Position numbers and translations under genes: made by a program. From Cognatishimia activa (GTDB lineage: Bacteria > Pseudomonadota > Alphaproteobacteria > Rhodobacterales > Rhodobacteraceae), in assembly GCF_001458335.1 (NCBI RefSeq), contig NZ_CYTO01000009.1, forward strand, positions 382,385-446,384: a DNA stretch of 64,000 nucleotides, read 5' to 3'. This document shows positions 1 through 64,000 of the stretch, piece by piece (position 1 is the first letter of the stretch; every line of letters starts with the position of its first letter). The notes beneath the pieces were generated by a model. It did no database searches. It was not told where the DNA came from and saw only the letters and a list, made by a program, of their open reading frames with translations.

Positions 1-1
1 C

Positions 2-553
2 ACAGTCGGCTTCTCCAATGAGATCGCTGCCTACGACATGACGACGGCGTTGATCGGGCAGGGGTTCAAGAACATCGTTTTCCTCGGCGAAATCGACGAT
101 GACTGGACCCGTGGTGCGGCGCGTCGCAATGGGTTTGAACGTGCGATGGCAGAGGCGGGGTTAGATCCAAAAGCCGAAGTACGTTTCGGCACGCCGCCAT
201 TGTCTATTGAGAACGGTGCCGCAGCTGTCGAGCTGATCCTGAAAGAATACCCGGATGTGGACTGCGTTTTCTGCGTTTCAGACATGGCCGCTTTCGGTGT
301 GCAAAGCCGTCTCAAAGCCATGGGGATTTCGGTTCCAGATCAGATATCTGTGGTCGGGTTTGGTAACTTTGAAGTCTCTCGTTTTGCGTCGCCAGCGATC
401 AGCACAGTGGTGGTGGATCCAATCGCAATTGGTCGTGAAACAGGGGAGTTGATCGTGCGCTTGCTTGATGGCGCTAACGAAAACGACGAATCCCCAACCC
501 ATGTCACTCTGCCCCCAAAGCTTGAATTCCGGGCCAGCTCAAAGACAGTCTAA
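2..553 (+). CDS. LacI-family transcriptional regulator, C-terminal part (5' truncated)
   Basis: The reading frame is open from base 2 and runs to TAA at 551-553, giving about 183 residues of a sugar-binding effector domain. The N-terminal HTH lies outside the window. Segments such as CVFCVSDMAAFGVQ, ISVVGFGNFEVSRFASPAIS and the ending PPKLEFRASS are typical of the second lobe and C-terminus of LacI/GalR regulators. Ninety-four bases downstream begins a sugar ABC transporter operon preceded by two LacI-like palindromes, so this protein is the probable repressor of that operon. Family assignment is firm; ligand and target are inferred from position. Confidence 0.88.
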   Translation, partial: TVGFSNEIAAYDMTTALIGQGFKNIVFLGEIDDDWTRGAARRNGFERAMAEAGLDPKAEVRFGTPPLSIENGAAAVELILKEYPDVDCVFCVSDMAAFGVQSRLKAMGISVPDQISVVGFGNFEVSRFASPAISTVVVDPIAIGRETGELIVRLLDGANENDESPTHVTLPPKLEFRASSKTV

Positions 554-596
554 ATAAAGTGGCTAATGTGCTGATAAATAACATTTTATTTTTCTT

Positions 597-610
597 TGTG
601 ACCGGTCACA
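597..610. promoter_or_regulatory. LacI-type operator, proximal copy
   Basis: TGTGACCGGTCACA is a perfect 14-bp palindrome with the central CG step usual in LacI-family operators. It lies in the 94-bp gap between the regulator gene and the ABC transporter operon, about 38 bp before the ATP-binding-protein start. Confidence 0.7.
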
Positions 611-620
611 TTAGTGATAG

Positions 621-634
621 TGTGACCGGTAACA
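621..634. promoter_or_regulatory. LacI-type operator, second copy (imperfect)
   Basis: TGTGACCGGTAACA repeats the first palindrome with one changed base, 24 bp centre to centre from it. It ends 13 bp before the start codon at 648 and just upstream of the ribosome binding site GGAGGA. Two copies on the same helix face region suggest cooperative repressor binding. Confidence 0.6.
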
Positions 635-647
635 AGGCGGAGGAACA

Positions 648-1736
648 ATGCCAAAGATTCAGCTAGAAAACCTCGTAAAACGTTATGGGGACTTTGAGGT
701 TCTTCACGGGATCAACCTCGAAATGGAAGAAAACGAGTTCACCGTTTTCGTTGGTCCTTCAGGCTGCGGTAAGTCAACGACCCTGCGTATGATTGCAGGT
801 CTTGAGTCCGTATCCGGTGGGGAAATCTATATTGACGGAAAACCAGTCAGCAACCTCGAGCCAAAGGCGCGTGACCTAGCGATGGTGTTCCAGGACTACG
901 CGCTGTACCCGCATATGAACGTCGCGCAAAACATGTCTTTTGCCCTGCGTCTGCAAAAAGCGCCAAAGTCTGAAATCGACTCTAAAGTCAAAGATGTTGC
1001 CAAGATGCTCGGTCTGACCGAATTCCTGCATCGTAAGCCGGGCGAGCTTTCCGGTGGTCAGCGTCAGCGTGTGGCCATGGGCCGTGCTTTGACCCGTGAC
1101 AGCGGCACCTTCCTCTTTGACGAACCACTGTCCAACTTGGACGCGAAGCTGCGCGGTCAAATGCGTGCAGAGCTCGCGCTGATGCGTCAGCAGGTTCAGA
1201 AGAACATGATTTACGTAACCCACGACCAGATCGAAGCGATGACGCTGGCGGATCGGATTGTGGTTATGCATGGCGGCTATATCCAGCAGCAGGGCACCCC
1301 TGAAGAGCTGTATAAGCGCCCGGTGAATAAATTCGTGGCAGGCTTCCTTGGGTCGCCTCCGATGAACTTCTTGGATGCCGAGCTGACCGACGAAGGTGGC
1401 AAACTCTTCGTTGTTGGGTCCGGCTTTAAGATTGCATTGCCAGAAGAGCGTGCACACACGCTACCAGCCAATGCAAAAGGTCCGGTCACCATGGGCATCC
1501 GTCCCGCGGACCTGACCTTCGCACCGAAAGCGGCGGATGATCAAAGTTTTGATCTGCAAGTTGTCGTCTCTGAATACATCGGCGCGCAATCAGTTCTGAT
1601 CTGTGACTGTGCAGGCCAGAAAGTAGAAGTCGAACTGAAGTCTGACACCCCAATCGCACTTGGAGAGAAGCTGCGCTTTGAGGCCAATACAGACGCCATT
1701 CACCTATTCGATCGCGAAACGGAGGCCGCACTTTAA
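648..1736 (+). CDS. Sugar ABC transporter ATP-binding protein (MalK/UgpC type)
   Basis: This is the cytoplasmic ATPase of a CUT1-type carbohydrate importer, 362 residues, normal for MalK/UgpC proteins. The Walker A motif GPSGCGKST is at residues 36-44, the Q-loop glutamine at about 82, the signature LSGGQ at 134-138 and Walker B FLFDEP at 155-160. The roughly 120-residue C-terminal part is the TOBE/regulatory region. ATG at 648 follows GGAGGA. It is the first gene of an operon with the binding protein at 1769 and two permeases. Having the ATPase first is less usual but common in alphaproteobacterial polyol and sugar operons. The substrate cannot be read from the sequence. Confidence 0.93.
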   Translation: MPKIQLENLVKRYGDFEVLHGINLEMEENEFTVFVGPSGCGKSTTLRMIAGLESVSGGEIYIDGKPVSNLEPKARDLAMVFQDYALYPHMNVAQNMSFALRLQKAPKSEIDSKVKDVAKMLGLTEFLHRKPGELSGGQRQRVAMGRALTRDSGTFLFDEPLSNLDAKLRGQMRAELALMRQQVQKNMIYVTHDQIEAMTLADRIVVMHGGYIQQQGTPEELYKRPVNKFVAGFLGSPPMNFLDAELTDEGGKLFVVGSGFKIALPEERAHTLPANAKGPVTMGIRPADLTFAPKAADDQSFDLQVVVSEYIGAQSVLICDCAGQKVEVELKSDTPIALGEKLRFEANTDAIHLFDRETEAAL

Positions 1737-1768
1737 TTAAGCGGCACAAAACAGCAGTGGAGGAGCAT

Positions 1769-3097
1769 ATGCTGAATTACCTTACGAAAGCAGGAGCGGG
1801 CGTCGCAGCCCTAACCCTGTCCACTACCTTGGCAGTGGCCAACCCTTATGCGGATTATGAGGGCCAGACTCTGGTCGTGAACTTCCCAGCACACCCGCAC
1901 TTTGATGCGGTCATGAAAGTGCTGCCAGAATTCACAAAAGAAACTGGGATCCGCGTTGAAGTTGACCAACTGCAGTACCTGAAGATGCGTGAAAAGCAGA
2001 CTCTGGAGCTGACAAAGAACAAAGGCGACTATGACCTGATCGCTTACGTTGTTTTCTCCAAAGCTGACTACGTTTATGCGGACCAGCTGGAAAACCTGGC
2101 GAAGTACTTCATGAACCCAAAGCTGGCTGACCCTGGCTATGACGCAGATGACCTGATCGACGGTTACGTTGGTAACATCGGTGTTGCTGGTGGTACAAAA
2201 GGCTACCTGCCTGGTCCAACTGGCTCTCTCTACGGCATCCCATTTGGTTCTGAGACATCCATCCTGGGTTACCGCAAAGACATCTTTGAAAAGCACGGCC
2301 TAGAGGTTCCTACAAACTACGACGAACTGCTCGACGTTGCATGTAAGATCCCTGAGCTAGAGCCTGGCATGGGAGGTCTTGCGTCCCGTGCGGCGTCTGG
2401 TCACCACGCATCCCACGCGTTCTTGCTGCACCTTGCCCCTCTGGGCGGTCGCATCTTTGACGATCAGTGGAACCCAATCGTGAATAACGAAGCGGGTGTG
2501 AAAGCAGCAGAAGCACTGAAAACAATCGTTGATTGTGGTGCAGAAGGTGCGGAAACATTTGGTTTCGCAGAAGCGGGTGCGTCCTTCTTGCAAGGTCAAT
2601 CTGCAATGTTCCTGGACTCCACAGTGTTCGCGGGTCAGGTGAACAACCCATCTAAGTCCAAAGTTGTTGGTAAAATCGGTTGGGCGCCACACCCAGTTGG
2701 CACCCGCGCGGGTTCCCAGACGGGTGGCTTCGGCATCGGTATCCCATCCAACGCAGGTAACAAAGATGCAGCATTCCTGCTGATGCAGTGGCTGACAAGC
2801 AAAGAAGCAGACAAGATGATCGCCATCGCTGGTGGTAACCCATCTCGCTTCTCCACACACGCTGACCCAGCTGTGCTGGAAGTGCACCCACACCTGGAAG
2901 TCTTCGGTGAAGCGCTGAAAAACGCTGACCCAGACTGGCGTCCGATCATCCCAGTATGGGGTAAGATCAACGCGGATATCGGGACTTCCCTGTCTAAAGT
3001 TCTGACAGAAGGTACGGACATCCAAGAAGCTCTGGACGGTGTTGCAGAACGTGCACGCGGCATCATGGATGACGCAGGTTACTACACCTGGAACTAA
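1769..3097 (+). CDS. Sugar ABC transporter periplasmic binding protein
   Basis: A secreted extracellular solute-binding protein (family 1) of about 442 residues that delivers a carbohydrate to the permeases at 3197 and 4125. The start is placed at ATG 1769, 8 bp after GGAGGAG; an in-frame GTG at 1757 lies inside that ribosome binding site. The N-terminus has a positively charged residue, a hydrophobic stretch and a VANP cleavage region. The body shows family features such as YGIPFGSETSILGYRKDIF and GGFGIGIPSNAGNKDAAFLLMQW. It is followed by two hairpins, consistent with higher expression of the binding protein than of the permeases. Confidence 0.92.
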   Translation: MLNYLTKAGAGVAALTLSTTLAVANPYADYEGQTLVVNFPAHPHFDAVMKVLPEFTKETGIRVEVDQLQYLKMREKQTLELTKNKGDYDLIAYVVFSKADYVYADQLENLAKYFMNPKLADPGYDADDLIDGYVGNIGVAGGTKGYLPGPTGSLYGIPFGSETSILGYRKDIFEKHGLEVPTNYDELLDVACKIPELEPGMGGLASRAASGHHASHAFLLHLAPLGGRIFDDQWNPIVNNEAGVKAAEALKTIVDCGAEGAETFGFAEAGASFLQGQSAMFLDSTVFAGQVNNPSKSKVVGKIGWAPHPVGTRAGSQTGGFGIGIPSNAGNKDAAFLLMQWLTSKEADKMIAIAGGNPSRFSTHADPAVLEVHPHLEVFGEALKNADPDWRPIIPVWGKINADIGTSLSKVLTEGTDIQEALDGVAERARGIMDDAGYYTWN

Positions 3098-3102
3098 TCT
3101 CT

Positions 3103-3159
3103 GAAACCAGCTCTTAAACTGGTTTTCCTCCTCGGGCGCCGCGCCACGGTGCGGCGCCC
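3103..3159 (+). other. Two tandem intercistronic hairpins after the binding-protein gene
   Basis: The first stem pairs AAACCAG (3104-3110) with CTGGTTT (3119-3125) and is followed by T-rich sequence, like a weak terminator. The second is a perfect 9-bp stem GGGCGCCGC (3134-3142) / GCGGCGCCC (3151-3159) without a T run. Such elements between a binding protein and its permeases usually attenuate transcription or protect the upstream mRNA; that role here is inferred. Confidence 0.6.
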
Positions 3160-3196
3160 ACCCAGACCAAACTCTCTACATCGAAGGGCCTCAATC

Positions 3197-4123
3197 ATGA
3201 GTGCTGTAGCAAGGGCCAATCGGCTCACCCCATACATGTTTCTTGCGCCTGCCGCCGTCGTGCTGGTCTTCGCGCTGCTCTACCCGATCGGGTACATGGT
3301 ATACGCCAGCTTTCTTGACTGGAGCCCAAGCCAACGGATCGGCCAGGCCGACTTCATTGGCCTACGGAACTACGCAAACCTCCTGACCGACGCAGCTTTC
3401 CTTGAAAGCTTCTGGGTCACCATCAAATTCGCGGCTGTGGTCGTGACGCTCGAAATGGTGATCGGTGTCGGCCTCGCGCTGCTTCTTGACCGCAACATCC
3501 GCGGCATGTCGCTTTTGCGCACAATCTTCATCCTGCCAATGATGATCGCTCCGATCGTCGTGGGTCTGATGTGGCGCTATATGTACCACCCAACCGTGGG
3601 TATTTTTAACCGCACCATCAAAAACTTGGGCTTTGAGACCGGCATTCCTTGGCTCTCTGACAGCACATGGTCCTTCATTGCGGTTGTGATTGCTGACGTA
3701 TGGCAGTGGACCCCATTCATCTTCATCCTTGCCCTGGCTGCGATGCAATCCTTGCCACGCTCTGCTCTGGAAGCAGCAGAAATCGACGGCGCAACTGAGT
3801 GGCAGAAGGTCATCATGATCAAAATCCCGCTGATGATGCCGGTTCTCATCGTGACGCTGCTGCTCCGCCTGATCGATGCGTTCAAAGTGCTCGAGGTGAT
3901 CATGGTTCTCACCAACGGTGGCCCGGGTCTGTCGACCGAGATCGTTGCGCTCCGCATCTTCCGCACCGCGCAGGAATTCCAAGAGCTGGGTGAAGCGGCA
4001 GCAATGTCCAACCTTCTTCTCCTGATGCTCATGGCCCTGACCATCGGCATGTTCATGTACACGAAAATTCAAGAAGCCCGCACAGCACGCATGCTGAAAG
4101 CGGCTCAGCAAGAGGACGAATAA
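3197..4123 (+). CDS. Sugar ABC transporter permease 1 (MalF/UgpA type)
   Basis: An inner-membrane permease of about 308 residues with roughly six transmembrane segments, the first at LTPYMFLAPAAVVLVFALLY. The cytoplasmic EAA loop is visible as ALEAAEIDGATEWQKVIMIKIPLMMP, the docking site for the ATPase. I chose ATG 3197 (MSAVARANRL) over an upstream in-frame start at 3149 because the 3149 start falls inside the preceding hairpin and adds an atypical basic stretch. The next permease starts 1 nt after its stop. Together they form the translocation pore of the CUT1 importer. Confidence 0.92.
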   Translation: MSAVARANRLTPYMFLAPAAVVLVFALLYPIGYMVYASFLDWSPSQRIGQADFIGLRNYANLLTDAAFLESFWVTIKFAAVVVTLEMVIGVGLALLLDRNIRGMSLLRTIFILPMMIAPIVVGLMWRYMYHPTVGIFNRTIKNLGFETGIPWLSDSTWSFIAVVIADVWQWTPFIFILALAAMQSLPRSALEAAEIDGATEWQKVIMIKIPLMMPVLIVTLLLRLIDAFKVLEVIMVLTNGGPGLSTEIVALRIFRTAQEFQELGEAAAMSNLLLLMLMALTIGMFMYTKIQEARTARMLKAAQQEDE

Positions 4124-4124
4124 G

Positions 4125-5000
4125 ATGGCTGCCTCAACCACAGAAAAACAAAACCCGGCGTTTTACGCGCTACTGGTGGCCCTTGTGGTCATGTCCGTGG
4201 GGCCAATCGCCCTGATGCTGGCCACATCTTTCAAGATGAACGTGGACATCTATGACGAGAGCGTTTCAGCCTTCTTCTTCACGCCAACCATCCGCAACTA
4301 CGAGACCGTCCTGTGTAACGTTCTGTGGTACGAGCCGGCACATGTAGACTATTGCGACCCAACCTTCGGTCGTGCGCTTGGCAACTCGCTCTTCATCGCG
4401 ATTGTCTCCACCGGTCTGACTTTGGTGATTGGCTGCATGGCGGCTTATGCGCTCGTGCGCTTTAAGTTCATGGGCCGCGGTGCGGTGTCTATGACCACTC
4501 TGATGATGCGTATGGTGCCCCCTGCGGTTCTCTTGGTGCCGGTGTTCGGGATTTGGACCTTCCAATATGGTTTGGACCAGTCCCATCTGGGGATCATCCT
4601 GGTCTACACAGCCATGAACCTGCCCTTCGTGATTTGGATTTTGCAGAGTTTCATCGTGCAGGTGCCAATTCAGCTTGAAGAAGCGGCACGTATGGATGGC
4701 GCAAACCCGGTGCAGATCTTTTTCATGGTGGTTTTGCCAATCATCAAACCGGGTCTTGCAGCGGCGGCGATCTTTACCTTCCGCATCGCTTGGAACGAAT
4801 TCCTGCTGGCAAATGCCTTGTTGGGTCGCTCCACTCGGACGGTGCCTGTGACCATCGTGAACTCCATCACCGAATATGACATCGACTGGGGTGTGATTAT
4901 GGCGACGGGTATGTTGCTGGCGGTACCGCCGATCATCTTCACCTTCGCAGCGTCCCGCCAAATCATCACTGGTATGACAGCAGGTGCGGTTAAAGGCTGA
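4125..5000 (+). CDS. Sugar ABC transporter permease 2 (MalG/UgpE type)
   Basis: The second inner-membrane permease, 291 residues, with six predicted hydrophobic segments beginning near residue 13. The EAA loop appears as QLEEAARMDGANPVQIFFMVVLP, followed by the usual IFTFRIAWNEF segment of MalG-like proteins. There is a longer than usual periplasmic loop containing two cysteines (around VLCNVLWYEPAHVDYCDP). Its stop overlaps the next start by one base (TGATG), so the cytochrome b561-type gene is translationally coupled. Confidence 0.92.
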   Translation: MAASTTEKQNPAFYALLVALVVMSVGPIALMLATSFKMNVDIYDESVSAFFFTPTIRNYETVLCNVLWYEPAHVDYCDPTFGRALGNSLFIAIVSTGLTLVIGCMAAYALVRFKFMGRGAVSMTTLMMRMVPPAVLLVPVFGIWTFQYGLDQSHLGIILVYTAMNLPFVIWILQSFIVQVPIQLEEAARMDGANPVQIFFMVVLPIIKPGLAAAAIFTFRIAWNEFLLANALLGRSTRTVPVTIVNSITEYDIDWGVIMATGMLLAVPPIIFTFAASRQIITGMTAGAVKG

Positions 5001-5749
5001 TGCTGGACTGGTTGCTCTCATCCATCGACCCATCGCGTGGTCATGAGGTTGGCTTTGCCATCTCATGGCACGCGAGGCTGATGACGCTGGCTTGGGGCGT
5101 TCTTGTCCCAGCGGCGATCTTCGCGGCACGATACATGAAAATCGTGCCGGGTCAGGATTGGCCGCGGGAGCTCGATAACAAGACGTGGTGGCATTTTCAC
5201 TGGATGGGGCAGGCCCTTGCCTATGCCATCTCTTTGATTGGCCTAGGTCTGGTCTTGGGGCGCGGCGAAAACCCGTTTCAGCTGAATCTCCACACGGTGC
5301 TTGGTTACGTCGTTTTGGCCTTTGGCACTTGTCAGGTTTTGCTGGGCATCTTTCGCGGCAGCAAAGGCGGCCCAACGGCTCGTGCGACGGATGGGAGCCT
5401 ACATGGCGACCACTATGACATGACACCCAAACGCTTGATGTTTGAACGCGTGCACCGGTCCCTCGGGTATTTGGCTTTGTTGCTTGGCATGATCACCATT
5501 TTGGTGGGCATGTGGAACGCAAACGCGCCGCGGTGGATGTGGGTGGTTCTGGTGAACTACTGGATGTTCCTCGTGGTGGCGTCGGTCATTGCCCAGATAC
5601 GCGGCAATGCGGTGGATACCTATCAAGCCATTTGGGGACCTGACCCGTCTCTTCCCGGAAACAAATTGCCGAAAATGGGCTGGCGTACTGTCCGGCCCAG
5701 CGAGAAGACGAATGGCCAATCCGGCCAGACCCTAGAAGGAGCTGAATGA
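5000..5749 (+). CDS. Cytochrome b561-like membrane protein
   Basis: A 249-residue integral membrane protein with about five hydrophobic segments. Histidines sit in helix positions expected for haem b ligation: SWHAR near residue 22, HFHWMGQ near 66, NLHTVLGY near 95 and RVHRSLGY near 148. This pattern matches the DOMON-associated cytochrome b561 group, which moves electrons across the membrane. It lies inside the sugar transporter operon, overlapping the permease by 1 nt and the lactonase by 4 nt, which suggests a partner role in periplasmic or membrane sugar oxidation. That role is inferred; no dehydrogenase is present in the operon. Confidence 0.75.
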   Translation: MLDWLLSSIDPSRGHEVGFAISWHARLMTLAWGVLVPAAIFAARYMKIVPGQDWPRELDNKTWWHFHWMGQALAYAISLIGLGLVLGRGENPFQLNLHTVLGYVVLAFGTCQVLLGIFRGSKGGPTARATDGSLHGDHYDMTPKRLMFERVHRSLGYLALLLGMITILVGMWNANAPRWMWVVLVNYWMFLVVASVIAQIRGNAVDTYQAIWGPDPSLPGNKLPKMGWRTVRPSEKTNGQSGQTLEGAE

Positions 5750-6672
5750 TGTTTGGCGTCATTGAAGGCACAGGCTTTGAAGTCATCGAGCCAGAGTTTG
5801 GAGCATGTTTCATTGGCCATGCCCGGGTTGAGCGGCTTTGGACGGGTGCACGTTGGTCCGAAGGCCCAGCGTGGTTCCCAGCGGGCCGTTATCTGGTGTG
5901 GTCTGACATCCCAAACAATCGCCTGATGCGTTGGGATGAGACGGACGGCTCTGTTTCTGTTTTCCGTGAACCATCCAACAATACCAACGGCAACACGGTA
6001 GACGGGCAGGGGCGTCTGGTGTCTTGCGAACACCTCACGCGCCGCGTGACACGCACGGGCTTTGATGGCTCTATCGAAGTGATCGCGGACGCGGTTGATG
6101 GCAAACGCCTGAATTCACCAAACGACGTGGTGGTGAAGTCCGACGGCTCTATCTGGTTCACCGATCCGTCCTATGGGATCATGATGGACTATGAAGGTGA
6201 TCGGGCGGAGAGCGAGATTGGCGCCTGCCATGTCTATCGTTGGGACCCGGAAACCGGCGTTGCGTCAGCGGTCGCGACAGATTTTGTGAAACCCAATGGT
6301 CTGGCCTTCTCTGATGACGAAAAGACGCTTTTTGTATCTGACACTGGCGGTACGCACCAAGAAGGTGGTCCTGCGCATATCCGTAAATTGGACGTAACTG
6401 CCGATGGCAAAGGCCTGACCGGCGGCTCTGTGTTTGCCGATTGCACCAATGGTTTCTTTGATGGCTTCCGCCTGGACCGTGATGGCCGTGTCTGGAGCTC
6501 TGCTGGGGATGGTGTGCATTGCCTGAATGCCGACGGCGTCTTGATCGGCAAGGTGCATATTCCAGAGATCGTCGGCAATGTCTGCTTTGGCGGCGCTAAA
6601 CTGAACCGCCTGTTTATCGCGGCCACAAGCTCGCTTTATTCGGTTTATCTGAATGTGAATGGGTTGAAGTAA
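5746..6672 (+). CDS. SMP-30/gluconolactonase family protein
   Basis: A 308-residue six-bladed beta-propeller of the SMP-30/gluconolactonase/LRE family, which hydrolyses sugar lactones using a divalent metal. Family segments are visible: WSEGPAWFPAGRYLVWSDIP, NSPNDVVVKSDGSIWFTDPSYG and KPNGLAFSDDEKTLFVSDTG, carrying the metal-binding glutamate, asparagine and aspartate. There is no signal peptide, so it should act in the cytoplasm. It overlaps the b561 gene by 4 nt (ATGA) and closes the operon, supporting a pathway that oxidises an imported aldose to a lactone and then to an aldonic acid. Confidence 0.88.
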   Translation: MMFGVIEGTGFEVIEPEFGACFIGHARVERLWTGARWSEGPAWFPAGRYLVWSDIPNNRLMRWDETDGSVSVFREPSNNTNGNTVDGQGRLVSCEHLTRRVTRTGFDGSIEVIADAVDGKRLNSPNDVVVKSDGSIWFTDPSYGIMMDYEGDRAESEIGACHVYRWDPETGVASAVATDFVKPNGLAFSDDEKTLFVSDTGGTHQEGGPAHIRKLDVTADGKGLTGGSVFADCTNGFFDGFRLDRDGRVWSSAGDGVHCLNADGVLIGKVHIPEIVGNVCFGGAKLNRLFIAATSSLYSVYLNVNGLK

Positions 6673-6701
6673 CCAGTTCAAAATTTGACCAGTACAACAG
6701 G

Positions 6702-6733
6702 AAAACCCCGCGCCTTGGCGCGGGGGTTTTTTG
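6702..6733. terminator. Bidirectional intrinsic terminator
   Basis: AAAACCCCGCG, a short loop and CGCGGGGGTTTTTT form a strong GC stem with a T tract on the plus strand and a shorter one on the minus strand. It sits between the convergent ends of the lactonase gene and the gene at 6734-7282, one base from the latter's stop. Confidence 0.88.
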
Positions 6734-7282
6734 TCATGGCCTCAATGGGTTCGCAGCGAGTTCACCGGCGATGTCTTGATCAAGCGGCGTTCCAAAACTG
6801 TTCAAAATATAGCCCAGCGTTGAATAGAACCCGACCGTCGCGATCAGATCGAACATCCCCGATTTGCCGACCAGTGCGACCAGTGCGGTTTGTGAGTCTT
6901 GAGACAGTTGCCGCTCGTTAAACAGGTCGTCCACCGCAGTGGCCAATACGGCGTCATCGCCCTTTATGTCGATGATGGGTCCGCTCAATCGAGCAATACG
7001 CACATCGCTCAACCCATTCTTGCGACCCCGGACAATATGCTGGTGCCACTCATACGAGGATCCCAGCTGCCAACCGGTGCGCAAGATGACGACTTCGCTG
7101 AACTCAAGACCAAGCGTCGTTTGGTTGACCACATGTTCTCGCAAATCAGCCCATGCCCTCAGCAAAGCAGGATGATGGGCCATGGTGCGATAGACATTCA
7201 ATCCCCCCGCAAAGCCCGCCAACATATCGGCGAGCTCTTGGGGCCAGTCTTCATCAGACAGCGGAGGGTAGGGGGACGTCAT
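6734..7282 (-). CDS. Carboxymuconolactone decarboxylase (AhpD-like) family protein
   Basis: A 182-residue all-helical protein of the carboxymuconolactone decarboxylase fold. The core REHVVNQTTLGLEFSEVVILRTGWQLGSSYEWHQH matches the family, but the position often held by a CxxC redox pair reads SSYEWHQH, so peroxidase (AhpD) chemistry is unlikely. Proteins of this subgroup are commonly annotated only to family level. It is the last gene of the TRAP operon, 9 nt after the universal stress protein, so a link to the metabolism of the imported substrate is plausible but unproven. Confidence 0.8.
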   Translation of the reverse strand: MTSPYPPLSDEDWPQELADMLAGFAGGLNVYRTMAHHPALLRAWADLREHVVNQTTLGLEFSEVVILRTGWQLGSSYEWHQHIVRGRKNGLSDVRIARLSGPIIDIKGDDAVLATAVDDLFNERQLSQDSQTALVALVGKSGMFDLIATVGFYSTLGYILNSFGTPLDQDIAGELAANPLRP

Positions 7283-7291
7283 GTTCTAAGA

Positions 7292-7723
7292 CTAACGCAC
7301 TACGTGAACCGAACACTTGGAGTGGCGCACAACACGTGCCGCATTCGGGCCAAGCAAATAGTCTGAAAAATCAGGCTTGTGCGCCCCGATCACGATAAGC
7401 CCGCAATTGGTTTCAGCCGCCACGTGCAGGATCTCTTCATAGGCTGACCCAGTGGCCACAACATGGCGCACCGAGGCATCCGCGTCCGCGCCAAGGCTCG
7501 CGATGATTTGCTCTTTCAAGGCAGTCTTGGCTTCTGCAACCGCTTGGTCATGGTGGCTTTGGTCAAAGAAGGTCGCCACCACGCTTTTTCCGTAGTCAGG
7601 GATGACGGTCACAACATCAAGCTGCGCGCCATCCATATCCGCAAGGCGTTTGGCTTCTTTCAAAACCGCGTCATCTTTACCTTTGTTCGAGATGTCGACG
7701 GCACATAGAACGGAACGGCTCAT
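7292..7723 (-). CDS. Universal stress protein (UspA family)
   Basis: A 143-residue single-domain cytoplasmic nucleotide-binding protein. The start MSRSVLCAVDISNKG is the usual first beta strand, and the C-terminal GAHKPDFSDYLLGPNAARVV carries the glycine-rich ATP-binding loop. Its start overlaps the stop of the fused TRAP permease by 4 nt (ATGA). Small Usp proteins are frequent partners of TRAP transporters (TeaD beside TeaABC is the known case, where it regulates transport), so this one probably modulates the adjacent TAXI transporter. Confidence 0.9.
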   Translation of the reverse strand: MSRSVLCAVDISNKGKDDAVLKEAKRLADMDGAQLDVVTVIPDYGKSVVATFFDQSHHDQAVAEAKTALKEQIIASLGADADASVRHVVATGSAYEEILHVAAETNCGLIVIGAHKPDFSDYLLGPNAARVVRHSKCSVHVVR

Positions 7724-10323
7724 GCTGGAACTCCTTGTTTGGACGCGCGCGCTTTTTGAGCAAAGAAGATCAGTGCCAACAGCAGCAAGCCCGGAATGAA
7801 CAGCAGTTCTTTTGGCATTTGATCTGCTGGGGCTTTCACTTCTTTCACGGTGACATATTCATCGCCGTAGAAGTCATAGCCTTGCAGCGTTGTCGCAAAT
7901 GGTGTGCCAAAGAGAGGCTCTTCGACCACCAGCTTACCTTCTTCCTCAAAGGTCAGAAGACCCAGTTCGTCCATACGTGCACCGGCTGGGGTCTCGCTGA
8001 TCGGCAACACCAAGGTGGTGTCTTTCAGCTCGCCCGTGTCAAAGTCAGGCCCATTCAGAACAATGCGCAACTCTGACCCCGGCGCCGCTGCATCCACCGC
8101 TTCAGCCAAGGCTGTTGGTTGGACTTGCGCGAACGGAGGTTGAATGCGGTCCAGGAAGAAATCCGGACGGAACAGCGAGAAGGCGATCAACACCAGAGCA
8201 ACGCTCTCATAGATGCGGCTTTTGGTGACGAAGTAGCCCATGGTCCCTGCGGTAAATACAAGGATCGCGATACTGGATATGACAAAGACCAATATGCCTT
8301 GCACAAGCGTCACATCTATCAACAAGAGGTCTGTGTTGAAGATGAAGACAAAGGGCAGGGCCACGGTGCGCAAGCTGTAGAAGAACGCCGTAAAGCCGGT
8401 CTTGATCGCATCCCCGCCGGAAACAGCAGCCGCTGCAAAGCTCGCGAGGCCCACAGGAGGGGTCACATCGGCCATGATACCGAAGTAGAACACGAAGAGG
8501 TGCACCGCGATCAGCGGCACGATCAAGCCCGATTGCGCACCGAGTTCCACAACCACACCTGCCATCAGGGAGGAGACCACGATGTAGTTCGCGGTTGTTG
8601 GAAGGCCCATGCCAAGCACCAGAGACAACAGACCCACCATGACCAGCATGAGGATCAAGTTGCCGCCGGATAGGAATTCGACGAGGTCAGCCATGACCTG
8701 GCCCACGCCGGTCAATGTCACAGTGCCCACGATCACGCCCGCAGTGGCAGTCGCAAGACCGATACCAATCATGTTGCGCGCGCCATCCACCAGACCTTGC
8801 AACAGATCCACGATCCCGTCTTTGAAACGCTCAACGGTTTCGCTTTCGCCGCGGAAGATTGCCTTCAGCGGGCGCTGGGTCAGTAGGATCACAAACAGAA
8901 GCGTTGTGGCCCAGAAGGCCGAAAGACCTGGAGACTTCTGTTCGATCATCAGGAAATAAACCAGAACGATGATCGGCAAGAGGAAGTAGAGACCGGATTT
9001 GTAGATCTCGCCCACAACAGGAAGCTCAACCTCCTTTGCGTGTGGGTCGTCTGGCTCCAAGTCAGGCACCTGTGCCGCGAGGTATAGCAGAGCCACATAG
9101 GCCAAGAACACGAGAGCACAGAGGATCAGACCAGAGGCTGGCAGCACCGAGGTGATGGCTCTCACCGGGTACTGGACCCCGTAGCAAAGCGCTGCAAAGC
9201 CCACGAAGAACGCGGCCATGCCACCAATGGTTTTGCCCATGGAAACCACGCGGTCACCCAGTACCGGCATGTTGCGTTTCACCGCTTCTAGGTGAACGAT
9301 GTAGACCAGCGCGATATAGGAAATCGCCGCAGGGACAAAGGCGTGGGTAATCACTTCCACATAGGAAATGCCCACATATTCCACCATCAGGAAGGCCGCA
9401 GCACCCATAACCGGGGGCATGATCTGGCCATTCACAGAGGAGGCCACCTCAACCGCGCCGCCCTGTTCTGACGTAAAGCCCACACGTTTCATCAGGGGGA
9501 TGGTGAAGGTGCCGGTGGTAACAACGTTGGCGATGGAAGAGCCTGAAATTAGACCAGTGGCGGCAGAACCAACCACAGCAGCTTTCGCCGGACCGCCTTT
9601 CAAATGCCCTAAAGCACCGAACGCCATTTTAATAAAGTAGTTACCCGCGCCAGCCTTATCTAGCAGGGCCCCAAACAGCACGAACAAGAACACAAACTTG
9701 GTAGAAACACCCAGAGCAATACCAAACACACCCTCGGATGTGATCCACATGTGGCTCATCGCCTTTTTCAGGGACGCGCCGCCCCAACGGATCACGTCGG
9801 GAACCAGCTCGGAGGAGCCAAAGAAGACGTACATAAGGAAGATCGTCGCGATGATCGCCATTGCTGGGCCAAGCGCGCGGCGCGCGGCTTCAAACAGCAG
9901 GATCAGGCCCGCGAGCGCGAACCACTTATCGGTGTTGTCTGCCAAACCGCCGGAATTCACGATCTTTTGGTAGAAGAAATAGCCATAAAGCGCGATGAAA
10001 GAACCAACGCCCGCCATGATCCAATCCTGAATAGGGATGTAGTTGCGGGGGCTCGATTTCAGCGCCGGGTAGGCCATGAAGGCCAAGAAAATTGCAAAGG
10101 CCAGGTGGATCTGACGCGAGTTGTTGATGACGGAACCGGGCAAAATGTAGTTGGCAAGTGGCGATGCCAAAATAACCTGAAATACCGACCAGGTGATGGC
10201 GATGATGGCCAAGAATGTGCCGACACTGCCTTCTGGATTACGCGCACCTGCGTCGGAAGAGGATACCAGATCCTGCAATTCCTCTTCGCTGAGCGCACGG
10301 CCTTCTGTCTTTTGATCCGACAT
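7720..10323 (-). CDS. TRAP transporter fused permease (DctQM-type, TAXI family) with C-terminal DUF3394-like region
   Basis: An 867-residue inner-membrane protein that fuses the small (4TM) and large (12TM) TRAP permease subunits and drives Na+-coupled uptake with the binding protein at 10426-11397. Large-subunit motifs are clear: GSAATGLISGSSIANVVTTGTF, NGQIMPPVMGAAAFLMVEY and LGMGLPTTANYIVVSS. After about residue 680 it continues with a DUF3394-type part: extra membrane helices, about 110 soluble residues (from AQVQPTALAEAV to VKEVKAPADQM) and a last helix. This architecture is typical of TAXI systems. It is separated from the binding-protein gene by a strong hairpin. Confidence 0.93.
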   Translation of the reverse strand: MSDQKTEGRALSEEELQDLVSSSDAGARNPEGSVGTFLAIIAITWSVFQVILASPLANYILPGSVINNSRQIHLAFAIFLAFMAYPALKSSPRNYIPIQDWIMAGVGSFIALYGYFFYQKIVNSGGLADNTDKWFALAGLILLFEAARRALGPAMAIIATIFLMYVFFGSSELVPDVIRWGGASLKKAMSHMWITSEGVFGIALGVSTKFVFLFVLFGALLDKAGAGNYFIKMAFGALGHLKGGPAKAAVVGSAATGLISGSSIANVVTTGTFTIPLMKRVGFTSEQGGAVEVASSVNGQIMPPVMGAAAFLMVEYVGISYVEVITHAFVPAAISYIALVYIVHLEAVKRNMPVLGDRVVSMGKTIGGMAAFFVGFAALCYGVQYPVRAITSVLPASGLILCALVFLAYVALLYLAAQVPDLEPDDPHAKEVELPVVGEIYKSGLYFLLPIIVLVYFLMIEQKSPGLSAFWATTLLFVILLTQRPLKAIFRGESETVERFKDGIVDLLQGLVDGARNMIGIGLATATAGVIVGTVTLTGVGQVMADLVEFLSGGNLILMLVMVGLLSLVLGMGLPTTANYIVVSSLMAGVVVELGAQSGLIVPLIAVHLFVFYFGIMADVTPPVGLASFAAAAVSGGDAIKTGFTAFFYSLRTVALPFVFIFNTDLLLIDVTLVQGILVFVISSIAILVFTAGTMGYFVTKSRIYESVALVLIAFSLFRPDFFLDRIQPPFAQVQPTALAEAVDAAAPGSELRIVLNGPDFDTGELKDTTLVLPISETPAGARMDELGLLTFEEEGKLVVEEPLFGTPFATTLQGYDFYGDEYVTVKEVKAPADQMPKELLFIPGLLLLALIFFAQKARASKQGVPA

Positions 10324-10374
10324 GGAAATTCCCCCTGAATTGTCCCAATTTTTTTGGGTTCAATATTATTAAGT

Positions 10375-10410
10375 GAAAGAGGCGCCCTCGTTGCTGAGAG
10401 CGCCTCTTTC
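10375..10410 (-). terminator. Intercistronic hairpin between TAXI binding protein and permease
   Basis: GAAAGAGGCGC with a CCTC extension (10375-10389) pairs with GAGAGCGCCTCTTTC (10396-10410), a 15-bp stem with one wobble and a six-base loop. It follows the binding-protein stop within 16 bp. It is most likely a partial terminator or mRNA-stabilising element that keeps binding-protein levels above permease levels. Confidence 0.7.
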
Positions 10411-10425
10411 TTTCGTCACACTGGG

Positions 10426-11397
10426 TTATTCAATCCAGCCTTGCTCGCGGTAGTACTTCGCGGCACCTGGGTGCAGCGGAGCGGACAGACCCGCAGTGGC
10501 CATTTCTTCTGGCTTCAAGTTTGCAAATGCTGGGTGAAGTTTTTTGAAGTCATCGAAGTTTTCGAAGACCGCAGAGACAACGGTGTAAACCGCTTCCTCG
10601 GAAACAGCGTCAGAAGTCACGAAAGTCGCGCCAACGCCGAATGTGGATGTGTCGCCGTCATTACCACGGTACATGCCACCGGGGATGGTTGCTGTACGGT
10701 AGAAAGAATTGTCAGCGATCAGACCGTCAACCGCATCACCAGACACGTTCACCAGAACAGAGTCACATGCAGTTGTCGCTTCTTGGATGGAACCGGATGG
10801 GTGGCCGACGGTGTAAACCATCGCGTCGATCTGGTTGTCGCAAAGCGCTGCGGACTGTTCTGCCGCTTTCAGCTCTGTTGCCAGAGCGAAATCGCCAGTT
10901 GTCCAGCCTTTTGCTTCCAACAGAACTTCCATTGTGCCGCGCTGACCGGAACCTGGGTTGCCGATGTTGACGCGTTTGCCTTTGAGGTCGTCAAAAGATG
11001 TCACGCCTGCATCTGCACGGGCCACAACGGTGAATGGCTCTGGGTGTACAGAGAACACTGCGCGCAGGCCTTCGAATTTACCCGCATCCGCAAATTTGGA
11101 TGTGCCGTTATAGGCGTGGTACTGCCAGTCAGACTGCGCAACGCCAAACTCCAGCTCGCCTTCGCGGATGGTGTTGATGTTGTAAACAGATCCACCGGTG
11201 GATTCCACGGAACAGCGAACGCCGTGCTCTTTGCGGCCCTTGTTCACAAGACGACAGATCGCGCCGCCAGTTGGGTAATAAACGCCGGTTACGCCGCCGG
11301 TGCCGATCGTGATGAACTCTTCGGCAACAACTGCTGGTGCGGAAACCGCCAGCGCGACGACTGCAGCGGCAGCTGTGTTGATTTTAGAATAAGACAT
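10426..11397 (-). CDS. TAXI-family TRAP transporter solute-binding protein
   Basis: A secreted periplasmic receptor of 323 residues with a signal peptide ending about AVVAEEF. The mature N-terminus [20 protein letters not shown] is the defining TAXI signature (TRAP-associated extracytoplasmic immunogenic). Later segments [21 protein letters not shown] and [20 protein letters not shown] are also family-typical. Two or three cysteines may form a disulfide. It is the first gene of a minus-strand operon with the fused permease, Usp and the carboxymuconolactone-decarboxylase-like protein. Substrates of TAXI systems are mostly unknown; several transport glutamate or other carboxylates. Confidence 0.93.
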
Positions 11398-11602
11398 GTG
11401 TCACTCCCAATTGTCTTTTCTTTTTTTGATGCTGGCCCCCCGCCAACACGAATTACTGATTACGCACATGGTTTGCCGTTAGTTTACGAGGTGGCGACTA
11501 AAGGCAGCAGGGGGCTCAGCACATTGCAAAATGGTCGTTTACAGGGCGCATTCTGTCTATGCGCGTAACTACCTATAGAATTCACAAGGTCGAAATGATG
11601 AC
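11398..11602. promoter_or_regulatory. Divergent intergenic region between TAXI transporter and aminotransferase
   Basis: About 205 bp must hold the promoters of both the leftward TRAP operon and the rightward aminotransferase/two-component genes. I see a T-rich stretch just upstream of the binding-protein gene but no clear operator palindrome or recognisable -35/-10 pair. Confidence 0.4.
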
Positions 11603-12967
11603 ATGCCGCCGGTTGAAATTCACGGAATCAAGACGATGAGCCACGTTTTCCCACGCAATTCCAATAAGTTGCCCCCGATCGGCGCAAAGGGCGCAGGGGT
11701 CTACCTCTATGACAAATCAGGAAAGGCCTATTTCGATGGATCTGGCGGTGCCGCCGTTTCATGCCTCGGGCACGGTGATCAGGACATCATTGATGCGATC
11801 AAAAAACAGCTTGATTCCATGGCGTTTGCCCATACGGGATTCCTTGGGTCAGAGCCTGCAGAACAGCTCGCGGATCTCTTAGTAGAGCATGCGCCCGAAG
11901 GGTTGAACCACGTCTATTTTGTCTCCGGAGGATCGGAGGCAGTAGAAGCCGCTCTAAAGCTGGCGCGGCAATATTTCATCGAAATCGGCCAGCCGGAACG
12001 GTCCAAAATCATTGCGCGCAAGCAAAGCTATCACGGCAACACATTGGGCGCGCTTGCGGTTGGCGGAAATGAATGGCGCCGTGCGCAATTTGCGCCGCTC
12101 TTGATTGATGTGAGCCATATCAGCCCGTGCTATGAGTACCGCGGCCGCCGCGATGACGAGAGCGCTTATGACTATGGTCAGCGCATGGCGAACGAGCTGG
12201 AAGCCGAAATCCTGCGTCTTGGACCTGAACAAGTTATGGCATTTGTAGCCGAGCCGGTGGTCGGCGCGACCATGGGCGGGGTTCCATCTGTGGAAGGCTA
12301 CTTCAAACGCATCCGAGAGATCTGCGACCAATATGGCGTGCTCTTGATCCTTGATGAGGTCATGTGCGGCATGGGTCGGACAGGGACGCTGTTTGCCGCC
12401 GAGCAAGAAGGCATTAGCCCAGATATCTGCACAATCGCGAAAGGACTGGGGGCTGGCTATCAGCCCATCGGAGCCATGATGTGTTCAGCAACGATCTATG
12501 ATGCCATCAAAAATGGCAGCGGCTTCTTCCAACACGGCCATACATATATTGGTCACCCCACGGCTTGCGCTGCGGGTTTGGCGGTTGTTCAAAAACTGAC
12601 GGGTGGGATTGTTGACCAAGTCACGGCAAAGGGTAACCAACTGCAAGCGCTGTTGCGCGACGCATTTGGCCAAAATCCATATGTCGGAGACATCCGCGGC
12701 AGGGGCTTGTTTGTGGGGATGGAATTTGTTTCTGACCGAGAGAGCAAAGCCGTTATTGACCCGGCGCAGAAATTCAATGCGCGCCTGAAGGCAGCCGCCT
12801 TTGAAGCGGGTTTGATTTGCTATCCGATGGGCGGTACCATCGATGGAAAACACGGGGATCACGTCTTGCTCGCACCACCTTTCATCTCGGAAACGCATCA
12901 TCTTGAGGAAGTGGTCCATAAATTGTCGAGCGCCGTCGCCCAAGTGACCACTGATCTAGGGATGTGA
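11603..12967 (+). CDS. Class III PLP-dependent aminotransferase
   Basis: A 454-residue cytoplasmic aminotransferase of fold type I, class III (omega-amino acid/amine group). LLILDEVMCGMGRTG holds the aspartate that binds the pyridine nitrogen, and TIAKGLGAGYQPIGAMM holds the Schiff-base lysine. GSEAVEAALKLARQY and SYHGNTLGALAVGG are also class III hallmarks. The start could be ATG 11603 or ATG 11636 (MSHVFPRN), the latter aligning better with a typical N-terminus; neither has a strong ribosome binding site. It is divergent from the TRAP operon and 9 nt ahead of a sensor kinase, suggesting that the imported compound or its product is an amine or amino acid. Confidence 0.9.
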   Translation: MPPVEIHGIKTMSHVFPRNSNKLPPIGAKGAGVYLYDKSGKAYFDGSGGAAVSCLGHGDQDIIDAIKKQLDSMAFAHTGFLGSEPAEQLADLLVEHAPEGLNHVYFVSGGSEAVEAALKLARQYFIEIGQPERSKIIARKQSYHGNTLGALAVGGNEWRRAQFAPLLIDVSHISPCYEYRGRRDDESAYDYGQRMANELEAEILRLGPEQVMAFVAEPVVGATMGGVPSVEGYFKRIREICDQYGVLLILDEVMCGMGRTGTLFAAEQEGISPDICTIAKGLGAGYQPIGAMMCSATIYDAIKNGSGFFQHGHTYIGHPTACAAGLAVVQKLTGGIVDQVTAKGNQLQALLRDAFGQNPYVGDIRGRGLFVGMEFVSDRESKAVIDPAQKFNARLKAAAFEAGLICYPMGGTIDGKHGDHVLLAPPFISETHHLEEVVHKLSSAVAQVTTDLGM

Positions 12968-12976
12968 TCTGAGCCT

Positions 12977-14950
12977 TTGGCGTATCGTTTCAGAAATGAT
13001 GGTATGAGATTTTCGCTGGGCTTCGTCCTGGCGATTTCCCTTGCGGGCCTACAGTTCATCGCGATTTTGTTCGTGGTGACAACATCTTACCTGTCTTCCG
13101 AACGCGCGATCTTGGATCACGCGCGCGGGTTGATGGAAGGTGTGGGGTCTAACGCAGTAGAGCACACCAAACGCTTCCTAGAGCCGGCGGGTGAGATTAC
13201 GGATCAGGCCCAACGTGTTCTAACAACCGGGCTTGTCGGCACCACAGACCGCGAGACAATGGAAAGGTATTTCTTTGAGCTCGTGCAAACAGAGCCTCAG
13301 ATTGCCGGCGTGAACTTTGGCGATGAAGAAGGCAACTTTGTCTATGTGATGAAGAGCGATGGGCCAGGCCCATATCGCACTAAATTTATCACGATAGAGA
13401 ACGGCGTGCGTCACGTGGATTTCATCTGGCGTGACGAGAATTACCAAGCGGTGGCCTTTAGCAACGATCCACTCGATACCTATGATGCGCGGACGCGGCC
13501 TTGGTATCTGAAAGCCAGTGATCTAGAGCGCCGCATCTGGACCAATCCCTATATCTTCTTTTCATCCCAACAACCGGGCATCACTGTTGCAGCTCCGGTC
13601 ATTTTCGAAAGGGACGGGCTACAGGGTGTGGTCGGCGTTGATATCGAGATTTCGGATATTTCCGGCTTTTTGTCAGACCTACGCGTCAGCGATAGCGGTG
13701 CTGCCATGATCCTTGGGGAAGATGGCAGCCTTTTGGCCCATCCCGATCCCAATCAGATCAAGGTGCAGAACGAAGACGGCTCATTGAGCTTTGCCAATAT
13801 CGGCGATATCGACGATCCGATTTCTCGGGCGGCTTTCGGCAATATCGAAGGCCCAAACATCACCAATTTGGTGTCCCAGTCCAATTTTGACTATCAAAAC
13901 CACGAATACATGGGGCTATTCGCGCCGCTCGCCGGGGTGGACCTGCCTTGGACCGTGGCCGTTTACGCCCCGGAAGATGACTTTATCGGTGAAATCAAAG
14001 CCAATCGAGAGCGCAATATCTGGATTGCAGCAGGGATTTCCGTGCTGACCGCGATTGTTGGATTGACCATTGCTGAATTGATCCTGCGACCCGTTCGAGC
14101 TTTTGCTGTGCGAACGGCATTGGTCTCGCAGGGCGAAGTCTCTGCACGTGCGCCTTTGCCAAAGACCTATAAAGAGCTGAGCAAGGCCAACAAAACGCTA
14201 ATTGACGAGATTGCGCAGCGGCGAGAATCTGAGGCGAAGGTACAGGAGCTTAGCCGAGACCTGGCCCATTTCTCGCGCGTCAGTGTTATGGGACAAATGG
14301 CCAGCGGTTTGGCCCATGAACTTAGCCAGCCTTTGACCGCGATCACTCAGAATGTGGACGCCGCGATTTCGACTGCGAAGGAAGAGGGCGCCAATAATGA
14401 AGACCTCTTGGCGATCCTGAACGATCTGGATGAACAAGCCCACCAAGGCGGAGACGTGGTGCGGGCTCTGCGTGGGTTTGTGCGTAAGGATGAAGGCGAG
14501 ATTGCATCGTTTAATTTCAACGAGTTGATCGATCAGGCCAAACGTCTGATGCGCCATGAGGCGGAAGATCATCACGTGACATTGGTTTATGAGCGCGCGG
14601 CAGATCCGATGGTCATCGGCAATCGTGTTCAGGTAGCTCAAGTCCTGATTAACCTTATTCGGAATGCGATTGAGGCTATTGCCGCGGCAGAGTCTAAAAC
14701 CCGACAGGTGGTGGTGCACGCAGAAGCGGATGGCAAGGTCCTAGAAGTTCGCGTTGAAGATACGGGGCCGGGGGTGCCGGAAGGGGTGAAGCTCTTTAAG
14801 CAATTCCAAACCAGCAAAGAAGACGGCATGGGGCTAGGCCTGTCGATTTCTCGCAAAATCATTGAAACAAATGGTGGCCGGTTGTGGCTGGACAAAACGG
14901 CAGTTGGCAAAACGCGCTTCTGCTTTACCATTCCCCGTGAAAGCGCCTAA
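12977..14950 (+). CDS. Membrane sensor histidine kinase (DctB/FixL-like)
   Basis: Up to 657 residues: a transmembrane helix at about 13-38, a periplasmic double-Cache sensor region to about 345 (PDC motif TRPWYLKA near 172), a second helix at about 350-372, a linker coil, then the HisKA domain with phosphoacceptor His447 in GLAHELSQPLTAI and the HATPase domain (LINLIRNAIEAI, EDTGPGVPEG, GMGLGLSISRKIIE). ELSQPLTAI is the DctB/FixL-type H box. The listed start is TTG 12977; ATG 13004 (MRFSLGF) is an equally good alternative. It pairs with the response regulator 35 bp downstream. The Cache domain points to a small organic ligand, possibly the TRAP substrate. Confidence 0.9.
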   Translation: MAYRFRNDGMRFSLGFVLAISLAGLQFIAILFVVTTSYLSSERAILDHARGLMEGVGSNAVEHTKRFLEPAGEITDQAQRVLTTGLVGTTDRETMERYFFELVQTEPQIAGVNFGDEEGNFVYVMKSDGPGPYRTKFITIENGVRHVDFIWRDENYQAVAFSNDPLDTYDARTRPWYLKASDLERRIWTNPYIFFSSQQPGITVAAPVIFERDGLQGVVGVDIEISDISGFLSDLRVSDSGAAMILGEDGSLLAHPDPNQIKVQNEDGSLSFANIGDIDDPISRAAFGNIEGPNITNLVSQSNFDYQNHEYMGLFAPLAGVDLPWTVAVYAPEDDFIGEIKANRERNIWIAAGISVLTAIVGLTIAELILRPVRAFAVRTALVSQGEVSARAPLPKTYKELSKANKTLIDEIAQRRESEAKVQELSRDLAHFSRVSVMGQMASGLAHELSQPLTAITQNVDAAISTAKEEGANNEDLLAILNDLDEQAHQGGDVVRALRGFVRKDEGEIASFNFNELIDQAKRLMRHEAEDHHVTLVYERAADPMVIGNRVQVAQVLINLIRNAIEAIAAAESKTRQVVVHAEADGKVLEVRVEDTGPGVPEGVKLFKQFQTSKEDGMGLGLSISRKIIETNGGRLWLDKTAVGKTRFCFTIPRESA

Positions 14951-14985
14951 AAGGCCGACCAAATCGCGGAAGTCGGGACAAAATC

Positions 14986-15600
14986 TTGGAAAATTCAATC
15001 GTATTTCTGGTGGATGACGAAGAAGAAGTGCGCGCAACCCTGTCGCGTGCCCTGCGCAAACGTGGCTTCACGGTTGTGGCCTATGAGTCTGCACAGGCCT
15101 TCTTGGACGCATACAGACCGGAGCAGACGGGGTGCGTGGTTCTGGACTACGGTATGCCCGAGATGAATGGGTTAGAGCTTCAGGCGATGATGAATGATGC
15201 GGAGATTTCGATCCCCGTGATCTTCATCTCTGGCCATGGCGGTATTCCGGAAACGGTTCAGGCGATGAAAGCGGGCGCTGTGGATTTCTTGGAAAAACCG
15301 TTTCGCCAGAGTGCTTTGGTGGCCTGCATTGAATCTGCATTTGAACGGGATTTGCAAAACCGCAAGGTCGCCTCGGAAGAAAACGCCGCCAAAGAACGCT
15401 TTGGCCGCCTGACCTCTCGCGAACGGGAAATTGCGGTGTTTATGATGGAAAACCCGTCTAACACGGCCAGCAAAGAAATCGGCCGCGCGCTTGATATTTC
15501 ACCGCGCACCGTCGACCACCACCGTGCTCGTATCTTGGAAAAGATGGAGATCGGGTCGGTGATCGAACTGGTGGAATTGTCACAGAAAGTGCTGTCTTAA
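14986..15600 (+). CDS. FixJ/LuxR-type response regulator
   Basis: A 204-residue transcription regulator. The receiver domain (1-120) has the acidic pocket LVDDEEE, phosphorylation site Asp54 in CVVLDYGMPEM and the lysine in FLEKPFRQ. The C-terminal LuxR/GerE helix-turn-helix starts near 140 (RLTSREREIAVFMMENPSN, then KEIGRALDISPRTVDHHRAR). The start is TTG at 14986 and gives the canonical first strand ENSIVFLVDDE. It forms a two-component pair with the preceding kinase. Its TAA overlaps the TAA of the convergent urtE through the shared palindrome TTAA. Confidence 0.92.
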   Translation: MENSIVFLVDDEEEVRATLSRALRKRGFTVVAYESAQAFLDAYRPEQTGCVVLDYGMPEMNGLELQAMMNDAEISIPVIFISGHGGIPETVQAMKAGAVDFLEKPFRQSALVACIESAFERDLQNRKVASEENAAKERFGRLTSREREIAVFMMENPSNTASKEIGRALDISPRTVDHHRARILEKMEIGSVIELVELSQKVLS

Positions 15601-16295
15601 ATCGACACGCTTGCCAGCAGCTCTTCGCGTTTCAGCTCTGCTTTGGTTTTCGAGAAAGTGACTTCGCCGCGGGTCAGCACCGTGAATTCATCGCCAAGAT
15701 CGTAAGCGAAATCAAAGAATTGCTCCACGAGGATAATCGCCATGTCGCCTTGATCGCGCAGGTAGCGGATCACGTCGCCGATCTGTTTGATAATATTGGG
15801 CTGGATGCCTTCGGTGGGTTCATCAAGCAGGAGTAGTTTTGGTTTCGCCACCAATGCACGGGCAATTGCAAGCTGTTGTTGCTGGCCGCCGGAAAGGTCA
15901 CCACCACGGCGGTTGCGCATGTCTTGCAGGACCGGGAAGAGCTCGAAAATCTCATCTTCGACCTTGCGTTTTTCACGGTCCAAGCAGGCATAGCCCGTTT
16001 CCAGATTTTCGCGCACGGTCATCAGCGGGAACACGTCGCGACCTTGGGGCACATAGCCCACGCCCATCTTGGCAAGCGTGTATGCTTTCGCGCCTTTGGC
16101 GACAGGTTGTCCGTCCAAGGTCATGTCTCCACCAGAGCGTCCATGGGTGCCTGAAATCGCTTTGAGCAGGCTGGTTTTGCCAACACCATTGGTGCCCATG
16201 AGGCAGGTGACTTTGCCCACTTCGGCGGCGATGGACACATCATACAGGATCTGCGAATGCCCGTAGTGCAGGGTCAGGTTTTCTACATTCAGCAT
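15597..16295 (-). CDS. urtE: Urea ABC transporter ATP-binding protein UrtE
   Basis: A 232-residue branched-chain-amino-acid-type (LivF-like) ATPase. Walker A GTNGVGKTS is at about 34-42, the signature LSGGQQQQLAIARAL near 134 and Walker B LLLLDEPTEGIQPNI just after. DEPTEGIQP is typical of UrtE. It is the last gene of urtABCDE, 3 nt after urtD. With UrtD it energises high-affinity urea uptake. The assignment rests on sequence type plus a complete urtA-E order beside the urease operon. Confidence 0.94.
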   Translation of the reverse strand: MLNVENLTLHYGHSQILYDVSIAAEVGKVTCLMGTNGVGKTSLLKAISGTHGRSGGDMTLDGQPVAKGAKAYTLAKMGVGYVPQGRDVFPLMTVRENLETGYACLDREKRKVEDEIFELFPVLQDMRNRRGGDLSGGQQQQLAIARALVAKPKLLLLDEPTEGIQPNIIKQIGDVIRYLRDQGDMAIILVEQFFDFAYDLGDEFTVLTRGEVTFSKTKAELKREELLASVSI

Positions 16296-16298
16296 CTC

Positions 16299-17039
16299 TT
16301 AGCGCCCCAGATAAACATCAATGACTTCAGGGTCTTGGGTGACGTGGTCAATGGAGCCTTCCGCAAGAACAGACCCTTCATGCAGCACGGTGACTTTACA
16401 GTTCAAACGGCGCACAAATTCCATGTCGTGTTCAACAACCACCACCGCGCGGGATTTGGCCGCCTCCACCAAGATTTCCGTGGTTTTCTCACGCTCCGCC
16501 GGGGTCATACCCGCCGCTGGTTCGTCCACCAGCAAGAGGCGCGGGTCTTGGGCGAGCAGCATACCGATTTCGAGCCATTGCTTTTGGCCGTGACTGAGTT
16601 CGCCTGCTTTGCGGGTCAGCTGTTCGGTCAAGTTGATCTCTTCCGCCAAAGCTTCGATGCGTGCCGCGCCCTCGGCGGATTTGCGATAGAACAGCACCTC
16701 GAACGGGCCACGCGGGTTTTTCAACGCCATGGCGAGATTTTCGCGCACGGTTTGATCTTCGAACACCGTGGGTTTTTGGAATTTTCGACCAATACCTTCA
16801 CGGGCAATCATGCTCTCGGATTTGCCGATCAGGTTGATGGATTTCTCACCCCACAAAACGCGGCCCTCATCGGGTTTGGTCTTGCCGGTGATGATGTCCA
16901 TAAAGGTGGTTTTGCCGGCCCCGTTGGGGCCAATGATTGCGCGCATTTCCGGCTCGCCAATCTGGAAGGCCAGATTGTTGATCGCCTTAAAGCCGTCAAA
17001 AGAAACGGAGACGCCCGAGAGTTCTAGAAGGGTGCTCAT
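16299..17039 (-). CDS. urtD: Urea ABC transporter ATP-binding protein UrtD
   Basis: A 246-residue LivG-like ATPase. Walker A GPNGAGKTTFMDIITG is near residue 37, the signature is LSHGQKQWLEIGMLLAQDP, and Walker B reads LLLVDEPAAGMTPAE. The LSHGQ signature and GMTPAE wording are characteristic of UrtD. Its start overlaps the urtC stop by 4 nt. It acts as a cytoplasmic partner of UrtE in urea import. Confidence 0.94.
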   Translation of the reverse strand: MSTLLELSGVSVSFDGFKAINNLAFQIGEPEMRAIIGPNGAGKTTFMDIITGKTKPDEGRVLWGEKSINLIGKSESMIAREGIGRKFQKPTVFEDQTVRENLAMALKNPRGPFEVLFYRKSAEGAARIEALAEEINLTEQLTRKAGELSHGQKQWLEIGMLLAQDPRLLLVDEPAAGMTPAEREKTTEILVEAAKSRAVVVVEHDMEFVRRLNCKVTVLHEGSVLAEGSIDHVTQDPEVIDVYLGR

Positions 17040-18202
17040 AACGCGTCCTTTTTCAATCTGTCAAAGATCATGCCGATGCCGCCCGGGAAGAAGAGGGTGA
17101 CCGCTACGAAAGAGAAACCAAGCAGCACGAGCCACCATTCGGTCCATTGAATCGTGTAGAACCCAAGGTTCACATTTGGCGCTCCGCCGCCGGTGAACCA
17201 GCTAGACAGCAGCGAAACAAAGGCTGTGCCGATGACTGCTCCGTAAAGGCGACCACGACCCCCGATTGCCACCCAAACCGCCAGATAGATCGACGCGATT
17301 GGGGCAATTTCTGCCGGGTTGATGATACCGGCTTGCGGGTAGTAAAGCGCGCCTGCGATGCCGGCGATAATCGCGGTGAGCGTAAAGACAAAGAGCTTAT
17401 AGCTTTCAACGTGATAGCCAAGGAACCTGACGCGGGCTTCATCATCGCGAATAGCGCGGATGACGCTGCCCATTTTGCCGGACAGAACCCGGGCAAAGAG
17501 AACGTAGCCCAAAGCCAAAGCCAGGGCGGATGCCCAGAAGAAAGCCATAGAGATCATCGATTGCGGCACCGCTTCAAAGCCCGGAATGTTCTGCAGGCCA
17601 GACAGACCATTGTTGCCGCGCAAACCACTGTCGTTTTGGAACAGGTAGAGCGCCAGCGCGAGGGTCATGGCTTGGGTCAGGATCGACAGGTAAACGCCGG
17701 TGACGCGAGAGCGGAAGGCGAGCCAGCCAAAGATCAATGCCAAAAGGCCCGGCACCAGAACCACCAGCAAGAGCTGCAGGAACAAGCTGTGGGAGAAGGC
17801 CCAGATCAGCGGGAATTCAGACGAGCCGACGACTCCAAAGATTTGCGTCGCAATGGCGTCGTTGATCTCGGTGGCCGTGGCCGGAATGGTGCGTTCCGCC
17901 AAGTTCTGCGTCACGATGGTTTCCGTGCGCGCATACATCAGCCACATGCCCACTGCGTAGCCACCAATGCCGAAGAAGGCGAAGTGACCAAGCGAAAGAA
18001 TACCGCAATAGCCCCAGACCACGTCCATGGCGATGGCCACAAGGCAGAGGCATAGAACCTTGCCCAAGGTCTTAACAAAAGAGGTGGAAATCACCCCTGC
18101 GCCGGTGGCTTCCGCCAGTAGGGTCACGCCAAGGGTGAACAGACCCAGACAGGCGAGGAACCACAGGACGGATGGGTTTTCAGCAAGAAAGCTCTTACGC
18201 AT
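17036..18202 (-). CDS. urtC: Urea ABC transporter permease UrtC
   Basis: A 388-residue LivM-like inner-membrane permease with about ten hydrophobic segments. The family stretch DVVWGYCGILSLGHFAFFGIGGYA is near residue 61, and AVWVAIGGRGRLYGAVIGT lies in the C-terminal half. A long loop between helices (TETIVTQNLAERTIPATATE) is periplasmic by prediction. It lies 4 nt after urtB and forms the pore with UrtB. Confidence 0.94.
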   Translation of the reverse strand: MRKSFLAENPSVLWFLACLGLFTLGVTLLAEATGAGVISTSFVKTLGKVLCLCLVAIAMDVVWGYCGILSLGHFAFFGIGGYAVGMWLMYARTETIVTQNLAERTIPATATEINDAIATQIFGVVGSSEFPLIWAFSHSLFLQLLLVVLVPGLLALIFGWLAFRSRVTGVYLSILTQAMTLALALYLFQNDSGLRGNNGLSGLQNIPGFEAVPQSMISMAFFWASALALALGYVLFARVLSGKMGSVIRAIRDDEARVRFLGYHVESYKLFVFTLTAIIAGIAGALYYPQAGIINPAEIAPIASIYLAVWVAIGGRGRLYGAVIGTAFVSLLSSWFTGGGAPNVNLGFYTIQWTEWWLVLLGFSFVAVTLFFPGGIGMIFDRLKKDAL

Positions 18203-18206
18203 CGGA

Positions 18207-20144
18207 TCAATCTCCCGCCGCGCGGCCTTTGAGGGCGATGATGCCCTTTGGCCGGAATTGAATGAACAGGATGATGAAGAGGATCATATAGGTTTGCGCC
18301 GCCAAAGTGTTGGACGGGTTGAGCCACTCGACCCCCTTTTGGAACGTGCCGATCATCGCAGCCCCTGCAAGGGTGCCCCAAACGTTACCGACACCGCCCA
18401 CAACCACGGTCATGAAGGACTGTACGATATAGTCAGAGCCCATTTCAGAGGTCACTTTGGCGAAGAGGCCGATGGCCACACCGGCGATGCCCGCGATGCC
18501 CGAACCCAAACCAAAGGTCATCATTTTGATCTTGTCCGGGTTGATCCCCATAGAAGACGCCATGCGCGGGTTTTGCGTCACGGCGCGCACTTCCAGTCCC
18601 AGACGGGTTTTCTTCAGGATGAAGAGCAACAGGCCCAAGAACAGGAGCGCCAGAACAAAGATCGCAATCCGGATATAGCTGATCTGAACCACGTCATTGA
18701 TGATCCACGCGCCATCCAACCAGCCCGGAGAGGTCAGAGGACGCGCCTGCGTGCCAAAGATGTTTTTCGCAAGCTGTTGCAGTGCAATTGAAATACCGAA
18801 AGTGGCCAGCAGTGTTTCCAGCGGGCGATTATAGAGCCAACGGATCACCAAGCGCTCCATCGCCACGCCTGCGGCGAAGGTCACCATGAAGGCCAGCGGG
18901 ATCGCGACAATCAAAGACGCGGTGTAGTTGGGCACAAATTGCTGAACCACGTAGCCTGTGTAAGCGCCCATCATAATGAACTCGCCATGGGCCATGTTGA
19001 TGACGCCCATGACGCCGAATGTAATGGCGAGGCCGACTGCTGCGAGGAAGTAGATTGATGCCAGAGAGATCGCATCGAGGCTGAGGTCAAAGAACTGGTT
19101 CACAGCCACATTGGTTTGCACTTCGCGCTGTGCTTCCGCTGCAGCAGAGGTCACATCGGCATCGTCTTCTAAATAGACGCGGCTGAACTGGTAGGTCTCA
19201 AGCGCCTCGGTGACCATTGTGTCTGTTACGCGAGTAGGGACCGCACCCGCGGCTGCCAAGCTGTCATAAGCTTGCTCGCGTTTGCTGAGGTCGGCCAGTT
19301 GCGCCACAGGGATGTCCGCGACTTTGCCGCCTTCCACATTGGCTTCCAGCGCCAAGCGGAGTTCATTTTCAGAAATCTGCGGGGTGAGGCTTTGCTGTTC
19401 AACAAGCAATTCGTAGGCCGCATTGCGTGTGATATCTTCGCCGACGGTAAGCTTCTCGGCGATATTGCCTTCTGCGTCACCTTCAAAGCTAACGAGTTCG
19501 CTTTCCAAAATCTGTGAAAGCACCGCGCGGCCTTCTACGCTGAGGTCATCTGACATGCTTTCAATCGCGGCAACCCGTGCTGCGCTGTCGTCACCAAAAC
19601 GGGCGTTGAGGTAGTTGGCCAGTTGTTCTTTGCGCGCTTTCAAAGCTGCGTCTGGTTCATTCTCAATTGATCCCAAGAGGGGGGCGAGCATTGCGCCGGT
19701 CATATTGCGGGCAATGGCGTTTACTGCGCTGCTGCGGCGCGCAATATCAGGATCGCTGAGTTGGAATTGCACCAAGGCCGAGGCGATTTCTTTGCGCACG
19801 CCGCCATTGGGTTTGATTTGTTTGACCGCTTTTGCGTCCACCGTGGAAACCACGTCGCCTGTATCCACATCGGTCAGGGCAATGCCCCCATCCGCTTTTG
19901 CTCCGTAAAAGAACAGCCCGTCTTCTTTGCGGCTGTAGACGTCTTTGTTCTGCCAGCTCTCAAGAAACTGTGGGGCTGTCGGAAGACCGGACGCCACCAA
20001 CGCATCTAGCACGGGACCAACGGTTTTACGGGAAGGTTTCGCCACCACCTTTTGGTTTTCTTGCAGCAGGCTTTGCAGCTCTTGCGCATGGGCGGTCAGT
20101 GGCAGGCACAAGAGGGCCAGCACCATCGAGAGGATACGGATCAT
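18207..20144 (-). CDS. urtB: Urea ABC transporter permease UrtB with long N-terminal periplasmic extension
   Basis: A 645-residue LivH-like permease. The membrane part begins near residue 355 (YFLAAVGLAITFGVMGVINMAHGEFIMMGAYTGY). It is preceded by a signal peptide (ending TAHAQEL) and about 330 helical, alanine-rich residues that look like HEAT-type repeats. Proteobacterial UrtB proteins often carry such an extension, whereas plain LivH proteins are about 290 residues. The extension may contact UrtA or the periplasm; that is inference. It is separated from urtA by 68 bp containing a hairpin. Confidence 0.92.
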   Translation of the reverse strand: MIRILSMVLALLCLPLTAHAQELQSLLQENQKVVAKPSRKTVGPVLDALVASGLPTAPQFLESWQNKDVYSRKEDGLFFYGAKADGGIALTDVDTGDVVSTVDAKAVKQIKPNGGVRKEIASALVQFQLSDPDIARRSSAVNAIARNMTGAMLAPLLGSIENEPDAALKARKEQLANYLNARFGDDSAARVAAIESMSDDLSVEGRAVLSQILESELVSFEGDAEGNIAEKLTVGEDITRNAAYELLVEQQSLTPQISENELRLALEANVEGGKVADIPVAQLADLSKREQAYDSLAAAGAVPTRVTDTMVTEALETYQFSRVYLEDDADVTSAAAEAQREVQTNVAVNQFFDLSLDAISLASIYFLAAVGLAITFGVMGVINMAHGEFIMMGAYTGYVVQQFVPNYTASLIVAIPLAFMVTFAAGVAMERLVIRWLYNRPLETLLATFGISIALQQLAKNIFGTQARPLTSPGWLDGAWIINDVVQISYIRIAIFVLALLFLGLLLFILKKTRLGLEVRAVTQNPRMASSMGINPDKIKMMTFGLGSGIAGIAGVAIGLFAKVTSEMGSDYIVQSFMTVVVGGVGNVWGTLAGAAMIGTFQKGVEWLNPSNTLAAQTYMILFIILFIQFRPKGIIALKGRAAGD

Positions 20145-20167
20145 GGGAGGGTCGCCGAGTTAAGTGA

Positions 20168-20194
20168 GGCCAAGGCGAAAAACGCGCCTTGGCC
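20168..20194 (-). other. Hairpin between urtA and urtB
   Basis: GGCCAAGGCG (20168-20177) and CGCCTTGGCC (20185-20194) form a perfect 10-bp stem with a 7-base loop in the 68-bp urtA-urtB gap. There is no T run, so it more likely stabilises the urtA message than terminates it. Confidence 0.65.
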
Positions 20195-20212
20195 GGTCGT
20201 TCTTAGATCAGA

Positions 20213-21493
20213 TTAGTAGTTAGACTTGATCTGAACGCAGGAGTTGGTTTCGGTGTTGTACATACCGCAACCCAGTTCTTTCCAGTCGGACTTCAGAACT
20301 GCAGATGCTGGCAGGAAGTCTGTCCATGCGTCACCTGGAACTTCAGTGGTTTTGGAGATGATGTCGAACTGACCGTCCGCTTGGATTTCACCAATCAGAA
20401 CTGGTTTCGCCAGGTGGTGGTTTGGCAGCATCACGGCTGTACCGCCTGTCAGGTTCGGGTACTCTTGGCCATACATCGCTGTACGTACTGCATCAACGTC
20501 AGTTGTGCCCGCTTCTTCAACCGCGTTTACCCACATGTTGAAGCCGATGAAGTGCGCTTCCATTGGGTCGTTTGTTACACGCTCTGCACCTGCGAAGGCT
20601 TTCCATGCGTCGATGAATTCAGCGTTTACGTCAGTCTCTGCGGACTGGAAGTAGTTCCAAGCAGCCAGGTGACCAACGAGGTTGGATGTGTCCAGACCGG
20701 ACAGCTCTTCTTCACCCACAGAGAACGCAACCACTGGGATTTCGTCTGCAGAGATGCCAGCTGCTGCCAGCTCTTTATAGAAGCCGATGTTCGCGTCACC
20801 GTTGATGGTGGAGATCACGCCAACGGATTTACCGTCTTCGCCCAGAGCAACAACGTCTGCAACGATGGTCGCCCAGTCGGAATGACCGAATGGTGTGTAG
20901 TTCACGAAGATGTCCTCTTTCGCGATACCATTGTCTTGCAGGTACTGCTCAAGGATGTTGTTTGTCGTACGTGGGTAAACGTAGTCAGTGCCCAGCAGAG
21001 CGAATTTTTCTACGCCCAGCTCTTCCAGGAAGTAGTCAACCGCAGGGATCGCCTGCTGGTTTGGTGCCGCACCGGTGTAGAATACGTTCTTGGAAGACTC
21101 TTCGCCTTCATACTGAACAGGGTAGAACATAAGGCCGTTCAGTTCTTCGAGAACTGGCAGGGCGGATTTACGGGACACAGATGTCCAAGAACCAAAGATC
21201 ACGTCAACTTCGTTTACGGTCAGCAGTTCGCGCGCTTTTTCAGCAAATAGTGGCCAGTCAGACGCTGGGTCCACGACGACCGCTTCCACGTCACAACCCA
21301 GAACGCCGCCTTTTGCGTTTTGCTGGTCAACCAGCATCAGCATGGTGTCTTTCAGAGTGGTTTCAGAGATCGCCATTGTGCCGGACAAAGAGTGCAGAAC
21401 ACCCACTTTAACAGTACAGTCCGCCGCCATCGCCGCAGAACCAGCAATCGTCAGAGCAGCTGCGCTGGTTAGGGTTTTTGCGAATTTCATCAT
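20213..21493 (-). CDS. urtA: Urea ABC transporter periplasmic binding protein UrtA
   Basis: A secreted receptor of about 426 residues that captures urea. The signal peptide is MMKFAKTLTSAAALTIAGSA, cleaved near AMAADC. The mature part starts with VKVGVLHSLSGTMAISETTL and contains NGLMFYPVQYEGEESSKNVFYTGA, both diagnostic of UrtA/AmiC-like proteins. The start is set at 21493 because GGGGAG lies 6 nt upstream; a further in-frame start at 21514 lies before that site. It is the first gene of urtABCDE, divergent from ureD. Confidence 0.95.
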   Translation of the reverse strand: MMKFAKTLTSAAALTIAGSAAMAADCTVKVGVLHSLSGTMAISETTLKDTMLMLVDQQNAKGGVLGCDVEAVVVDPASDWPLFAEKARELLTVNEVDVIFGSWTSVSRKSALPVLEELNGLMFYPVQYEGEESSKNVFYTGAAPNQQAIPAVDYFLEELGVEKFALLGTDYVYPRTTNNILEQYLQDNGIAKEDIFVNYTPFGHSDWATIVADVVALGEDGKSVGVISTINGDANIGFYKELAAAGISADEIPVVAFSVGEEELSGLDTSNLVGHLAAWNYFQSAETDVNAEFIDAWKAFAGAERVTNDPMEAHFIGFNMWVNAVEEAGTTDVDAVRTAMYGQEYPNLTGGTAVMLPNHHLAKPVLIGEIQADGQFDIISKTTEVPGDAWTDFLPASAVLKSDWKELGCGMYNTETNSCVQIKSNY

Positions 21494-21514
21494 ATTTAAC
21501 TCCCCGCGGAGCAC

Positions 21515-21926
21515 CAGCTACGTTGCGCAAAACTGCACAAACAAGTAGCAATGACTCCGCAACGTTTGTTGCATTTCGTGTGGCGGTCTTACCGAGGTCC
21601 AATCGTTTGGCCGTCACACACCATTTTCCCCCACGAGCCGCTGAGAGCATGAACCCGTGATCAGGTGGCCTTATCAAAAGTTCTGAACTGGCTTTCGTTC
21701 AATGTTTGGAGGCGAAACCAGAGCTTATTTCGGGGCTGAGGTTAATTTTTGTGCAAATATATTTGCCGTAGTCTAAAAATTAATCAGTTAGGCGCGCCTT
21801 AGCGTCAATTTTACCGCTAACTGATCACTTCCTGACGCATTTGATGAAGGATGCAGCAGAACAGTTTCGGGAATCGTTACCATAATCACTGCTGCTACAT
21901 ATCAGACCCAAACTGCGATCGGTCCT
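21515..21926. promoter_or_regulatory. Divergent urtA/ureD control region
   Basis: This 412-bp gap must hold promoters for both urea operons. Visible elements are a perfect 14-bp palindrome GCAAATATATTTGC (21754-21767) and a wider inverted repeat ATCAGTTAG (21783-21791) / CTAACTGAT (21817-21825). No confident sigma-54 (GG-N10-GC) promoter or consensus NtrC site was found, although nitrogen control is expected. Confidence 0.5.
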
Positions 21927-22712
21927 GTGCCGCGTACCAAGGGGACGCTTGCGCTATCGTCTAAGTCTGTTGGCGGAGCCAGTGGAATTGATCGGTTCCG
22001 CACCTCTGGGGCAATGAAAGCGCTGTTTCCACGCGCTGAAGATGTTCAGGCCATTCTTATCAATACATCTGGAGGGCTGACAGGCGGGGATACCATCGAT
22101 CTTGAATGTGCGGCGGGCGCTGGCAGTTCTTTGACATTGACCACACAGGCGGCAGAGCGGGCCTATCGCGCGCAAGAAGGTCATGCGCGGATGACCACTT
22201 CGCTTGAGGTTGGCCCGGATGCCCAGATCAATTGGCTGCCACAAGAGATGATCCTGTTTGATGGGTCTGCACTCGAGCGACGCTTGGCAGCGAACCTTGC
22301 GCCTGACGCGCGATTGCTGATGGTCGAGCCGGTGATCTTTGGGCGCGTGGCCATGGGGGAAACCCTGACATCGGTTTGGTTTAAAGACCGCATTCGAATT
22401 AACCGCGATGGCGAGCCGCTTTATTGGGATGGTCTTGATTTGGACGGCGACACCGTCGCCCATCTCGCGCGCCCGGCAATCGGGGCCGGGGCCGGGGCGA
22501 TGGTCAGCCTGATCTATGTCGCGCCTGACGCGGAGGCTCATCTTGATGCGATCCGCGCGGTCTTGCCCGAAACCGGTGGTGCCAGCCTTCTTGGCCCCGA
22601 CCTTTTAACCTTACGCATGGTTGCGCCTGACGGTTTTGAACTGCGTCGCAGCCTCATTCCTATTTTAGAGCGGTTGACCAAAGACCAGCTCCCTACCTCT
22701 TGGAGACTTTGA
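21927..22712 (+). CDS. ureD: Urease accessory protein UreD
   Basis: A roughly 261-residue accessory protein that binds apo-urease and, with UreF and UreG, enables nickel insertion. Diagnostic segments are LINTSGGLTGGDTIDLECAAGAG, TTQAAERAYRAQEG and INWLPQEMILFDGSALERRL. No ATG fits the N-terminus; GTG 21927 is the best start, but the frame is open further upstream without ATG, so the exact start is uncertain. ureA begins 3 nt after its stop. Confidence 0.92.
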   Translation: MPRTKGTLALSSKSVGGASGIDRFRTSGAMKALFPRAEDVQAILINTSGGLTGGDTIDLECAAGAGSSLTLTTQAAERAYRAQEGHARMTTSLEVGPDAQINWLPQEMILFDGSALERRLAANLAPDARLLMVEPVIFGRVAMGETLTSVWFKDRIRINRDGEPLYWDGLDLDGDTVAHLARPAIGAGAGAMVSLIYVAPDAEAHLDAIRAVLPETGGASLLGPDLLTLRMVAPDGFELRRSLIPILERLTKDQLPTSWRL

Positions 22713-22715
22713 ACG

Positions 22716-23018
22716 ATGAACCTGACCCCGAGGGAAAAAGACAAGCTTCTGGTGGCCATGGCCGCTGAGGTGGCGCGCAAACGACTGGCGCGCGGTGTGA
22801 AGCTGAACCACCCTGAGGCGATTGCCCTGATTACGGATGCCGTTGTGGAAGGCGCACGAGACGGGCGTTCCGTGGCTGACATGATGGAAGCAGGTGCCGA
22901 GGTCATCAGCCGCGACCAATGCATGGATGGCGTCGCCGAAATGATCCACGAGGTTCAAGTTGAAGCCACATTCCCTGACGGCACCAAGCTGGTGACCGTA
23001 CACAACCCAATTCGCTGA
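22716..23018 (+). CDS. ureA: Urease subunit gamma UreA
   Basis: A 100-residue structural subunit. [41 protein letters not shown] and [18 protein letters not shown] are nearly invariant in UreA. It assembles with UreB and UreC into the urease trimer that hydrolyses urea to ammonia and carbamate in the cytoplasm. Confidence 0.97.
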
Positions 23019-23030
23019 GGAGATCCCGTT

Positions 23031-23219
23031 ATGAAAACTGCACTGAAAACCATTCTGCCGATTGCCCTGACCGCATCTCCTGCGCTTGCTCATACTGGTG
23101 TGCATATGCACCCACATGGGAGCGAGAACTGGATCGCGGGTGCGCTGCTTGTGGGCACCTGTGTTGCTGTTTATGGCGCGCGCCGTCTTGCAGCCCTTCG
23201 CGTGGAGAGCCGCAAATGA
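23031..23219 (+). CDS. Small predicted membrane/secreted protein within the urease operon
   Basis: A 62-residue ORF between ureA and ureB, preceded by GAGGAG. It has a signal-peptide-like start ([20 protein letters not shown]), a short histidine-rich stretch [14 protein letters not shown], one hydrophobic segment ([16 protein letters not shown]) and a basic end [12 protein letters not shown]. Its stop overlaps the ureB start by 4 nt (ATGA), so it is very likely translated. The AHTG..H start recalls the N-terminus of HupE/UreJ nickel-related membrane proteins, but it is far too short to be one. A role in nickel handling is only a guess. Confidence 0.75.
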
Positions 23220-23521
23220 TCCCGGGTGAGGTTATGGCCGCACCGGGCGAACTGGTGCTGAATGAGGGCGCGGAAGCGATCACATTGATGGTTGCCAATA
23301 CCGGGGACCGCCCGGTGCAGGTGGGCAGCCATTATCATTTCGCTGAAACCAATCCCGGTTTGGAATTTGATCGTGAAGCGGCCCATGGCATGCGCCTGGA
23401 CATTGCTGCGGGCACTGCCGTGCGGTTTGAACCGGGCCAGCGCCGCGAAGTTCAGCTGATCCCGATTTCCGGGAACCGTGTCGTTTATGGGTTTAATCAA
23501 AAAGTCATGGGGGCGCTTTAA
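23216..23521 (+). CDS. ureB: Urease subunit beta UreB
   Basis: A 101-residue structural subunit. [38 protein letters not shown] and the ending [12 protein letters not shown] are family hallmarks. It is separate from UreA and UreC, as in most proteobacteria. ureC begins directly after its stop (TAAATG). Confidence 0.97.
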
Positions 23522-25234
23522 ATGCCAGCAACCATCAAACGCTCTGACTATGCGGCTATGTTTGGCCCGACCGTGGGCGACAAAGTGCGCCTTGCGGATA
23601 CAGACCTGATTATTGAAGTCGAAAAAGACCTCACCGGCCCTTACGGCGAAGAGGTGAAATTCGGCGGTGGTAAAGTGATCCGTGACGGAATGGGCCAAGC
23701 CCAGACCACCCGCGCCGATGGCGCTGTTGATACTGTTATCACCAATGCTTTGATCGTCGACCATACGGGCATCTACAAAGCTGACGTGGGCTTAAAAGAC
23801 GGCCGCATTCACAAAATTGGCAAGGCGGGCAACCCCGACACGCAACCGGGCGTGAACATCATTGTAGGCCCCGGCACAGAGGCGATCGCTGGCGAGGGCC
23901 GCATCCTGACCGCAGGCGGTTTTGACAGCCATATCCACTTTATCTGTCCGCAGCAGATCGAGGACGCATTGCACTCGGGCCTGACCACCATGCTCGGCGG
24001 AGGCACCGGGCCAGCCCATGGGACATTGGCCACCACCTGTACTCCCGGTGCTTGGCACATTGGTCGCATGATGCAGGCGGCAGATGCGTTTCCGATGAAC
24101 CTTGCTTTTGCAGGCAAAGGTAACGCGAGCTTGCCAGCGGCTTTGGAAGAACAGATCAAGGCCGGTGCTTGTGCCATGAAGCTTCACGAGGATTGGGGCA
24201 CTACTCCGGGGGCCATTGATTGCTGTCTATCCGTGGCGGATGACATGGACGTTCAGGTGATGATCCACACGGATACGCTGAACGAAAGCGGGTTCGTAGA
24301 AAACACTGTCGCCGCCATGAAGGGCCGCACCATCCACGCCTTCCACACGGAAGGGGCCGGGGGCGGTCACGCGCCGGATATCATTAAGATCTGCGGCGAA
24401 GAGCATGTTCTGCCATCTTCCACCAATCCGACCCGTCCTTTCACGGTGAACACGATCGAAGAGCATCTGGACATGCTCATGGTCTGTCACCACTTGGACA
24501 AGTCGATCCCAGAAGATGTGGCTTTTGCCGAAAGCCGTATTCGTCGTGAGACAATCGCGGCCGAAGACATCCTGCATGACATGGGTGCGTTCTCGATTAT
24601 TGCCTCGGATTCTCAGGCCATGGGCCGTGTGGGCGAAGTGTTGATCCGCACCTGGCAAACCGCTGATAAGATGAAGAAACAACGGGGTCGTCTGGCGGAA
24701 GAAACGGGCGATAACGACAACTTCCGGGTGCGCCGCTATGTGGCAAAATACACCATCAACCCGGCGATTGCGCATGGTCTCAGCCATGCGATTGGCTCAA
24801 TTGAGGAAGGCAAACGGGCTGACCTTGTGCTGTGGAACCCTGCCTTCTTTGGCGTGAAACCGGAAATGGTTCTGCTGGGTGGCACCATTGCAATGGCGCA
24901 GATGGGTGATCCGAACGCGTCCATCCCGACACCGCAACCAGTCTACAGCCGCCCGATGTTTGGCGCCTATGGACGGTCTGTTGAAAACTCTGCCGTGACC
25001 TTTGTGTCTGAAGCGGCGCAAGCGGATGGGATTGGCGACAAGCTCGGCATCGCAAAGGCGACCATGGCCGTGCAAAACACGCGCAACATCGGTAAGAAAG
25101 ACCTGAAACTGAACAGCGCCACACCCGAGGTTGAGGTGAACCCCGAAACCTATGAGGTGCGCGCAGATGGCGAACTTTTGACCTGTCAGCCAGCGACTGA
25201 ATTGCCCATGGCGCAGCGCTATTTCCTCTACTAA
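23522..25234 (+). CDS. ureC: Urease subunit alpha UreC
   Basis: The catalytic subunit, 570 residues, full length. The di-nickel site is intact: HIH in [14 protein letters not shown], the lysine to be carbamylated at about 220 in [12 protein letters not shown], histidines in [11 protein letters not shown] and [14 protein letters not shown], and the mobile-flap cysteine and histidines in MVCHHLD. It requires UreD, E, F and G for activation, all encoded in this operon. Ammonia released here is the nitrogen source delivered by the divergent urt transporter. Confidence 0.98.
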
Positions 25235-25244
25235 GGCCAAAACG

Positions 25245-25751
25245 ATGACTGCACTACCTTTGGCTCAGACACTCCACCGCCACAGCCACGCGGACCACGC
25301 GGGGACGGTGACTTTGAGCTATGACGACCGTTTCCTGCGCCGCAAACGCCTGATCATGGACAGTGGCGAGGCCTTTGTGGTGGATTTGGAAAAAACCACG
25401 TCGTTGGATCAGGGCGACGCGTTGGAATTGGCTGATGGGCGTCTGATCAAAGTGAAGGCGGCGGTTGAAGAGGTGCTGGTGGTGACCGGTGAGAACCTGC
25501 CACGCCTGGCCTGGCATATTGGCAACCGCCATACGCCATGCCAGATCGAGGCGGAACGGCTGCTGATCCAGCGCGATCCGGTGATCAAACATATGCTGGA
25601 ACACCTCGGCGCAACCATTTTGGATGCGGACGAACCCTTCACGCCGGAAGGGGGGGCCTATGGTCACGGGCGCACCCACTCCCATGATCATGGGAACAGC
25701 GCCCATGATCATGACCACGGACATTCCCACGATCACAGCCATGCCCATTGA
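25245..25751 (+). CDS. ureE: Urease accessory protein UreE (nickel metallochaperone) with His-rich tail
   Basis: A 168-residue nickel carrier. The core contains WHIGNRHTPCQIEAERLLIQ and VIKHMLEHLGATI, with the conserved interface histidine. The last 30 or so residues are a histidine/aspartate tail (repeats of HDH, HSH, HGH from about residue 139), which stores extra nickel in such proteins. The tail-coding DNA overlaps the start of ureF by 11 nt and is also open in the ureF frame. Confidence 0.95.
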   Translation: MTALPLAQTLHRHSHADHAGTVTLSYDDRFLRRKRLIMDSGEAFVVDLEKTTSLDQGDALELADGRLIKVKAAVEEVLVVTGENLPRLAWHIGNRHTPCQIEAERLLIQRDPVIKHMLEHLGATILDADEPFTPEGGAYGHGRTHSHDHGNSAHDHDHGHSHDHSHAH

Positions 25752-26388
25752 TCCGAAACTCCTGACCTTAACCCAATGGTTGTCGCCATCTTTCCCGGTG
25801 GGAGCGTTTGCCTATTCCCATGGGCTAGAGCAGGCGGTGCGCAGTGATTGGGTGAAGGACGGCGGCAGTCTGGCCGCTTGGCTTGAAGATGTGGCGCTCT
25901 ATGGAAGTGGCCATAGCGATGCGATCTGGATCCGGCTGGCTTATGCGTGTGAAGACGTGGCTGCGGTTGAGGCGTTGAACTTTAAATGCCGGGCTTATGC
26001 GCCTGCGTTTGAGCGGCAACGAGAGGCAGAACGGCAAGGGCGCGCCTTTGCGAAAGTGGCCTCAGAAGTCTGGACGCTGACACTGCCCGATCTGCAATTC
26101 CCGGTGGCGCTGGGCTTTGCAGCGCGGCAGGAAGATCTGGATATTGAAGCGGTGATCACCCTTTATCTGCAGGGCTTTCTTGGCAATCTTGTGGCTGCCG
26201 CGCAGCGTTTGATGCCTTTGGGGCAAACCGATGCGCAAGGGATTTTGGCAAAGCTCAATCCTGTTTGTTTAGACATTGCCGCGCAAACCCAAGGCAAGCA
26301 GTTGGACGATATCTCCTCGACTGCTTTCCTGTCTGATATCGCCGCGATGCGGCACGAAACTCTACAACCTCGGATTTTTCAATCATGA
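25741..26388 (+). CDS. ureF: Urease accessory protein UreF
   Basis: A 215-residue helical protein that, with UreD, recruits UreG to apo-urease. The start is ATG 25741 ([14 protein letters not shown]), followed by the family segment [19 protein letters not shown]. The frame is open for 39 codons further upstream, inside the UreE histidine tail, but that extension is methionine/threonine-rich and not UreF-like. It overlaps ureE by 11 nt and ureG by 4 nt. Confidence 0.94.
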
Positions 26389-27002
26389 CGAAAATGAACG
26401 GTCCATTGCGCATTGGCATTGGCGGCCCGGTGGGCGCTGGCAAGACGACCTTGACCGCGCGCTTGTCCGAAGCGCTGAAGACTGAATACTCGATCGGCGT
26501 CATCACCAATGACATCTACACGCAAGAAGATGCTGAAGCGCTGATGCGCATGCAGATCTTGCCGCAAGACCGCATTATTGGCGTAGAAACAGGGGGTTGC
26601 CCTCATACGGCCATCCGCGAGGATGCGTCCATCAACCTCGCAGCAGTTGCTGAAATGCAGGAACGCCATGCGGATTTGGAAATCGTTTTGATTGAGAGCG
26701 GTGGGGATAATCTGTCTGCAACGTTTTCTCCGGAACTCGCGGATCTAACCATCTACGTGATTGATGTGGCGGCTGGCGAAGAGATCCCACGCAAGGGTGG
26801 TCCTGCGCTGACGCGGTCGGACATTCTGATCATCAACAAAACCGATCTTGCCCCGCATGTGGGCGCCTCTCTCGAGGTAATGCAGTCTGACGCGACGAAG
26901 GCCCGTGGTGGTCGACCGTTTCTGTTCACCAATCTGAAGGCAGGTGAAGGTGCTTCTGCGGTGAAAGATGAGGTGCTAAAACAGGCGGGGCTAGCGGCTT
27001 GA
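26385..27002 (+). CDS. ureG: Urease accessory GTPase UreG
   Basis: A 205-residue SIMIBI-class GTPase that powers nickel insertion. The P-loop is [17 protein letters not shown] near residues 8-24, the metal-binding motif appears in [16 protein letters not shown] (Cys-Pro-His), and [11 protein letters not shown] is the base-recognition motif. The start overlaps the ureF stop (ATGA). It is the last urease gene; the next gene starts 49 nt downstream on the same strand. Confidence 0.97.
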
Positions 27003-27051
27003 GGCCCAGAGCCTTGAATAAGCCGCATGGCTTGGCCTTTGAGGGGTGTTC

Positions 27052-27840
27052 ATGACAATCTCGCCAGACATTCTGGTCTTTAGCGATCTGGACGGAACGC
27101 TGATCGATCACGAAACCTATGCGTGGTCTGCGGCAAAACCTGCCTTGGCCGCTCTCAAAAAAGCGGGTGCAGGGGTTGTGCTCTCAAGCAGTAAAACGGC
27201 GGCCGAAATGATCGTTTTGCGCACAGAGATGGGTTTGAATGATTGGCCCGCAATTGTTGAAAACGGGGCAGGGGTTTTGCCCTCTGGTGCTGCGGCCCTT
27301 CCTGAGCCTGTCCAGTATGCACAACTCAGAGCGGTGCTGGACCAATTGCCAGAAGAGTTTCGCCAAATGTTCACTGGATTTGGTGATATGAGCATCGCGG
27401 ATTTGGTTGAGGCAACGGGCCTTGATCAAGACGCCGCGGCTTTGGCGAAAGAGCGTTGTTTTTCAGAGCCGGGACTTTGGTCTGGCGACGAAGCGCAGAA
27501 GGGCGTTTTTCTCAAAGCTCTCGAAGATCAAGGTATTACCGCCCAGCAAGGCGGTCGGTTTTTGACCCTGTCATTTGGCAGCAACAAAGCGGATCAAATG
27601 CGTGCACTGGCCCATAAGTTCAATCCCAAACACACCATTGCGCTTGGGGATGCCCCCAACGATATTCAGATGTTGGAAGCAGCTGAGTTTCCGGTGGTGA
27701 TCAAAAACCCTCACCGTGCGCCGCTTGCACCGCTCGTAAACGAGACCCGCGCAATCCGAACGCAGCTTCCCGGGCCACAAGGCTGGAACGTAGCCATCCT
27801 TGACCTGTTGAACCAAATAGCACCGAACCCAACGACCTAA
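27052..27840 (+). CDS. Glucosyl/mannosyl-3-phosphoglycerate phosphatase (HAD-IIB family)
   Basis: A 262-residue HAD-superfamily phosphatase, type IIB cap. Motif I is FSDLDGTLIDHE at the N-terminus, motif II is VVLSSSKTAAEM, and motif III/IV is HTIALGDAPNDIQMLEAA. SSSKT and GDAPND are typical of mannosyl-3-phosphoglycerate phosphatases (MpgP), which also dephosphorylate glucosyl-3-phosphoglycerate. The start ATG 27052 follows GAGGGG. With the glycosyltransferase 18 nt downstream it should complete synthesis of glucosylglycerate, the second step of the two-step route. The choice of glucosyl over mannosyl rests on the adjacent phosphorylase. Confidence 0.85.
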   Translation: MTISPDILVFSDLDGTLIDHETYAWSAAKPALAALKKAGAGVVLSSSKTAAEMIVLRTEMGLNDWPAIVENGAGVLPSGAAALPEPVQYAQLRAVLDQLPEEFRQMFTGFGDMSIADLVEATGLDQDAAALAKERCFSEPGLWSGDEAQKGVFLKALEDQGITAQQGGRFLTLSFGSNKADQMRALAHKFNPKHTIALGDAPNDIQMLEAAEFPVVIKNPHRAPLAPLVNETRAIRTQLPGPQGWNVAILDLLNQIAPNPTT

Positions 27841-27858
27841 ATTTAAAGGCAAAATTCC

Positions 27859-29079
27859 ATGGCAGACTTCCATCAGAACGGCAATATCACCACGCTTCAC
27901 GATTTGCGGGTGCGCTCGCCGGAGGACTTGGAGATGGAGCTGCGCACCTTTGCGGAGACCCGCAAAATCTCGTTGATCCTGCCGTGCCTTTATTCCGAGC
28001 TTGAAGGTGAGGCGATGCCCCACATCTTGGAAGAATTGTCCAAGGTATCCTATTTGCATCGTATTATCATTGGCTTAGACGCCGCAGACGAAGCGCAATT
28101 TCGCCACGCAAAGGCGTTCTTTGAAGGATTGAACCAGAACCATATCGTGATTTGGAACGATAGCCCGCGCATGCTGGCGCTTGGTGACCGGTTGAAAGCT
28201 ATGGGGCTCGCGCCGACGGAAAAGGGCAAGGGCAAGAATGTCTGGTCGTCGCTTGGGTATCTGATCAGCTGTGCTGACAGTGCGGTCATGGCGATCCATG
28301 ATTGCGATATTCTGACCTATGATCGTGATATGCTGGCGAAATTGGTCTATCCGGTGGCCAATCCAAACTTTCCCTATCAAGTGGCAAAAGGGTTCTACCC
28401 GCGTATTGGTGGCGGCAAACTGAATGGCCGCGTGACGCGCCTGCTTGTCAGCCCGCTTTTGATCGCGCTCAACCGTGTGATCGGGTCGCGCGATTACATC
28501 GATTACCTGCGCAGCTTCCGATATCCGTTGTCGGGCGAATTCGCGATGCGCACCGCGATCTTGCCGGACTTGCGCATTCCTTCGGACTGGGGCTTGGAGA
28601 TTGGTGTTCTTTCTGAGGCTTGGCGCAATCTCGCGCGCAAAGCGGTCTGTCAGGTCGAGATTTCCGACGCCTATGACCACAAACATCAGTCCTTAAGTCC
28701 GGATGAGGCCACAGCAGGCCTAAACCGCATGTCGACAGATATCTGCAAAGCGATTTTCCGAAAGCTTGCTGCTGATGGCACGGTTTTCACGCAAAACACC
28801 TTCCGCACGTTGAAAGCGACCTATTATCGCTGCGCATTGGATGCGTTGGAGTCCTATTACAACGATGCCAAAATGAACGGGCTTCAGATTGACCGCCATA
28901 CGGAAGAGAAATCGATCGAATTGTTCGCCGAGAATATCGTGCGCGCAGGGCAGGTTTTCTTGGAGAACCCGAACGAAACCCCCTTCATTCCAACCTGGAA
29001 CCGCGTGCATTCCGCGGATCCTGCATTCTTGTCAGATCTTCAGGATGCGGCACGGGCAGATGAGGCGGAATACCAATAG
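27859..29079 (+). CDS. Glucosyl-3-phosphoglycerate synthase-like glycosyltransferase (GT81-type)
   Basis: A 406-residue GT-A-fold retaining glycosyltransferase. The nucleotide-sugar site is LILPCLYSELEGEAMPHILEEL followed by the metal-binding DxD in IHDCDILTYDRDML. The family segment GSRDYIDYLRSFRYPLSGEFAM and the acceptor-side EIGVLSEAW match GpgS/MpgS enzymes, which join a sugar nucleotide to 3-phosphoglycerate. With the upstream phosphatase it would make the compatible solute glucosylglycerate. Mannosyl transfer cannot be excluded from sequence alone. It ends 1 nt from the convergent phosphorylase gene. Confidence 0.82.
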   Translation: MADFHQNGNITTLHDLRVRSPEDLEMELRTFAETRKISLILPCLYSELEGEAMPHILEELSKVSYLHRIIIGLDAADEAQFRHAKAFFEGLNQNHIVIWNDSPRMLALGDRLKAMGLAPTEKGKGKNVWSSLGYLISCADSAVMAIHDCDILTYDRDMLAKLVYPVANPNFPYQVAKGFYPRIGGGKLNGRVTRLLVSPLLIALNRVIGSRDYIDYLRSFRYPLSGEFAMRTAILPDLRIPSDWGLEIGVLSEAWRNLARKAVCQVEISDAYDHKHQSLSPDEATAGLNRMSTDICKAIFRKLAADGTVFTQNTFRTLKATYYRCALDALESYYNDAKMNGLQIDRHTEEKSIELFAENIVRAGQVFLENPNETPFIPTWNRVHSADPAFLSDLQDAARADEAEYQ

Positions 29080-29080
29080 G

Positions 29081-30829
29081 TTAGGGCCTGTTGGTGATCC
29101 ATCGACATTGGTAAGGGGCAAGGGTTAGGTTTTCCTCATTCATGTCCACCGCTTCACCGGTCAACAAATCGATCCATTGCTCGTCATCGATGAGATTCAT
29201 GGATAGGTGAGGTATCTCTACCTTGCGATCACTGACGTTGTGCAATGCAAAGATGGACTGGCTGCGATCCAAGCTTTGCCGCCAGATGCCAAAGACCTCG
29301 TCCGCCAAAGGAATGGTGAACTGTGTTGCGTTGGGGTGGAACGCAGGCTGCGCGGCGCGGACTTTCAGTCGGTCACTTAGAGCGCTTAACACGCGAGATT
29401 GTGCGGAATTTGGATCATCCAAACGCGCGTTCAGCTCAGGATAATCCCAACGATGGCGGTTGATCGCGCGGTTCATGCCGCGATGTGCGACCTGTTCGTG
29501 ATCGTTCGGGGTGGCCAGCATTGAGTGAATGTAAAAGGCTGGTATCCCCTCAAGGGACATCACGATGGTTTGGGTGCACAGGAACCGCTCAAAATGCAGG
29601 TTGTCCGGACCATCAAAGGTCTGGCCAGTGGCGTCATAGAAGGTTGTATTGATCTCGTATGGCGCTTCGCCTCCATTGGGGAGCGCGCGCATAGAGACCA
29701 GGCCGCCAATAGCTTTGATCGTATCGATCATTTTCGCTTTTTCATCTTCCGGCAAGATGCCCTCGACGGGGCGCATGCCGATACCGTCATGGCTTGCGGT
29801 GAAGTTCAGATAGGCGCAACCCATTGGTGCGGGTGGCATGCCGCTTTGCCAACGGCGCAGGTAATGCGCCGAGCCCGACATAACCGCGTGTAAGATCAGC
29901 GGCGGCAACGGGAAGTTATAAATCGCATGGGCTTCGTCCCGCTTGCCGAAATAGCTTAGGTTTTCAGCCTTTGGTACGTTGGTTTCCGTAAGAAGGATGA
30001 TGTCTTCTTCGGCAAAGTCGCAAAGGTGGCGCATCAGCTGCACCACCGCATGGGTTTGGGGCAGGTGAATTGATGGGGTGCCGACCTCTTTCCAAAGGAA
30101 GGCCACCGCATCAAGCCGGATGATTTTCACCCCGTTGTCTACGTGCAAACGGATGATGCGTAGGAACTCGAGCAAGACCTCAGGATTGCGGAAGTCCAGA
30201 TCGATCTGGTCATGGCTAAAGGTACACCAGACGTGGCGCGGTCCATTTGACGTCTCGACTTTCTGGAGCAAAGGGGTCGTGCGGGGACGGACCACTTCGC
30301 TAACATCATCGTCGGGGGAGGCCTCAAAAAAGAATTTGTCATATGGTGACTGGCCCTGACGATAGGCGTTAAACCATGTGCTTTGGCTGGACATGTGGTT
30401 CAGCACCAAATCAGACATCAGGTTGAAATCTGCGCTGATGCGATTGATGTCGGGCCAATCGCCAAGCTGTGGATTTACGGCGCGGAAATCAGAGACCGCA
30501 AAACCATCGTCAGAGGTATATGGGAAAAACGGGAGAATATGGACGGAGTTCAAGACACCGTTTAGGCGACGCAATAAGAAGTCATGCAGCAAATCCAGCG
30601 GCTTATGGGAGCCATCCAAAATCGAGTTGCCGTAGGTGATCAGCAAGGCGTCTTTTTCATTCCAAAGGTCATTGCTGGGCGCGCGCCCTTTTTCAAGACG
30701 CGCTTTGTCTTCTGGCCAAAAGGCCTGTTTTACCTCGGACCCAAAGGCCGTTACGTCGATGTCAGGGTAAATCTCTTTGATCAACGCGGTTAGTCGGGCA
30801 TCAAAGGTGCTGGTTTTTTGGTCGCTCAT
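29081..30829 (-). CDS. GH13_18 sugar phosphorylase, probable glucosylglycerate phosphorylase
   Basis: A 582-residue member of the sucrose phosphorylase subfamily of GH13. The catalytic nucleophile lies in KIIRLDAVAFLWKE, the acid/base in ILLTETNVPKAENLSYF, and the third acidic residue region is NFTASHDGIG. FLWKEVGTPSIHLPQTH is typical of the group that contains characterised glucosylglycerate phosphorylases. It would split glucosylglycerate with phosphate into glucose-1-phosphate and glycerate. The gene converges on the synthase with one base between stops, so synthesis and breakdown are adjacent but on separate transcripts. Confidence 0.82.
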   Translation of the reverse strand: MSDQKTSTFDARLTALIKEIYPDIDVTAFGSEVKQAFWPEDKARLEKGRAPSNDLWNEKDALLITYGNSILDGSHKPLDLLHDFLLRRLNGVLNSVHILPFFPYTSDDGFAVSDFRAVNPQLGDWPDINRISADFNLMSDLVLNHMSSQSTWFNAYRQGQSPYDKFFFEASPDDDVSEVVRPRTTPLLQKVETSNGPRHVWCTFSHDQIDLDFRNPEVLLEFLRIIRLHVDNGVKIIRLDAVAFLWKEVGTPSIHLPQTHAVVQLMRHLCDFAEEDIILLTETNVPKAENLSYFGKRDEAHAIYNFPLPPLILHAVMSGSAHYLRRWQSGMPPAPMGCAYLNFTASHDGIGMRPVEGILPEDEKAKMIDTIKAIGGLVSMRALPNGGEAPYEINTTFYDATGQTFDGPDNLHFERFLCTQTIVMSLEGIPAFYIHSMLATPNDHEQVAHRGMNRAINRHRWDYPELNARLDDPNSAQSRVLSALSDRLKVRAAQPAFHPNATQFTIPLADEVFGIWRQSLDRSQSIFALHNVSDRKVEIPHLSMNLIDDEQWIDLLTGEAVDMNEENLTLAPYQCRWITNRP

Positions 30830-30990
30830 GAGTCTGGTTTGCCAAAGCAGTGGGTCATCGCAACCGATTTTGCATCAATTCTGCCTGAACTGCGAAAGCT
30901 AAAGCGCATGTGCCTGATATTTGTGCAGATTTTTAGTGTTTAAGGGGGAGCAAACCCTCTGGTTGAAATTCGACAGCCTTGTGATTTGGC

Positions 30991-31632
30991 TCAGTCGGAT
31001 AAGGTCAATTCAATGACCTCGCCGCCAGCAGCGTCGGCGTCTGCTTTATCATGGGTGACCATCAAAACGGGTAAATTGGCAGCACGTGCGCGATCAAAAA
31101 CCAATTTACGCATGCGGTCTCGTAGGGTCGCGTCCAGGCGCGAGAATGGCTCATCCAACAAAATGGCTTCTGGTTCCGCGAGAAGCATCCGCATAAGAGC
31201 AACCCGCGCACGTTGACCACCTGAAAGCGTATCAGGATCGCGGTTGGTGAAACCTTCGAGGCCGATTTCGTATAGCGCTGCGTCGATTTTTGTCGCGCGA
31301 TCATCAACGCCGGGCGGCAGCCCAAAGCCTATGTTTTGGCCGACGGACAGATGCGGAAACAACAGGTGATCTTGAAACAAAATGCCGACGCGTCGCTTTT
31401 GCGGTGCAAGCTCGTTTAGCTTGCGTCCGTTCAAAGTGATGACGCCGGAACAAGTGAATTCTGGTGCCAATGCTCCTGTAATTGCCGACAAAATTGTTGA
31501 TTTGCCAACGCCGGATGGCCCCATCAGGCTAACCACAGTGCCCGGTGCCACTTGGGTGTTTACGGCGGCCAAAAGCCGCCCATCCCGGTGATGGATCTGT
31601 AAGTTGTCTAGGCAAAGACCTGTCTCAGCCAT
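30991..31632 (-). CDS. ABC transporter ATP-binding protein (YnjD-like)
   Basis: A 213-residue ATPase. Walker A GPSGVGKSTILSAITGAL is near residue 33, the signature is LSGGQRARVALMRMLL, and Walker B is AILLDEPFSRLD. The short form without a TOBE domain and the partner layout match E. coli YnjD and ThiQ-type ATPases. It is the last gene of a binding-protein/permease/ATPase operon, overlapping the permease by 8 nt. Substrate unknown; thiamine-like or metal substrates have been guessed for relatives without proof. Confidence 0.88.
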   Translation of the reverse strand: MAETGLCLDNLQIHHRDGRLLAAVNTQVAPGTVVSLMGPSGVGKSTILSAITGALAPEFTCSGVITLNGRKLNELAPQKRRVGILFQDHLLFPHLSVGQNIGFGLPPGVDDRATKIDAALYEIGLEGFTNRDPDTLSGGQRARVALMRMLLAEPEAILLDEPFSRLDATLRDRMRKLVFDRARAANLPVLMVTHDKADADAAGGEVIELTLSD

Positions 31633-33340
31633 GGAGCAATCCTTTTCGGTTGCGAAACACCAATCGAGGTATGATCAACGCAGCAGCAAATGGCCACCAT
31701 GCGTTGGCGGTAAGCACAAGGGTCCAGACGCCGATGGCGCGTCGGTCTCCGCCGGACGATAGGGCGAGTGCTTCGGTGGTTAAAGTTGCGACGCGCCCGC
31801 CCGAGGTCATGAGCGTTGGCAGAAATTGCCCAATCGACACGGCCATTCCAATCGCCACTGCAGTCAGAATGGGGGCGAGGAGCATGGGCAGGCGCAGCCG
31901 CCACAACACACCGTCCGCTGAACTGCCCATCGTGGCTGCAATCGTTCCAATGCGGGCGTCCCAAGCGCGGAAGGGACCGGCGAGGGCGAGGAACACATAA
32001 GGCAGCACAAAGATGACGTGGCTGATCAACACTGGGGTAAATCCTTGCGCCGCCCCGAATTGTAGGAGCAAAATTTGTAAGCCCGGAAGGAAGGCGATCT
32101 GCGGCAAGATGAGTGGCAGGTAGAGAATGATCATGCCGCCCCGGCCAAGGTTTTGACCACGTCTGACCTCGGCCTCAAGGCAACCAAGCACAAGAACCAA
32201 TGCAATCAGCGTCGCGGCAATCGCCAAACCAAGCGTGACCAAGGTGACATCGAGCGCCTCCCAACCGTGACGGCTCCAGCTGCGCAGGCCAAATGAGCTG
32301 GGGAGCGCTTCGGGAAAACGCCAGCGTCCAGCGAAAGACCAGATGGCTTGGCTGATCAGGCCACCGATGATGGTGATGGCGGCAAAACTTGCGAGGGATA
32401 GACCGAACAGGCGGCTGACGCTGTCGCGGGTTCCGGCTGCGCGCGCGCCTTTGTTCACGGATCGATTGCGAAGCCAAGCAAACGCGCGTTCGCCAGAGAA
32501 CCAGATTAGGATAGTGGCTGCGACCAATGCCAGTTGCGTGAGCGCCGCCGCAGCCGCTGGCGCGCGCAGGGCGAGATCCGGATCTGTCATCCACTGTAGG
32601 ATAAATACGGAAAGCGTTGGCGGTGTTGTGGGGCCCAGCACCATGGCCACATCGACGTTCGACATGGCATAGGCGAGCACGGCGTAAACGGGCAGGCGGA
32701 TTTGGCCATAGAGAGCAGGCAACACCAAAAGCAACCATGCGCGGGTCTTGCCATAGCCTAGCGACTGCGCCACTTGCATACGCCCGCGCACGCCGATTTG
32801 GGGGAGGGCCGCGAGGGACATAAGCAGCAGAAATGGCAATTCTTTCGCGATCAATCCTGCGATCAGAGCGATCCCTTGCGGGTCCTGAACAATCAGCAAA
32901 TCCGGCGGCCTCTCCCAGCCCGTGGCCCACGGGGATAAAAGGCGCGAGGCCCAGCCCGATGGGGCGATCATAAAGGCAAGACCCAGCGCGGCGGCAGCAT
33001 GGGGCATGGCAAGGAGCGGTGACAGAACGCGCTCTAACGCTTTGAAAACACGGGTGCCATGCCATCCGGCGATGAGAAGGATACAGCCCAAAAGGGCGAT
33101 GGCGGTAGAGATCACTCCGGTTTTGACGGAAAGCCAGATGGACATTTCAATGCCCGGCTCACTCAGAAACATGGCCCATGGGGTGAGTGAGAACCCACTT
33201 TCGCCTGTCAGGCGCATGCCGCCGAAGGCGGGCAGCAACGTGCCCAGTAATCCAGCGGCGATGGGGCCGAGAAGAACGGCGATGGTGATAAGGGGGATAA
33301 GCCCCCAACCACCGCCGTTGTTGGTCTTATTGCGCAACAC
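31625..33340 (-). CDS. ABC transporter permease, two fused halves (YnjC-like)
   Basis: A 571-residue inner-membrane permease with about twelve hydrophobic segments in two homologous halves, as in YnjC, ThiP and FbpB-type proteins. EAA-like loops appear around SLGYGKTRAWLLLVLPALYGQ in the first half and TMGSSADGVLWRLRLPMLLAP in the second. It overlaps the binding-protein gene by 14 nt and the ATPase by 8 nt, which makes a tightly coupled transcript. Confidence 0.88.
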   Translation of the reverse strand: MLRNKTNNGGGWGLIPLITIAVLLGPIAAGLLGTLLPAFGGMRLTGESGFSLTPWAMFLSEPGIEMSIWLSVKTGVISTAIALLGCILLIAGWHGTRVFKALERVLSPLLAMPHAAAALGLAFMIAPSGWASRLLSPWATGWERPPDLLIVQDPQGIALIAGLIAKELPFLLLMSLAALPQIGVRGRMQVAQSLGYGKTRAWLLLVLPALYGQIRLPVYAVLAYAMSNVDVAMVLGPTTPPTLSVFILQWMTDPDLALRAPAAAAALTQLALVAATILIWFSGERAFAWLRNRSVNKGARAAGTRDSVSRLFGLSLASFAAITIIGGLISQAIWSFAGRWRFPEALPSSFGLRSWSRHGWEALDVTLVTLGLAIAATLIALVLVLGCLEAEVRRGQNLGRGGMIILYLPLILPQIAFLPGLQILLLQFGAAQGFTPVLISHVIFVLPYVFLALAGPFRAWDARIGTIAATMGSSADGVLWRLRLPMLLAPILTAVAIGMAVSIGQFLPTLMTSGGRVATLTTEALALSSGGDRRAIGVWTLVLTANAWWPFAAALIIPRLVFRNRKGLLHG

Positions 33341-34523
33341 CGTAACGCTCTGTCCAGTCCGCTTGGATTTGTGTCATCCAGCTTGGGTGCGGTTCCGGGA
33401 GGGCTTTGCCCAGCTCGGCAGGGGGCAGCGTCGCAATACCCAGATCGAGATTGGCGAATGCGTCCGCATCAGCGGCGGGCAGCGCGGCCATGTCCAGAAC
33501 GGTGCCGTAACCCAGAATGTCAGGGGTTTGGGCGCGCAGCTGTGCTTCTGGGCTGAGCAGGAAGTTTGCCACCACCATGGCACCGGCTTTGGCGTTTGCG
33601 TTGTAAGGGATGGCCACGAAGCTCGCGTTGCCCAAGGTACCGCCGTCAAGCACGTAGGTGCGTGCGCTTTCTGGCAGTTGTTCGTTGGCAATGGCTGCGG
33701 TTGCTTCACCCGGAGAGAAGCTGATCGCCAGATCGACTTCGCCATCGTTGATCAGTTGCAATTGGCGCGGGCCAGTCTGTGGGTAGGCTTTGCCAGAACG
33801 CCACAGGTTTGGCGTTGCGGTTTCAAGCCATGCCCAAAGCGGTGCGGTGACCTCTGCATAATTGTCGCCTGCAGGTGCTTGCAGTGCTGTGGCATCCGGT
33901 GCCAATTCGATCAGCATTTGCTTGAGGAATGTGGACCCCAAGAAGTCCGGTGGCTGTGGGAAGGTGAAACGGCCCGGGTTGGCGGCGATCCACTCTTGCA
34001 GCGCGTCTGCGGATTTTGGTGGTTCTGGCAGGGTTTCACTATCGTAGATGAACACCACCTGCGCCATGGCCCATGGGCTTTCATACCCGTCTGTGGGGAC
34101 CGTGAAATCGGTTGTTACAGTCTTTCCAGCCACGTCGACATATTGCCAATTCGGCAGGCTTTCCGCGAAAGGGCCAAACAGAAGGTCGGCTTCTTTCATC
34201 GCGTTGAAGTTCGCGCCGTTGATCCAAATCATATCAACCGCGCCACCTTCATCTTTGCCCGCAGCCTGTTCGGCTACAACGCGGCCGACCGCATCGGCCG
34301 TGTCCGTCAGTTTGACATGTTCAAGGGTGACCCCATGGTCTTCTTTGACCCGATCACCAACCCAAGCGATGAAGTCATTGGTGGTGGTAGAGCCGCCCCA
34401 AGCATTCCAATAAACGGTCTCGCCATTTGCCGCTTTCAACACGCTGTCCCAATCGCTTGGGTCTGTGTCAGCAAACGCGGCTGAGGCGAGAACAAGGCTG
34501 CCTGCGGCCAATAGATGTTTCAT
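33327..34523 (-). CDS. ABC transporter periplasmic binding protein (YnjB-like)
   Basis: A 398-residue secreted binding protein of the type found with ThiP/YnjC permeases. It has a clear signal peptide MKHLLAAGSLVLASAAFA and a mature N-terminus DTDPSDWDSVLKAANGETVYWNAWGGS. NFLLSPEAQLRAQTPDILGYGTVLDMAALP near the C-terminus is a YnjB-like segment. GGAAGGA is 9-10 nt upstream of the start. First gene of the minus-strand operon. Confidence 0.87.
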   Translation of the reverse strand: MKHLLAAGSLVLASAAFADTDPSDWDSVLKAANGETVYWNAWGGSTTTNDFIAWVGDRVKEDHGVTLEHVKLTDTADAVGRVVAEQAAGKDEGGAVDMIWINGANFNAMKEADLLFGPFAESLPNWQYVDVAGKTVTTDFTVPTDGYESPWAMAQVVFIYDSETLPEPPKSADALQEWIAANPGRFTFPQPPDFLGSTFLKQMLIELAPDATALQAPAGDNYAEVTAPLWAWLETATPNLWRSGKAYPQTGPRQLQLINDGEVDLAISFSPGEATAAIANEQLPESARTYVLDGGTLGNASFVAIPYNANAKAGAMVVANFLLSPEAQLRAQTPDILGYGTVLDMAALPAADADAFANLDLGIATLPPAELGKALPEPHPSWMTQIQADWTERYGVAQ

Positions 34524-35080
34524 GGGGTGTCCTTCCCTTGGTACTTTTTATTCGTTAAGTCTTGGCAATGCCTGCGTTTTTGAGGCGGGCCCGGACCATT
34601 TTAAACAGGGATAGAGAAGCGGGCACGCCCTCGCAACGGTGATGAAGGATTGCATCCGTTATCTTACGAACTTGTGATTGAAGGTCATCTTATGACGTCG
34701 ACAAAGTGACTTTGGTTGGTGCAGTTTTGGTGCCTGGCCAGGCCGTTTCTTCGGGTCGTCGAATCGTGTGTAAAATTTTTATCTATAAAAAATTTCAGGC
34801 GCAAAAGAGATTCTAAGCAATTGAATAATAACGATAAAATGACACACCCAAGAAATGGGCGTAAAAATTCGCGCCGTAACGGAAAATCCTTCTAACTTAT
34901 TGTTTTTAAACTGATAAGTTTTGTCGTTCTGATTTTCGCACTCTGCGGCGCTTGTGATTTGGAAGCGCAGCGGTCATCCCTAGCATCAACAAAACGGGAC
35001 AGCTTTGAAACCATGGCGATCAATTATCAATTAAATCTCTGCGCGCTGCGCCGAGCTGCCCCGTTGCACGAGGCAAGGCA
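34524..35080. other. 557-bp intergenic region between ynjB-like gene and bioM
   Basis: It separates divergent operons. It contains one clear regulatory element, the BioR-type box at 34779-34788, in an A+T-rich stretch (34770-34920) that may hold the bioMNY promoter. An 18-codon ORF at 34839-34895 has no ribosome binding site. I see no tRNA or riboswitch here; in particular no TPP-riboswitch core upstream of the transporter gene. Confidence 0.5.
34779..34788. promoter_or_regulatory. BioR-type biotin repressor box
   Basis: TTATCTATAA matches exactly the TTATMKATAA consensus described for BioR, the GntR-family biotin regulator of alphaproteobacteria. It lies in the intergenic region ahead of the biotin importer bioMNY, 292 bp upstream of bioM. 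The distance is longer than usual for an operator, which implies a long leader or a distant promoter. Confidence 0.72.
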
Positions 35081-35809
35081 ATGAATATGCCCAGCCGGAT
35101 AGAGCTTCGCGACGCTAAGTTTGAGGTTGAAGGTAAAGCCATTTTGCATGGGCTGGACCTCGACATCGCCGCGCCGCGCATTGGCATCATTGGTCGAAAC
35201 GGGTCCGGCAAGTCCACGCTCGCCCGATTGCTGGTTGGACTGGTTGCGCCGAGTTCGGGCGACGTGCGCATCAATGGGCATGATCTGGCGAAAGACCGCC
35301 GCGCCGCGCTTCGCGAAGTTGGCATTCTGTTTCAAAACCCGGAACACCAAATCATCTTTCCCACAGTCATCGAAGAGATTGCCTTTGGCGTGGGTCAGCT
35401 TGGCCAGTCCAAAACAGAGGCCGCGGAGAACGCGAAGGAAATCCTAGCGCGGTTCGGCTTGAGCCATTGGGAAAACGCCTATATCGCCTCGCTATCTCAG
35501 GGCCAAAAGCATCTTGTTTGTCTGATGGCGATTGTGGCCATGGCTCCTAAGCTTTTGATTTTGGATGAACCTTTTGCAGGTCTTGATATCCCAACCAAAG
35601 CACAGCTGACCCGGTATTTGGCCCATTACGAGGGCAGCCTTGTACATATCACCCACGATCTGGCGGATCTTGAGGGCTATGAACAGCTGATCTGGATCGA
35701 TCAGGGCAATATCAAAATGACCGGTGCGCGCGATGACGTCATCGCCGCCTACTTGGAGGCCATGCATGCGCTAGGAGGGGATGATGATCTCGCTGACCTC
35801 TCCCGTTAG
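35081..35809 (+). CDS. bioM: Biotin ECF transporter ATPase BioM
   Basis: A 242-residue energy-coupling-factor ATPase. Walker A GRNGSGKSTLARLL is near residue 38, the Q-loop is GILFQNPEHQIIFPTV, and the signature/Walker B read LSQGQKHLVCLMAIVAMAPKLLILDEPFAGLD. NPEHQ is typical of ECF ATPases. Its 3' end overlaps bioN by 29 nt, and bioN-bioY follow, identifying it as BioM rather than a cobalt or nickel ATPase. Confidence 0.92.
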   Translation: MNMPSRIELRDAKFEVEGKAILHGLDLDIAAPRIGIIGRNGSGKSTLARLLVGLVAPSSGDVRINGHDLAKDRRAALREVGILFQNPEHQIIFPTVIEEIAFGVGQLGQSKTEAAENAKEILARFGLSHWENAYIASLSQGQKHLVCLMAIVAMAPKLLILDEPFAGLDIPTKAQLTRYLAHYEGSLVHITHDLADLEGYEQLIWIDQGNIKMTGARDDVIAAYLEAMHALGGDDDLADLSR

Positions 35810-36398
35810 GACCCGCGCCCATGAGTGGCCTGCGAAGTTGAAACTCGCGGCGCTGGCTTTGGTGACCATGGGGCTCTACCTGATCCCTGAGTTGTGGCAG
35901 CTTGGCTTGGTCACGCTTTTTGTCATCGGGCTTTATGCACTGCCGGGGCGTGTGTTTTTTATGGGGGGCATGCGCCGCCTCGCCATTCTTTGGCCTTTTG
36001 TGGCGGTGTTGGCGATTTGGCATATCGCGACTGCGACCTATCTGGATGGCGTCACGTTTCTGCTGCGCCTGATCTGTGCCTTTGGATTGGCCAACCTGGT
36101 CACAATGACCACAGCATTGACCGAGATGATCGAGGTCATTCGCTGGCTCGCGACGCCTTTGCGCCGCTTTGGGTTAAACACTCGCGCGCTGGAGCTGGCG
36201 ATCGCGCTGGTTATTCGCATATTGCCATCCCTGATTGAGAATGGCCGCCGCTTGGTGGACGCCTGGCGCGTGCGGTCCCATCGCCGCCCCGGATGGCGGA
36301 TTGTTTTACCTTTTACCCTGAATGCTCTAGACGATGCCGATCATTTGGCAGAAGCGCTGCGGGCTCGGGGTGGACTTCTCGAAAGCAAGGAGAGCTGA
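35781..36398 (+). CDS. bioN: Biotin ECF transporter transmembrane protein BioN
   Basis: A 205-residue ECF T-component with about four to five hydrophobic helices (LKLAALALVTMGLYLIPELW onward). The coupling region SHRRPGWRIVLPFTLNALDDADHLAEALRARG contains the Ala-Arg-Gly motif that docks the ATPase. The start ATG 35781 follows AGGAGGGG within the bioM coding sequence. It works with BioM and the substrate component BioY. Confidence 0.92.
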   Translation: MMISLTSPVRTRAHEWPAKLKLAALALVTMGLYLIPELWQLGLVTLFVIGLYALPGRVFFMGGMRRLAILWPFVAVLAIWHIATATYLDGVTFLLRLICAFGLANLVTMTTALTEMIEVIRWLATPLRRFGLNTRALELAIALVIRILPSLIENGRRLVDAWRVRSHRRPGWRIVLPFTLNALDDADHLAEALRARGGLLESKES

Positions 36399-36401
36399 GA
36401 A

Positions 36402-36962
36402 ATGGAACGTAATGTGGTGATGATCGCCCTGTTTACTGCGTTGATTGCGGCGCTGGGGCTGTTGCCGAAACTGACTTTGGCAAGTGGTATTCCGATCACT
36501 GCGCAAAGCATGGGCTTTATGCTGGCGGGCGCGATTTTGGGCGCGAAACGCGGTGCATTGGCTGCGCTGTTGTTTGTGGTGCTTGTCGCGGCAGGTCTGC
36601 CGCTCTTGGCCGGTGGCCGTGGTGGTCTGGGCGTCTTCGCAAGCCCTTGGGCAGGCTTTTACTATGGCTTCCCACTGGCGGCATTTGTCACTGGTCTGGT
36701 GATGGAGCGCTGGAAAGGCGGCAATGTTGGCCTGATCGCGGGTATCGCAGCCGTGATCGGTGGGATCGGCGCGCTGTATCTGGTTGCGGTGCCTTACTAC
36801 ATCATCGCTAAGCCTGCGGGTCTTGGTGAATCTCTGCTGGTCGTTATGGCGCCTTTCATGCCGGGTGACCTGATCAAAGCGGTGATCACCGGCCTGATCA
36901 CCGGCGCGCTTTACAAAGCACGCCCATCTAGCATCCTGTCCCGCGCAGGTGTTGCGGCGTAA
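36402..36962 (+). CDS. bioY: Biotin ECF transporter substrate-binding protein BioY
   Basis: A 186-residue S-component with six hydrophobic segments. TAQSMGFMLAGAILGAKRGALAALLFV and the loop GLPLLAGGRGGLGVFASPWAGFYYG are diagnostic of BioY; the latter forms the biotin-binding region. It starts 3 nt after bioN and overlaps the next gene by 1 nt. Confidence 0.95.
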   Translation: MERNVVMIALFTALIAALGLLPKLTLASGIPITAQSMGFMLAGAILGAKRGALAALLFVVLVAAGLPLLAGGRGGLGVFASPWAGFYYGFPLAAFVTGLVMERWKGGNVGLIAGIAAVIGGIGALYLVAVPYYIIAKPAGLGESLLVVMAPFMPGDLIKAVITGLITGALYKARPSSILSRAGVAA

Positions 36963-37666
36963 TGCCAAAGTCCTTTCAGGACATAATGAACGCGCGCTGT
37001 TCGGTCAGGGCTTTTAGGAAAGCCCCGGTCGAGCGGTCGCAAATGGAAGCGATCTGTCAGGCAGCACGCAAAGCTCCCAGCGGGGCAAATCTGCAACCGG
37101 GCAAATTCCATGTGCTAACCGGCGACGCGCTCGCCGGTCTTTGCGCGTCTTTGCAAGCGGCCATTGCTGAAAATCGTCCCTTTGACAGTGAATATTCCTA
37201 TTTCCCCGATCCCATTCCTGCGGAGCTAAAAGCGCGCCAGCGCAGCGCTGGGTTTGCGCTTTATGAGGCACTGGGGATCGAAAAACGCGATGTGGCCGGA
37301 CGGCGGGCACAGTTTGCGAAGAACTACGATTTCTTTGACGCGCCGGTCGGCGTGGTGGTGACCATCCAGAAAGACATGGGCAAAGGTTGCTTCATGGATA
37401 TGGGCATGGCCATCATGAGTTTTCTGTTGGCTGCCGAAGACGAAGGCTTGGGCGCGACTGGTATTGGCGCGCTGGCGAATTATGCGAGCGTGGCGCATGC
37501 TCACCTCGGGTTGGCTGAGGATGAAATGGTTGTTTGCGGCATTGCAGTCGGGCACCCGGATTTGGACGCGCCGGTGAATAATTTCCGCACAGAACGCGCC
37601 GCGCTTGAGGAATTCACCAGTTTTCGTGGTTTCCCAGATGAATCCTCTGAGGACTCCACTGAATGA
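36962..37666 (+). CDS. Nitroreductase-family flavoprotein
   Basis: A 234-residue FMN-dependent oxidoreductase. The N-terminus MNARCSVRAFRKAPVERSQM and ARKAPSGANLQPGKFHVLTG give the FMN-phosphate-binding R-S-R-type and PSGxNxQPW-like motifs, and DEGLGATGIGALANYASV matches the C-terminal flavin site. The physiological substrate is unknown. Its ATG overlaps the bioY stop by 1 nt (TAATG) and the next gene overlaps it by 4 nt, so it is co-translated with the biotin importer. It does not look like BluB. Confidence 0.88.
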   Translation: MPKSFQDIMNARCSVRAFRKAPVERSQMEAICQAARKAPSGANLQPGKFHVLTGDALAGLCASLQAAIAENRPFDSEYSYFPDPIPAELKARQRSAGFALYEALGIEKRDVAGRRAQFAKNYDFFDAPVGVVVTIQKDMGKGCFMDMGMAIMSFLLAAEDEGLGATGIGALANYASVAHAHLGLAEDEMVVCGIAVGHPDLDAPVNNFRTERAALEEFTSFRGFPDESSEDSTE

Positions 37667-38244
37667 GTCTTGATCTGAGCGCGTCTACGCAACCAAGCGT
37701 GACCCGCGCGGAATGCGATGCGGCGTTAGCGCAGGTTTTGGCTGCCCCCAAGGATAACGTGCCGGTCGAGATGATCTGTTTCCGCCCCGGCTATAGCGAG
37801 CGCAGCTTTCCGGACCGACTGGAACTTTCAAAAGAACTGGGCATCGTTGGCGAGCGTTGGCAAAAGGATGCGTGGCTCAAGCTGCCAGACGGCCGCCCTG
37901 ATCCCCGCATTCAGGTTTCGATCCTGCCCAAGCGCGTCATGGACCTGTGTTGGCGAGATCGTGAGAACACAATTCATCCGGGGGATCCGTTCATCGCTGA
38001 TCTGGATACGTCGGAAGCAAACCTAACTGCGGGCACGCATCTGGCGATTGGGTCTGCGGTGGTAGAGGTCACAGGGTTCTTTAATACGGCTTGCGTGAAA
38101 TGGCGGGATCGCTATGGCGCGGAGAGCCTTGCGTGGTTGAATGCCCCGGCCAATAAAACCTACCGTCTGCGCGGTTTGTTCTGCCGTATTGTCGAGGATG
38201 GAGAGGTCCGGCTTGGGGATCTGATCTGCAAACTGCCCGGTTAG
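37663..38244 (+). CDS. MOSC-domain-containing protein
   Basis: A 193-residue single MOSC-like domain (the C-terminal domain of molybdenum cofactor sulfurases). SFPDRLELSKELGIVGERW, VSILPKRVMDLCWRD, HLAIGSAVVEVTGFFNTACVKW and the ending RLGDLICKLPG fit the beta-barrel; Cys in NTACVKW corresponds to the conserved MOSC cysteine. The ligand is not known; relatives bind Moco or other sulfur carriers. It is the last gene of the bioMNY operon, and its TAG overlaps the convergent thiolase stop through TTAG. Confidence 0.8.
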   Translation: MSLDLSASTQPSVTRAECDAALAQVLAAPKDNVPVEMICFRPGYSERSFPDRLELSKELGIVGERWQKDAWLKLPDGRPDPRIQVSILPKRVMDLCWRDRENTIHPGDPFIADLDTSEANLTAGTHLAIGSAVVEVTGFFNTACVKWRDRYGAESLAWLNAPANKTYRLRGLFCRIVEDGEVRLGDLICKLPG

Positions 38245-39341
38245 GCTTCAAGGATCACGGCGCTGCCCAAACCGCCTGCGGCGGCGATGGCCGCTAGGCC
38301 TGATTGACCTGACGCCGAAAGATCATGAAAGAGCCGAACAGCCAAGATTGCGCCAGATGCGCCGATTGGGTGCCCGCGCGCTAATGCGCCGCCTTTTTGA
38401 TTCACCTTGGATGGGTCGAGGCGCGCACCTTGAACACATGCGATGGCCTGAACCGCAAAAGCTTCCATGATTTCAATATGATCAAAGCTTTGCGGTCCGT
38501 GGCCTGTCTGTTGGCAAAGAGCGTTGATCGCCGGGACTGGCGCGAGACCCGGCTGTTCTGGATCGGCGCCTAGGCTGACCCCGGCAGAGAAACGCAGGGA
38601 CGGTCGCGCGAGTTGTTTGGCGATCCGGTCTGATACCATCACTACAAACGCTGCTCCATCCGCCGCAACCGCCATATTCGCGGCGGTGATGCTTCCAGCG
38701 ACGGTCTTAGCCTTTTCGCAATGGCGCGGGGTAAGGTTGCGGGTGAAGGTGTCATTGATAGTGTCAGAAACAACTGTGAGTTCGTGCTGTAAATCTGCCC
38801 GGTGCGACATCGCCTTGGAATGGCTATCTTGCGCCCAACGGTCCTGAGCGTCTCGCGTAATGCCCAACTTCTGCGCCAAGGTATCCGCTGCCGTCGCCAT
38901 ATCAGGATCGCGGTCTGGCCATGGGGTGAATGGCGCTTGATCATAAGGTTCTGGATCGCGGCCATCGCTAAACTGATGCATGCGCAAGGGGCGACGCGAG
39001 TAGCTTTCGACACCGCCTGCAATCACCACATCATGCAGTCCCGAACGGATCATGGCATCTGCCAAGATCAACGCATCCAAACCGCCAGCGCATTGGCGAT
39101 CAATAGAGAGGCCGCCAACCCGCTCGGGCAATCCAGCCGCAAGGGCTGCAATCCGCGCTTGGTTGCCGCCAGCGCCAAGTGCATTGGAGAGGATCAACTC
39201 TCCGACTCGATCCGGCGTCAGACTTGCTTCTTGTATGGCGTCTTGGATCACAGGTGCTGCGATTTGGTGGGGGAGGAGTTGCGCAAAAGCCCCGTTGCGG
39301 GGCACCACGGCAGACCGTTTGGCAGCAATGATATGGCTCAT
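38241..39341 (-). CDS. Thiolase-fold protein lacking the second catalytic cysteine
   Basis: A 366-residue thiolase-family protein, shorter than the usual 390. The acyl-accepting cysteine is present (Cys84 in SIDRQCAGGLDAL) and the histidine in ARGHPIGASGA (His324) is intact. The usual C-terminal CIGGGxG loop reads AAAGGLG, so the base cysteine is replaced by Ala353. Classical thiolase condensation or cleavage is therefore doubtful. The gene follows a short AMP-forming ligase with a 4-nt overlap, suggesting a shared acyl substrate. Function unknown. Confidence 0.82.
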   Translation of the reverse strand: MSHIIAAKRSAVVPRNGAFAQLLPHQIAAPVIQDAIQEASLTPDRVGELILSNALGAGGNQARIAALAAGLPERVGGLSIDRQCAGGLDALILADAMIRSGLHDVVIAGGVESYSRRPLRMHQFSDGRDPEPYDQAPFTPWPDRDPDMATAADTLAQKLGITRDAQDRWAQDSHSKAMSHRADLQHELTVVSDTINDTFTRNLTPRHCEKAKTVAGSITAANMAVAADGAAFVVMVSDRIAKQLARPSLRFSAGVSLGADPEQPGLAPVPAINALCQQTGHGPQSFDHIEIMEAFAVQAIACVQGARLDPSKVNQKGGALARGHPIGASGAILAVRLFHDLSASGQSGLAAIAAAGGLGSAVILEA

Positions 39342-40480
39342 GAGCGGTGCTCCTGCCAGAGTTTCATAAGGGTTTGAAGGTCTGGTTTGCCTGCGGCGAG
39401 CTTTGGCAAAGTCTCAAGGAACATGACGTCGCGGGGCACCGCAGCGGGCCCCAAAGTCTCGCGACACAGTTTGCGAATGTCGCCTTCACTTAAAGACGAT
39501 ACGACAAAAGCCACAAGCGAATGGCCGCGCAATGCGTCTTCGGGCGTGATTACAGCGGCCTCCGACACCGCTGGGTGGTCCAACATCCGCGCTTCAATCG
39601 CCTCTGGAAAGACATTTTGGTCCGCGATCGTGACCATACGCTTCTTACGTCCCTTTAGAAATAGATGCCCGCTCTCATCCAGCAGCCCCATTTCGCCGAT
39701 GGAGAGATAGTCCTCATCCCATACAGCGCTCTCGCCACTTTCATAGTCTTCAAAGAGATACGGACTTTTCACCCAAATTTCACCGACTTGCCCAGCTGCA
39801 AAGTCGTCGCCGATGCGAACAGAGACATCGGGGTAGGGGCGCCCGACAGAGCCTGCTGGTGCCGACTGGTCGGCAAGTGTGATAAAGCTGGTTTCAGAAG
39901 CTCCAAAGAATTCAATGATTTGCGCCTTTGGTATGACGTCGCCCAGATCCTTACGCAGGCTCGTATCCATCTTGCCACCGCCGCAAATGACAAGGCGTAT
40001 GTCAGTGATTTTAGCGGGCTTCGTTCGAAGCAGTAACCGCAGCTGAGTGGGCGTTGCGTACAAAACGCTGACACCGAAATCTGCCAATGCCTTTGCTTGG
40101 CGGGTAGGGGATATGTCATCCAAAATGGCGATATCGCATCCGAGATGCAGGGCTTCCATGACCCCGTAAAGCGCAAGGGAATGGCTGAGCTGCCCGAAAA
40201 CCGCGTATGTGTCGCGGTCAGTTATTTCGAAAAGAGAGCGATTGGCGTCAAAGCTCGCGCGCCAGCTCGGCGGGGTGCGCCGGATCTTTTTCGGTGTGCC
40301 CGTTGTCCCCGCGGTTTGCACGATCAGCCGTTGCGGATCGCCGGATCGGATGGCCAATTCTGCGCCTGCGAAGATCGTTTTTCCATCGCGAATTGCCTGC
40401 AATAGCAAGTCCACGTCCGCGCTTCCCGCGTGAAGGATGGTGCTTTGATCTGAGATGGAAAAACGGGTGCTGTCGCGCAT
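39338..40480 (-). CDS. Short AMP-forming acyl ligase (ANL superfamily)
   Basis: A roughly 380-residue adenylate-forming protein. The phosphate-binding loop is VQTAGTTGTPKKIRR, the adenine motif is FFGASETSFIT, and the hinge region is LFLKGRKKRMVTIADQNVFPEAIEARML with the A8-like segment; the last residues AAGKPDLQTLMKL carry the catalytic lysine motif. Most of the usual N-terminal part is missing, since acyl-CoA ligases normally have 500 or more residues. I chose ATG 40480 (MRDSTRFSISD) over a start at 40633. It probably activates an acid for transfer to CoA or a carrier used by the neighbouring thiolase-like protein. Confidence 0.78.
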   Translation of the reverse strand: MRDSTRFSISDQSTILHAGSADVDLLLQAIRDGKTIFAGAELAIRSGDPQRLIVQTAGTTGTPKKIRRTPPSWRASFDANRSLFEITDRDTYAVFGQLSHSLALYGVMEALHLGCDIAILDDISPTRQAKALADFGVSVLYATPTQLRLLLRTKPAKITDIRLVICGGGKMDTSLRKDLGDVIPKAQIIEFFGASETSFITLADQSAPAGSVGRPYPDVSVRIGDDFAAGQVGEIWVKSPYLFEDYESGESAVWDEDYLSIGEMGLLDESGHLFLKGRKKRMVTIADQNVFPEAIEARMLDHPAVSEAAVITPEDALRGHSLVAFVVSSLSEGDIRKLCRETLGPAAVPRDVMFLETLPKLAAGKPDLQTLMKLWQEHRS

Positions 40481-40981
40481 GTTGGGCTTCGTTGATGGCT
40501 CTTTTGAGGACCATAGCAAATTGGGCGAATTTAGCCAGTAGAGCGGTGTCGTTGCCAATAAAAATGGGGCTCTAACAGGCGCACGGGAATCGCGTTTTTC
40601 AATGTGAATTCGCGCCAAATCCGGTTTGCTCAATTCTTTGGCCTAGGACCAAGGTCTTATTTTGCGACCCAGGGCGCACCAGTTTTTCTTTAAATGGAAA
40701 ATTGCAGGAATTTGTTTCATTTCATTTTTCGAAGTGGACTTTTGTCCTATTTTGCCGGGCCGTGTTGATGTAAATCGGGAAATTCGTCTATTTTGCCCCT
40801 ATATCGAAAACACCAACCCAATCCGGTTTTTGTCCGGTGCGGTGAATGGTAACCGAAACATCTGTGCGCTGATCTTCTGCATCCGCACAACCGACATAGA
40901 CCAACGGAAACTTCCACGGTCGAACCGCATTGATCAAAGGGACCCGGTGTCCTGGCGATTTAAACTAAAAAGGAAAAAGAC
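40481..40981. other. 501-bp divergent intergenic region
   Basis: It lies between the ligase gene (minus) and the peroxiredoxin gene (plus). The sequence is A+T-richer than the flanking genes. I see no RNA gene, operator repeat or riboswitch; the ribosome binding site AAGGA precedes the peroxiredoxin start by 7 nt. Confidence 0.4.
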
Positions 40982-41635
40982 ATGGGCCTGCGTATTAACG
41001 ACACTATCCCTAACCTGACCGTGACCACCGACCTGGGTGAGTTTTCTCTGCATGATTTCGTCGGCGACAGCTGGGCGATCCTGTTCTCCCACCCAAAAGA
41101 CTTCACACCAGTTTGCACCACTGAATTCTCTGCAGTTGCACAGTTGGCAGACGAGTGGGAAAAGCGCGGCACCAAGGTGATCGGCGTTTCCGTGGACGGT
41201 GTTGAAGACCACAAAAAGTGGAAAGGCGACATTGAATCCTTCGGCGGCGCAACCGCTGGTTTCCCAATCATCGCGGACGATGGTCTGGAAGTTTCCAAAG
41301 CATTCGACATGCTGCCGGCAGAAGCGTACCTGCCAGATGGCCGTACACCTGCGGACAGCGCGACCGTACGTTCCGTATTCATCATTGGCCCAGACAAGCA
41401 ACTGAAGCTGTCCATGACATACCCAATGACTGTCGGCCGTAACTTTGCAGAAATCCTGCGCGCTCTGGACGGTCTGCAGACATCCTTGGGCAAAGGTGTT
41501 GCGACACCAGCGAACTGGGTTTCCGGTGAAGATGTGATCATCCCACCAACCGTGAACAACGAAGACGCAGCAGCGAAGTTCGGCGAATTCAACGCGGTTC
41601 TGCCTTACCTGCGCTTCACCAAAGAGCCTGCATAA
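40982..41635 (+). CDS. 1-Cys (Prx6-type) peroxiredoxin
   Basis: A 217-residue thiol peroxidase. The peroxidatic cysteine is in SHPKDFTPVCTTEFSAVAQL, with the Arg and other conserved residues in SATVRSVFIIGPDKQLKLSM. The length and the C-terminal extension ANWVSGEDVIIPPTVNNEDA match the Prx6/1-Cys group that reduces hydrogen peroxide and alkyl or lipid peroxides. Codon use is of the highly expressed kind seen also in cysI. It lies 95 bp upstream of cysI, with a hairpin between them. Confidence 0.92.
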   Translation: MGLRINDTIPNLTVTTDLGEFSLHDFVGDSWAILFSHPKDFTPVCTTEFSAVAQLADEWEKRGTKVIGVSVDGVEDHKKWKGDIESFGGATAGFPIIADDGLEVSKAFDMLPAEAYLPDGRTPADSATVRSVFIIGPDKQLKLSMTYPMTVGRNFAEILRALDGLQTSLGKGVATPANWVSGEDVIIPPTVNNEDAAAKFGEFNAVLPYLRFTKEPA

Positions 41636-41658
41636 GCGTCTCTTAACAAACATGGCGA

Positions 41659-41678
41659 GGGCGGCGATTTGGCCGCCC
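41659..41678 (+). other. Hairpin between peroxiredoxin and cysI
   Basis: GGGCGGC (41659-41665) pairs with GCCGCCC (41672-41678) around a six-base loop. There is no T tract, so it may be a factor-dependent or weak terminator, or a 3' stabilising stem for the peroxiredoxin mRNA. Confidence 0.5.
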
Positions 41679-41730
41679 GACGTCACCTCCAATCAAAAGC
41701 CACCTTCAGTGCAATCAAAAGCGACACACC

Positions 41731-43449
41731 ATGCTAGATAGCCAATCTGATAAACAGAACCTCATTGTTGAGGGCAAACTTGCAGACAACGAACGTCTGA
41801 AGCGCGAAAGCAATTTCCTGCGCGGGACGATTGAAGAAGATCTGCAAGATAAGATCACCGGTGGCTTCACCAATGATAACTTCCAGCTGATCCGCTTCCA
41901 CGGCATGTATCAGCAGGATGACCGCGACATCCGCGCCGAGCGTGCCAAGCAAAAACTCGAGCCGCTGCACAACGTGATGTTGCGCGCCCGTATGCCCGGT
42001 GGCGTGATCCAGCCAGATCAGTGGTTGGTGATTGACGACTTCGCACGCGAGCACACAAGCTATGGCTCGATCCGCCTGACCACCCGTCAGACGTTCCAGT
42101 TCCACGGCGTTTTGAAGCCAAATATCAAGCACATGCACCAGGTGCTGAACTCCATCAATATTGATGGGATCGCAACCGCTGGTGACGTGAACCGCAACGT
42201 TTTGGCGTCTACAAACCCTGTGGAAAGCCAGCTACACGCGGACGCGTATGAGTGGGCGAAGAAAATCTCTGAGCACCTGCTGCCAAAGACACGCGCTTAC
42301 TATGAAATCTGGCTGGACGAGGAAAAGGTTCACACAACCGAAGAACCAATTCTTGGTTCCACCTATCTGCCACGGAAATTCAAAACCACCGTGACCGTGC
42401 CGCCAAACAATGAAATGGACGTGCACGCAAACGATCTGAACTTTGTCGCCATTGCTGAAGACGGCAAGCTGGTTGGCTTTAACGTTCTGGTAGGCGGTGG
42501 TCTGGCGATGACCCACGGCGACACAGCGACATACCCACGTAAAGCAGATGACTTTGGCTTTATCCCGCTGGAGCACACGTTGAAAGTGGCTGAGCATGTT
42601 GTGACTGTGCAGCGCGACTGGGGCAACCGCACCAACCGTAAGAATGCAAAGACAAAATACACGCTGGACCGCGTTGGCATTGACACCTTCAAAGCAGAAG
42701 TTGAGAGCCGCGCAGGTGTGAAATTTGAAGAGTCCCGCCCATATGAGTTCACGTCTCGTGGTGACCGTTTCGGTTGGGTTGAAGGCATCGATGGCAAACA
42801 TCACCTGACACTCTTTATTCTGTCTGGCCGCATCTTGGACTTCCCAGGTCGTCCGCTGAAAACCGGTCTGCGCAAGATTGCTGAAATCCACAAAGGTGAT
42901 TTCCGCATGACAGCGAACCAGAACTTGGTGATCGCAGGCATTGCTCCGGAAGACCGCGCCGAGATCGAACAGATCGCCCGCGACCACGGTTTGATCGACG
43001 ATCTGATGACGCCGCAGCTCAAGAACTCTATGGCTTGTGTGGCGCTGCCAACCTGCCCATTGGCGATGGCGGAAGCAGAACGTTTCTTGCCTGATCTGGT
43101 TTCTAACGTGGAAGGCCTTTTGGCGAAGCACAACGTTCCACAGGATCACATCATCCTGCGCGTTGTGGGCTGCCCGAACGGCTGTGGCCGCGCGATGCTG
43201 GCAGAAGTTGGTTTGGTCGGCAAAGGCCCGGGCAAATACAACCTTTACCTTGGCGGCAACCGCGAAGGGACCCGTGTACCGAAGCTCTACAAAGAGAACG
43301 TTTCGCCAGAGGTCATCTATGAGGCGCTTGATCCGCTGATCGCGGATTGGGTTGCGGAACGCAATGAAGACGAAGGGTTTGGGGATTTTGTGATCCGCAA
43401 GGGCGTCGTGGCGGAAGTCAAAGTGTCCAAGACCGATTTCCACGCCTGA
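41731..43449 (+). CDS. cysI: Assimilatory sulfite reductase hemoprotein subunit CysI
   Basis: A 572-residue sirohaem and [4Fe-4S] protein that reduces sulfite to sulfide with six electrons. The cluster ligands are visible as C-x5-C in [13 protein letters not shown] and C-x3-C in [12 protein letters not shown]. Arginines and lysines of the anion site are in [16 protein letters not shown], and [10 protein letters not shown] is also conserved. Length matches E. coli CysI. It is followed by cysH and then cysJ, so electrons should come from NADPH via CysJ. Confidence 0.95.
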
Positions 43450-43496
43450 TAAGACGCCTGAACCTAGGCATGAGTTAAGACTGAAGGGATTATCCC

Positions 43497-44237
43497 ATGA
43501 ATGTAGCAGTACAAACAAAACCACAGTCTGAAGTAGCGGCAACAGGCCCAAAGGTCTTCACCGCTGCCAACACTTGGTTGGAAGAACAGACTGCTGACAC
43601 ACGGATCGCGTGGGCGTTGGAAAACCTGCCGCGCGATCATGTCATCTCGTCCAGCTTCGGCATTCAATCCGCCGTCATGCTGCACCTGATGACCATGCAT
43701 GTGCCTGACATTCCAGTTCTGCTGTTTGATACCGGCTACCTGTTCCCAGAGACCTACCGCTTTGTGGATGAGCTGAAAGAACGCCTGAACCTGAACTTGC
43801 AGGTTTATCGCTCTGACATGAGCCCGGCATGGCAAGAAGCACGCTTTGGTCAGCTTTGGGAACAAGGCGATGAAGGCCTGAAAAAGTACAACAATATGAA
43901 TAAGGTAGAGCCAATGCAGCGCGCTATGTCCCAGGTGGGCGCAGGCACGTGGTATTCTGGCTTGCGTCGCGCTCAGGCGGAAAGCCGGTCTGAGCGTAAG
44001 ATCTTGGAGTTCCAACACGGCCGGGTGAAATTCCACCCAATCGTGGATTGGCACAACCGCGATGTACACCGCTACCTCAAAGATCACGACCTGCCATACC
44101 ACCCGCTTTGGGAACAAGGATATGTCAGCGTCGGCGACACCCACACTACACGCAAGCTGGAAGACGGCATGCGTGAAGAAGACACTCGATTTTTTGGCAT
44201 GAACCGTGAATGCGGCCTGCACGTTGATCAGGATTAA
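43497..44237 (+). CDS. cysH: Phosphoadenylyl-sulfate (PAPS) reductase CysH
   Basis: A 246-residue PP-loop enzyme. It has the phosphate-binding [12 protein letters not shown] segment, [32 protein letters not shown] and the catalytic C-terminal ECGLH. It contains only that one cysteine, so the paired CC...CxxC iron-sulfur ligands of APS reductases are absent; this predicts a thioredoxin-dependent PAPS reductase. It sits between cysI and cysJ, so one transcript covers PAPS to sulfide. CysD/N/C are not in the window. Confidence 0.94.
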
Positions 44238-44242
44238 GACCC

Positions 44243-46054
44243 ATGATGCTCACTCAAGTGCCTCAAGGCATTAACCCTCTTTCCACTGAACAAGCGCAAC
44301 AGTTTGCGCAACTCGCCGGCTCTTTGTCGCCGATCCAACAGGCTTGGATCAGTGGCTATCTGGCTGCGACCGCGCAAAGCGGCGTCGTTGCGACGGCCCC
44401 AGCGGCTGCGCCGGTTGCCGCAGCTGCGCCGCTGACCGTTCTTTACGGCTCTCAGACCGGTAACGCGAAACATATCGCGGCGGATTATGCAGAGGCGGCG
44501 AAAGCGCGCGGCATGGACGTGAAACTGGTTGATATGGCTGATTTCAAACCAGCCAAGCTGAAGGACGAAAAGTTCCTGACGATCATCGTGTCCACCTACG
44601 GTGAAGGTGAGCCACCAGAGCCTGCGGAGAAACTGCATGCGTTTTTGGCGTCCAAAAAGGCACCAAAACTGGATGGTGTTCAGGTTGCCGTTCTGGGCAT
44701 TGGCGACAGCAGCTACGAGTTCTTCTGCCAGACTGCGGTTGACTTTGAAGACCGCCTCAGCGCGCTGGGTGCGAAAGTTGTGCATGAACGCGCGATGTTT
44801 GACGTGGATTATGACGATCACACCGAGGGCTGGATCAACGGTGCGCTGGATGTGTTTGAACCAGAGCTGAAAGCCGCGGCGCCTGCTCCGGGTGGCAATG
44901 TCGTTCCAATGCCGGGTGTTGCTGCAGCTGCTTCGGTGTCTCAGTATTCCAAAAAGAACCCATTCGCGGCGGAAGTCAGCGTTGTTCAAAAGATCACTGG
45001 CCGTGACAGCACCAAAGATGTGCGCCACGTGGAGATCTCTTTGGATGGCTCAGATCTGACTTACCAAGCCGGTGATGCGCTGGGTGTATATTTCCATAAC
45101 GATGCGGCGGAAGTCGACGCGATCTTGGAAGTGCTTGGAGTTGACGGTGCGGCGGAAGCCAAGCTGGGCGATGTGACCAAATCCCTGCGCGATCTGTTGA
45201 TCGAAGATCTGGAGCTGACCCAAGCTTACCCAACATTTGCTGAGAAATACGGCAATGCGACCGGTGACGAGAAGCTGATCAAACTGGCAGAAGACAAGGT
45301 CCTGCTGCGTGACTACCTTGAGCCACGCCAGATCTTTGACATCCTGCGCGATCACCCGCACCAGATCGAACCACAAGCGCTGGTGGACTCCTTACGTAAG
45401 ATGCAGCCGCGTCTTTACTCTATCGCCTCCAGCCAGTCTGAAGTTGAAGACGAAGTACACCTGACGGTCGGTGTTGTGGAATGGGATGCGTTTGAGCGTG
45501 GCCACTTGGGCGGTGCGTCTGGCCATCTTGGCCGCCGCGCGGACGAAGGCGACAGCCTTCGCGTGTTCGTGGAAAGCAACAACAATTTCCGTCTGCCGCA
45601 AAACCCTGACACACCAACCATCATGGTTGGCCCTGGCACCGGCATTGCGCCATTCCGCGCTTTCTTGCAGGAACGCGAAGCGCAGGAAGCGGAAGGCAAG
45701 AACTGGCTGTTCTTTGGCAATCCACACTTCACGCAGGACTTCCTTTATCAGGTCGAGCTGCAGGGCTACCTGAAATCCGGTCTGCTGAGCAAACTGGACG
45801 TGGCCTTTAGCCGTGACCAAGCGGAGAAAGTCTATGTGCAGGACCGCATCCTTGAGAATGGTGAAGAGCTTTTCAAATGGCTCGAAGATGGCGCGCATTT
45901 CTACATCTGTGGCGATGCAAACCGCATGGCCAAAGACGTACACGCGGCGCTGCTTGAGGTTCTGAAAACCCATGGCGGTTTGAATGAAGAGAAGGCCGAA
46001 GAGTACTTGGCTAACCTCAAAGACCAGAAGCGTTACCAGCGCGACGTCTACTAA
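44243..46054 (+). CDS. cysJ: Assimilatory sulfite reductase flavoprotein subunit CysJ
   Basis: A 603-residue diflavin reductase: N-terminal flavodoxin domain (FMN site VLYGSQTGNAKHIAADYAEA near 67), FAD domain (RLYSIASSQSE) and NADPH domain (GPGTGIAPFRAFLQERE, ending KDQKRYQRDVY, a nearly invariant CysJ C-terminus). A short Ala/Pro-rich linker occurs near residue 50 and again near 210. It passes NADPH electrons to CysI. It starts 5 nt after cysH and is followed by a strong terminator. Confidence 0.95.
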   Translation: MMLTQVPQGINPLSTEQAQQFAQLAGSLSPIQQAWISGYLAATAQSGVVATAPAAAPVAAAAPLTVLYGSQTGNAKHIAADYAEAAKARGMDVKLVDMADFKPAKLKDEKFLTIIVSTYGEGEPPEPAEKLHAFLASKKAPKLDGVQVAVLGIGDSSYEFFCQTAVDFEDRLSALGAKVVHERAMFDVDYDDHTEGWINGALDVFEPELKAAAPAPGGNVVPMPGVAAAASVSQYSKKNPFAAEVSVVQKITGRDSTKDVRHVEISLDGSDLTYQAGDALGVYFHNDAAEVDAILEVLGVDGAAEAKLGDVTKSLRDLLIEDLELTQAYPTFAEKYGNATGDEKLIKLAEDKVLLRDYLEPRQIFDILRDHPHQIEPQALVDSLRKMQPRLYSIASSQSEVEDEVHLTVGVVEWDAFERGHLGGASGHLGRRADEGDSLRVFVESNNNFRLPQNPDTPTIMVGPGTGIAPFRAFLQEREAQEAEGKNWLFFGNPHFTQDFLYQVELQGYLKSGLLSKLDVAFSRDQAEKVYVQDRILENGEELFKWLEDGAHFYICGDANRMAKDVHAALLEVLKTHGGLNEEKAEEYLANLKDQKRYQRDVY

Positions 46055-46077
46055 GGCTCACGCAAAGGTTAATCAGA

Positions 46078-46111
46078 AAAGGCCGCTCTGAGGGTTCTCA
46101 GAGCGGCCTTT
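46078..46111. terminator. Strong bidirectional terminator after cysJ
   Basis: AAAGGCCGCTCTGAG (46078-46092) and CTCAGAGCGGCCTTT (46097-46111) form a perfect 15-bp stem with loop GGTT, followed by a T-rich run on the plus strand. It lies between the convergent cysJ and fdhD genes and can serve both. Confidence 0.92.
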
Positions 46112-46140
46112 CTTATTTTTGGTGTCTTCCGCAGGGGCCG

Positions 46141-46932
46141 CTAGCAGAAGACTTCGTAATCTTCACCACGGCAGAAGCCGATCACTCCAAGACCACAGGC
46201 ACGCGCGGTTTCAATCGCAAGGCTGGTCGGGCCAGAAGCCGCAATCAACAGCGGGCTACCAAGCACAGCGCATTTCTGAACGAGTTCCAATGAAATACGG
46301 GACGTAACCACGACGGCACCCTTCGATGTATCAACCCCATCTTGCACCAATGCCCCGACCAGTTTGTCGAGCGCATTGTGGCGACCCACATCTTCGCGCG
46401 CCAAGATGATCCCCTTGTCGGGTACAAAGAATGCTGCCGCATGGGTGGACCGCGTGCGTTCTTTCAGCGGTTGCCAGTCTGAGATTTCCGCCATTGCTTG
46501 GCTGATCTCGCTCGGTGTCAAATTCAAGCGGGCGGGGGTTTTTGGCAGTGACTTAGCAACCTGCTCAAGGCTTTCGATCCCGCAAAGCCCACATCCTACG
46601 GGGCCGGCCATGGCACGGCGGCGGGCGGCAATGGCTTCTGCGCGGTCCTCTGTCACCCAAAGTTGAGCCTCGAACCCTTTTTCGTGGCGGATCACCTCAA
46701 AGCTCTCGATCTCTTGGATCGAGGACACATAGCCTTCGGTCAGCGCGAACCCAAAAGCCAGATCACGAATATCGCTGGGTGTGCCCATCATGACGGCGGC
46801 GGAAGAGCCATTGAATGCGATGGCAATAGGTTCTTCCACGATCACTTCGCGCATTTTGTCCGAGCCGTTCGCGGATTGCGCGTGCACGATTTGCGTTACG
46901 CCGGTGCTGTCGTGATTGATCTGTGCGGTCAT
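46141..46932 (-). CDS. fdhD: Formate dehydrogenase sulfurtransferase FdhD
   Basis: A 263-residue accessory protein that transfers sulfur to the molybdenum cofactor of formate-dehydrogenase-type enzymes. The loop GPVGCGLCGIESLEQ carries the C-x-x-C needed for sulfur transfer; DVGRHNALDKLVG and VVVTSRISLELVQKCAVLGSP are family hallmarks. It is the last gene of a three-gene operon with the molybdoenzyme and a 108-residue protein, overlapping the latter by 4 nt. Confidence 0.95.
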   Translation of the reverse strand: MTAQINHDSTGVTQIVHAQSANGSDKMREVIVEEPIAIAFNGSSAAVMMGTPSDIRDLAFGFALTEGYVSSIQEIESFEVIRHEKGFEAQLWVTEDRAEAIAARRRAMAGPVGCGLCGIESLEQVAKSLPKTPARLNLTPSEISQAMAEISDWQPLKERTRSTHAAAFFVPDKGIILAREDVGRHNALDKLVGALVQDGVDTSKGAVVVTSRISLELVQKCAVLGSPLLIAASGPTSLAIETARACGLGVIGFCRGEDYEVFC

Positions 46933-47255
46933 GACGCCATCTCCAATGGATCAGCTTTGGTGAAATGCGCGCCCTGCGCCGTCAGCGCAAAGAACCGCCG
47001 CCCGGATTTCTCGCCGCGATCCTCCACCGTGATCAACCCAAGCTCCTCATCCAAATGCGTGCATTCCCGGATCACCAAGGCATGGGCTGCCTCAAAGAGG
47101 CGGGCGGAGCTGCGCGTATCCTTTTCCACTCCCAAAGCCGATGCACACAGGATCAGCGGGCCGAGTTCCGTGAGGAAGTCGAGCTCGTGCTGCATGACCT
47201 GATCGAGCAGATCAAGAAGCGCATCCTGTTGGTCTTGGGTGGCGGCGTTGCTCAT
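46929..47255 (-). CDS. 108-residue protein of unknown function between fdhF-like gene and fdhD
   Basis: A 108-residue, mostly helical, acidic protein. I do not recognise a named family. The C-terminal half (LVIRECTHLDEELGLITVEDRGEKSGRRFFALTAQG) could form a small winged-helix-like fold, and LTAQGAHF resembles a wing in MarR/PadR-like proteins. It overlaps both neighbours by 4 nt, so it is made together with the molybdoenzyme and FdhD. It could be a dedicated maturation factor or a small regulator. Confidence 0.82.
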   Translation of the reverse strand: MSNAATQDQQDALLDLLDQVMQHELDFLTELGPLILCASALGVEKDTRSSARLFEAAHALVIRECTHLDEELGLITVEDRGEKSGRRFFALTAQGAHFTKADPLEMAS

Positions 47256-49546
47256 GGGTTGGATTTCTCCAAGCGAACAAGCACGGACTTCGAAGTTGGC
47301 GTGAAGCTCAGGTCGCCCACGGTTTGGTGGGGCACCAGCGCGTTCATTTCAGGGTAGTAGCCGCCGATACATCCACGCGGAGTGTCGTATTCGACAACAC
47401 GGAAGCCTTTGCATTCGCGACGGTGACCGTCCTCGTAAGTGCCAATGATATCAACGATATCACCGCCCTTGAGATCCATCGCCTTCAGATCGCGCTTGTT
47501 CACAAAGACCACTTCGCGTTCGCCATAGATACCGCGATAGCGGTCATCCATGCCATAGACCGTGGTGTTGTATTGATCGTGAGAGCGGAAGGTTTGCAGC
47601 ACGAAATGCGCATCCTTGCCGTTGACGCTCTGCCATTCGGTCAGGGCGGGCAAGTCCGCGTCGCCGAAGTTGGCTTTGGCCGTCGGGGTGCGGAACTCAC
47701 GTTCGGACGCGGGGTTGCGCAGCCAGAAACCACGGGGTTCTCGGACCTGTTTGTTGAAATCCCCAAAGATCGGCAGAACACGGGCAATCATCTCGCGGAT
47801 TTTGTCGTGGTCTTGGCCCAGCGTATCCCAGTCGACCCGTTCGCTGCCGACGGTGGCTTTGGCGATGCCTGCAATGATACGCACCTCAGACAGCAGCGAC
47901 TTAGAGGCAGGCAGGTTAATGCCCGATGACCCATGCACCATCGACATGGAGTCTTCGACGGTGACCATCTGGCGGGTGCCTTCAAGGTTTTTGTCGATCT
48001 CGGTCCGACCCAAGCAGGGCAACACATAAGACTGTTTGCCGGGCATCAGGTGGCCGTGGTTGAGTTTGGTGGCAATGTTCACTGTCAGGTCCAGCTTGCC
48101 CATGGCCTCGGCCACCAAGTGGCTATCTGGCACCGCACGGGCAAAGTTGCCGCCCAATGCAATAAAGGCTTTTGCGGTGCCATCCAGCATCGCGCCAATG
48201 GCTTGGATCACGTTATGGCCACGCTCGCGGGGCAGGGAGACGCCCAGTTCTGCTTCCATCGCATCAATGAATGCGGCTGGGGCCTTTTCATTGATCCCAA
48301 CAGTCCGGTCGCCTTGCACGTTGGAGTGGCCGCGCACGGGGCAAAGGCCGGTGCCTTTGCGGCCAACATTGCCTTTGAGGAACATGAAAGACGCGATCTC
48401 GCGGATCGTATCGACAGAGTGCACGTGCTGAGTGATACCCATTGCCCAAGCGACAATCACGCGGTCAGCGTCGATATACATCTGCGCCGCGGTTTCGATG
48501 TCTTCGCGGGTGAGACCGGATTGATCAAGGATCTGATCCCAAGAGGTCGCGCGGACCAAATCACACCAAGCATCAAATCCGTGGGTGTGTTCCGCAATGA
48601 AAGCATGATCCAGGACCGCTGGTTTGCCTTCCGCTTGCGCTTTGTCTTCTGCTTCAAGCACCACTTTGGACATTCCACGGAAGATCGCCATATCGCCGCC
48701 CAGACGCGGGCTGATGTAGTGTGTTGAAGTCGGCGCCGACGTGCCGCGGATCATTTCGATTTTGTTTTGCGGGTCAGCAAAACGGGTCAGACCCTTTTCT
48801 TTGAGAGGATTGATCGCAACCACTTTCGCGCCACGCTCCACAACCTCACGCAGGCTTGCGAGCATACGCGGGTGGTTCGTGCCGGGGTTTTGGCCAACGC
48901 AATAGACCAGATCAGTCTCGTCAAAGTCTTCCAGAAGGATTGTGCCTTTGCCAATGCCGATGGCTTGGGTTAGGGCAACGCCGCTGGCCTCGTGGCACAT
49001 GTTGGAGCAATCGGGAAAGTTGTTGGTTCCGAACAGGCGCACAAAAGTTTGGTAAAGGAACGCGGCTTCGTTGCTCGCGCGGCCAGAGGTATAAAACTCT
49101 GCCTGATTTGGGTCTTCAATCGCATTCAAAGCCGCGCCGATACCCGCAAAAGCGTCTTCCCATGAAACCGCTTCATAGTGGTCGGTCTCTGGATTGTAGC
49201 GCATTGGATTTGTCAGGCGGCCTTGGTGTTCAAGGTCATGGTCGCTCCACGTGCGTAGCTCTTGAACGGAATGCGCCGCAAAAAACTCTGGTGTCACGCG
49301 GTTTTTCGTGGCTTCCCAAGTGACGGCCTTTACACCGTTTTCGCAGAACTCAAAGGATGAACCGTGTTCAGGATCGCCCCATGCGCAACCGGGGCAGTCA
49401 AACCCATCCGCTTGGTTCAAGCTCAGTAGCGTCTTCGCGCCGCTCACCGGTTTGCCGCTGTTCTTGAGTTGACGCGCAACGCTTTTCAGCGCGCCCCAGC
49501 CGCCCGCCGCCTTAGAAGGCTTGCGCTCACAGTTATCTTTCGCCAC
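47252..49546 (-). CDS. FdhF/YdeP-family molybdopterin oxidoreductase
   Basis: A 764-residue bis-MGD enzyme of the DMSO reductase superfamily. The N-terminal cysteines FDCPGCAWGDPEH...FCENG are placed as in YdeP-like proteins. The active-site region is DCSNMCHEASGVALTQAIG, where Cys takes the molybdenum-ligand position. GIGKGTILLEDFDETDLVYCVGQNPGTNHPRM and KGNVGRKGTGLCPVRGHSNVQGDRT are also typical. No NAD or quinone subunit is encoded nearby, so the electron partner is unknown. Related proteins are linked to acid resistance or formate oxidation. No signal peptide is seen, so it is cytoplasmic. Confidence 0.9.
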   Translation of the reverse strand: MAKDNCERKPSKAAGGWGALKSVARQLKNSGKPVSGAKTLLSLNQADGFDCPGCAWGDPEHGSSFEFCENGVKAVTWEATKNRVTPEFFAAHSVQELRTWSDHDLEHQGRLTNPMRYNPETDHYEAVSWEDAFAGIGAALNAIEDPNQAEFYTSGRASNEAAFLYQTFVRLFGTNNFPDCSNMCHEASGVALTQAIGIGKGTILLEDFDETDLVYCVGQNPGTNHPRMLASLREVVERGAKVVAINPLKEKGLTRFADPQNKIEMIRGTSAPTSTHYISPRLGGDMAIFRGMSKVVLEAEDKAQAEGKPAVLDHAFIAEHTHGFDAWCDLVRATSWDQILDQSGLTREDIETAAQMYIDADRVIVAWAMGITQHVHSVDTIREIASFMFLKGNVGRKGTGLCPVRGHSNVQGDRTVGINEKAPAAFIDAMEAELGVSLPRERGHNVIQAIGAMLDGTAKAFIALGGNFARAVPDSHLVAEAMGKLDLTVNIATKLNHGHLMPGKQSYVLPCLGRTEIDKNLEGTRQMVTVEDSMSMVHGSSGINLPASKSLLSEVRIIAGIAKATVGSERVDWDTLGQDHDKIREMIARVLPIFGDFNKQVREPRGFWLRNPASEREFRTPTAKANFGDADLPALTEWQSVNGKDAHFVLQTFRSHDQYNTTVYGMDDRYRGIYGEREVVFVNKRDLKAMDLKGGDIVDIIGTYEDGHRRECKGFRVVEYDTPRGCIGGYYPEMNALVPHQTVGDLSFTPTSKSVLVRLEKSNP

Positions 49547-49833
49547 CGCACTTTATCCTGTCGCCTAAGCAGAAATGCTTCAGTTGTTAGGGGTTTGGGT
49601 AAGGTCTGAGCCGCCAAAATATGACGAACCAGACATACCTAAGTCTCGAGGACCCGACTGTCCTCTTTCGTGGAAACTAGACAAACGACTCGGCTAAACA
49701 ATGCTCTAAAGCGTCATTTCTTTGCGTAAATCCGCTATCGTTGATCGCATCGAGGGTGAAAGTTTCCGATTGTCAGACGCAAGATCGTCTTTGGAAAACT
49801 GTTTCGCTGTTTCGGTGTTTGCCCGACGGGCTA
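49547..49833. other. 287-bp intergenic region upstream of the molybdoenzyme operon
   Basis: It contains a small hairpin GAGGAC/GTCCTC at 49648-49665 and otherwise no recognisable RNA gene or operator. It must hold the promoter of the fdhF-like operon and the 3' end of the B12-type transporter operon. Confidence 0.4.
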
Positions 49834-50883
49834 TTACGACCGTGCGCGTAGGAGCCAAAGGAAGAAACAACCACCGATCAAACCAGTGACGATCCCAATC
49901 GGCAGATCCTCTGGCGCAACGACCTTGCGGGCAATGACGTCAGCCCACAGGACAAACAGCCCGCCAAACAAACCAGACACAGGCAGCACCCGGCGATAAT
50001 CGCCGCCCACAAACCGGCGGGCGATGTGAGGCACCATAAGACCGACAAAGCCGATCATGCCTGAGAAAGCGACCATGACTCCGGTGATCAGAGCGGAAAT
50101 GACGAAGACTGTCAGGCGGAACCGCTTGACCGAAATGCCGAGCGTGGTGGCGGTTTCATCGCCGATCGTCATGGCGTTCAGATAAGGCGCGTTTAGCACT
50201 GCCCAAACAGCGCATGGCAGAAGGATAATCAGCGGGTAGATCAGATGGCTCCATTGCGCGAGCCCCAAGCCACCAAGCATCCAGAACACAACGGTATGGG
50301 TGGCTTTCGGGTCTCCGAGGAAAATCAGCACATTGGCGAGTGCCATTACGATAAATGAGATGGCGACACCGGTCAGAACCAATCGGTCCGCGCTGCTGGA
50401 TTGGGTGAATCGCGTAACGCCTAGGACCAACAGCGTTGCGGCGAGTGAGCCAAGAAAGGCCATCAAAGGCACGGTCAGAAGGCCAAGAAACAAGCCAGTG
50501 TGCAGCAGCGCCAAAATCGCCCCGAATGCACCGCCGGATGAAATTCCCAAAAGATGGGGGTCAGCAAGCGGGTTGCGCGTAACGGCCTGCAACATAGCGC
50601 CAACAAGCGCCAAACCGCTGCCCACCATGATAGCGAGCAAAATACGCGGGAAACGGATGTCCCAGACAATGGCCTCGCGGCCTTTGGACCACGTGGTCTC
50701 GACAGTTTCAGGGCTGATCTTGTTGATCACCACACCCCAGACTGTGTCGACGGGGATCGAAATGGCTCCGGTCCCCACCGAAATGGTGATCGAGGCCAAA
50801 AACAATGCCCCCCAAAGCAGAACCTGCATCGCCATAGGGCGATTGGTTTTGCGCGAGGGTGTTTTTTTGGCCTCGGTCGTCAT
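49834..50883 (-). CDS. FecCD/BtuC-family ABC permease, probable cobalamin or corrinoid uptake
   Basis: A 349-residue inner-membrane permease with about ten hydrophobic segments. RFPRILLAIMVGSGLALVGAMLQAVTRNPLADPHLLGISSGGAFGA is the family signature, and MIGFVGLMVPHIARRFVGGDYRRVLPVS is the ATPase-coupling region. FecCD/BtuC permeases import siderophores, haem or B12; the cobalamin riboswitch at the head of this operon favours a corrinoid or cobalt complex. It starts 2 nt after the binding-protein gene. Confidence 0.9.
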   Translation of the reverse strand: MTTEAKKTPSRKTNRPMAMQVLLWGALFLASITISVGTGAISIPVDTVWGVVINKISPETVETTWSKGREAIVWDIRFPRILLAIMVGSGLALVGAMLQAVTRNPLADPHLLGISSGGAFGAILALLHTGLFLGLLTVPLMAFLGSLAATLLVLGVTRFTQSSSADRLVLTGVAISFIVMALANVLIFLGDPKATHTVVFWMLGGLGLAQWSHLIYPLIILLPCAVWAVLNAPYLNAMTIGDETATTLGISVKRFRLTVFVISALITGVMVAFSGMIGFVGLMVPHIARRFVGGDYRRVLPVSGLFGGLFVLWADVIARKVVAPEDLPIGIVTGLIGGCFFLWLLRARS

Positions 50884-50885
50884 TC

Positions 50886-51818
50886 TTACTTGCTCCAGAA
50901 CGCTTCAGACAGGGTTTTCACTGCCTTGATGTTGCGCGGACCTGGGGTCGCGTCAACATATTCCAGAGTGACGAAACGATCGTTCTTCACCGCGTCCAAT
51001 TCAGCAAAGGCTGGGTTGTTCATCATGAAGGCGCGCTTTTCTTCCGCAGTTACGTTGCCGTAGTTCACGATCACAACCACTTCAGGGTTCTTTTCAACAA
51101 CTGCTTCCCAGTTCACGGTGCCCCAGCTTTTCTCAAAGTCATCCATGACGTTGGTGCCGCCGGCCGCTTCGATCAGCGCGGTTGGCATTGCATAAAGGCC
51201 TGCGGTGAACGGCTTGTCTTCGCCGCTGTCATAAACGAACACGCGCAGTGGGTCGCCGGTTTCCAAAGTCTCTTGGAACGCCGCAAGCTCTGCTTTGTAG
51301 CCGTCGACCAGCGCTGCCGCTTTGTCTTCTACGTCAAAGATTTTGCCCAAGTTCAGCAGATCGTTGTACATGTCATCCAAGCTGGCTTTTGGCTTGTCGC
51401 CCACGTGGATGCAGCTTTCCGTCAGCTCGTATACGTCGATGCCGAATGGTGCGAGAGACTCCGGTGTGACTTCGCCGCCCACTTTCATGCCGTAGTTCCA
51501 GCCCGCGAAGAAGAAGTCCGCGTCCGCGCCGATCAGCACTTCTTTGCTTGGGTATTTTGCGGACAGTTCTGGCAGTTCTTCAACACCGGATCGCATGTCC
51601 TCATCCAGAGTTTTCCAGCCGGAAATGCCAGTGTAGCCGACCATTTTGTCCGCCAGACCCAGAACAAGCATCATCTCTGTGAGGTTCACATCGTTAGAGA
51701 TCGCAGCTGTTGGCACCTTATCAAAGGTCACATCGCGGTCACAGCTTTGTACGGTAACGTCCGCTGCGGCTGCACTTGCCAGGCCCATCAGGCCAAATGC
51801 GATGGGGAGGGATTTCAT
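50886..51818 (-). CDS. BtuF-like periplasmic binding protein
   Basis: A class III periplasmic binding protein of about 310 residues. The start is ATG 51818 (MKSLPIAFG) because AAGGACA lies about 7 nt upstream; an in-frame start at 51833 would precede that site. The signal peptide ends near SAAAADV. VTFDKVPTAAISNDVNLTEMMLVLGLADKMVGYTG and NPEVVVIVNYG match the Fe-siderophore/B12-binding family. Two cysteines (CDRD and ESCIHVG) may pair. Specificity for corrinoid is inferred from the riboswitch. Confidence 0.88.
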   Translation of the reverse strand: MKSLPIAFGLMGLASAAAADVTVQSCDRDVTFDKVPTAAISNDVNLTEMMLVLGLADKMVGYTGISGWKTLDEDMRSGVEELPELSAKYPSKEVLIGADADFFFAGWNYGMKVGGEVTPESLAPFGIDVYELTESCIHVGDKPKASLDDMYNDLLNLGKIFDVEDKAAALVDGYKAELAAFQETLETGDPLRVFVYDSGEDKPFTAGLYAMPTALIEAAGGTNVMDDFEKSWGTVNWEAVVEKNPEVVVIVNYGNVTAEEKRAFMMNNPAFAELDAVKNDRFVTLEYVDATPGPRNIKAVKTLSEAFWSK

Positions 51819-51829
51819 TGACTGTCCTT

Positions 51830-52636
51830 TCAATGAGAGAGTTGGAATGTAAATTGGTTTGTTTGGCTCAGGCTTAGCTGTTCCAATTGAGTCGAAACGT
51901 CAAAAACCGACGATACAAGGTCCGTTGACAACACTTGGTCCGGCGGACCAAAGCCCATGGCGTTGCCATCTTTCAGCACCAGCACATCGTCGCAGGCTTG
52001 CATGGTCATGTTCAGATCATGCAATGAAACGATGATGGTCAGGTCGAGATCCGAGATCAGATGCAGGATTTCCAGCTGATGACGGATGTCCAAATGGTTG
52101 GTGGGTTCATCCAGCACCAATACCTTTGGCAACTGGGTGAGGGCGCGCGCGACCATGACACGTTGGCGTTCGCCCCCTGAAAGGGTGCCGAACTCGCGAT
52201 GGGCCAGCGCACCCAGATGCATGCGTTCCATGACCTCGTCGATGATCATGTCATCGTCTTCGTTTGTGGTGCTAAAACCCAAACGATGAGGCAGGCGGCC
52301 CAAGGCGACTACGTCGCGCACGGTAAGTGCAAAATCCGTGGCCTGTTCTTGCAGAACCGCGGCAACCACACGGGCGACGGCACGCGGGGCCATCGACCAG
52401 ATGTTTTGCCCATCTACTTCGATCCGTCCCGTCGCCGGAACGTTAAAGCGATAAAGTAGGCGCAACAGAGTGGACTTGCCTGCTCCGTTCGGCCCAATGA
52501 GGCCAAGCACACGGCCAGCTTGCAAATGAAAGCTCAGAGGTTTGAGGATCAGCGGCTCTGAGGCACTTGGACCCCATGAGACGTTGTCGACCTTAACATC
52601 CGCGCTGCCGAGGTTCGCTCCGGACAGGCAGCTCAT
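51830..52636 (-). CDS. BtuD/FecE-like ABC ATPase
   Basis: A 268-residue ATPase. Walker A GLIGPNGAGKSTLLRLLYRF is near residue 46, the signature is LSGGERQRVMVARALTQLP, and Walker B is VLVLDEPTNHLDIRHQLE, all typical of FecE/BtuD proteins. Its ATG overlaps the stop of the DUF1636 gene by 4 nt. It should energise the permease at 49834-50883. Confidence 0.9.
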   Translation of the reverse strand: MSCLSGANLGSADVKVDNVSWGPSASEPLILKPLSFHLQAGRVLGLIGPNGAGKSTLLRLLYRFNVPATGRIEVDGQNIWSMAPRAVARVVAAVLQEQATDFALTVRDVVALGRLPHRLGFSTTNEDDDMIIDEVMERMHLGALAHREFGTLSGGERQRVMVARALTQLPKVLVLDEPTNHLDIRHQLEILHLISDLDLTIIVSLHDLNMTMQACDDVLVLKDGNAMGFGPPDQVLSTDLVSSVFDVSTQLEQLSLSQTNQFTFQLSH

Positions 52637-53040
52637 TGCACAAGTTCCGGCGTGGCTTCAAAGGCGATGATGGAGGCGGGGACCCGCGCCAACGTGGACT
52701 TGCGCAGCTTTCCCGGCCGGTCGACAGAGCTGCACCAGCCATCATTCAGGAACGCATAGGTTTTTGCGAAATTCACGAGGTCATCGATGTCTTGGTCTGG
52801 ATCAATGTCGCCAAAAAGATAGGTGGCTTTGCGCGAGCCAAAATAGGCCACGGTGCATGGGCGATTACAGCCCGCCATGCAGGCGGTTCCTGAGATTTCG
52901 AATTCTTCAGGGATTGCATCGCCCGCAGCGGCAATCGCATCGCGCAGTTTTAAGATTAGGTCATAGCCCGGCCGACAGCTTTGGTCTTTGTGACGGCAAG
53001 AGGTACAGACAGTAATTTGGTGAGTGCTTTTCCGGTTCAT
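52633..53040 (-). CDS. DUF1636 metal-binding protein, first full gene after the cobalamin riboswitch
   Basis: A 135-residue cytoplasmic protein with a thioredoxin-like ferredoxin appearance. Cysteines occur as CTSCRHKDQSC at the N-terminus and CMAGCNRPC in the middle, suitable for a metal or [2Fe-2S] site; WCSS follows later. DUF1636 proteins are recurrently found with cobalt and B12 genes. Its Shine-Dalgarno sequence (GGAGG, 53046-53050) is partly inside an 18-bp palindrome, and its ATG overlaps the stop of a 25-codon upstream ORF. Function unknown; a corrinoid- or cobalt-handling role is inferred. Confidence 0.85.
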   Translation of the reverse strand: MNRKSTHQITVCTSCRHKDQSCRPGYDLILKLRDAIAAAGDAIPEEFEISGTACMAGCNRPCTVAYFGSRKATYLFGDIDPDQDIDDLVNFAKTYAFLNDGWCSSVDRPGKLRKSTLARVPASIIAFEATPELVQ

Positions 53041-53114
53041 CTCGCCCTCCGCGCATGCGCGGAGCGTGAAGGTAGACCAGTCATGTCAAAGGCCGGAGCC
53101 AAATAAGTCATCAT
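53037..53114 (-). CDS. 25-codon upstream ORF coupled to the DUF1636 gene
   Basis: ATG 53114 is preceded by a strong Shine-Dalgarno GGAGGG (53121-53126) with 6-nt spacing. The peptide begins MMTYLAPAFDM and ends in a basic stretch HARRAR. Its TGA (53039-53037) overlaps the DUF1636 ATG as ATGA. Ribosomes finishing this ORF would melt the palindrome that covers the DUF1636 ribosome binding site. It lies just downstream of the riboswitch, so the riboswitch may gate this ORF first. No peptide function is known to me. Confidence 0.6.
   Translation of the reverse strand: MMTYLAPAFDMTGLPSRSAHARRAR
53047..53064 (-). promoter_or_regulatory. Palindrome occluding the DUF1636 ribosome binding site
   Basis: CTCCGCGCATGCGCGGAG is a perfect 18-bp palindrome. 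As RNA it can fold into a 7-bp stem with loop CAUG, and its 3' arm (GGAG) contributes to the Shine-Dalgarno sequence 6-10 nt before the DUF1636 start. This would block initiation unless it is opened by ribosomes from the upstream ORF. Confidence 0.62.
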
Positions 53115-53156
53115 AGGTTTCCCTCCGAGGCACCCCGCCCGGTTTGGTTACAACAA

Positions 53157-53345
53157 TGATGGCAGGTATCCTGACTTACGGGTCGTCGCGTCTCTGATCC
53201 TTCCCAGGCCTTCCCAAGTGGTGGGCCCAGTGGCTATTCAGAGTTGCTCGCCGCTTACAGTTGCGGGGGCAGTTACGGAATTGGCAGCTGTGAAGCGCGC
53301 CGCACCGTATTCCCTTTTACAAGGCATGCGCCTTGAAACCATCGA
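53157..53345 (-). ncRNA. Cobalamin (AdoCbl-type) riboswitch
   Basis: On the minus strand the conserved elements appear in order: P1 GATGG (53343-53339), AAAAGGGAATACGGTGC (about 53318-53302), CCCCGCAACTGTAAGCGG (53268-53251), GCCACTGGG (53234-53226), GGGAAGGC-type segments (about 53216-53203), and the B12 box AAGTCAGGATACCTGCC (53177-53161) closing with P1 CCATC. All match the canonical cobalamin riboswitch. It precedes the DUF1636/ABC operon; with no obvious terminator stem after it, control is more likely at translation. Confidence 0.93.
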
Positions 53346-53495
53346 GGAGAGAGCTAACAGCGCACGGTTCACCTTGTCAATCACGATTGCTGCGGCGCAA
53401 TAAAATGACGCCACGACGCTTATCGCTGGACAAAGCTATGTGGGTTTGGCTACCTCGACAATACGCCACAAATTGTTCTGAAAGACCAATAAATT
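53346..53495. promoter_or_regulatory. Divergent promoter region, riboswitch leader and pxpB
   Basis: About 150 bp between the 5' end of the riboswitch and pxpB should contain both promoters. I see no strong -35/-10 pair or operator and no extra ORF. Confidence 0.35.
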
Positions 53496-54185
53496 ATGCC
53501 CCAAGCCCGGTTCACTGCGGTTTCTGACCATGCTGTTTTGGTGCAGTTGGGGGATGAGATCAGTGATAAGATCAATCTTGAGATCCAGTCGCTAGATCGA
53601 GCAATTGCTGCCGCTGGGATCAACGGTTTCTTGGAATCAATCCCGGCCTTTGTGAACATTTTGGTGGTATTTGATCCTTTGGTAACTGACCACGGCAGCA
53701 TCGAGGCGGCGATCAAACCGCTGTTGGCAGATGTTTCTGCGGTTCAAGGGCGGGGGACAGAGCGCGTGGTCCGGGTCTGCTATGATCTCGATATCGCGCC
53801 GGACCTGTCCGAAGTCGCTGCGCAGGCGGGGCTTTCTGAGGATACGGTCATCAACATGCATCTTGGCGCGTCCTACCGCGTGGGCATGTATGGCTTTGCA
53901 CCCGGCTATGCTTACCTTTCCGGCGTGAATGAAGCGATTCAAGTGCCGCGCAAACCTTCGGCCTTGCGCGATGTCCCGGCAGGGAGCGTTATTATCGCTG
54001 GGCCTCAATGCTTGGTGACGACCCTGACCATGCCGACGGGTTGGTCTATCATTGGTCGCTCGCCAACAGAGATCCTGACTGACAATCCGCGACATCCGTT
54101 CCTGTTCGATGTGGGTGACACGGTTCGATTTGAGCGCATTGACCGCGCAACCTTTGAAGCAGAGAAAGGTCTGCGCCATGGGTGA
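53496..54185 (+). CDS. pxpB: 5-oxoprolinase subunit PxpB (KipI-like)
   Basis: A 229-residue protein of the KipI/PxpB family, a subunit of the ATP-dependent bacterial 5-oxoprolinase that opens pyroglutamate to glutamate. The core LGASYRVGMYGFAPGYAYLSGVN and RKPSALRDVPAGSVIIAG, TGWSIIGRSP are diagnostic cyclophilin-like segments. Its 3' end overlaps pxpC by 8 nt. PxpA (LamB/YcsF family) is not next to it in this window. Confidence 0.9.
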   Translation: MPQARFTAVSDHAVLVQLGDEISDKINLEIQSLDRAIAAAGINGFLESIPAFVNILVVFDPLVTDHGSIEAAIKPLLADVSAVQGRGTERVVRVCYDLDIAPDLSEVAAQAGLSEDTVINMHLGASYRVGMYGFAPGYAYLSGVNEAIQVPRKPSALRDVPAGSVIIAGPQCLVTTLTMPTGWSIIGRSPTEILTDNPRHPFLFDVGDTVRFERIDRATFEAEKGLRHG

Positions 54186-55188
54186 AGCGCGTCTCAAAGT
54201 GGTGGCCGCAGGACCCTTAGTGACCGTGCAAGATGCCGGGCGCACGGGTTATATGCGCTTTGGTGTCGCTGCGAGCGGTCCTATGGACCGCTTGTCTCAT
54301 GCGGCGGGCAATGTTGCTCTTGGCAACGCACCTGAGGCGAGCGGCATCGAGATCTCGATGGGGGGATTGGTGTTGGAATGTGTCAGCGGCACCCTTTCTC
54401 TCGCGGTGACAGGTGCCGACTGTTTGGTCGAAACCTGCGGCGACAGTTTGGGCAGTTGGAATGTTATCTCGTTGTCGCCGGGCGAGCGCTTGTCGATCCG
54501 TGCGGGTCACAAGGGCAGTTGGGCGTATTTGGCTTTCGCCGGGAATTTAGAAAGTCAGGAATGGCTTGGTCACAGCGCGACCCATTCGACCTCTGGGTTC
54601 GGTGGCGGTGCTTTAAGCGCTGGGCAGGTCCTGACCGTTCGCGATGCTGCCCTGCGCGAAGATCGCCATGGCGCCATTGAGCGCCCCGCCATTGCTGCAA
54701 GCGAGGCCATCCGCGTGGTGATGGGCCCGCAGGACCGGTTCTTTGATCCAAGTGCTCTTTCTGCGCTACAGGAACAGCCGTTTAGACTGTCCGCGCAATT
54801 TGACCGAATGGGCGTGCGCCTAGATGGGCCGAAATTGTCAATAGATGGGGCATTGTCGATCCCATCAGAACCGGTTGCGAAAGGCGCAATTCAGGTTGCT
54901 GGAGATGGAACACCCACCGTGCTGCTTGCTGATCATCAAACCACAGGCGGTTATCCTAAGATTGCCACTGTGATCAGCACCGATCTGGATCGAATAAGCC
55001 AGATGCGCGCAGGGGATGTGGTGCATTTTGAGGCGGTTTCGCCTGAGCAAGCCGTCTCAATCGCACGAGACAAGGCTCTGAAAATGCAGGTGTATTTAGA
55101 AGAAGTGGCGGTCCCGCGGGGAACGCTTGCACAGAGGCTGATGCGGGAAAACTTGATCAGCGGCGCAGTCTCTGAAACGCCAGACTGA
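54178..55188 (+). CDS. pxpC: 5-oxoprolinase subunit PxpC (KipA-like)
   Basis: A 336-residue biotin-dependent-carboxyltransferase-like (KipA) protein. [25 protein letters not shown] at the N-terminus and [56 protein letters not shown]-type segments later on are family signatures. The start is ATG 54178 (MGEARLKV), because an in-frame start at 54109 adds PxpB-overlapping sequence unlike the family. It acts with PxpB on 5-oxoproline; a terminator follows the stop. Confidence 0.9.
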   Translation: [336 protein letters not shown]

Positions 55189-55197
55189 TTGCAAAAG

Positions 55198-55231
55198 AAA
55201 AACCCCGGCGCTTTGAGGCTCCGGGGTTTTT
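55198..55231. terminator. Bidirectional terminator between pxpC and acnB
   Basis: AAAAACCCCGG (55198-55208) and CCGGGGTTTTT (55221-55231) form an 11-bp stem with a 12-base loop and T tracts on both strands. It lies between convergent genes and can end both transcripts. Confidence 0.9.
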
Positions 55232-55237
55232 GCGTTC

Positions 55238-58030
<2,793 letters not shown>

Positions 58031-58127
58031 GATATTCCCGACGCCTTCCATAGTATGTTTTGCTTGCTGCCGGGACGCAGAATCAACTGGCGCGCCGGAG
58101 AAGCTTGCTGAGCGCTGATATAATTCA

Positions 58128-58143
58128 GCATACAATTGTATGC
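58128..58143. promoter_or_regulatory. 16-bp palindrome upstream of acnB
   Basis: GCATACAATTGTATGC is a perfect palindrome 98 bp before the acnB start, in an A+T-rich promoter-like stretch. Its ATACAATTGTAT core resembles operators of GntR-family regulators, but I cannot assign a specific one. Confidence 0.55.
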
Positions 58144-58356
58144 AAGGGTGTTGAGCAAGAAAAATAAGGGTATATCCAGTACGCCCGCCTTGCAGATCAG
58201 CTGCGCCATTGCCAATCTCACCAGAGAATGAACGACAAAATAGCATAAGTTCTATGACCAAACCATCATTGCTGCGTCAGCGCTGGGGGCTATTGCGCCA
58301 AATCCGGCGGGTCAGTCGTGCGGATCACTGTTTGGGTGGATGCGTTGATCAGCGAT

Positions 58357-58392
58357 CAAAATAAAGACCCGCGCATTTAGAAAACACGCGGG
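58357..58392 (-). terminator. Probable terminator of the iol operon
   Basis: On the minus strand CCCGCG (58392-58387) and CGCGGG (58373-58368) form a 6-bp GC stem with a 13-base loop, followed by TCTTTATTTTG. It lies 35-70 bp after the iolG stop. Confidence 0.6.
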
Positions 58393-58426
58393 CCGGATGA
58401 TTTTGTTACGAAGACTTTCTTGGTTC

Positions 58427-59413
58427 TTATAGGAGAACCGGTTGTCCATCCTCGTTGGATTGAGCGGCTGCATCCGCAAGAATCTGCGCTTGCAACCCAT
58501 CATGGATTGTCGGCGACATGGTCACTTTGCCTGATACAGCATCAATGAAGTGCAGCATCTCGGCCCGGTATGCGGCCTCATAGCGTTCTAAGAAGAAATG
58601 CTGTGCCGGTGCTTTGCGATAGCCTGTATCATCGGCTTGCTCGACAGTGTTCTCTAGCTGGTTCTCCGCACGCAACATGCCCTTTGCGCCATGGACCTCG
58701 ATCCGTTGGTCATAGCCGTAGGTTGCGCGGCGAGAGTTGGAAATCTGACAGATCTTCCCTGAAGCAGTGGTCAAAATGACTGCGGCAGTGTCCACGTCCC
58801 CAGCTTTACCAATCTCTGGGTCTACGAGTGACGAGCCCTTCGCATAAACGCTGACCACCTCTTCACCCAGAAGGAACCGCGCCATGTCGAGATCATGGAT
58901 CATCATATCCCGGAACAGACCACCTGATGTTTTCACGTAACCAATCGGCGGCGGGGAAGGGTCGCGGCTTTGGATCGTAACAAGTTCCACATCGCCAATG
59001 GCACCATTCGCCAATTGCGCCTGCAAATGAGCGAAGTTCGGATCAAAACGCCGGTTAAACGCGGTCAGGAAAGACACCCCAGCCTCTTCAACCACCTTGA
59101 TACAGTCGCGAATACGGTCCGCGGACATGTCGACGGGCTTTTCACAAAAGATCGCCTTGCCGGCTTTCGCAGCCGTATGGATCAGGTCGTAATGGGTGTC
59201 TGTCGGCGTGCCGATCACCACCGCGTCCACATCATCGCTCGCAATCAACTCTTCCGCGCCAAGCACTTGCGCTCCGGTCTTTGCGGCCAGCGCTTCGGCA
59301 GGTTCCGCGAAAGCATCAGCCACGACAGAGACCCTTGCGTCGTCGATGCCAAAGATTGACCGAGCATGCACCGCGCCAATGCGCCCACAGCCCAAAAGTC
59401 CGATATTGATCAT
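58427..59413 (-). CDS. iolG: myo-Inositol 2-dehydrogenase IolG
   Basis: A 328-residue NAD-dependent dehydrogenase of the GFO/IDH/MocA family. The Rossmann start is INIGLLGCGRIGAVHARSI, the catalytic lysine is in IFCEKPVDMS, and GGLFRDMMIHDLDMARFLLGEE contains the conserved aspartate and histidine. It oxidises myo-inositol to scyllo-inosose, the first step of the pathway. Its ATG overlaps the aldolase stop by 1 nt; it is the last gene of the operon. Confidence 0.93.
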   Translation of the reverse strand: MINIGLLGCGRIGAVHARSIFGIDDARVSVVADAFAEPAEALAAKTGAQVLGAEELIASDDVDAVVIGTPTDTHYDLIHTAAKAGKAIFCEKPVDMSADRIRDCIKVVEEAGVSFLTAFNRRFDPNFAHLQAQLANGAIGDVELVTIQSRDPSPPPIGYVKTSGGLFRDMMIHDLDMARFLLGEEVVSVYAKGSSLVDPEIGKAGDVDTAAVILTTASGKICQISNSRRATYGYDQRIEVHGAKGMLRAENQLENTVEQADDTGYRKAPAQHFFLERYEAAYRAEMLHFIDAVSGKVTMSPTIHDGLQAQILADAAAQSNEDGQPVLL

Positions 59414-60249
59414 TATGCGGCTCCTTTGAAGGCCTGAAGAACCGTCCGTGTGGCGGTCATAACTGGATCGTGGGTTTCCTTTAGGATGCTCACGCGGTCA
59501 AACCGATCTGGGTCGGCATTCACCGCATCCCGCAACGCATGTCCAAAGGCCATACGCAATTCGGTCCCAATGTTGAATTTGCAAATCGCAGAGCTGCGCG
59601 CAAGGCTGGTGCGCTGGGCGACCGGCACGCCAGATCCCCCATGGATGACCAGTGGGATATCGGTCACCGCCTCGATGGCGCGGATGCGTGGCTCATCAAG
59701 GCCCGGGCCATCCTTGTCTTGCTGCAAATGCGTGTTTCCGACGGAAATCGCCATCGCGTCAACGCCAGAATTTTTCGCAAAAACAGCAGCTTCTTCCGGA
59801 TCGGTGCCTGAAGACTGCTCGCCGCCAGAATAGCCCACAAACCCAATCTCGCCTTCGCAGGAGACGCCCGCCGCATGGGCCATTTCGGCAATCGCTGCGG
59901 TTTCATCGATGTTTTGCTGCAAGGGTTTGCGAGAGCCATCAAACATTACCGATGTGAAGCCACTCTCAATGGCAATCTGGCAGTCCTCATGGGTGTAGCC
60001 ATGATCCAGATGCGCCACCACGGGGACGGATGCTTCCTCGGCCAAATGACGGAACATTTTACCTAAGACGGGCAGGGGCGTGTGTTCGCGACAGCTCGGC
60101 CCGGCCTGCAAGATCACGGGCACGCCTTCTGCTTCGGCGGCCCGCACATAGGCGCGCATTTCTTCCCAGCCAAGGGTCACCAATCCGGCCACCGCGTGGC
60201 CGTTCTTCAAAGCGGGTTGCAGGACATCTGCAAGTGTGACGAGGCTCAT
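59413..60249 (-). CDS. Class II aldolase, probable IolJ-type
   Basis: A 278-residue zinc-dependent aldolase of the fructose/tagatose-bisphosphate class. VPVVAHLDHGYTHEDCQIAIESGFTSVMFDGS carries the catalytic aspartate and a zinc histidine; GEIGFVGYSGGEQSSGTDPEEA and PLVIHGGSGVP hold a zinc ligand and phosphate site. In this cluster it should cleave 2-deoxy-5-keto-gluconate-6-phosphate to malonate semialdehyde and dihydroxyacetone phosphate. Generic FBP aldolase activity is the alternative. It overlaps iolB by 4 nt. Confidence 0.87.
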   Translation of the reverse strand: MSLVTLADVLQPALKNGHAVAGLVTLGWEEMRAYVRAAEAEGVPVILQAGPSCREHTPLPVLGKMFRHLAEEASVPVVAHLDHGYTHEDCQIAIESGFTSVMFDGSRKPLQQNIDETAAIAEMAHAAGVSCEGEIGFVGYSGGEQSSGTDPEEAAVFAKNSGVDAMAISVGNTHLQQDKDGPGLDEPRIRAIEAVTDIPLVIHGGSGVPVAQRTSLARSSAICKFNIGTELRMAFGHALRDAVNADPDRFDRVSILKETHDPVMTATRTVLQAFKGAA

Positions 60250-61103
60250 TTGAACTTGGCCACCATATCCATGATCCCCGGGATCGTATGGAGTTGCTCT
60301 TCATGGGTTGGCTGGAAGTATTGCTTCAAGCTGCGTTGAGACAGGCCACCCAGAATGGTGAAGTAATACATCTGATAGCCCGGCAGAACGGCGCAAGGGT
60401 GGTAACCCTTGTCCAAACAAATCGTGGAGCCATCCATGATGTGATAGGCATCGCCCGGCTTGTTGTCTTCGCGCTGCAGCATCTGGATGCCAGAGCCGTA
60501 GTTCGGCTTGAAGCGGAAATTGTAAGTCTCGTCATGGCGGGTTTCGATCATCTCGCCATCTTCGCCGGGACGATCCGTGTCGTGCTTGTGGCTTGGGAAG
60601 CCAGACCAGCCACCTTCGCCGACGGTGAAGAGTTCGCTGACCAAAAGCCGGCCGACTTTATCATGATACTTAGTGCCAAGGATGTGTTTGATTTTGCGAT
60701 GGGTTTTCGTGTCGTCAGACCCGTATTGGACAACATCCAGCTCTGCTTCGCGCACGTCAAATGGCTCAAGCACCTTGTCGTATTTCGCACCGGCGATGAA
60801 GGTCTCGGTGGCCTCGGTCACGCAAGTGATACGCACTTTCGCGCCGACTGGGACATAAACGCCTTCTGGCTCGCCATCCCACACATCTTCCGTACGGCGA
60901 CCAAGGTCAGGATAGATTGCACCTTCTACGTCTACATCAACGGTGCCGGTCGCTGGCACCACACAGGTCTCATATCCCGGCACGGCATATTCAAACACCT
61001 CGCCTTTCTTGAGCTTGACGATGTTGAAATAGTTCAGCGGGACCAGCGCGTTCTCCGCATCCACGATGGGTTTGTTCTGGTTGTCATGGGGCGCAATATG
61101 CAT
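60246..61103 (-). CDS. iolB: 5-Deoxy-glucuronate isomerase IolB
   Basis: A 285-residue double-cupin isomerase. WSGFPSHKHDTDRPG with the metal-binding histidines, ETRHDETYNFRFKPNYGSGIQML and DGSTICLDKGYHPCAVLPGYQMYYFTILGG are diagnostic. It converts 5-deoxyglucuronic acid to 2-deoxy-5-keto-gluconic acid, the substrate of IolC. It overlaps the aldolase gene by 4 nt and follows iolC by 12 nt. Confidence 0.95.
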   Translation of the reverse strand: MHIAPHDNQNKPIVDAENALVPLNYFNIVKLKKGEVFEYAVPGYETCVVPATGTVDVDVEGAIYPDLGRRTEDVWDGEPEGVYVPVGAKVRITCVTEATETFIAGAKYDKVLEPFDVREAELDVVQYGSDDTKTHRKIKHILGTKYHDKVGRLLVSELFTVGEGGWSGFPSHKHDTDRPGEDGEMIETRHDETYNFRFKPNYGSGIQMLQREDNKPGDAYHIMDGSTICLDKGYHPCAVLPGYQMYYFTILGGLSQRSLKQYFQPTHEEQLHTIPGIMDMVAKFK

Positions 61104-61115
61104 TTGGCTGGTCCT

Positions 61116-62096
61116 TTAAGGGGCTGTTGGGCCGGCATGAGCGGCCAAGAAATCATTGAGTTGGTCGGTGGTCGGCATAGAGGGCGCGCAGCCCGGTTTG
61201 CTTACAACAATTGAGGCGCTGGCAGAGCCGCGCAGGATGGCGGTTTTTAGGTCGTGCCCGTCGGCGATGCTGGCCAGAAGCCCGGACATGAAACTGTCGC
61301 CTGCGCCATTGGGTTTCACTGCATCGACCGGGTAAATGCCGGTGCGGATTTCTTCGCCCTCATAGAACGTCACCGCACCTTCGTGACCCATCTTATAGAT
61401 CACAAAGCGACCGTCATCGGCGAGCCGTTTGGCCATATCCAGACCTTTGTCGATCCCGCCCGCCATAAAGCCGAATTCTTCGTCATTGCCGACGATCATA
61501 TCGCTGGCCTTGCCAGCTTGGGTTAGCACATCTGCGGCCACCTGTGGTGAAGGCCAAGAATAGGGGCGATAGTCGATGTCAAATAACACAGGAATGCCTG
61601 CCGCTCGGGCGTTTTCGAAGGCTTTGAAAGTGGCACCTCTGGACGGTTCCGCAGCAAAAACGGTGCCCGCTGTGATCAGGGCGGTGAAGCGAGAATAGTC
61701 AACGCGATCAACATCTTCTTCGGTGACTTCAAAGTCTGCCGCGCCATTGCGGTAGATGACATTTTGAAAGTCTTCTATGCAGCTCTCATAGATTGCCAGA
61801 GATGTTCGCGCCTCGCCGCCTTCCGGGCGCACATAGGTCGTTTCGACCCCATAATGTTCCAGTCGATTGGTGGCAAAACGGCCAACCGCGTCGTCAGATA
61901 CAGAGGTCACCAATGCTGCTTCGCACCCTAATTTGACCAGGCCGGCACAAATGTTTGCGGAGGAGCCCCCAAGATCGGCCTTAAACACCTGGGCGTGTTC
62001 CGACTTTGTGCCGATCGGGTCAGCATACATGTCCATGCCGGCCCGGCCAAAGACCACAAATTTGCGGCCCTTAATTGCGTCTATAACGTTAGCCAT
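61116..62096 (-). CDS. iolC: 5-Dehydro-2-deoxygluconokinase IolC
   Basis: A 326-residue PfkB-family sugar kinase. FVVFGRAGMDMYADPIGT is the family-1 start, GGSSANICAGLVKLGCEAALV the substrate region, and AVKPNGAGDSFMSGLLASI the anion-hole motif with catalytic aspartate. The start is set at 62096 (MANVIDAIKG), where ATG overlaps the iolD stop by 1 nt; an in-frame start at 62135 would overlap iolD by 40 nt. It phosphorylates 2-deoxy-5-keto-gluconate. Confidence 0.94.
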   Translation of the reverse strand: MANVIDAIKGRKFVVFGRAGMDMYADPIGTKSEHAQVFKADLGGSSANICAGLVKLGCEAALVTSVSDDAVGRFATNRLEHYGVETTYVRPEGGEARTSLAIYESCIEDFQNVIYRNGAADFEVTEEDVDRVDYSRFTALITAGTVFAAEPSRGATFKAFENARAAGIPVLFDIDYRPYSWPSPQVAADVLTQAGKASDMIVGNDEEFGFMAGGIDKGLDMAKRLADDGRFVIYKMGHEGAVTFYEGEEIRTGIYPVDAVKPNGAGDSFMSGLLASIADGHDLKTAILRGSASASIVVSKPGCAPSMPTTDQLNDFLAAHAGPTAP

Positions 62097-63976
62097 CAAA
62101 CGCCCTTCCGCTGTTTGCTGCGGGAGGACTCCCAATCCACATGAGCGGCGCGCACGCGGTCACTTTCGGTGATATGAGGGCTGCCCACTTCCCACCATGC
62201 GTGACCTTCAGCGGTCCAACCTTCATAAGGGTCAACCTTCATCACGATCACATGAGTTTTGTCGCTGGCTTTGGCGCGCTTGAAGGCGTCGCCCAGCTCG
62301 GCAGGATTGGACACCGTTTCAGCAATTGCACCTTGCGAAGCGGCATGCGCTTCGAAATCCACGGCAAAGGGTTCTGGAATGGTCGGGCAATCCTCAAGCA
62401 GGTTGTTAAAGCTCTCATTGCCAGTGTTGTTTTGCAGTTTATTGATCACCGCAAAGCCACCATTGTCGAGCACCAGAATGATCAGTTTTTTGCGGCTCAG
62501 CACCGACGAATAGATGTCGGAATTCATCATCATGTAAGAACCGTCGCCAATGAAAACGATCGTGTCTTGATCCGGCTCGCTTTCGGCCTGTGCGATGCGA
62601 GCGCCCCATGCGCCAGAGATTTCATAGCCCATGCAGCTAAAGCCAAATTCGACATCCACTGTGCCAGTCGACAGCGTCCGCCAGTTGGCGGTGACTTCAG
62701 CTGGAAGGCCACCAGCTGCGGCCACAACGCGGTCGCGCGCGTCACAAAGTTCGTTCACAACGCCAATGGCTTGCGCATAAGAGTTCGGGCGGTTTCCGTG
62801 GGCGACATTTTCCGCCACATAGCCATCCCATTTCTTACGTTCGGTTTTGGCAAAATCGACCCATTCAGTAGGGGCCGCATAGTCCAGTGCTGCATCCAAA
62901 GCCGTGAGGCTGAGTTTCGCGTCACCAACGATTGGCAAAGAGCGGTGCTTGCCCGCGTCATGACGGCCTGCATTGATCGAGATGATCTGCGCGTCTTTTG
63001 CAAATGCTGTCCAAGACCCCGTTGTGAAGTCTTGCAACCGGGTGCCAACTGCGAGGATCACATCGGCCTGCTCTGCGATGGTGTTGGCGCTGTTTGATCC
63101 AGTTACCCCAATAGGGCCGATATTGAGATCGTGCGTCGCGACCAAGTTTGCGCGACCGGCAATGGTTTCGACCACAGGGATCTGGTGTTTCTCTGCAAAG
63201 TCGGTCAACTCGGTGACCGCGCGGGAATATTGCACACCGCCGCCCGCGATGATCATCGGGCGTTTGGCGCTTTTCAAGGCTTCTACCGCGTCTGCAATCT
63301 CATTTGCATCCGGTGTCACGCGGCGAATGCGGTGTACTTTCTTTTCAAAGAACACAGCGGGGAAATCATAAGTCCAGCCTTGAACATCCTGCGGCAGACC
63401 TAGGAATGCCGGCCCGCAATCCGCCGGATCAAGAAGAGTCGCAAGCGCATTTGGCAATGACTGGATGATCTGTGCCGGGTGCGTGATGCGATCCCAATAG
63501 CGGACAACCGGTTTGAACGCGTCATTAACGCCGTAGGTCGGATCCTGAAAATTCTCCATTTGCTGCAACACAGGGTCGGGCAGGCGGGTCAGAAACGTGT
63601 CCCCGCACAGAAGCAACATCGGCAGGCGGTTTGCATGGGCCAAAGCGGCGGATGTGACTAGGTTGGATGTGCCAGGACCAGCAGAGGCTGTGCAGAACAT
63701 AAAGCGTTGGCGCAACCACTGTTTTGCATAGCCAGCCGCCGCAAACCCCATGCTTTGTTCGTTCTGGCCACGGTAAAGCGGCAGCGCGTCCTGATGGTTA
63801 TAAAGGGCTTCACCAAGGCAGGTCACATTGCCATGGCCAAAGATGCCAAACCCACCGCCACAAACGCGCATTTCCTGCCCGTCGATCTCGATGAATTGGT
63901 TGGAAAGCCAACGGATTATAGCCTGCGCTGTGGTCAGCTGAATTGTGTCGGCTGATGATGTCATTGTTTCGCTCAT
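62096..63976 (-). CDS. iolD: 3D-(3,5/4)-trihydroxycyclohexane-1,2-dione hydrolase IolD
   Basis: A 626-residue thiamine-diphosphate enzyme that opens the ring of diketo-inositol. The N-terminal Pyr domain includes GIFGHGNVTCLGEALYNHQ with the cofactor-activating region; the C-terminal PP domain has VFIGDGSYMMMNSDIYSSVL, the GDG motif binding Mg-ThDP. VAAAGGLPAEVTANWRT and FSCMGYEISGAWGAR are IolD-typical. It is the first gene of the operon in the window; iolE and a regulator are not seen and may lie beyond 64000 or elsewhere. Confidence 0.95.
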   Translation of the reverse strand: MSETMTSSADTIQLTTAQAIIRWLSNQFIEIDGQEMRVCGGGFGIFGHGNVTCLGEALYNHQDALPLYRGQNEQSMGFAAAGYAKQWLRQRFMFCTASAGPGTSNLVTSAALAHANRLPMLLLCGDTFLTRLPDPVLQQMENFQDPTYGVNDAFKPVVRYWDRITHPAQIIQSLPNALATLLDPADCGPAFLGLPQDVQGWTYDFPAVFFEKKVHRIRRVTPDANEIADAVEALKSAKRPMIIAGGGVQYSRAVTELTDFAEKHQIPVVETIAGRANLVATHDLNIGPIGVTGSNSANTIAEQADVILAVGTRLQDFTTGSWTAFAKDAQIISINAGRHDAGKHRSLPIVGDAKLSLTALDAALDYAAPTEWVDFAKTERKKWDGYVAENVAHGNRPNSYAQAIGVVNELCDARDRVVAAAGGLPAEVTANWRTLSTGTVDVEFGFSCMGYEISGAWGARIAQAESEPDQDTIVFIGDGSYMMMNSDIYSSVLSRKKLIILVLDNGGFAVINKLQNNTGNESFNNLLEDCPTIPEPFAVDFEAHAASQGAIAETVSNPAELGDAFKRAKASDKTHVIVMKVDPYEGWTAEGHAWWEVGSPHITESDRVRAAHVDWESSRSKQRKGV

Positions 63977-64000
63977 AGGTGGGCGACTTTCTTCAAAAAT

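Follow-up and report, generated by a model that had tools for sequence, protein, structure and literature searches.

What might explain why the expression platform of a cobalamin riboswitch lies against the Shine-Dalgarno sequence of a 25-codon open reading frame (ORF), when the DUF1636 gene that follows has a strong Shine-Dalgarno sequence of its own? The locus is on the minus strand of a 64,000-nucleotide stretch of the Cognatishimia activa genome (hereafter the window). From comparison of related leaders, we think it probable that the riboswitch is a translational OFF switch acting through the short ORF (the relay ORF, or uORF), and that the elongating ribosome unmasks the second start. The parts of the locus are as follows.

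53144..53358, minus strand: cobalamin riboswitch aptamer (RF00174), found by Rfam cmscan over model positions 1-189 of 189
53269-53263, minus strand: L5 kissing-loop sequence CCCCCGC, read from the sequence
53125..53142, minus strand: P13 expression-platform hairpin CCGGGC-GGGGU-GCC(U)CGG, with L13 = GGGGU, read from the sequence
53121..53126, minus strand: Shine-Dalgarno GGAGGG of the short ORF (SD1), read from the sequence
53037..53114, minus strand: 25-codon relay ORF, read from the sequence, whose TGA stop overlaps the DUF1636 ATG
53091..53100, minus strand: hairpin A inside the relay ORF, GGC-UCCG-GCC, from a stem search in leaders
53047..53064, minus strand: hairpin B inside the relay ORF, CUCCGCG-CAUG-CGCGGAG, 7 bp, predicted by folding; its 3' arm holds the DUF1636 Shine-Dalgarno
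53045..53050, minus strand: Shine-Dalgarno GGAGGG of DUF1636 (SD2), read from the sequence and nearly invariant among relatives
53040-53037, minus strand: ATGA stop-start overlap, read from the sequence
52633..53040, minus strand: DUF1636 gene (PF07845; Pfam E 9.9e-30)
51830..52636, minus strand: ABC transporter ATPase (PF00005), BtuD-like by context
50886..51833, minus strand: periplasmic binding protein (Peripla_BP_2, PF01497), BtuF-like by context
49834..50883, minus strand: FecCD-family permease (PF01032), BtuC-like by context

The canonical cobalamin riboswitch recognized in the initial annotation is confirmed by an end-to-end RF00174 alignment at 53358-53144, which scores 115.6 bits in Rfam cmscan against a gathering cut-off of 31.5, and the minus-strand sequence likewise contains the short ORF with the GGAGGG and the TGA/ATG overlap (ATGA) described there; the product of the ORF (53114-53037) is MMTYLAPAFDMTGLPSRSAHARRAR. 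From the sequence and general knowledge of the family, we take the CCCCCGC at 53269-53263 to be the conserved L5 CUGCCCCCGCAAC of cobalamin riboswitches, and L5 CCCCGCAACTG is present in 52 of the 52 non-redundant leaders described below. In the window, the 3' strand of P13 overlaps SD1; in the compared loci P13 is conserved, with 88-99% of cells paired, and the CGGGG of P13/L13 adjoins SD1 with helix support. The sequences for an L5-L13 kissing contact are present, and the contact itself would be expected to form. The DUF1636 fold is a thioredoxin-like relative of [2Fe-2S] ferredoxins (PMC4520260), and the operon that it heads, judged by its content and by the riboswitch, is probably a BtuCDF-like B12 uptake set. 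Just past the upstream end of the riboswitch begins a divergent allophanate-hydrolase-like pair (a CT_C_D domain ORF and the next ORF; 53496-55188, plus strand). Elsewhere in the window there is a 130-bit match to the Rfam family 5_ureB_sRNA (RF02514; 23681-23966, minus strand), which may reflect only conserved ureB coding sequence and no sRNA, because the family is an antisense RNA to ureB. By eye, a relay-type ORF is absent at the other two B12 riboswitches of this genome.

Sequence searches were made at genus, family and class level, in plasmids, and by scanning named genomes with an alignment query. The genus and family searches and the named-genome scan yielded 102 distinct DUF1636 loci with a riboswitch upstream, mostly from Rhodobacteraceae, with some from Labrenzia, Hoeflea and other records; the 94 unfused loci were used to count open frames, and 52 leaders of less than 85% identity formed the non-redundant set. 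The frame from the riboswitch-proximal start is free of stops beyond the DUF1636 start in 93 of the 94 unfused loci, compared with 31 and 40 for the other two frames and with a mean of 58 and a maximum of 70 in dinucleotide-shuffled leaders, and it is open in all 52 non-redundant leaders (16 and 22 for the other frames). In the exception, locus L025, a stop codon ends the frame at 12 codons, and an ATGA restart then gives access to a second open frame. The riboswitch-proximal start codon (AUG1) is AUG in the unfused loci apart from one GUG, follows SD1 at normal spacing and, like SD1, is kept at the same place in relatives, so that the loss of frame or Shine-Dalgarno among close relatives that the initial annotation had named as telling against its proposal was not seen. 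The distance from AUG1 to the DUF1636 AUG (AUG2) is 64-82 nt, mostly 67, 70 or 73, and varies mainly in steps of three. On the DUF1636 tree, which is poorly resolved, the leaders require no fewer than 30 changes of length, whereas class (frame, fused or split) changes only 14 times, and the approximately 11 separate shifts to the other frame are scattered tree tips, every one of which stays open. For the window leader alone, approximately 62% of dinucleotide shuffles remain open as far as the relay ORF, so a single-locus ORF is no better than chance and its significance comes from the comparative data only.

Is it the peptide or the act of translation that has been kept? Counted over 24 independent close pairs, the relay ORF has 87/87/84 substitutions by codon position, and 35 of 183 changed codons are synonymous, a share no higher than in other frames. 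The first part of DUF1636, used as the control in the same pairs, has 61/47/242 substitutions by codon position and 210 of 288 changed codons synonymous, and because of this strong third-position signal the test has power. The suggestion that the peptide might itself have a function is therefore not upheld; of the properties to be sought by aligning the leader across relatives, the start and frame are kept, but the ATGA overlap and a synonymous bias are not. Since the frame is kept open while substitutions show no codon-position bias, it is probably ribosome passage that is selected and not the peptide. Neither does the ORF resemble a classical amino-acid-sensing or stalling leader peptide, there being no codon-position bias and the peptides differing widely among loci. 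An apparent G-S and RGG peptide motif was rejected, RGG being simply the translation of the Shine-Dalgarno sequence in the commonest frame, and the codon test being negative. Programmed frameshifting into DUF1636 was also rejected, because the frame relation varies among loci and DUF1636 keeps its own Shine-Dalgarno.

AUG1 is a real, usable start, because there are loci in which it is read into DUF1636. In one supported clade (L037, L038, L040, L041, L042 and L044), and likewise in Gemmobacter and a Sinorhizobium plasmid, the riboswitch-adjacent AUG reads straight into DUF1636 and the region of the second start has been lost; two lineages have fused AUG1 to DUF1636 in this way. In L009 and L043, AUG1 is in frame with DUF1636, but the hairpin and Shine-Dalgarno are retained. 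The N-terminal extension of the fused clade shows some third-position bias (73/52/102, from pairs that are not independent). On the Sinorhizobium meliloti plasmid NZ_CP148088.1 (L138:2447-2890), the start of DUF1636 appears to be annotated too far downstream (at 2576), and an in-frame AUG just 3' of the riboswitch gives an N-terminal extension common to the fused Rhodobacteraceae clade, which suggests horizontal transfer.

The initial annotation had missed the hairpin within the ORF that holds the Shine-Dalgarno of DUF1636, which is also how a ribo-attenuator holds its second ribosome binding site. RNA tests were anchored on each hairpin, in place of whole-leader RNAalifold, the consensus of which is poor because the hairpins shift register. 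Against dinucleotide shuffles, the mean MFE z is -1.27 for P13, -1.02 for hairpin A and -1.31 for hairpin B. Hairpin B is predicted in 52 of 52 non-redundant leaders, and in the group-1 alignment 94.6% of its cells are paired, but its pair changes there are one-sided only and covariation is weak; the pairing probability of SD2 is 0.80, no higher than with shuffled, composition-matched C-rich upstream sequence. Because of the one-sided changes and this control, hairpin B is supported by its folding energy and its ubiquity more than by covariation. Hairpin A has a stem score of at least 10 at its place in 83% of the 52 non-redundant leaders, compared with 29% of shuffles; its arm pairs are many and different across leaders, both-sided pair changes are found in group X, and the relay reading assigns it no role.

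In the mechanism that we propose, when B12 is bound L5 would kiss L13, P13 would be stable and no ribosome would load at SD1. When B12 is absent, initiation at AUG1 would produce a short peptide, the sequence of which would be irrelevant, and passage of the ribosome would melt hairpin B and expose SD2 for a new round of initiation. The relay ORF of nearly all species ends well inside DUF1636; that of the window ends at the ATGA, where reinitiation may contribute as well. B12 control and translation of the relay ORF would be expected from knowledge of the riboswitch family, and we infer the unmasking step in addition. More tentatively, and with more doubt than belief, the leader could be viewed as a portable natural ribo-attenuator, in which selection would act only on passage through a relay ORF of free sequence, and L13 would be an antisequestor that pairs by turns with L5 and the L5-like arm of hairpin B, so that one ligand would gate two start sites.

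Could the conserved open frame be explained in another way? It is unlikely that the answer is polarity control, in which the relay ORF would keep ribosomes on the nascent leader and prevent Rho termination and mRNA decay. This likewise needs an open frame and no peptide sequence, and Rho has been suggested for the Mycobacterium tuberculosis metE riboswitch (PMC11260477) and is reported for the Mbox uORF (PMC12810186), but polarity control leaves the hairpin around SD2 unexplained. Together with reinitiation, it may contribute to the relay.

Somewhat less probable still is termination-reinitiation at the stop-start overlap, as in uPPE2-PPE2, where ribosomes that terminate on the short ORF start anew at the AUG of the overlap. 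The mechanism has been shown for uPPE2 (PMC11260477), and the exact ATGA geometry is found in the window, L049 and L129. However, these are the only three of the 94 loci with the overlap; in the other unfused loci the relay ORF stops 17-176 nt inside DUF1636, which, unlike ppe2, has a strong Shine-Dalgarno of its own. In the sister species (L005) the AUG-AUG distance is one base shorter and the relay ORF ends approximately 50 nt inside DUF1636, and the ATGA of the window is the product of a one-base change in its lineage. With the overlap in three loci only and the sister species reading so far past the start, termination-reinitiation at ATGA cannot be the general device. The initial annotation had proposed that B12 gates translation of the ORF, the ribosomes of which then start DUF1636; the strongly conserved ORF start, Shine-Dalgarno and open frame fit this proposal, but not the ATGA as its coupling device.

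Below this we place, as improbable, a direct long-range switch: without B12, L13 (GCGGGG) would part from L5 and pair instead with hairpin B, on its 5' arm, which often repeats the L5 word CCCCGC; SD2 would become free, and translation of the ORF would be incidental. Complementarity between this arm and L13 exceeds that of shuffles (z -1.33, t -8.4) and is at least equal to its complementarity to the Shine-Dalgarno; CCCCGC is found in 25 of 52 arms, and L5 in every leader. Yet such a switch needs no open frame, MFE folds use the L13-arm pairing in 7 of 52 leaders, below the 20% found with shuffled arms, and because L13 and the Shine-Dalgarno region are alike, complementarity to the one implies complementarity to the other. 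It is possible as an added layer over the relay. A chance, functionless ORF between riboswitch and gene is very improbable, for although the ORF is unremarkable in the window alone and its peptide is not conserved, it is open in nearly all loci against about a third to two fifths for the other frames, and the in-frame fusions use the same AUG.

The relay module is not confined to DUF1636. A structural DNA pattern picks it up in 59 of the family's 395 genomes (nearly one per genus), where the reversed control pattern gave 1 match; two genomes from a second family of Alphaproteobacteria also have it. Two further gene sets with unrelated first genes follow the module, one with an unnamed gene of approximately 100 aa beside a BtuF-like or MetH gene (MetH named by eye), and one with a 48-aa gene beside a metal-type ABC transporter (also named by eye). 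In 15 further loci, distant DUF1636 genes included, the relay ORF is open in 15 of 15, compared with 10 and 11 in the other frames, a small excess when taken alone. The approximately 100-aa family (MLLERTITTLQ...), without a Pfam match, lies between the relay and a BtuF-like or MetH-like (by eye) gene in L170 and L140. In L177, L191 and L202, the relay is followed by an ORF of 42-48 aa and by an ABC transporter whose ATPase and permease are of metal type (ZnuC/ZnuB-like by eye), possibly a B12-regulated importer of cobalt or another metal. L175 and L180 retain the leader module, but between it and the ABC ATPase there is an ORF of only 41-56 aa and no intact DUF1636; this is apparent decay or loss of DUF1636 behind a kept relay.

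The initial annotation was right that such layouts are rarely described for cobalamin, but there is a published case. In M. tuberculosis ppe2, the L13 hairpin of a B12 riboswitch masks the Shine-Dalgarno of the short ORF uPPE2, and ppe2 expression depends on uPPE2 translation (Kipkorir et al. 2024, PMC11260477). That system shares with the window the cobalamin riboswitch, the L13 hairpin over the short-ORF Shine-Dalgarno and the AUGA overlap, and in the relay loci, too, the riboswitch Shine-Dalgarno serves the conserved short ORF and not the main gene. In the M. tuberculosis case, ppe2 has no Shine-Dalgarno, termination-reinitiation at AUGA dominates, and the aptamer is of the unusual class IIb. 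The Rhodobacterales module differs in that a strong Shine-Dalgarno, enclosed in a hairpin, precedes the downstream gene; its overlaps are mostly long, and it is spread over many genera and several operons. Synthetic ribo-attenuators (Folliard et al. 2017, PMC5496857), which were tried on the E. coli btuB B12 riboswitch, have the same order of riboswitch, short ORF, hairpin with the second ribosome binding site in its downstream arm, overlapping stop-start and gene, and passage opens the hairpin. These are engineered constructs in which the junction is always TAATG and approximately 150 bp of the native ORF is included; a natural relay ORF, in contrast, generally runs to 25-53 codons, in most cases lacks a stop-start junction and contains the extra hairpin A. 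The relation would be one of working alike and not of descent, the passage requirement being read from an open frame without peptide conservation. In the S. meliloti metA SAM-II riboswitch, also alphaproteobacterial, the Shine-Dalgarno at AUG1 is required for translation from AUG2, 74 nt downstream (PMC9373788), a spacing similar to that of the relay, but AUG1 is dispensable, is in frame with AUG2 and has a terminator between it and AUG2; in the relay, elongation from AUG1 is favoured by the conservation of the open frame. The conserved uORF controlled by the Mbox of M. tuberculosis (PMC12810186) and the small intergenic ORF of Salmonella mgtB (PMC8092293) are described as small translated ORFs between an RNA sensor or masked ribosome binding site and the real gene; they are Mg2+ systems and are likened to the relay by description.

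Because ATGA, long-overlap and in-frame-fused variants all exist in nature, unmasking can be tested directly against reinitiation. Gene callers and riboswitch surveys can name the wrong first target for relay-type switches. Engineered ribo-attenuators appear to have a natural precedent in the relay of marine Rhodobacterales. The literature was searched within open-licence papers, and an earlier report of the leader may exist outside them. Riboswitch relay ORFs are a widespread and apparently unannotated class in an ecologically important group of bacteria, in which evolution appears to keep the translation of an ORF and not its peptide.
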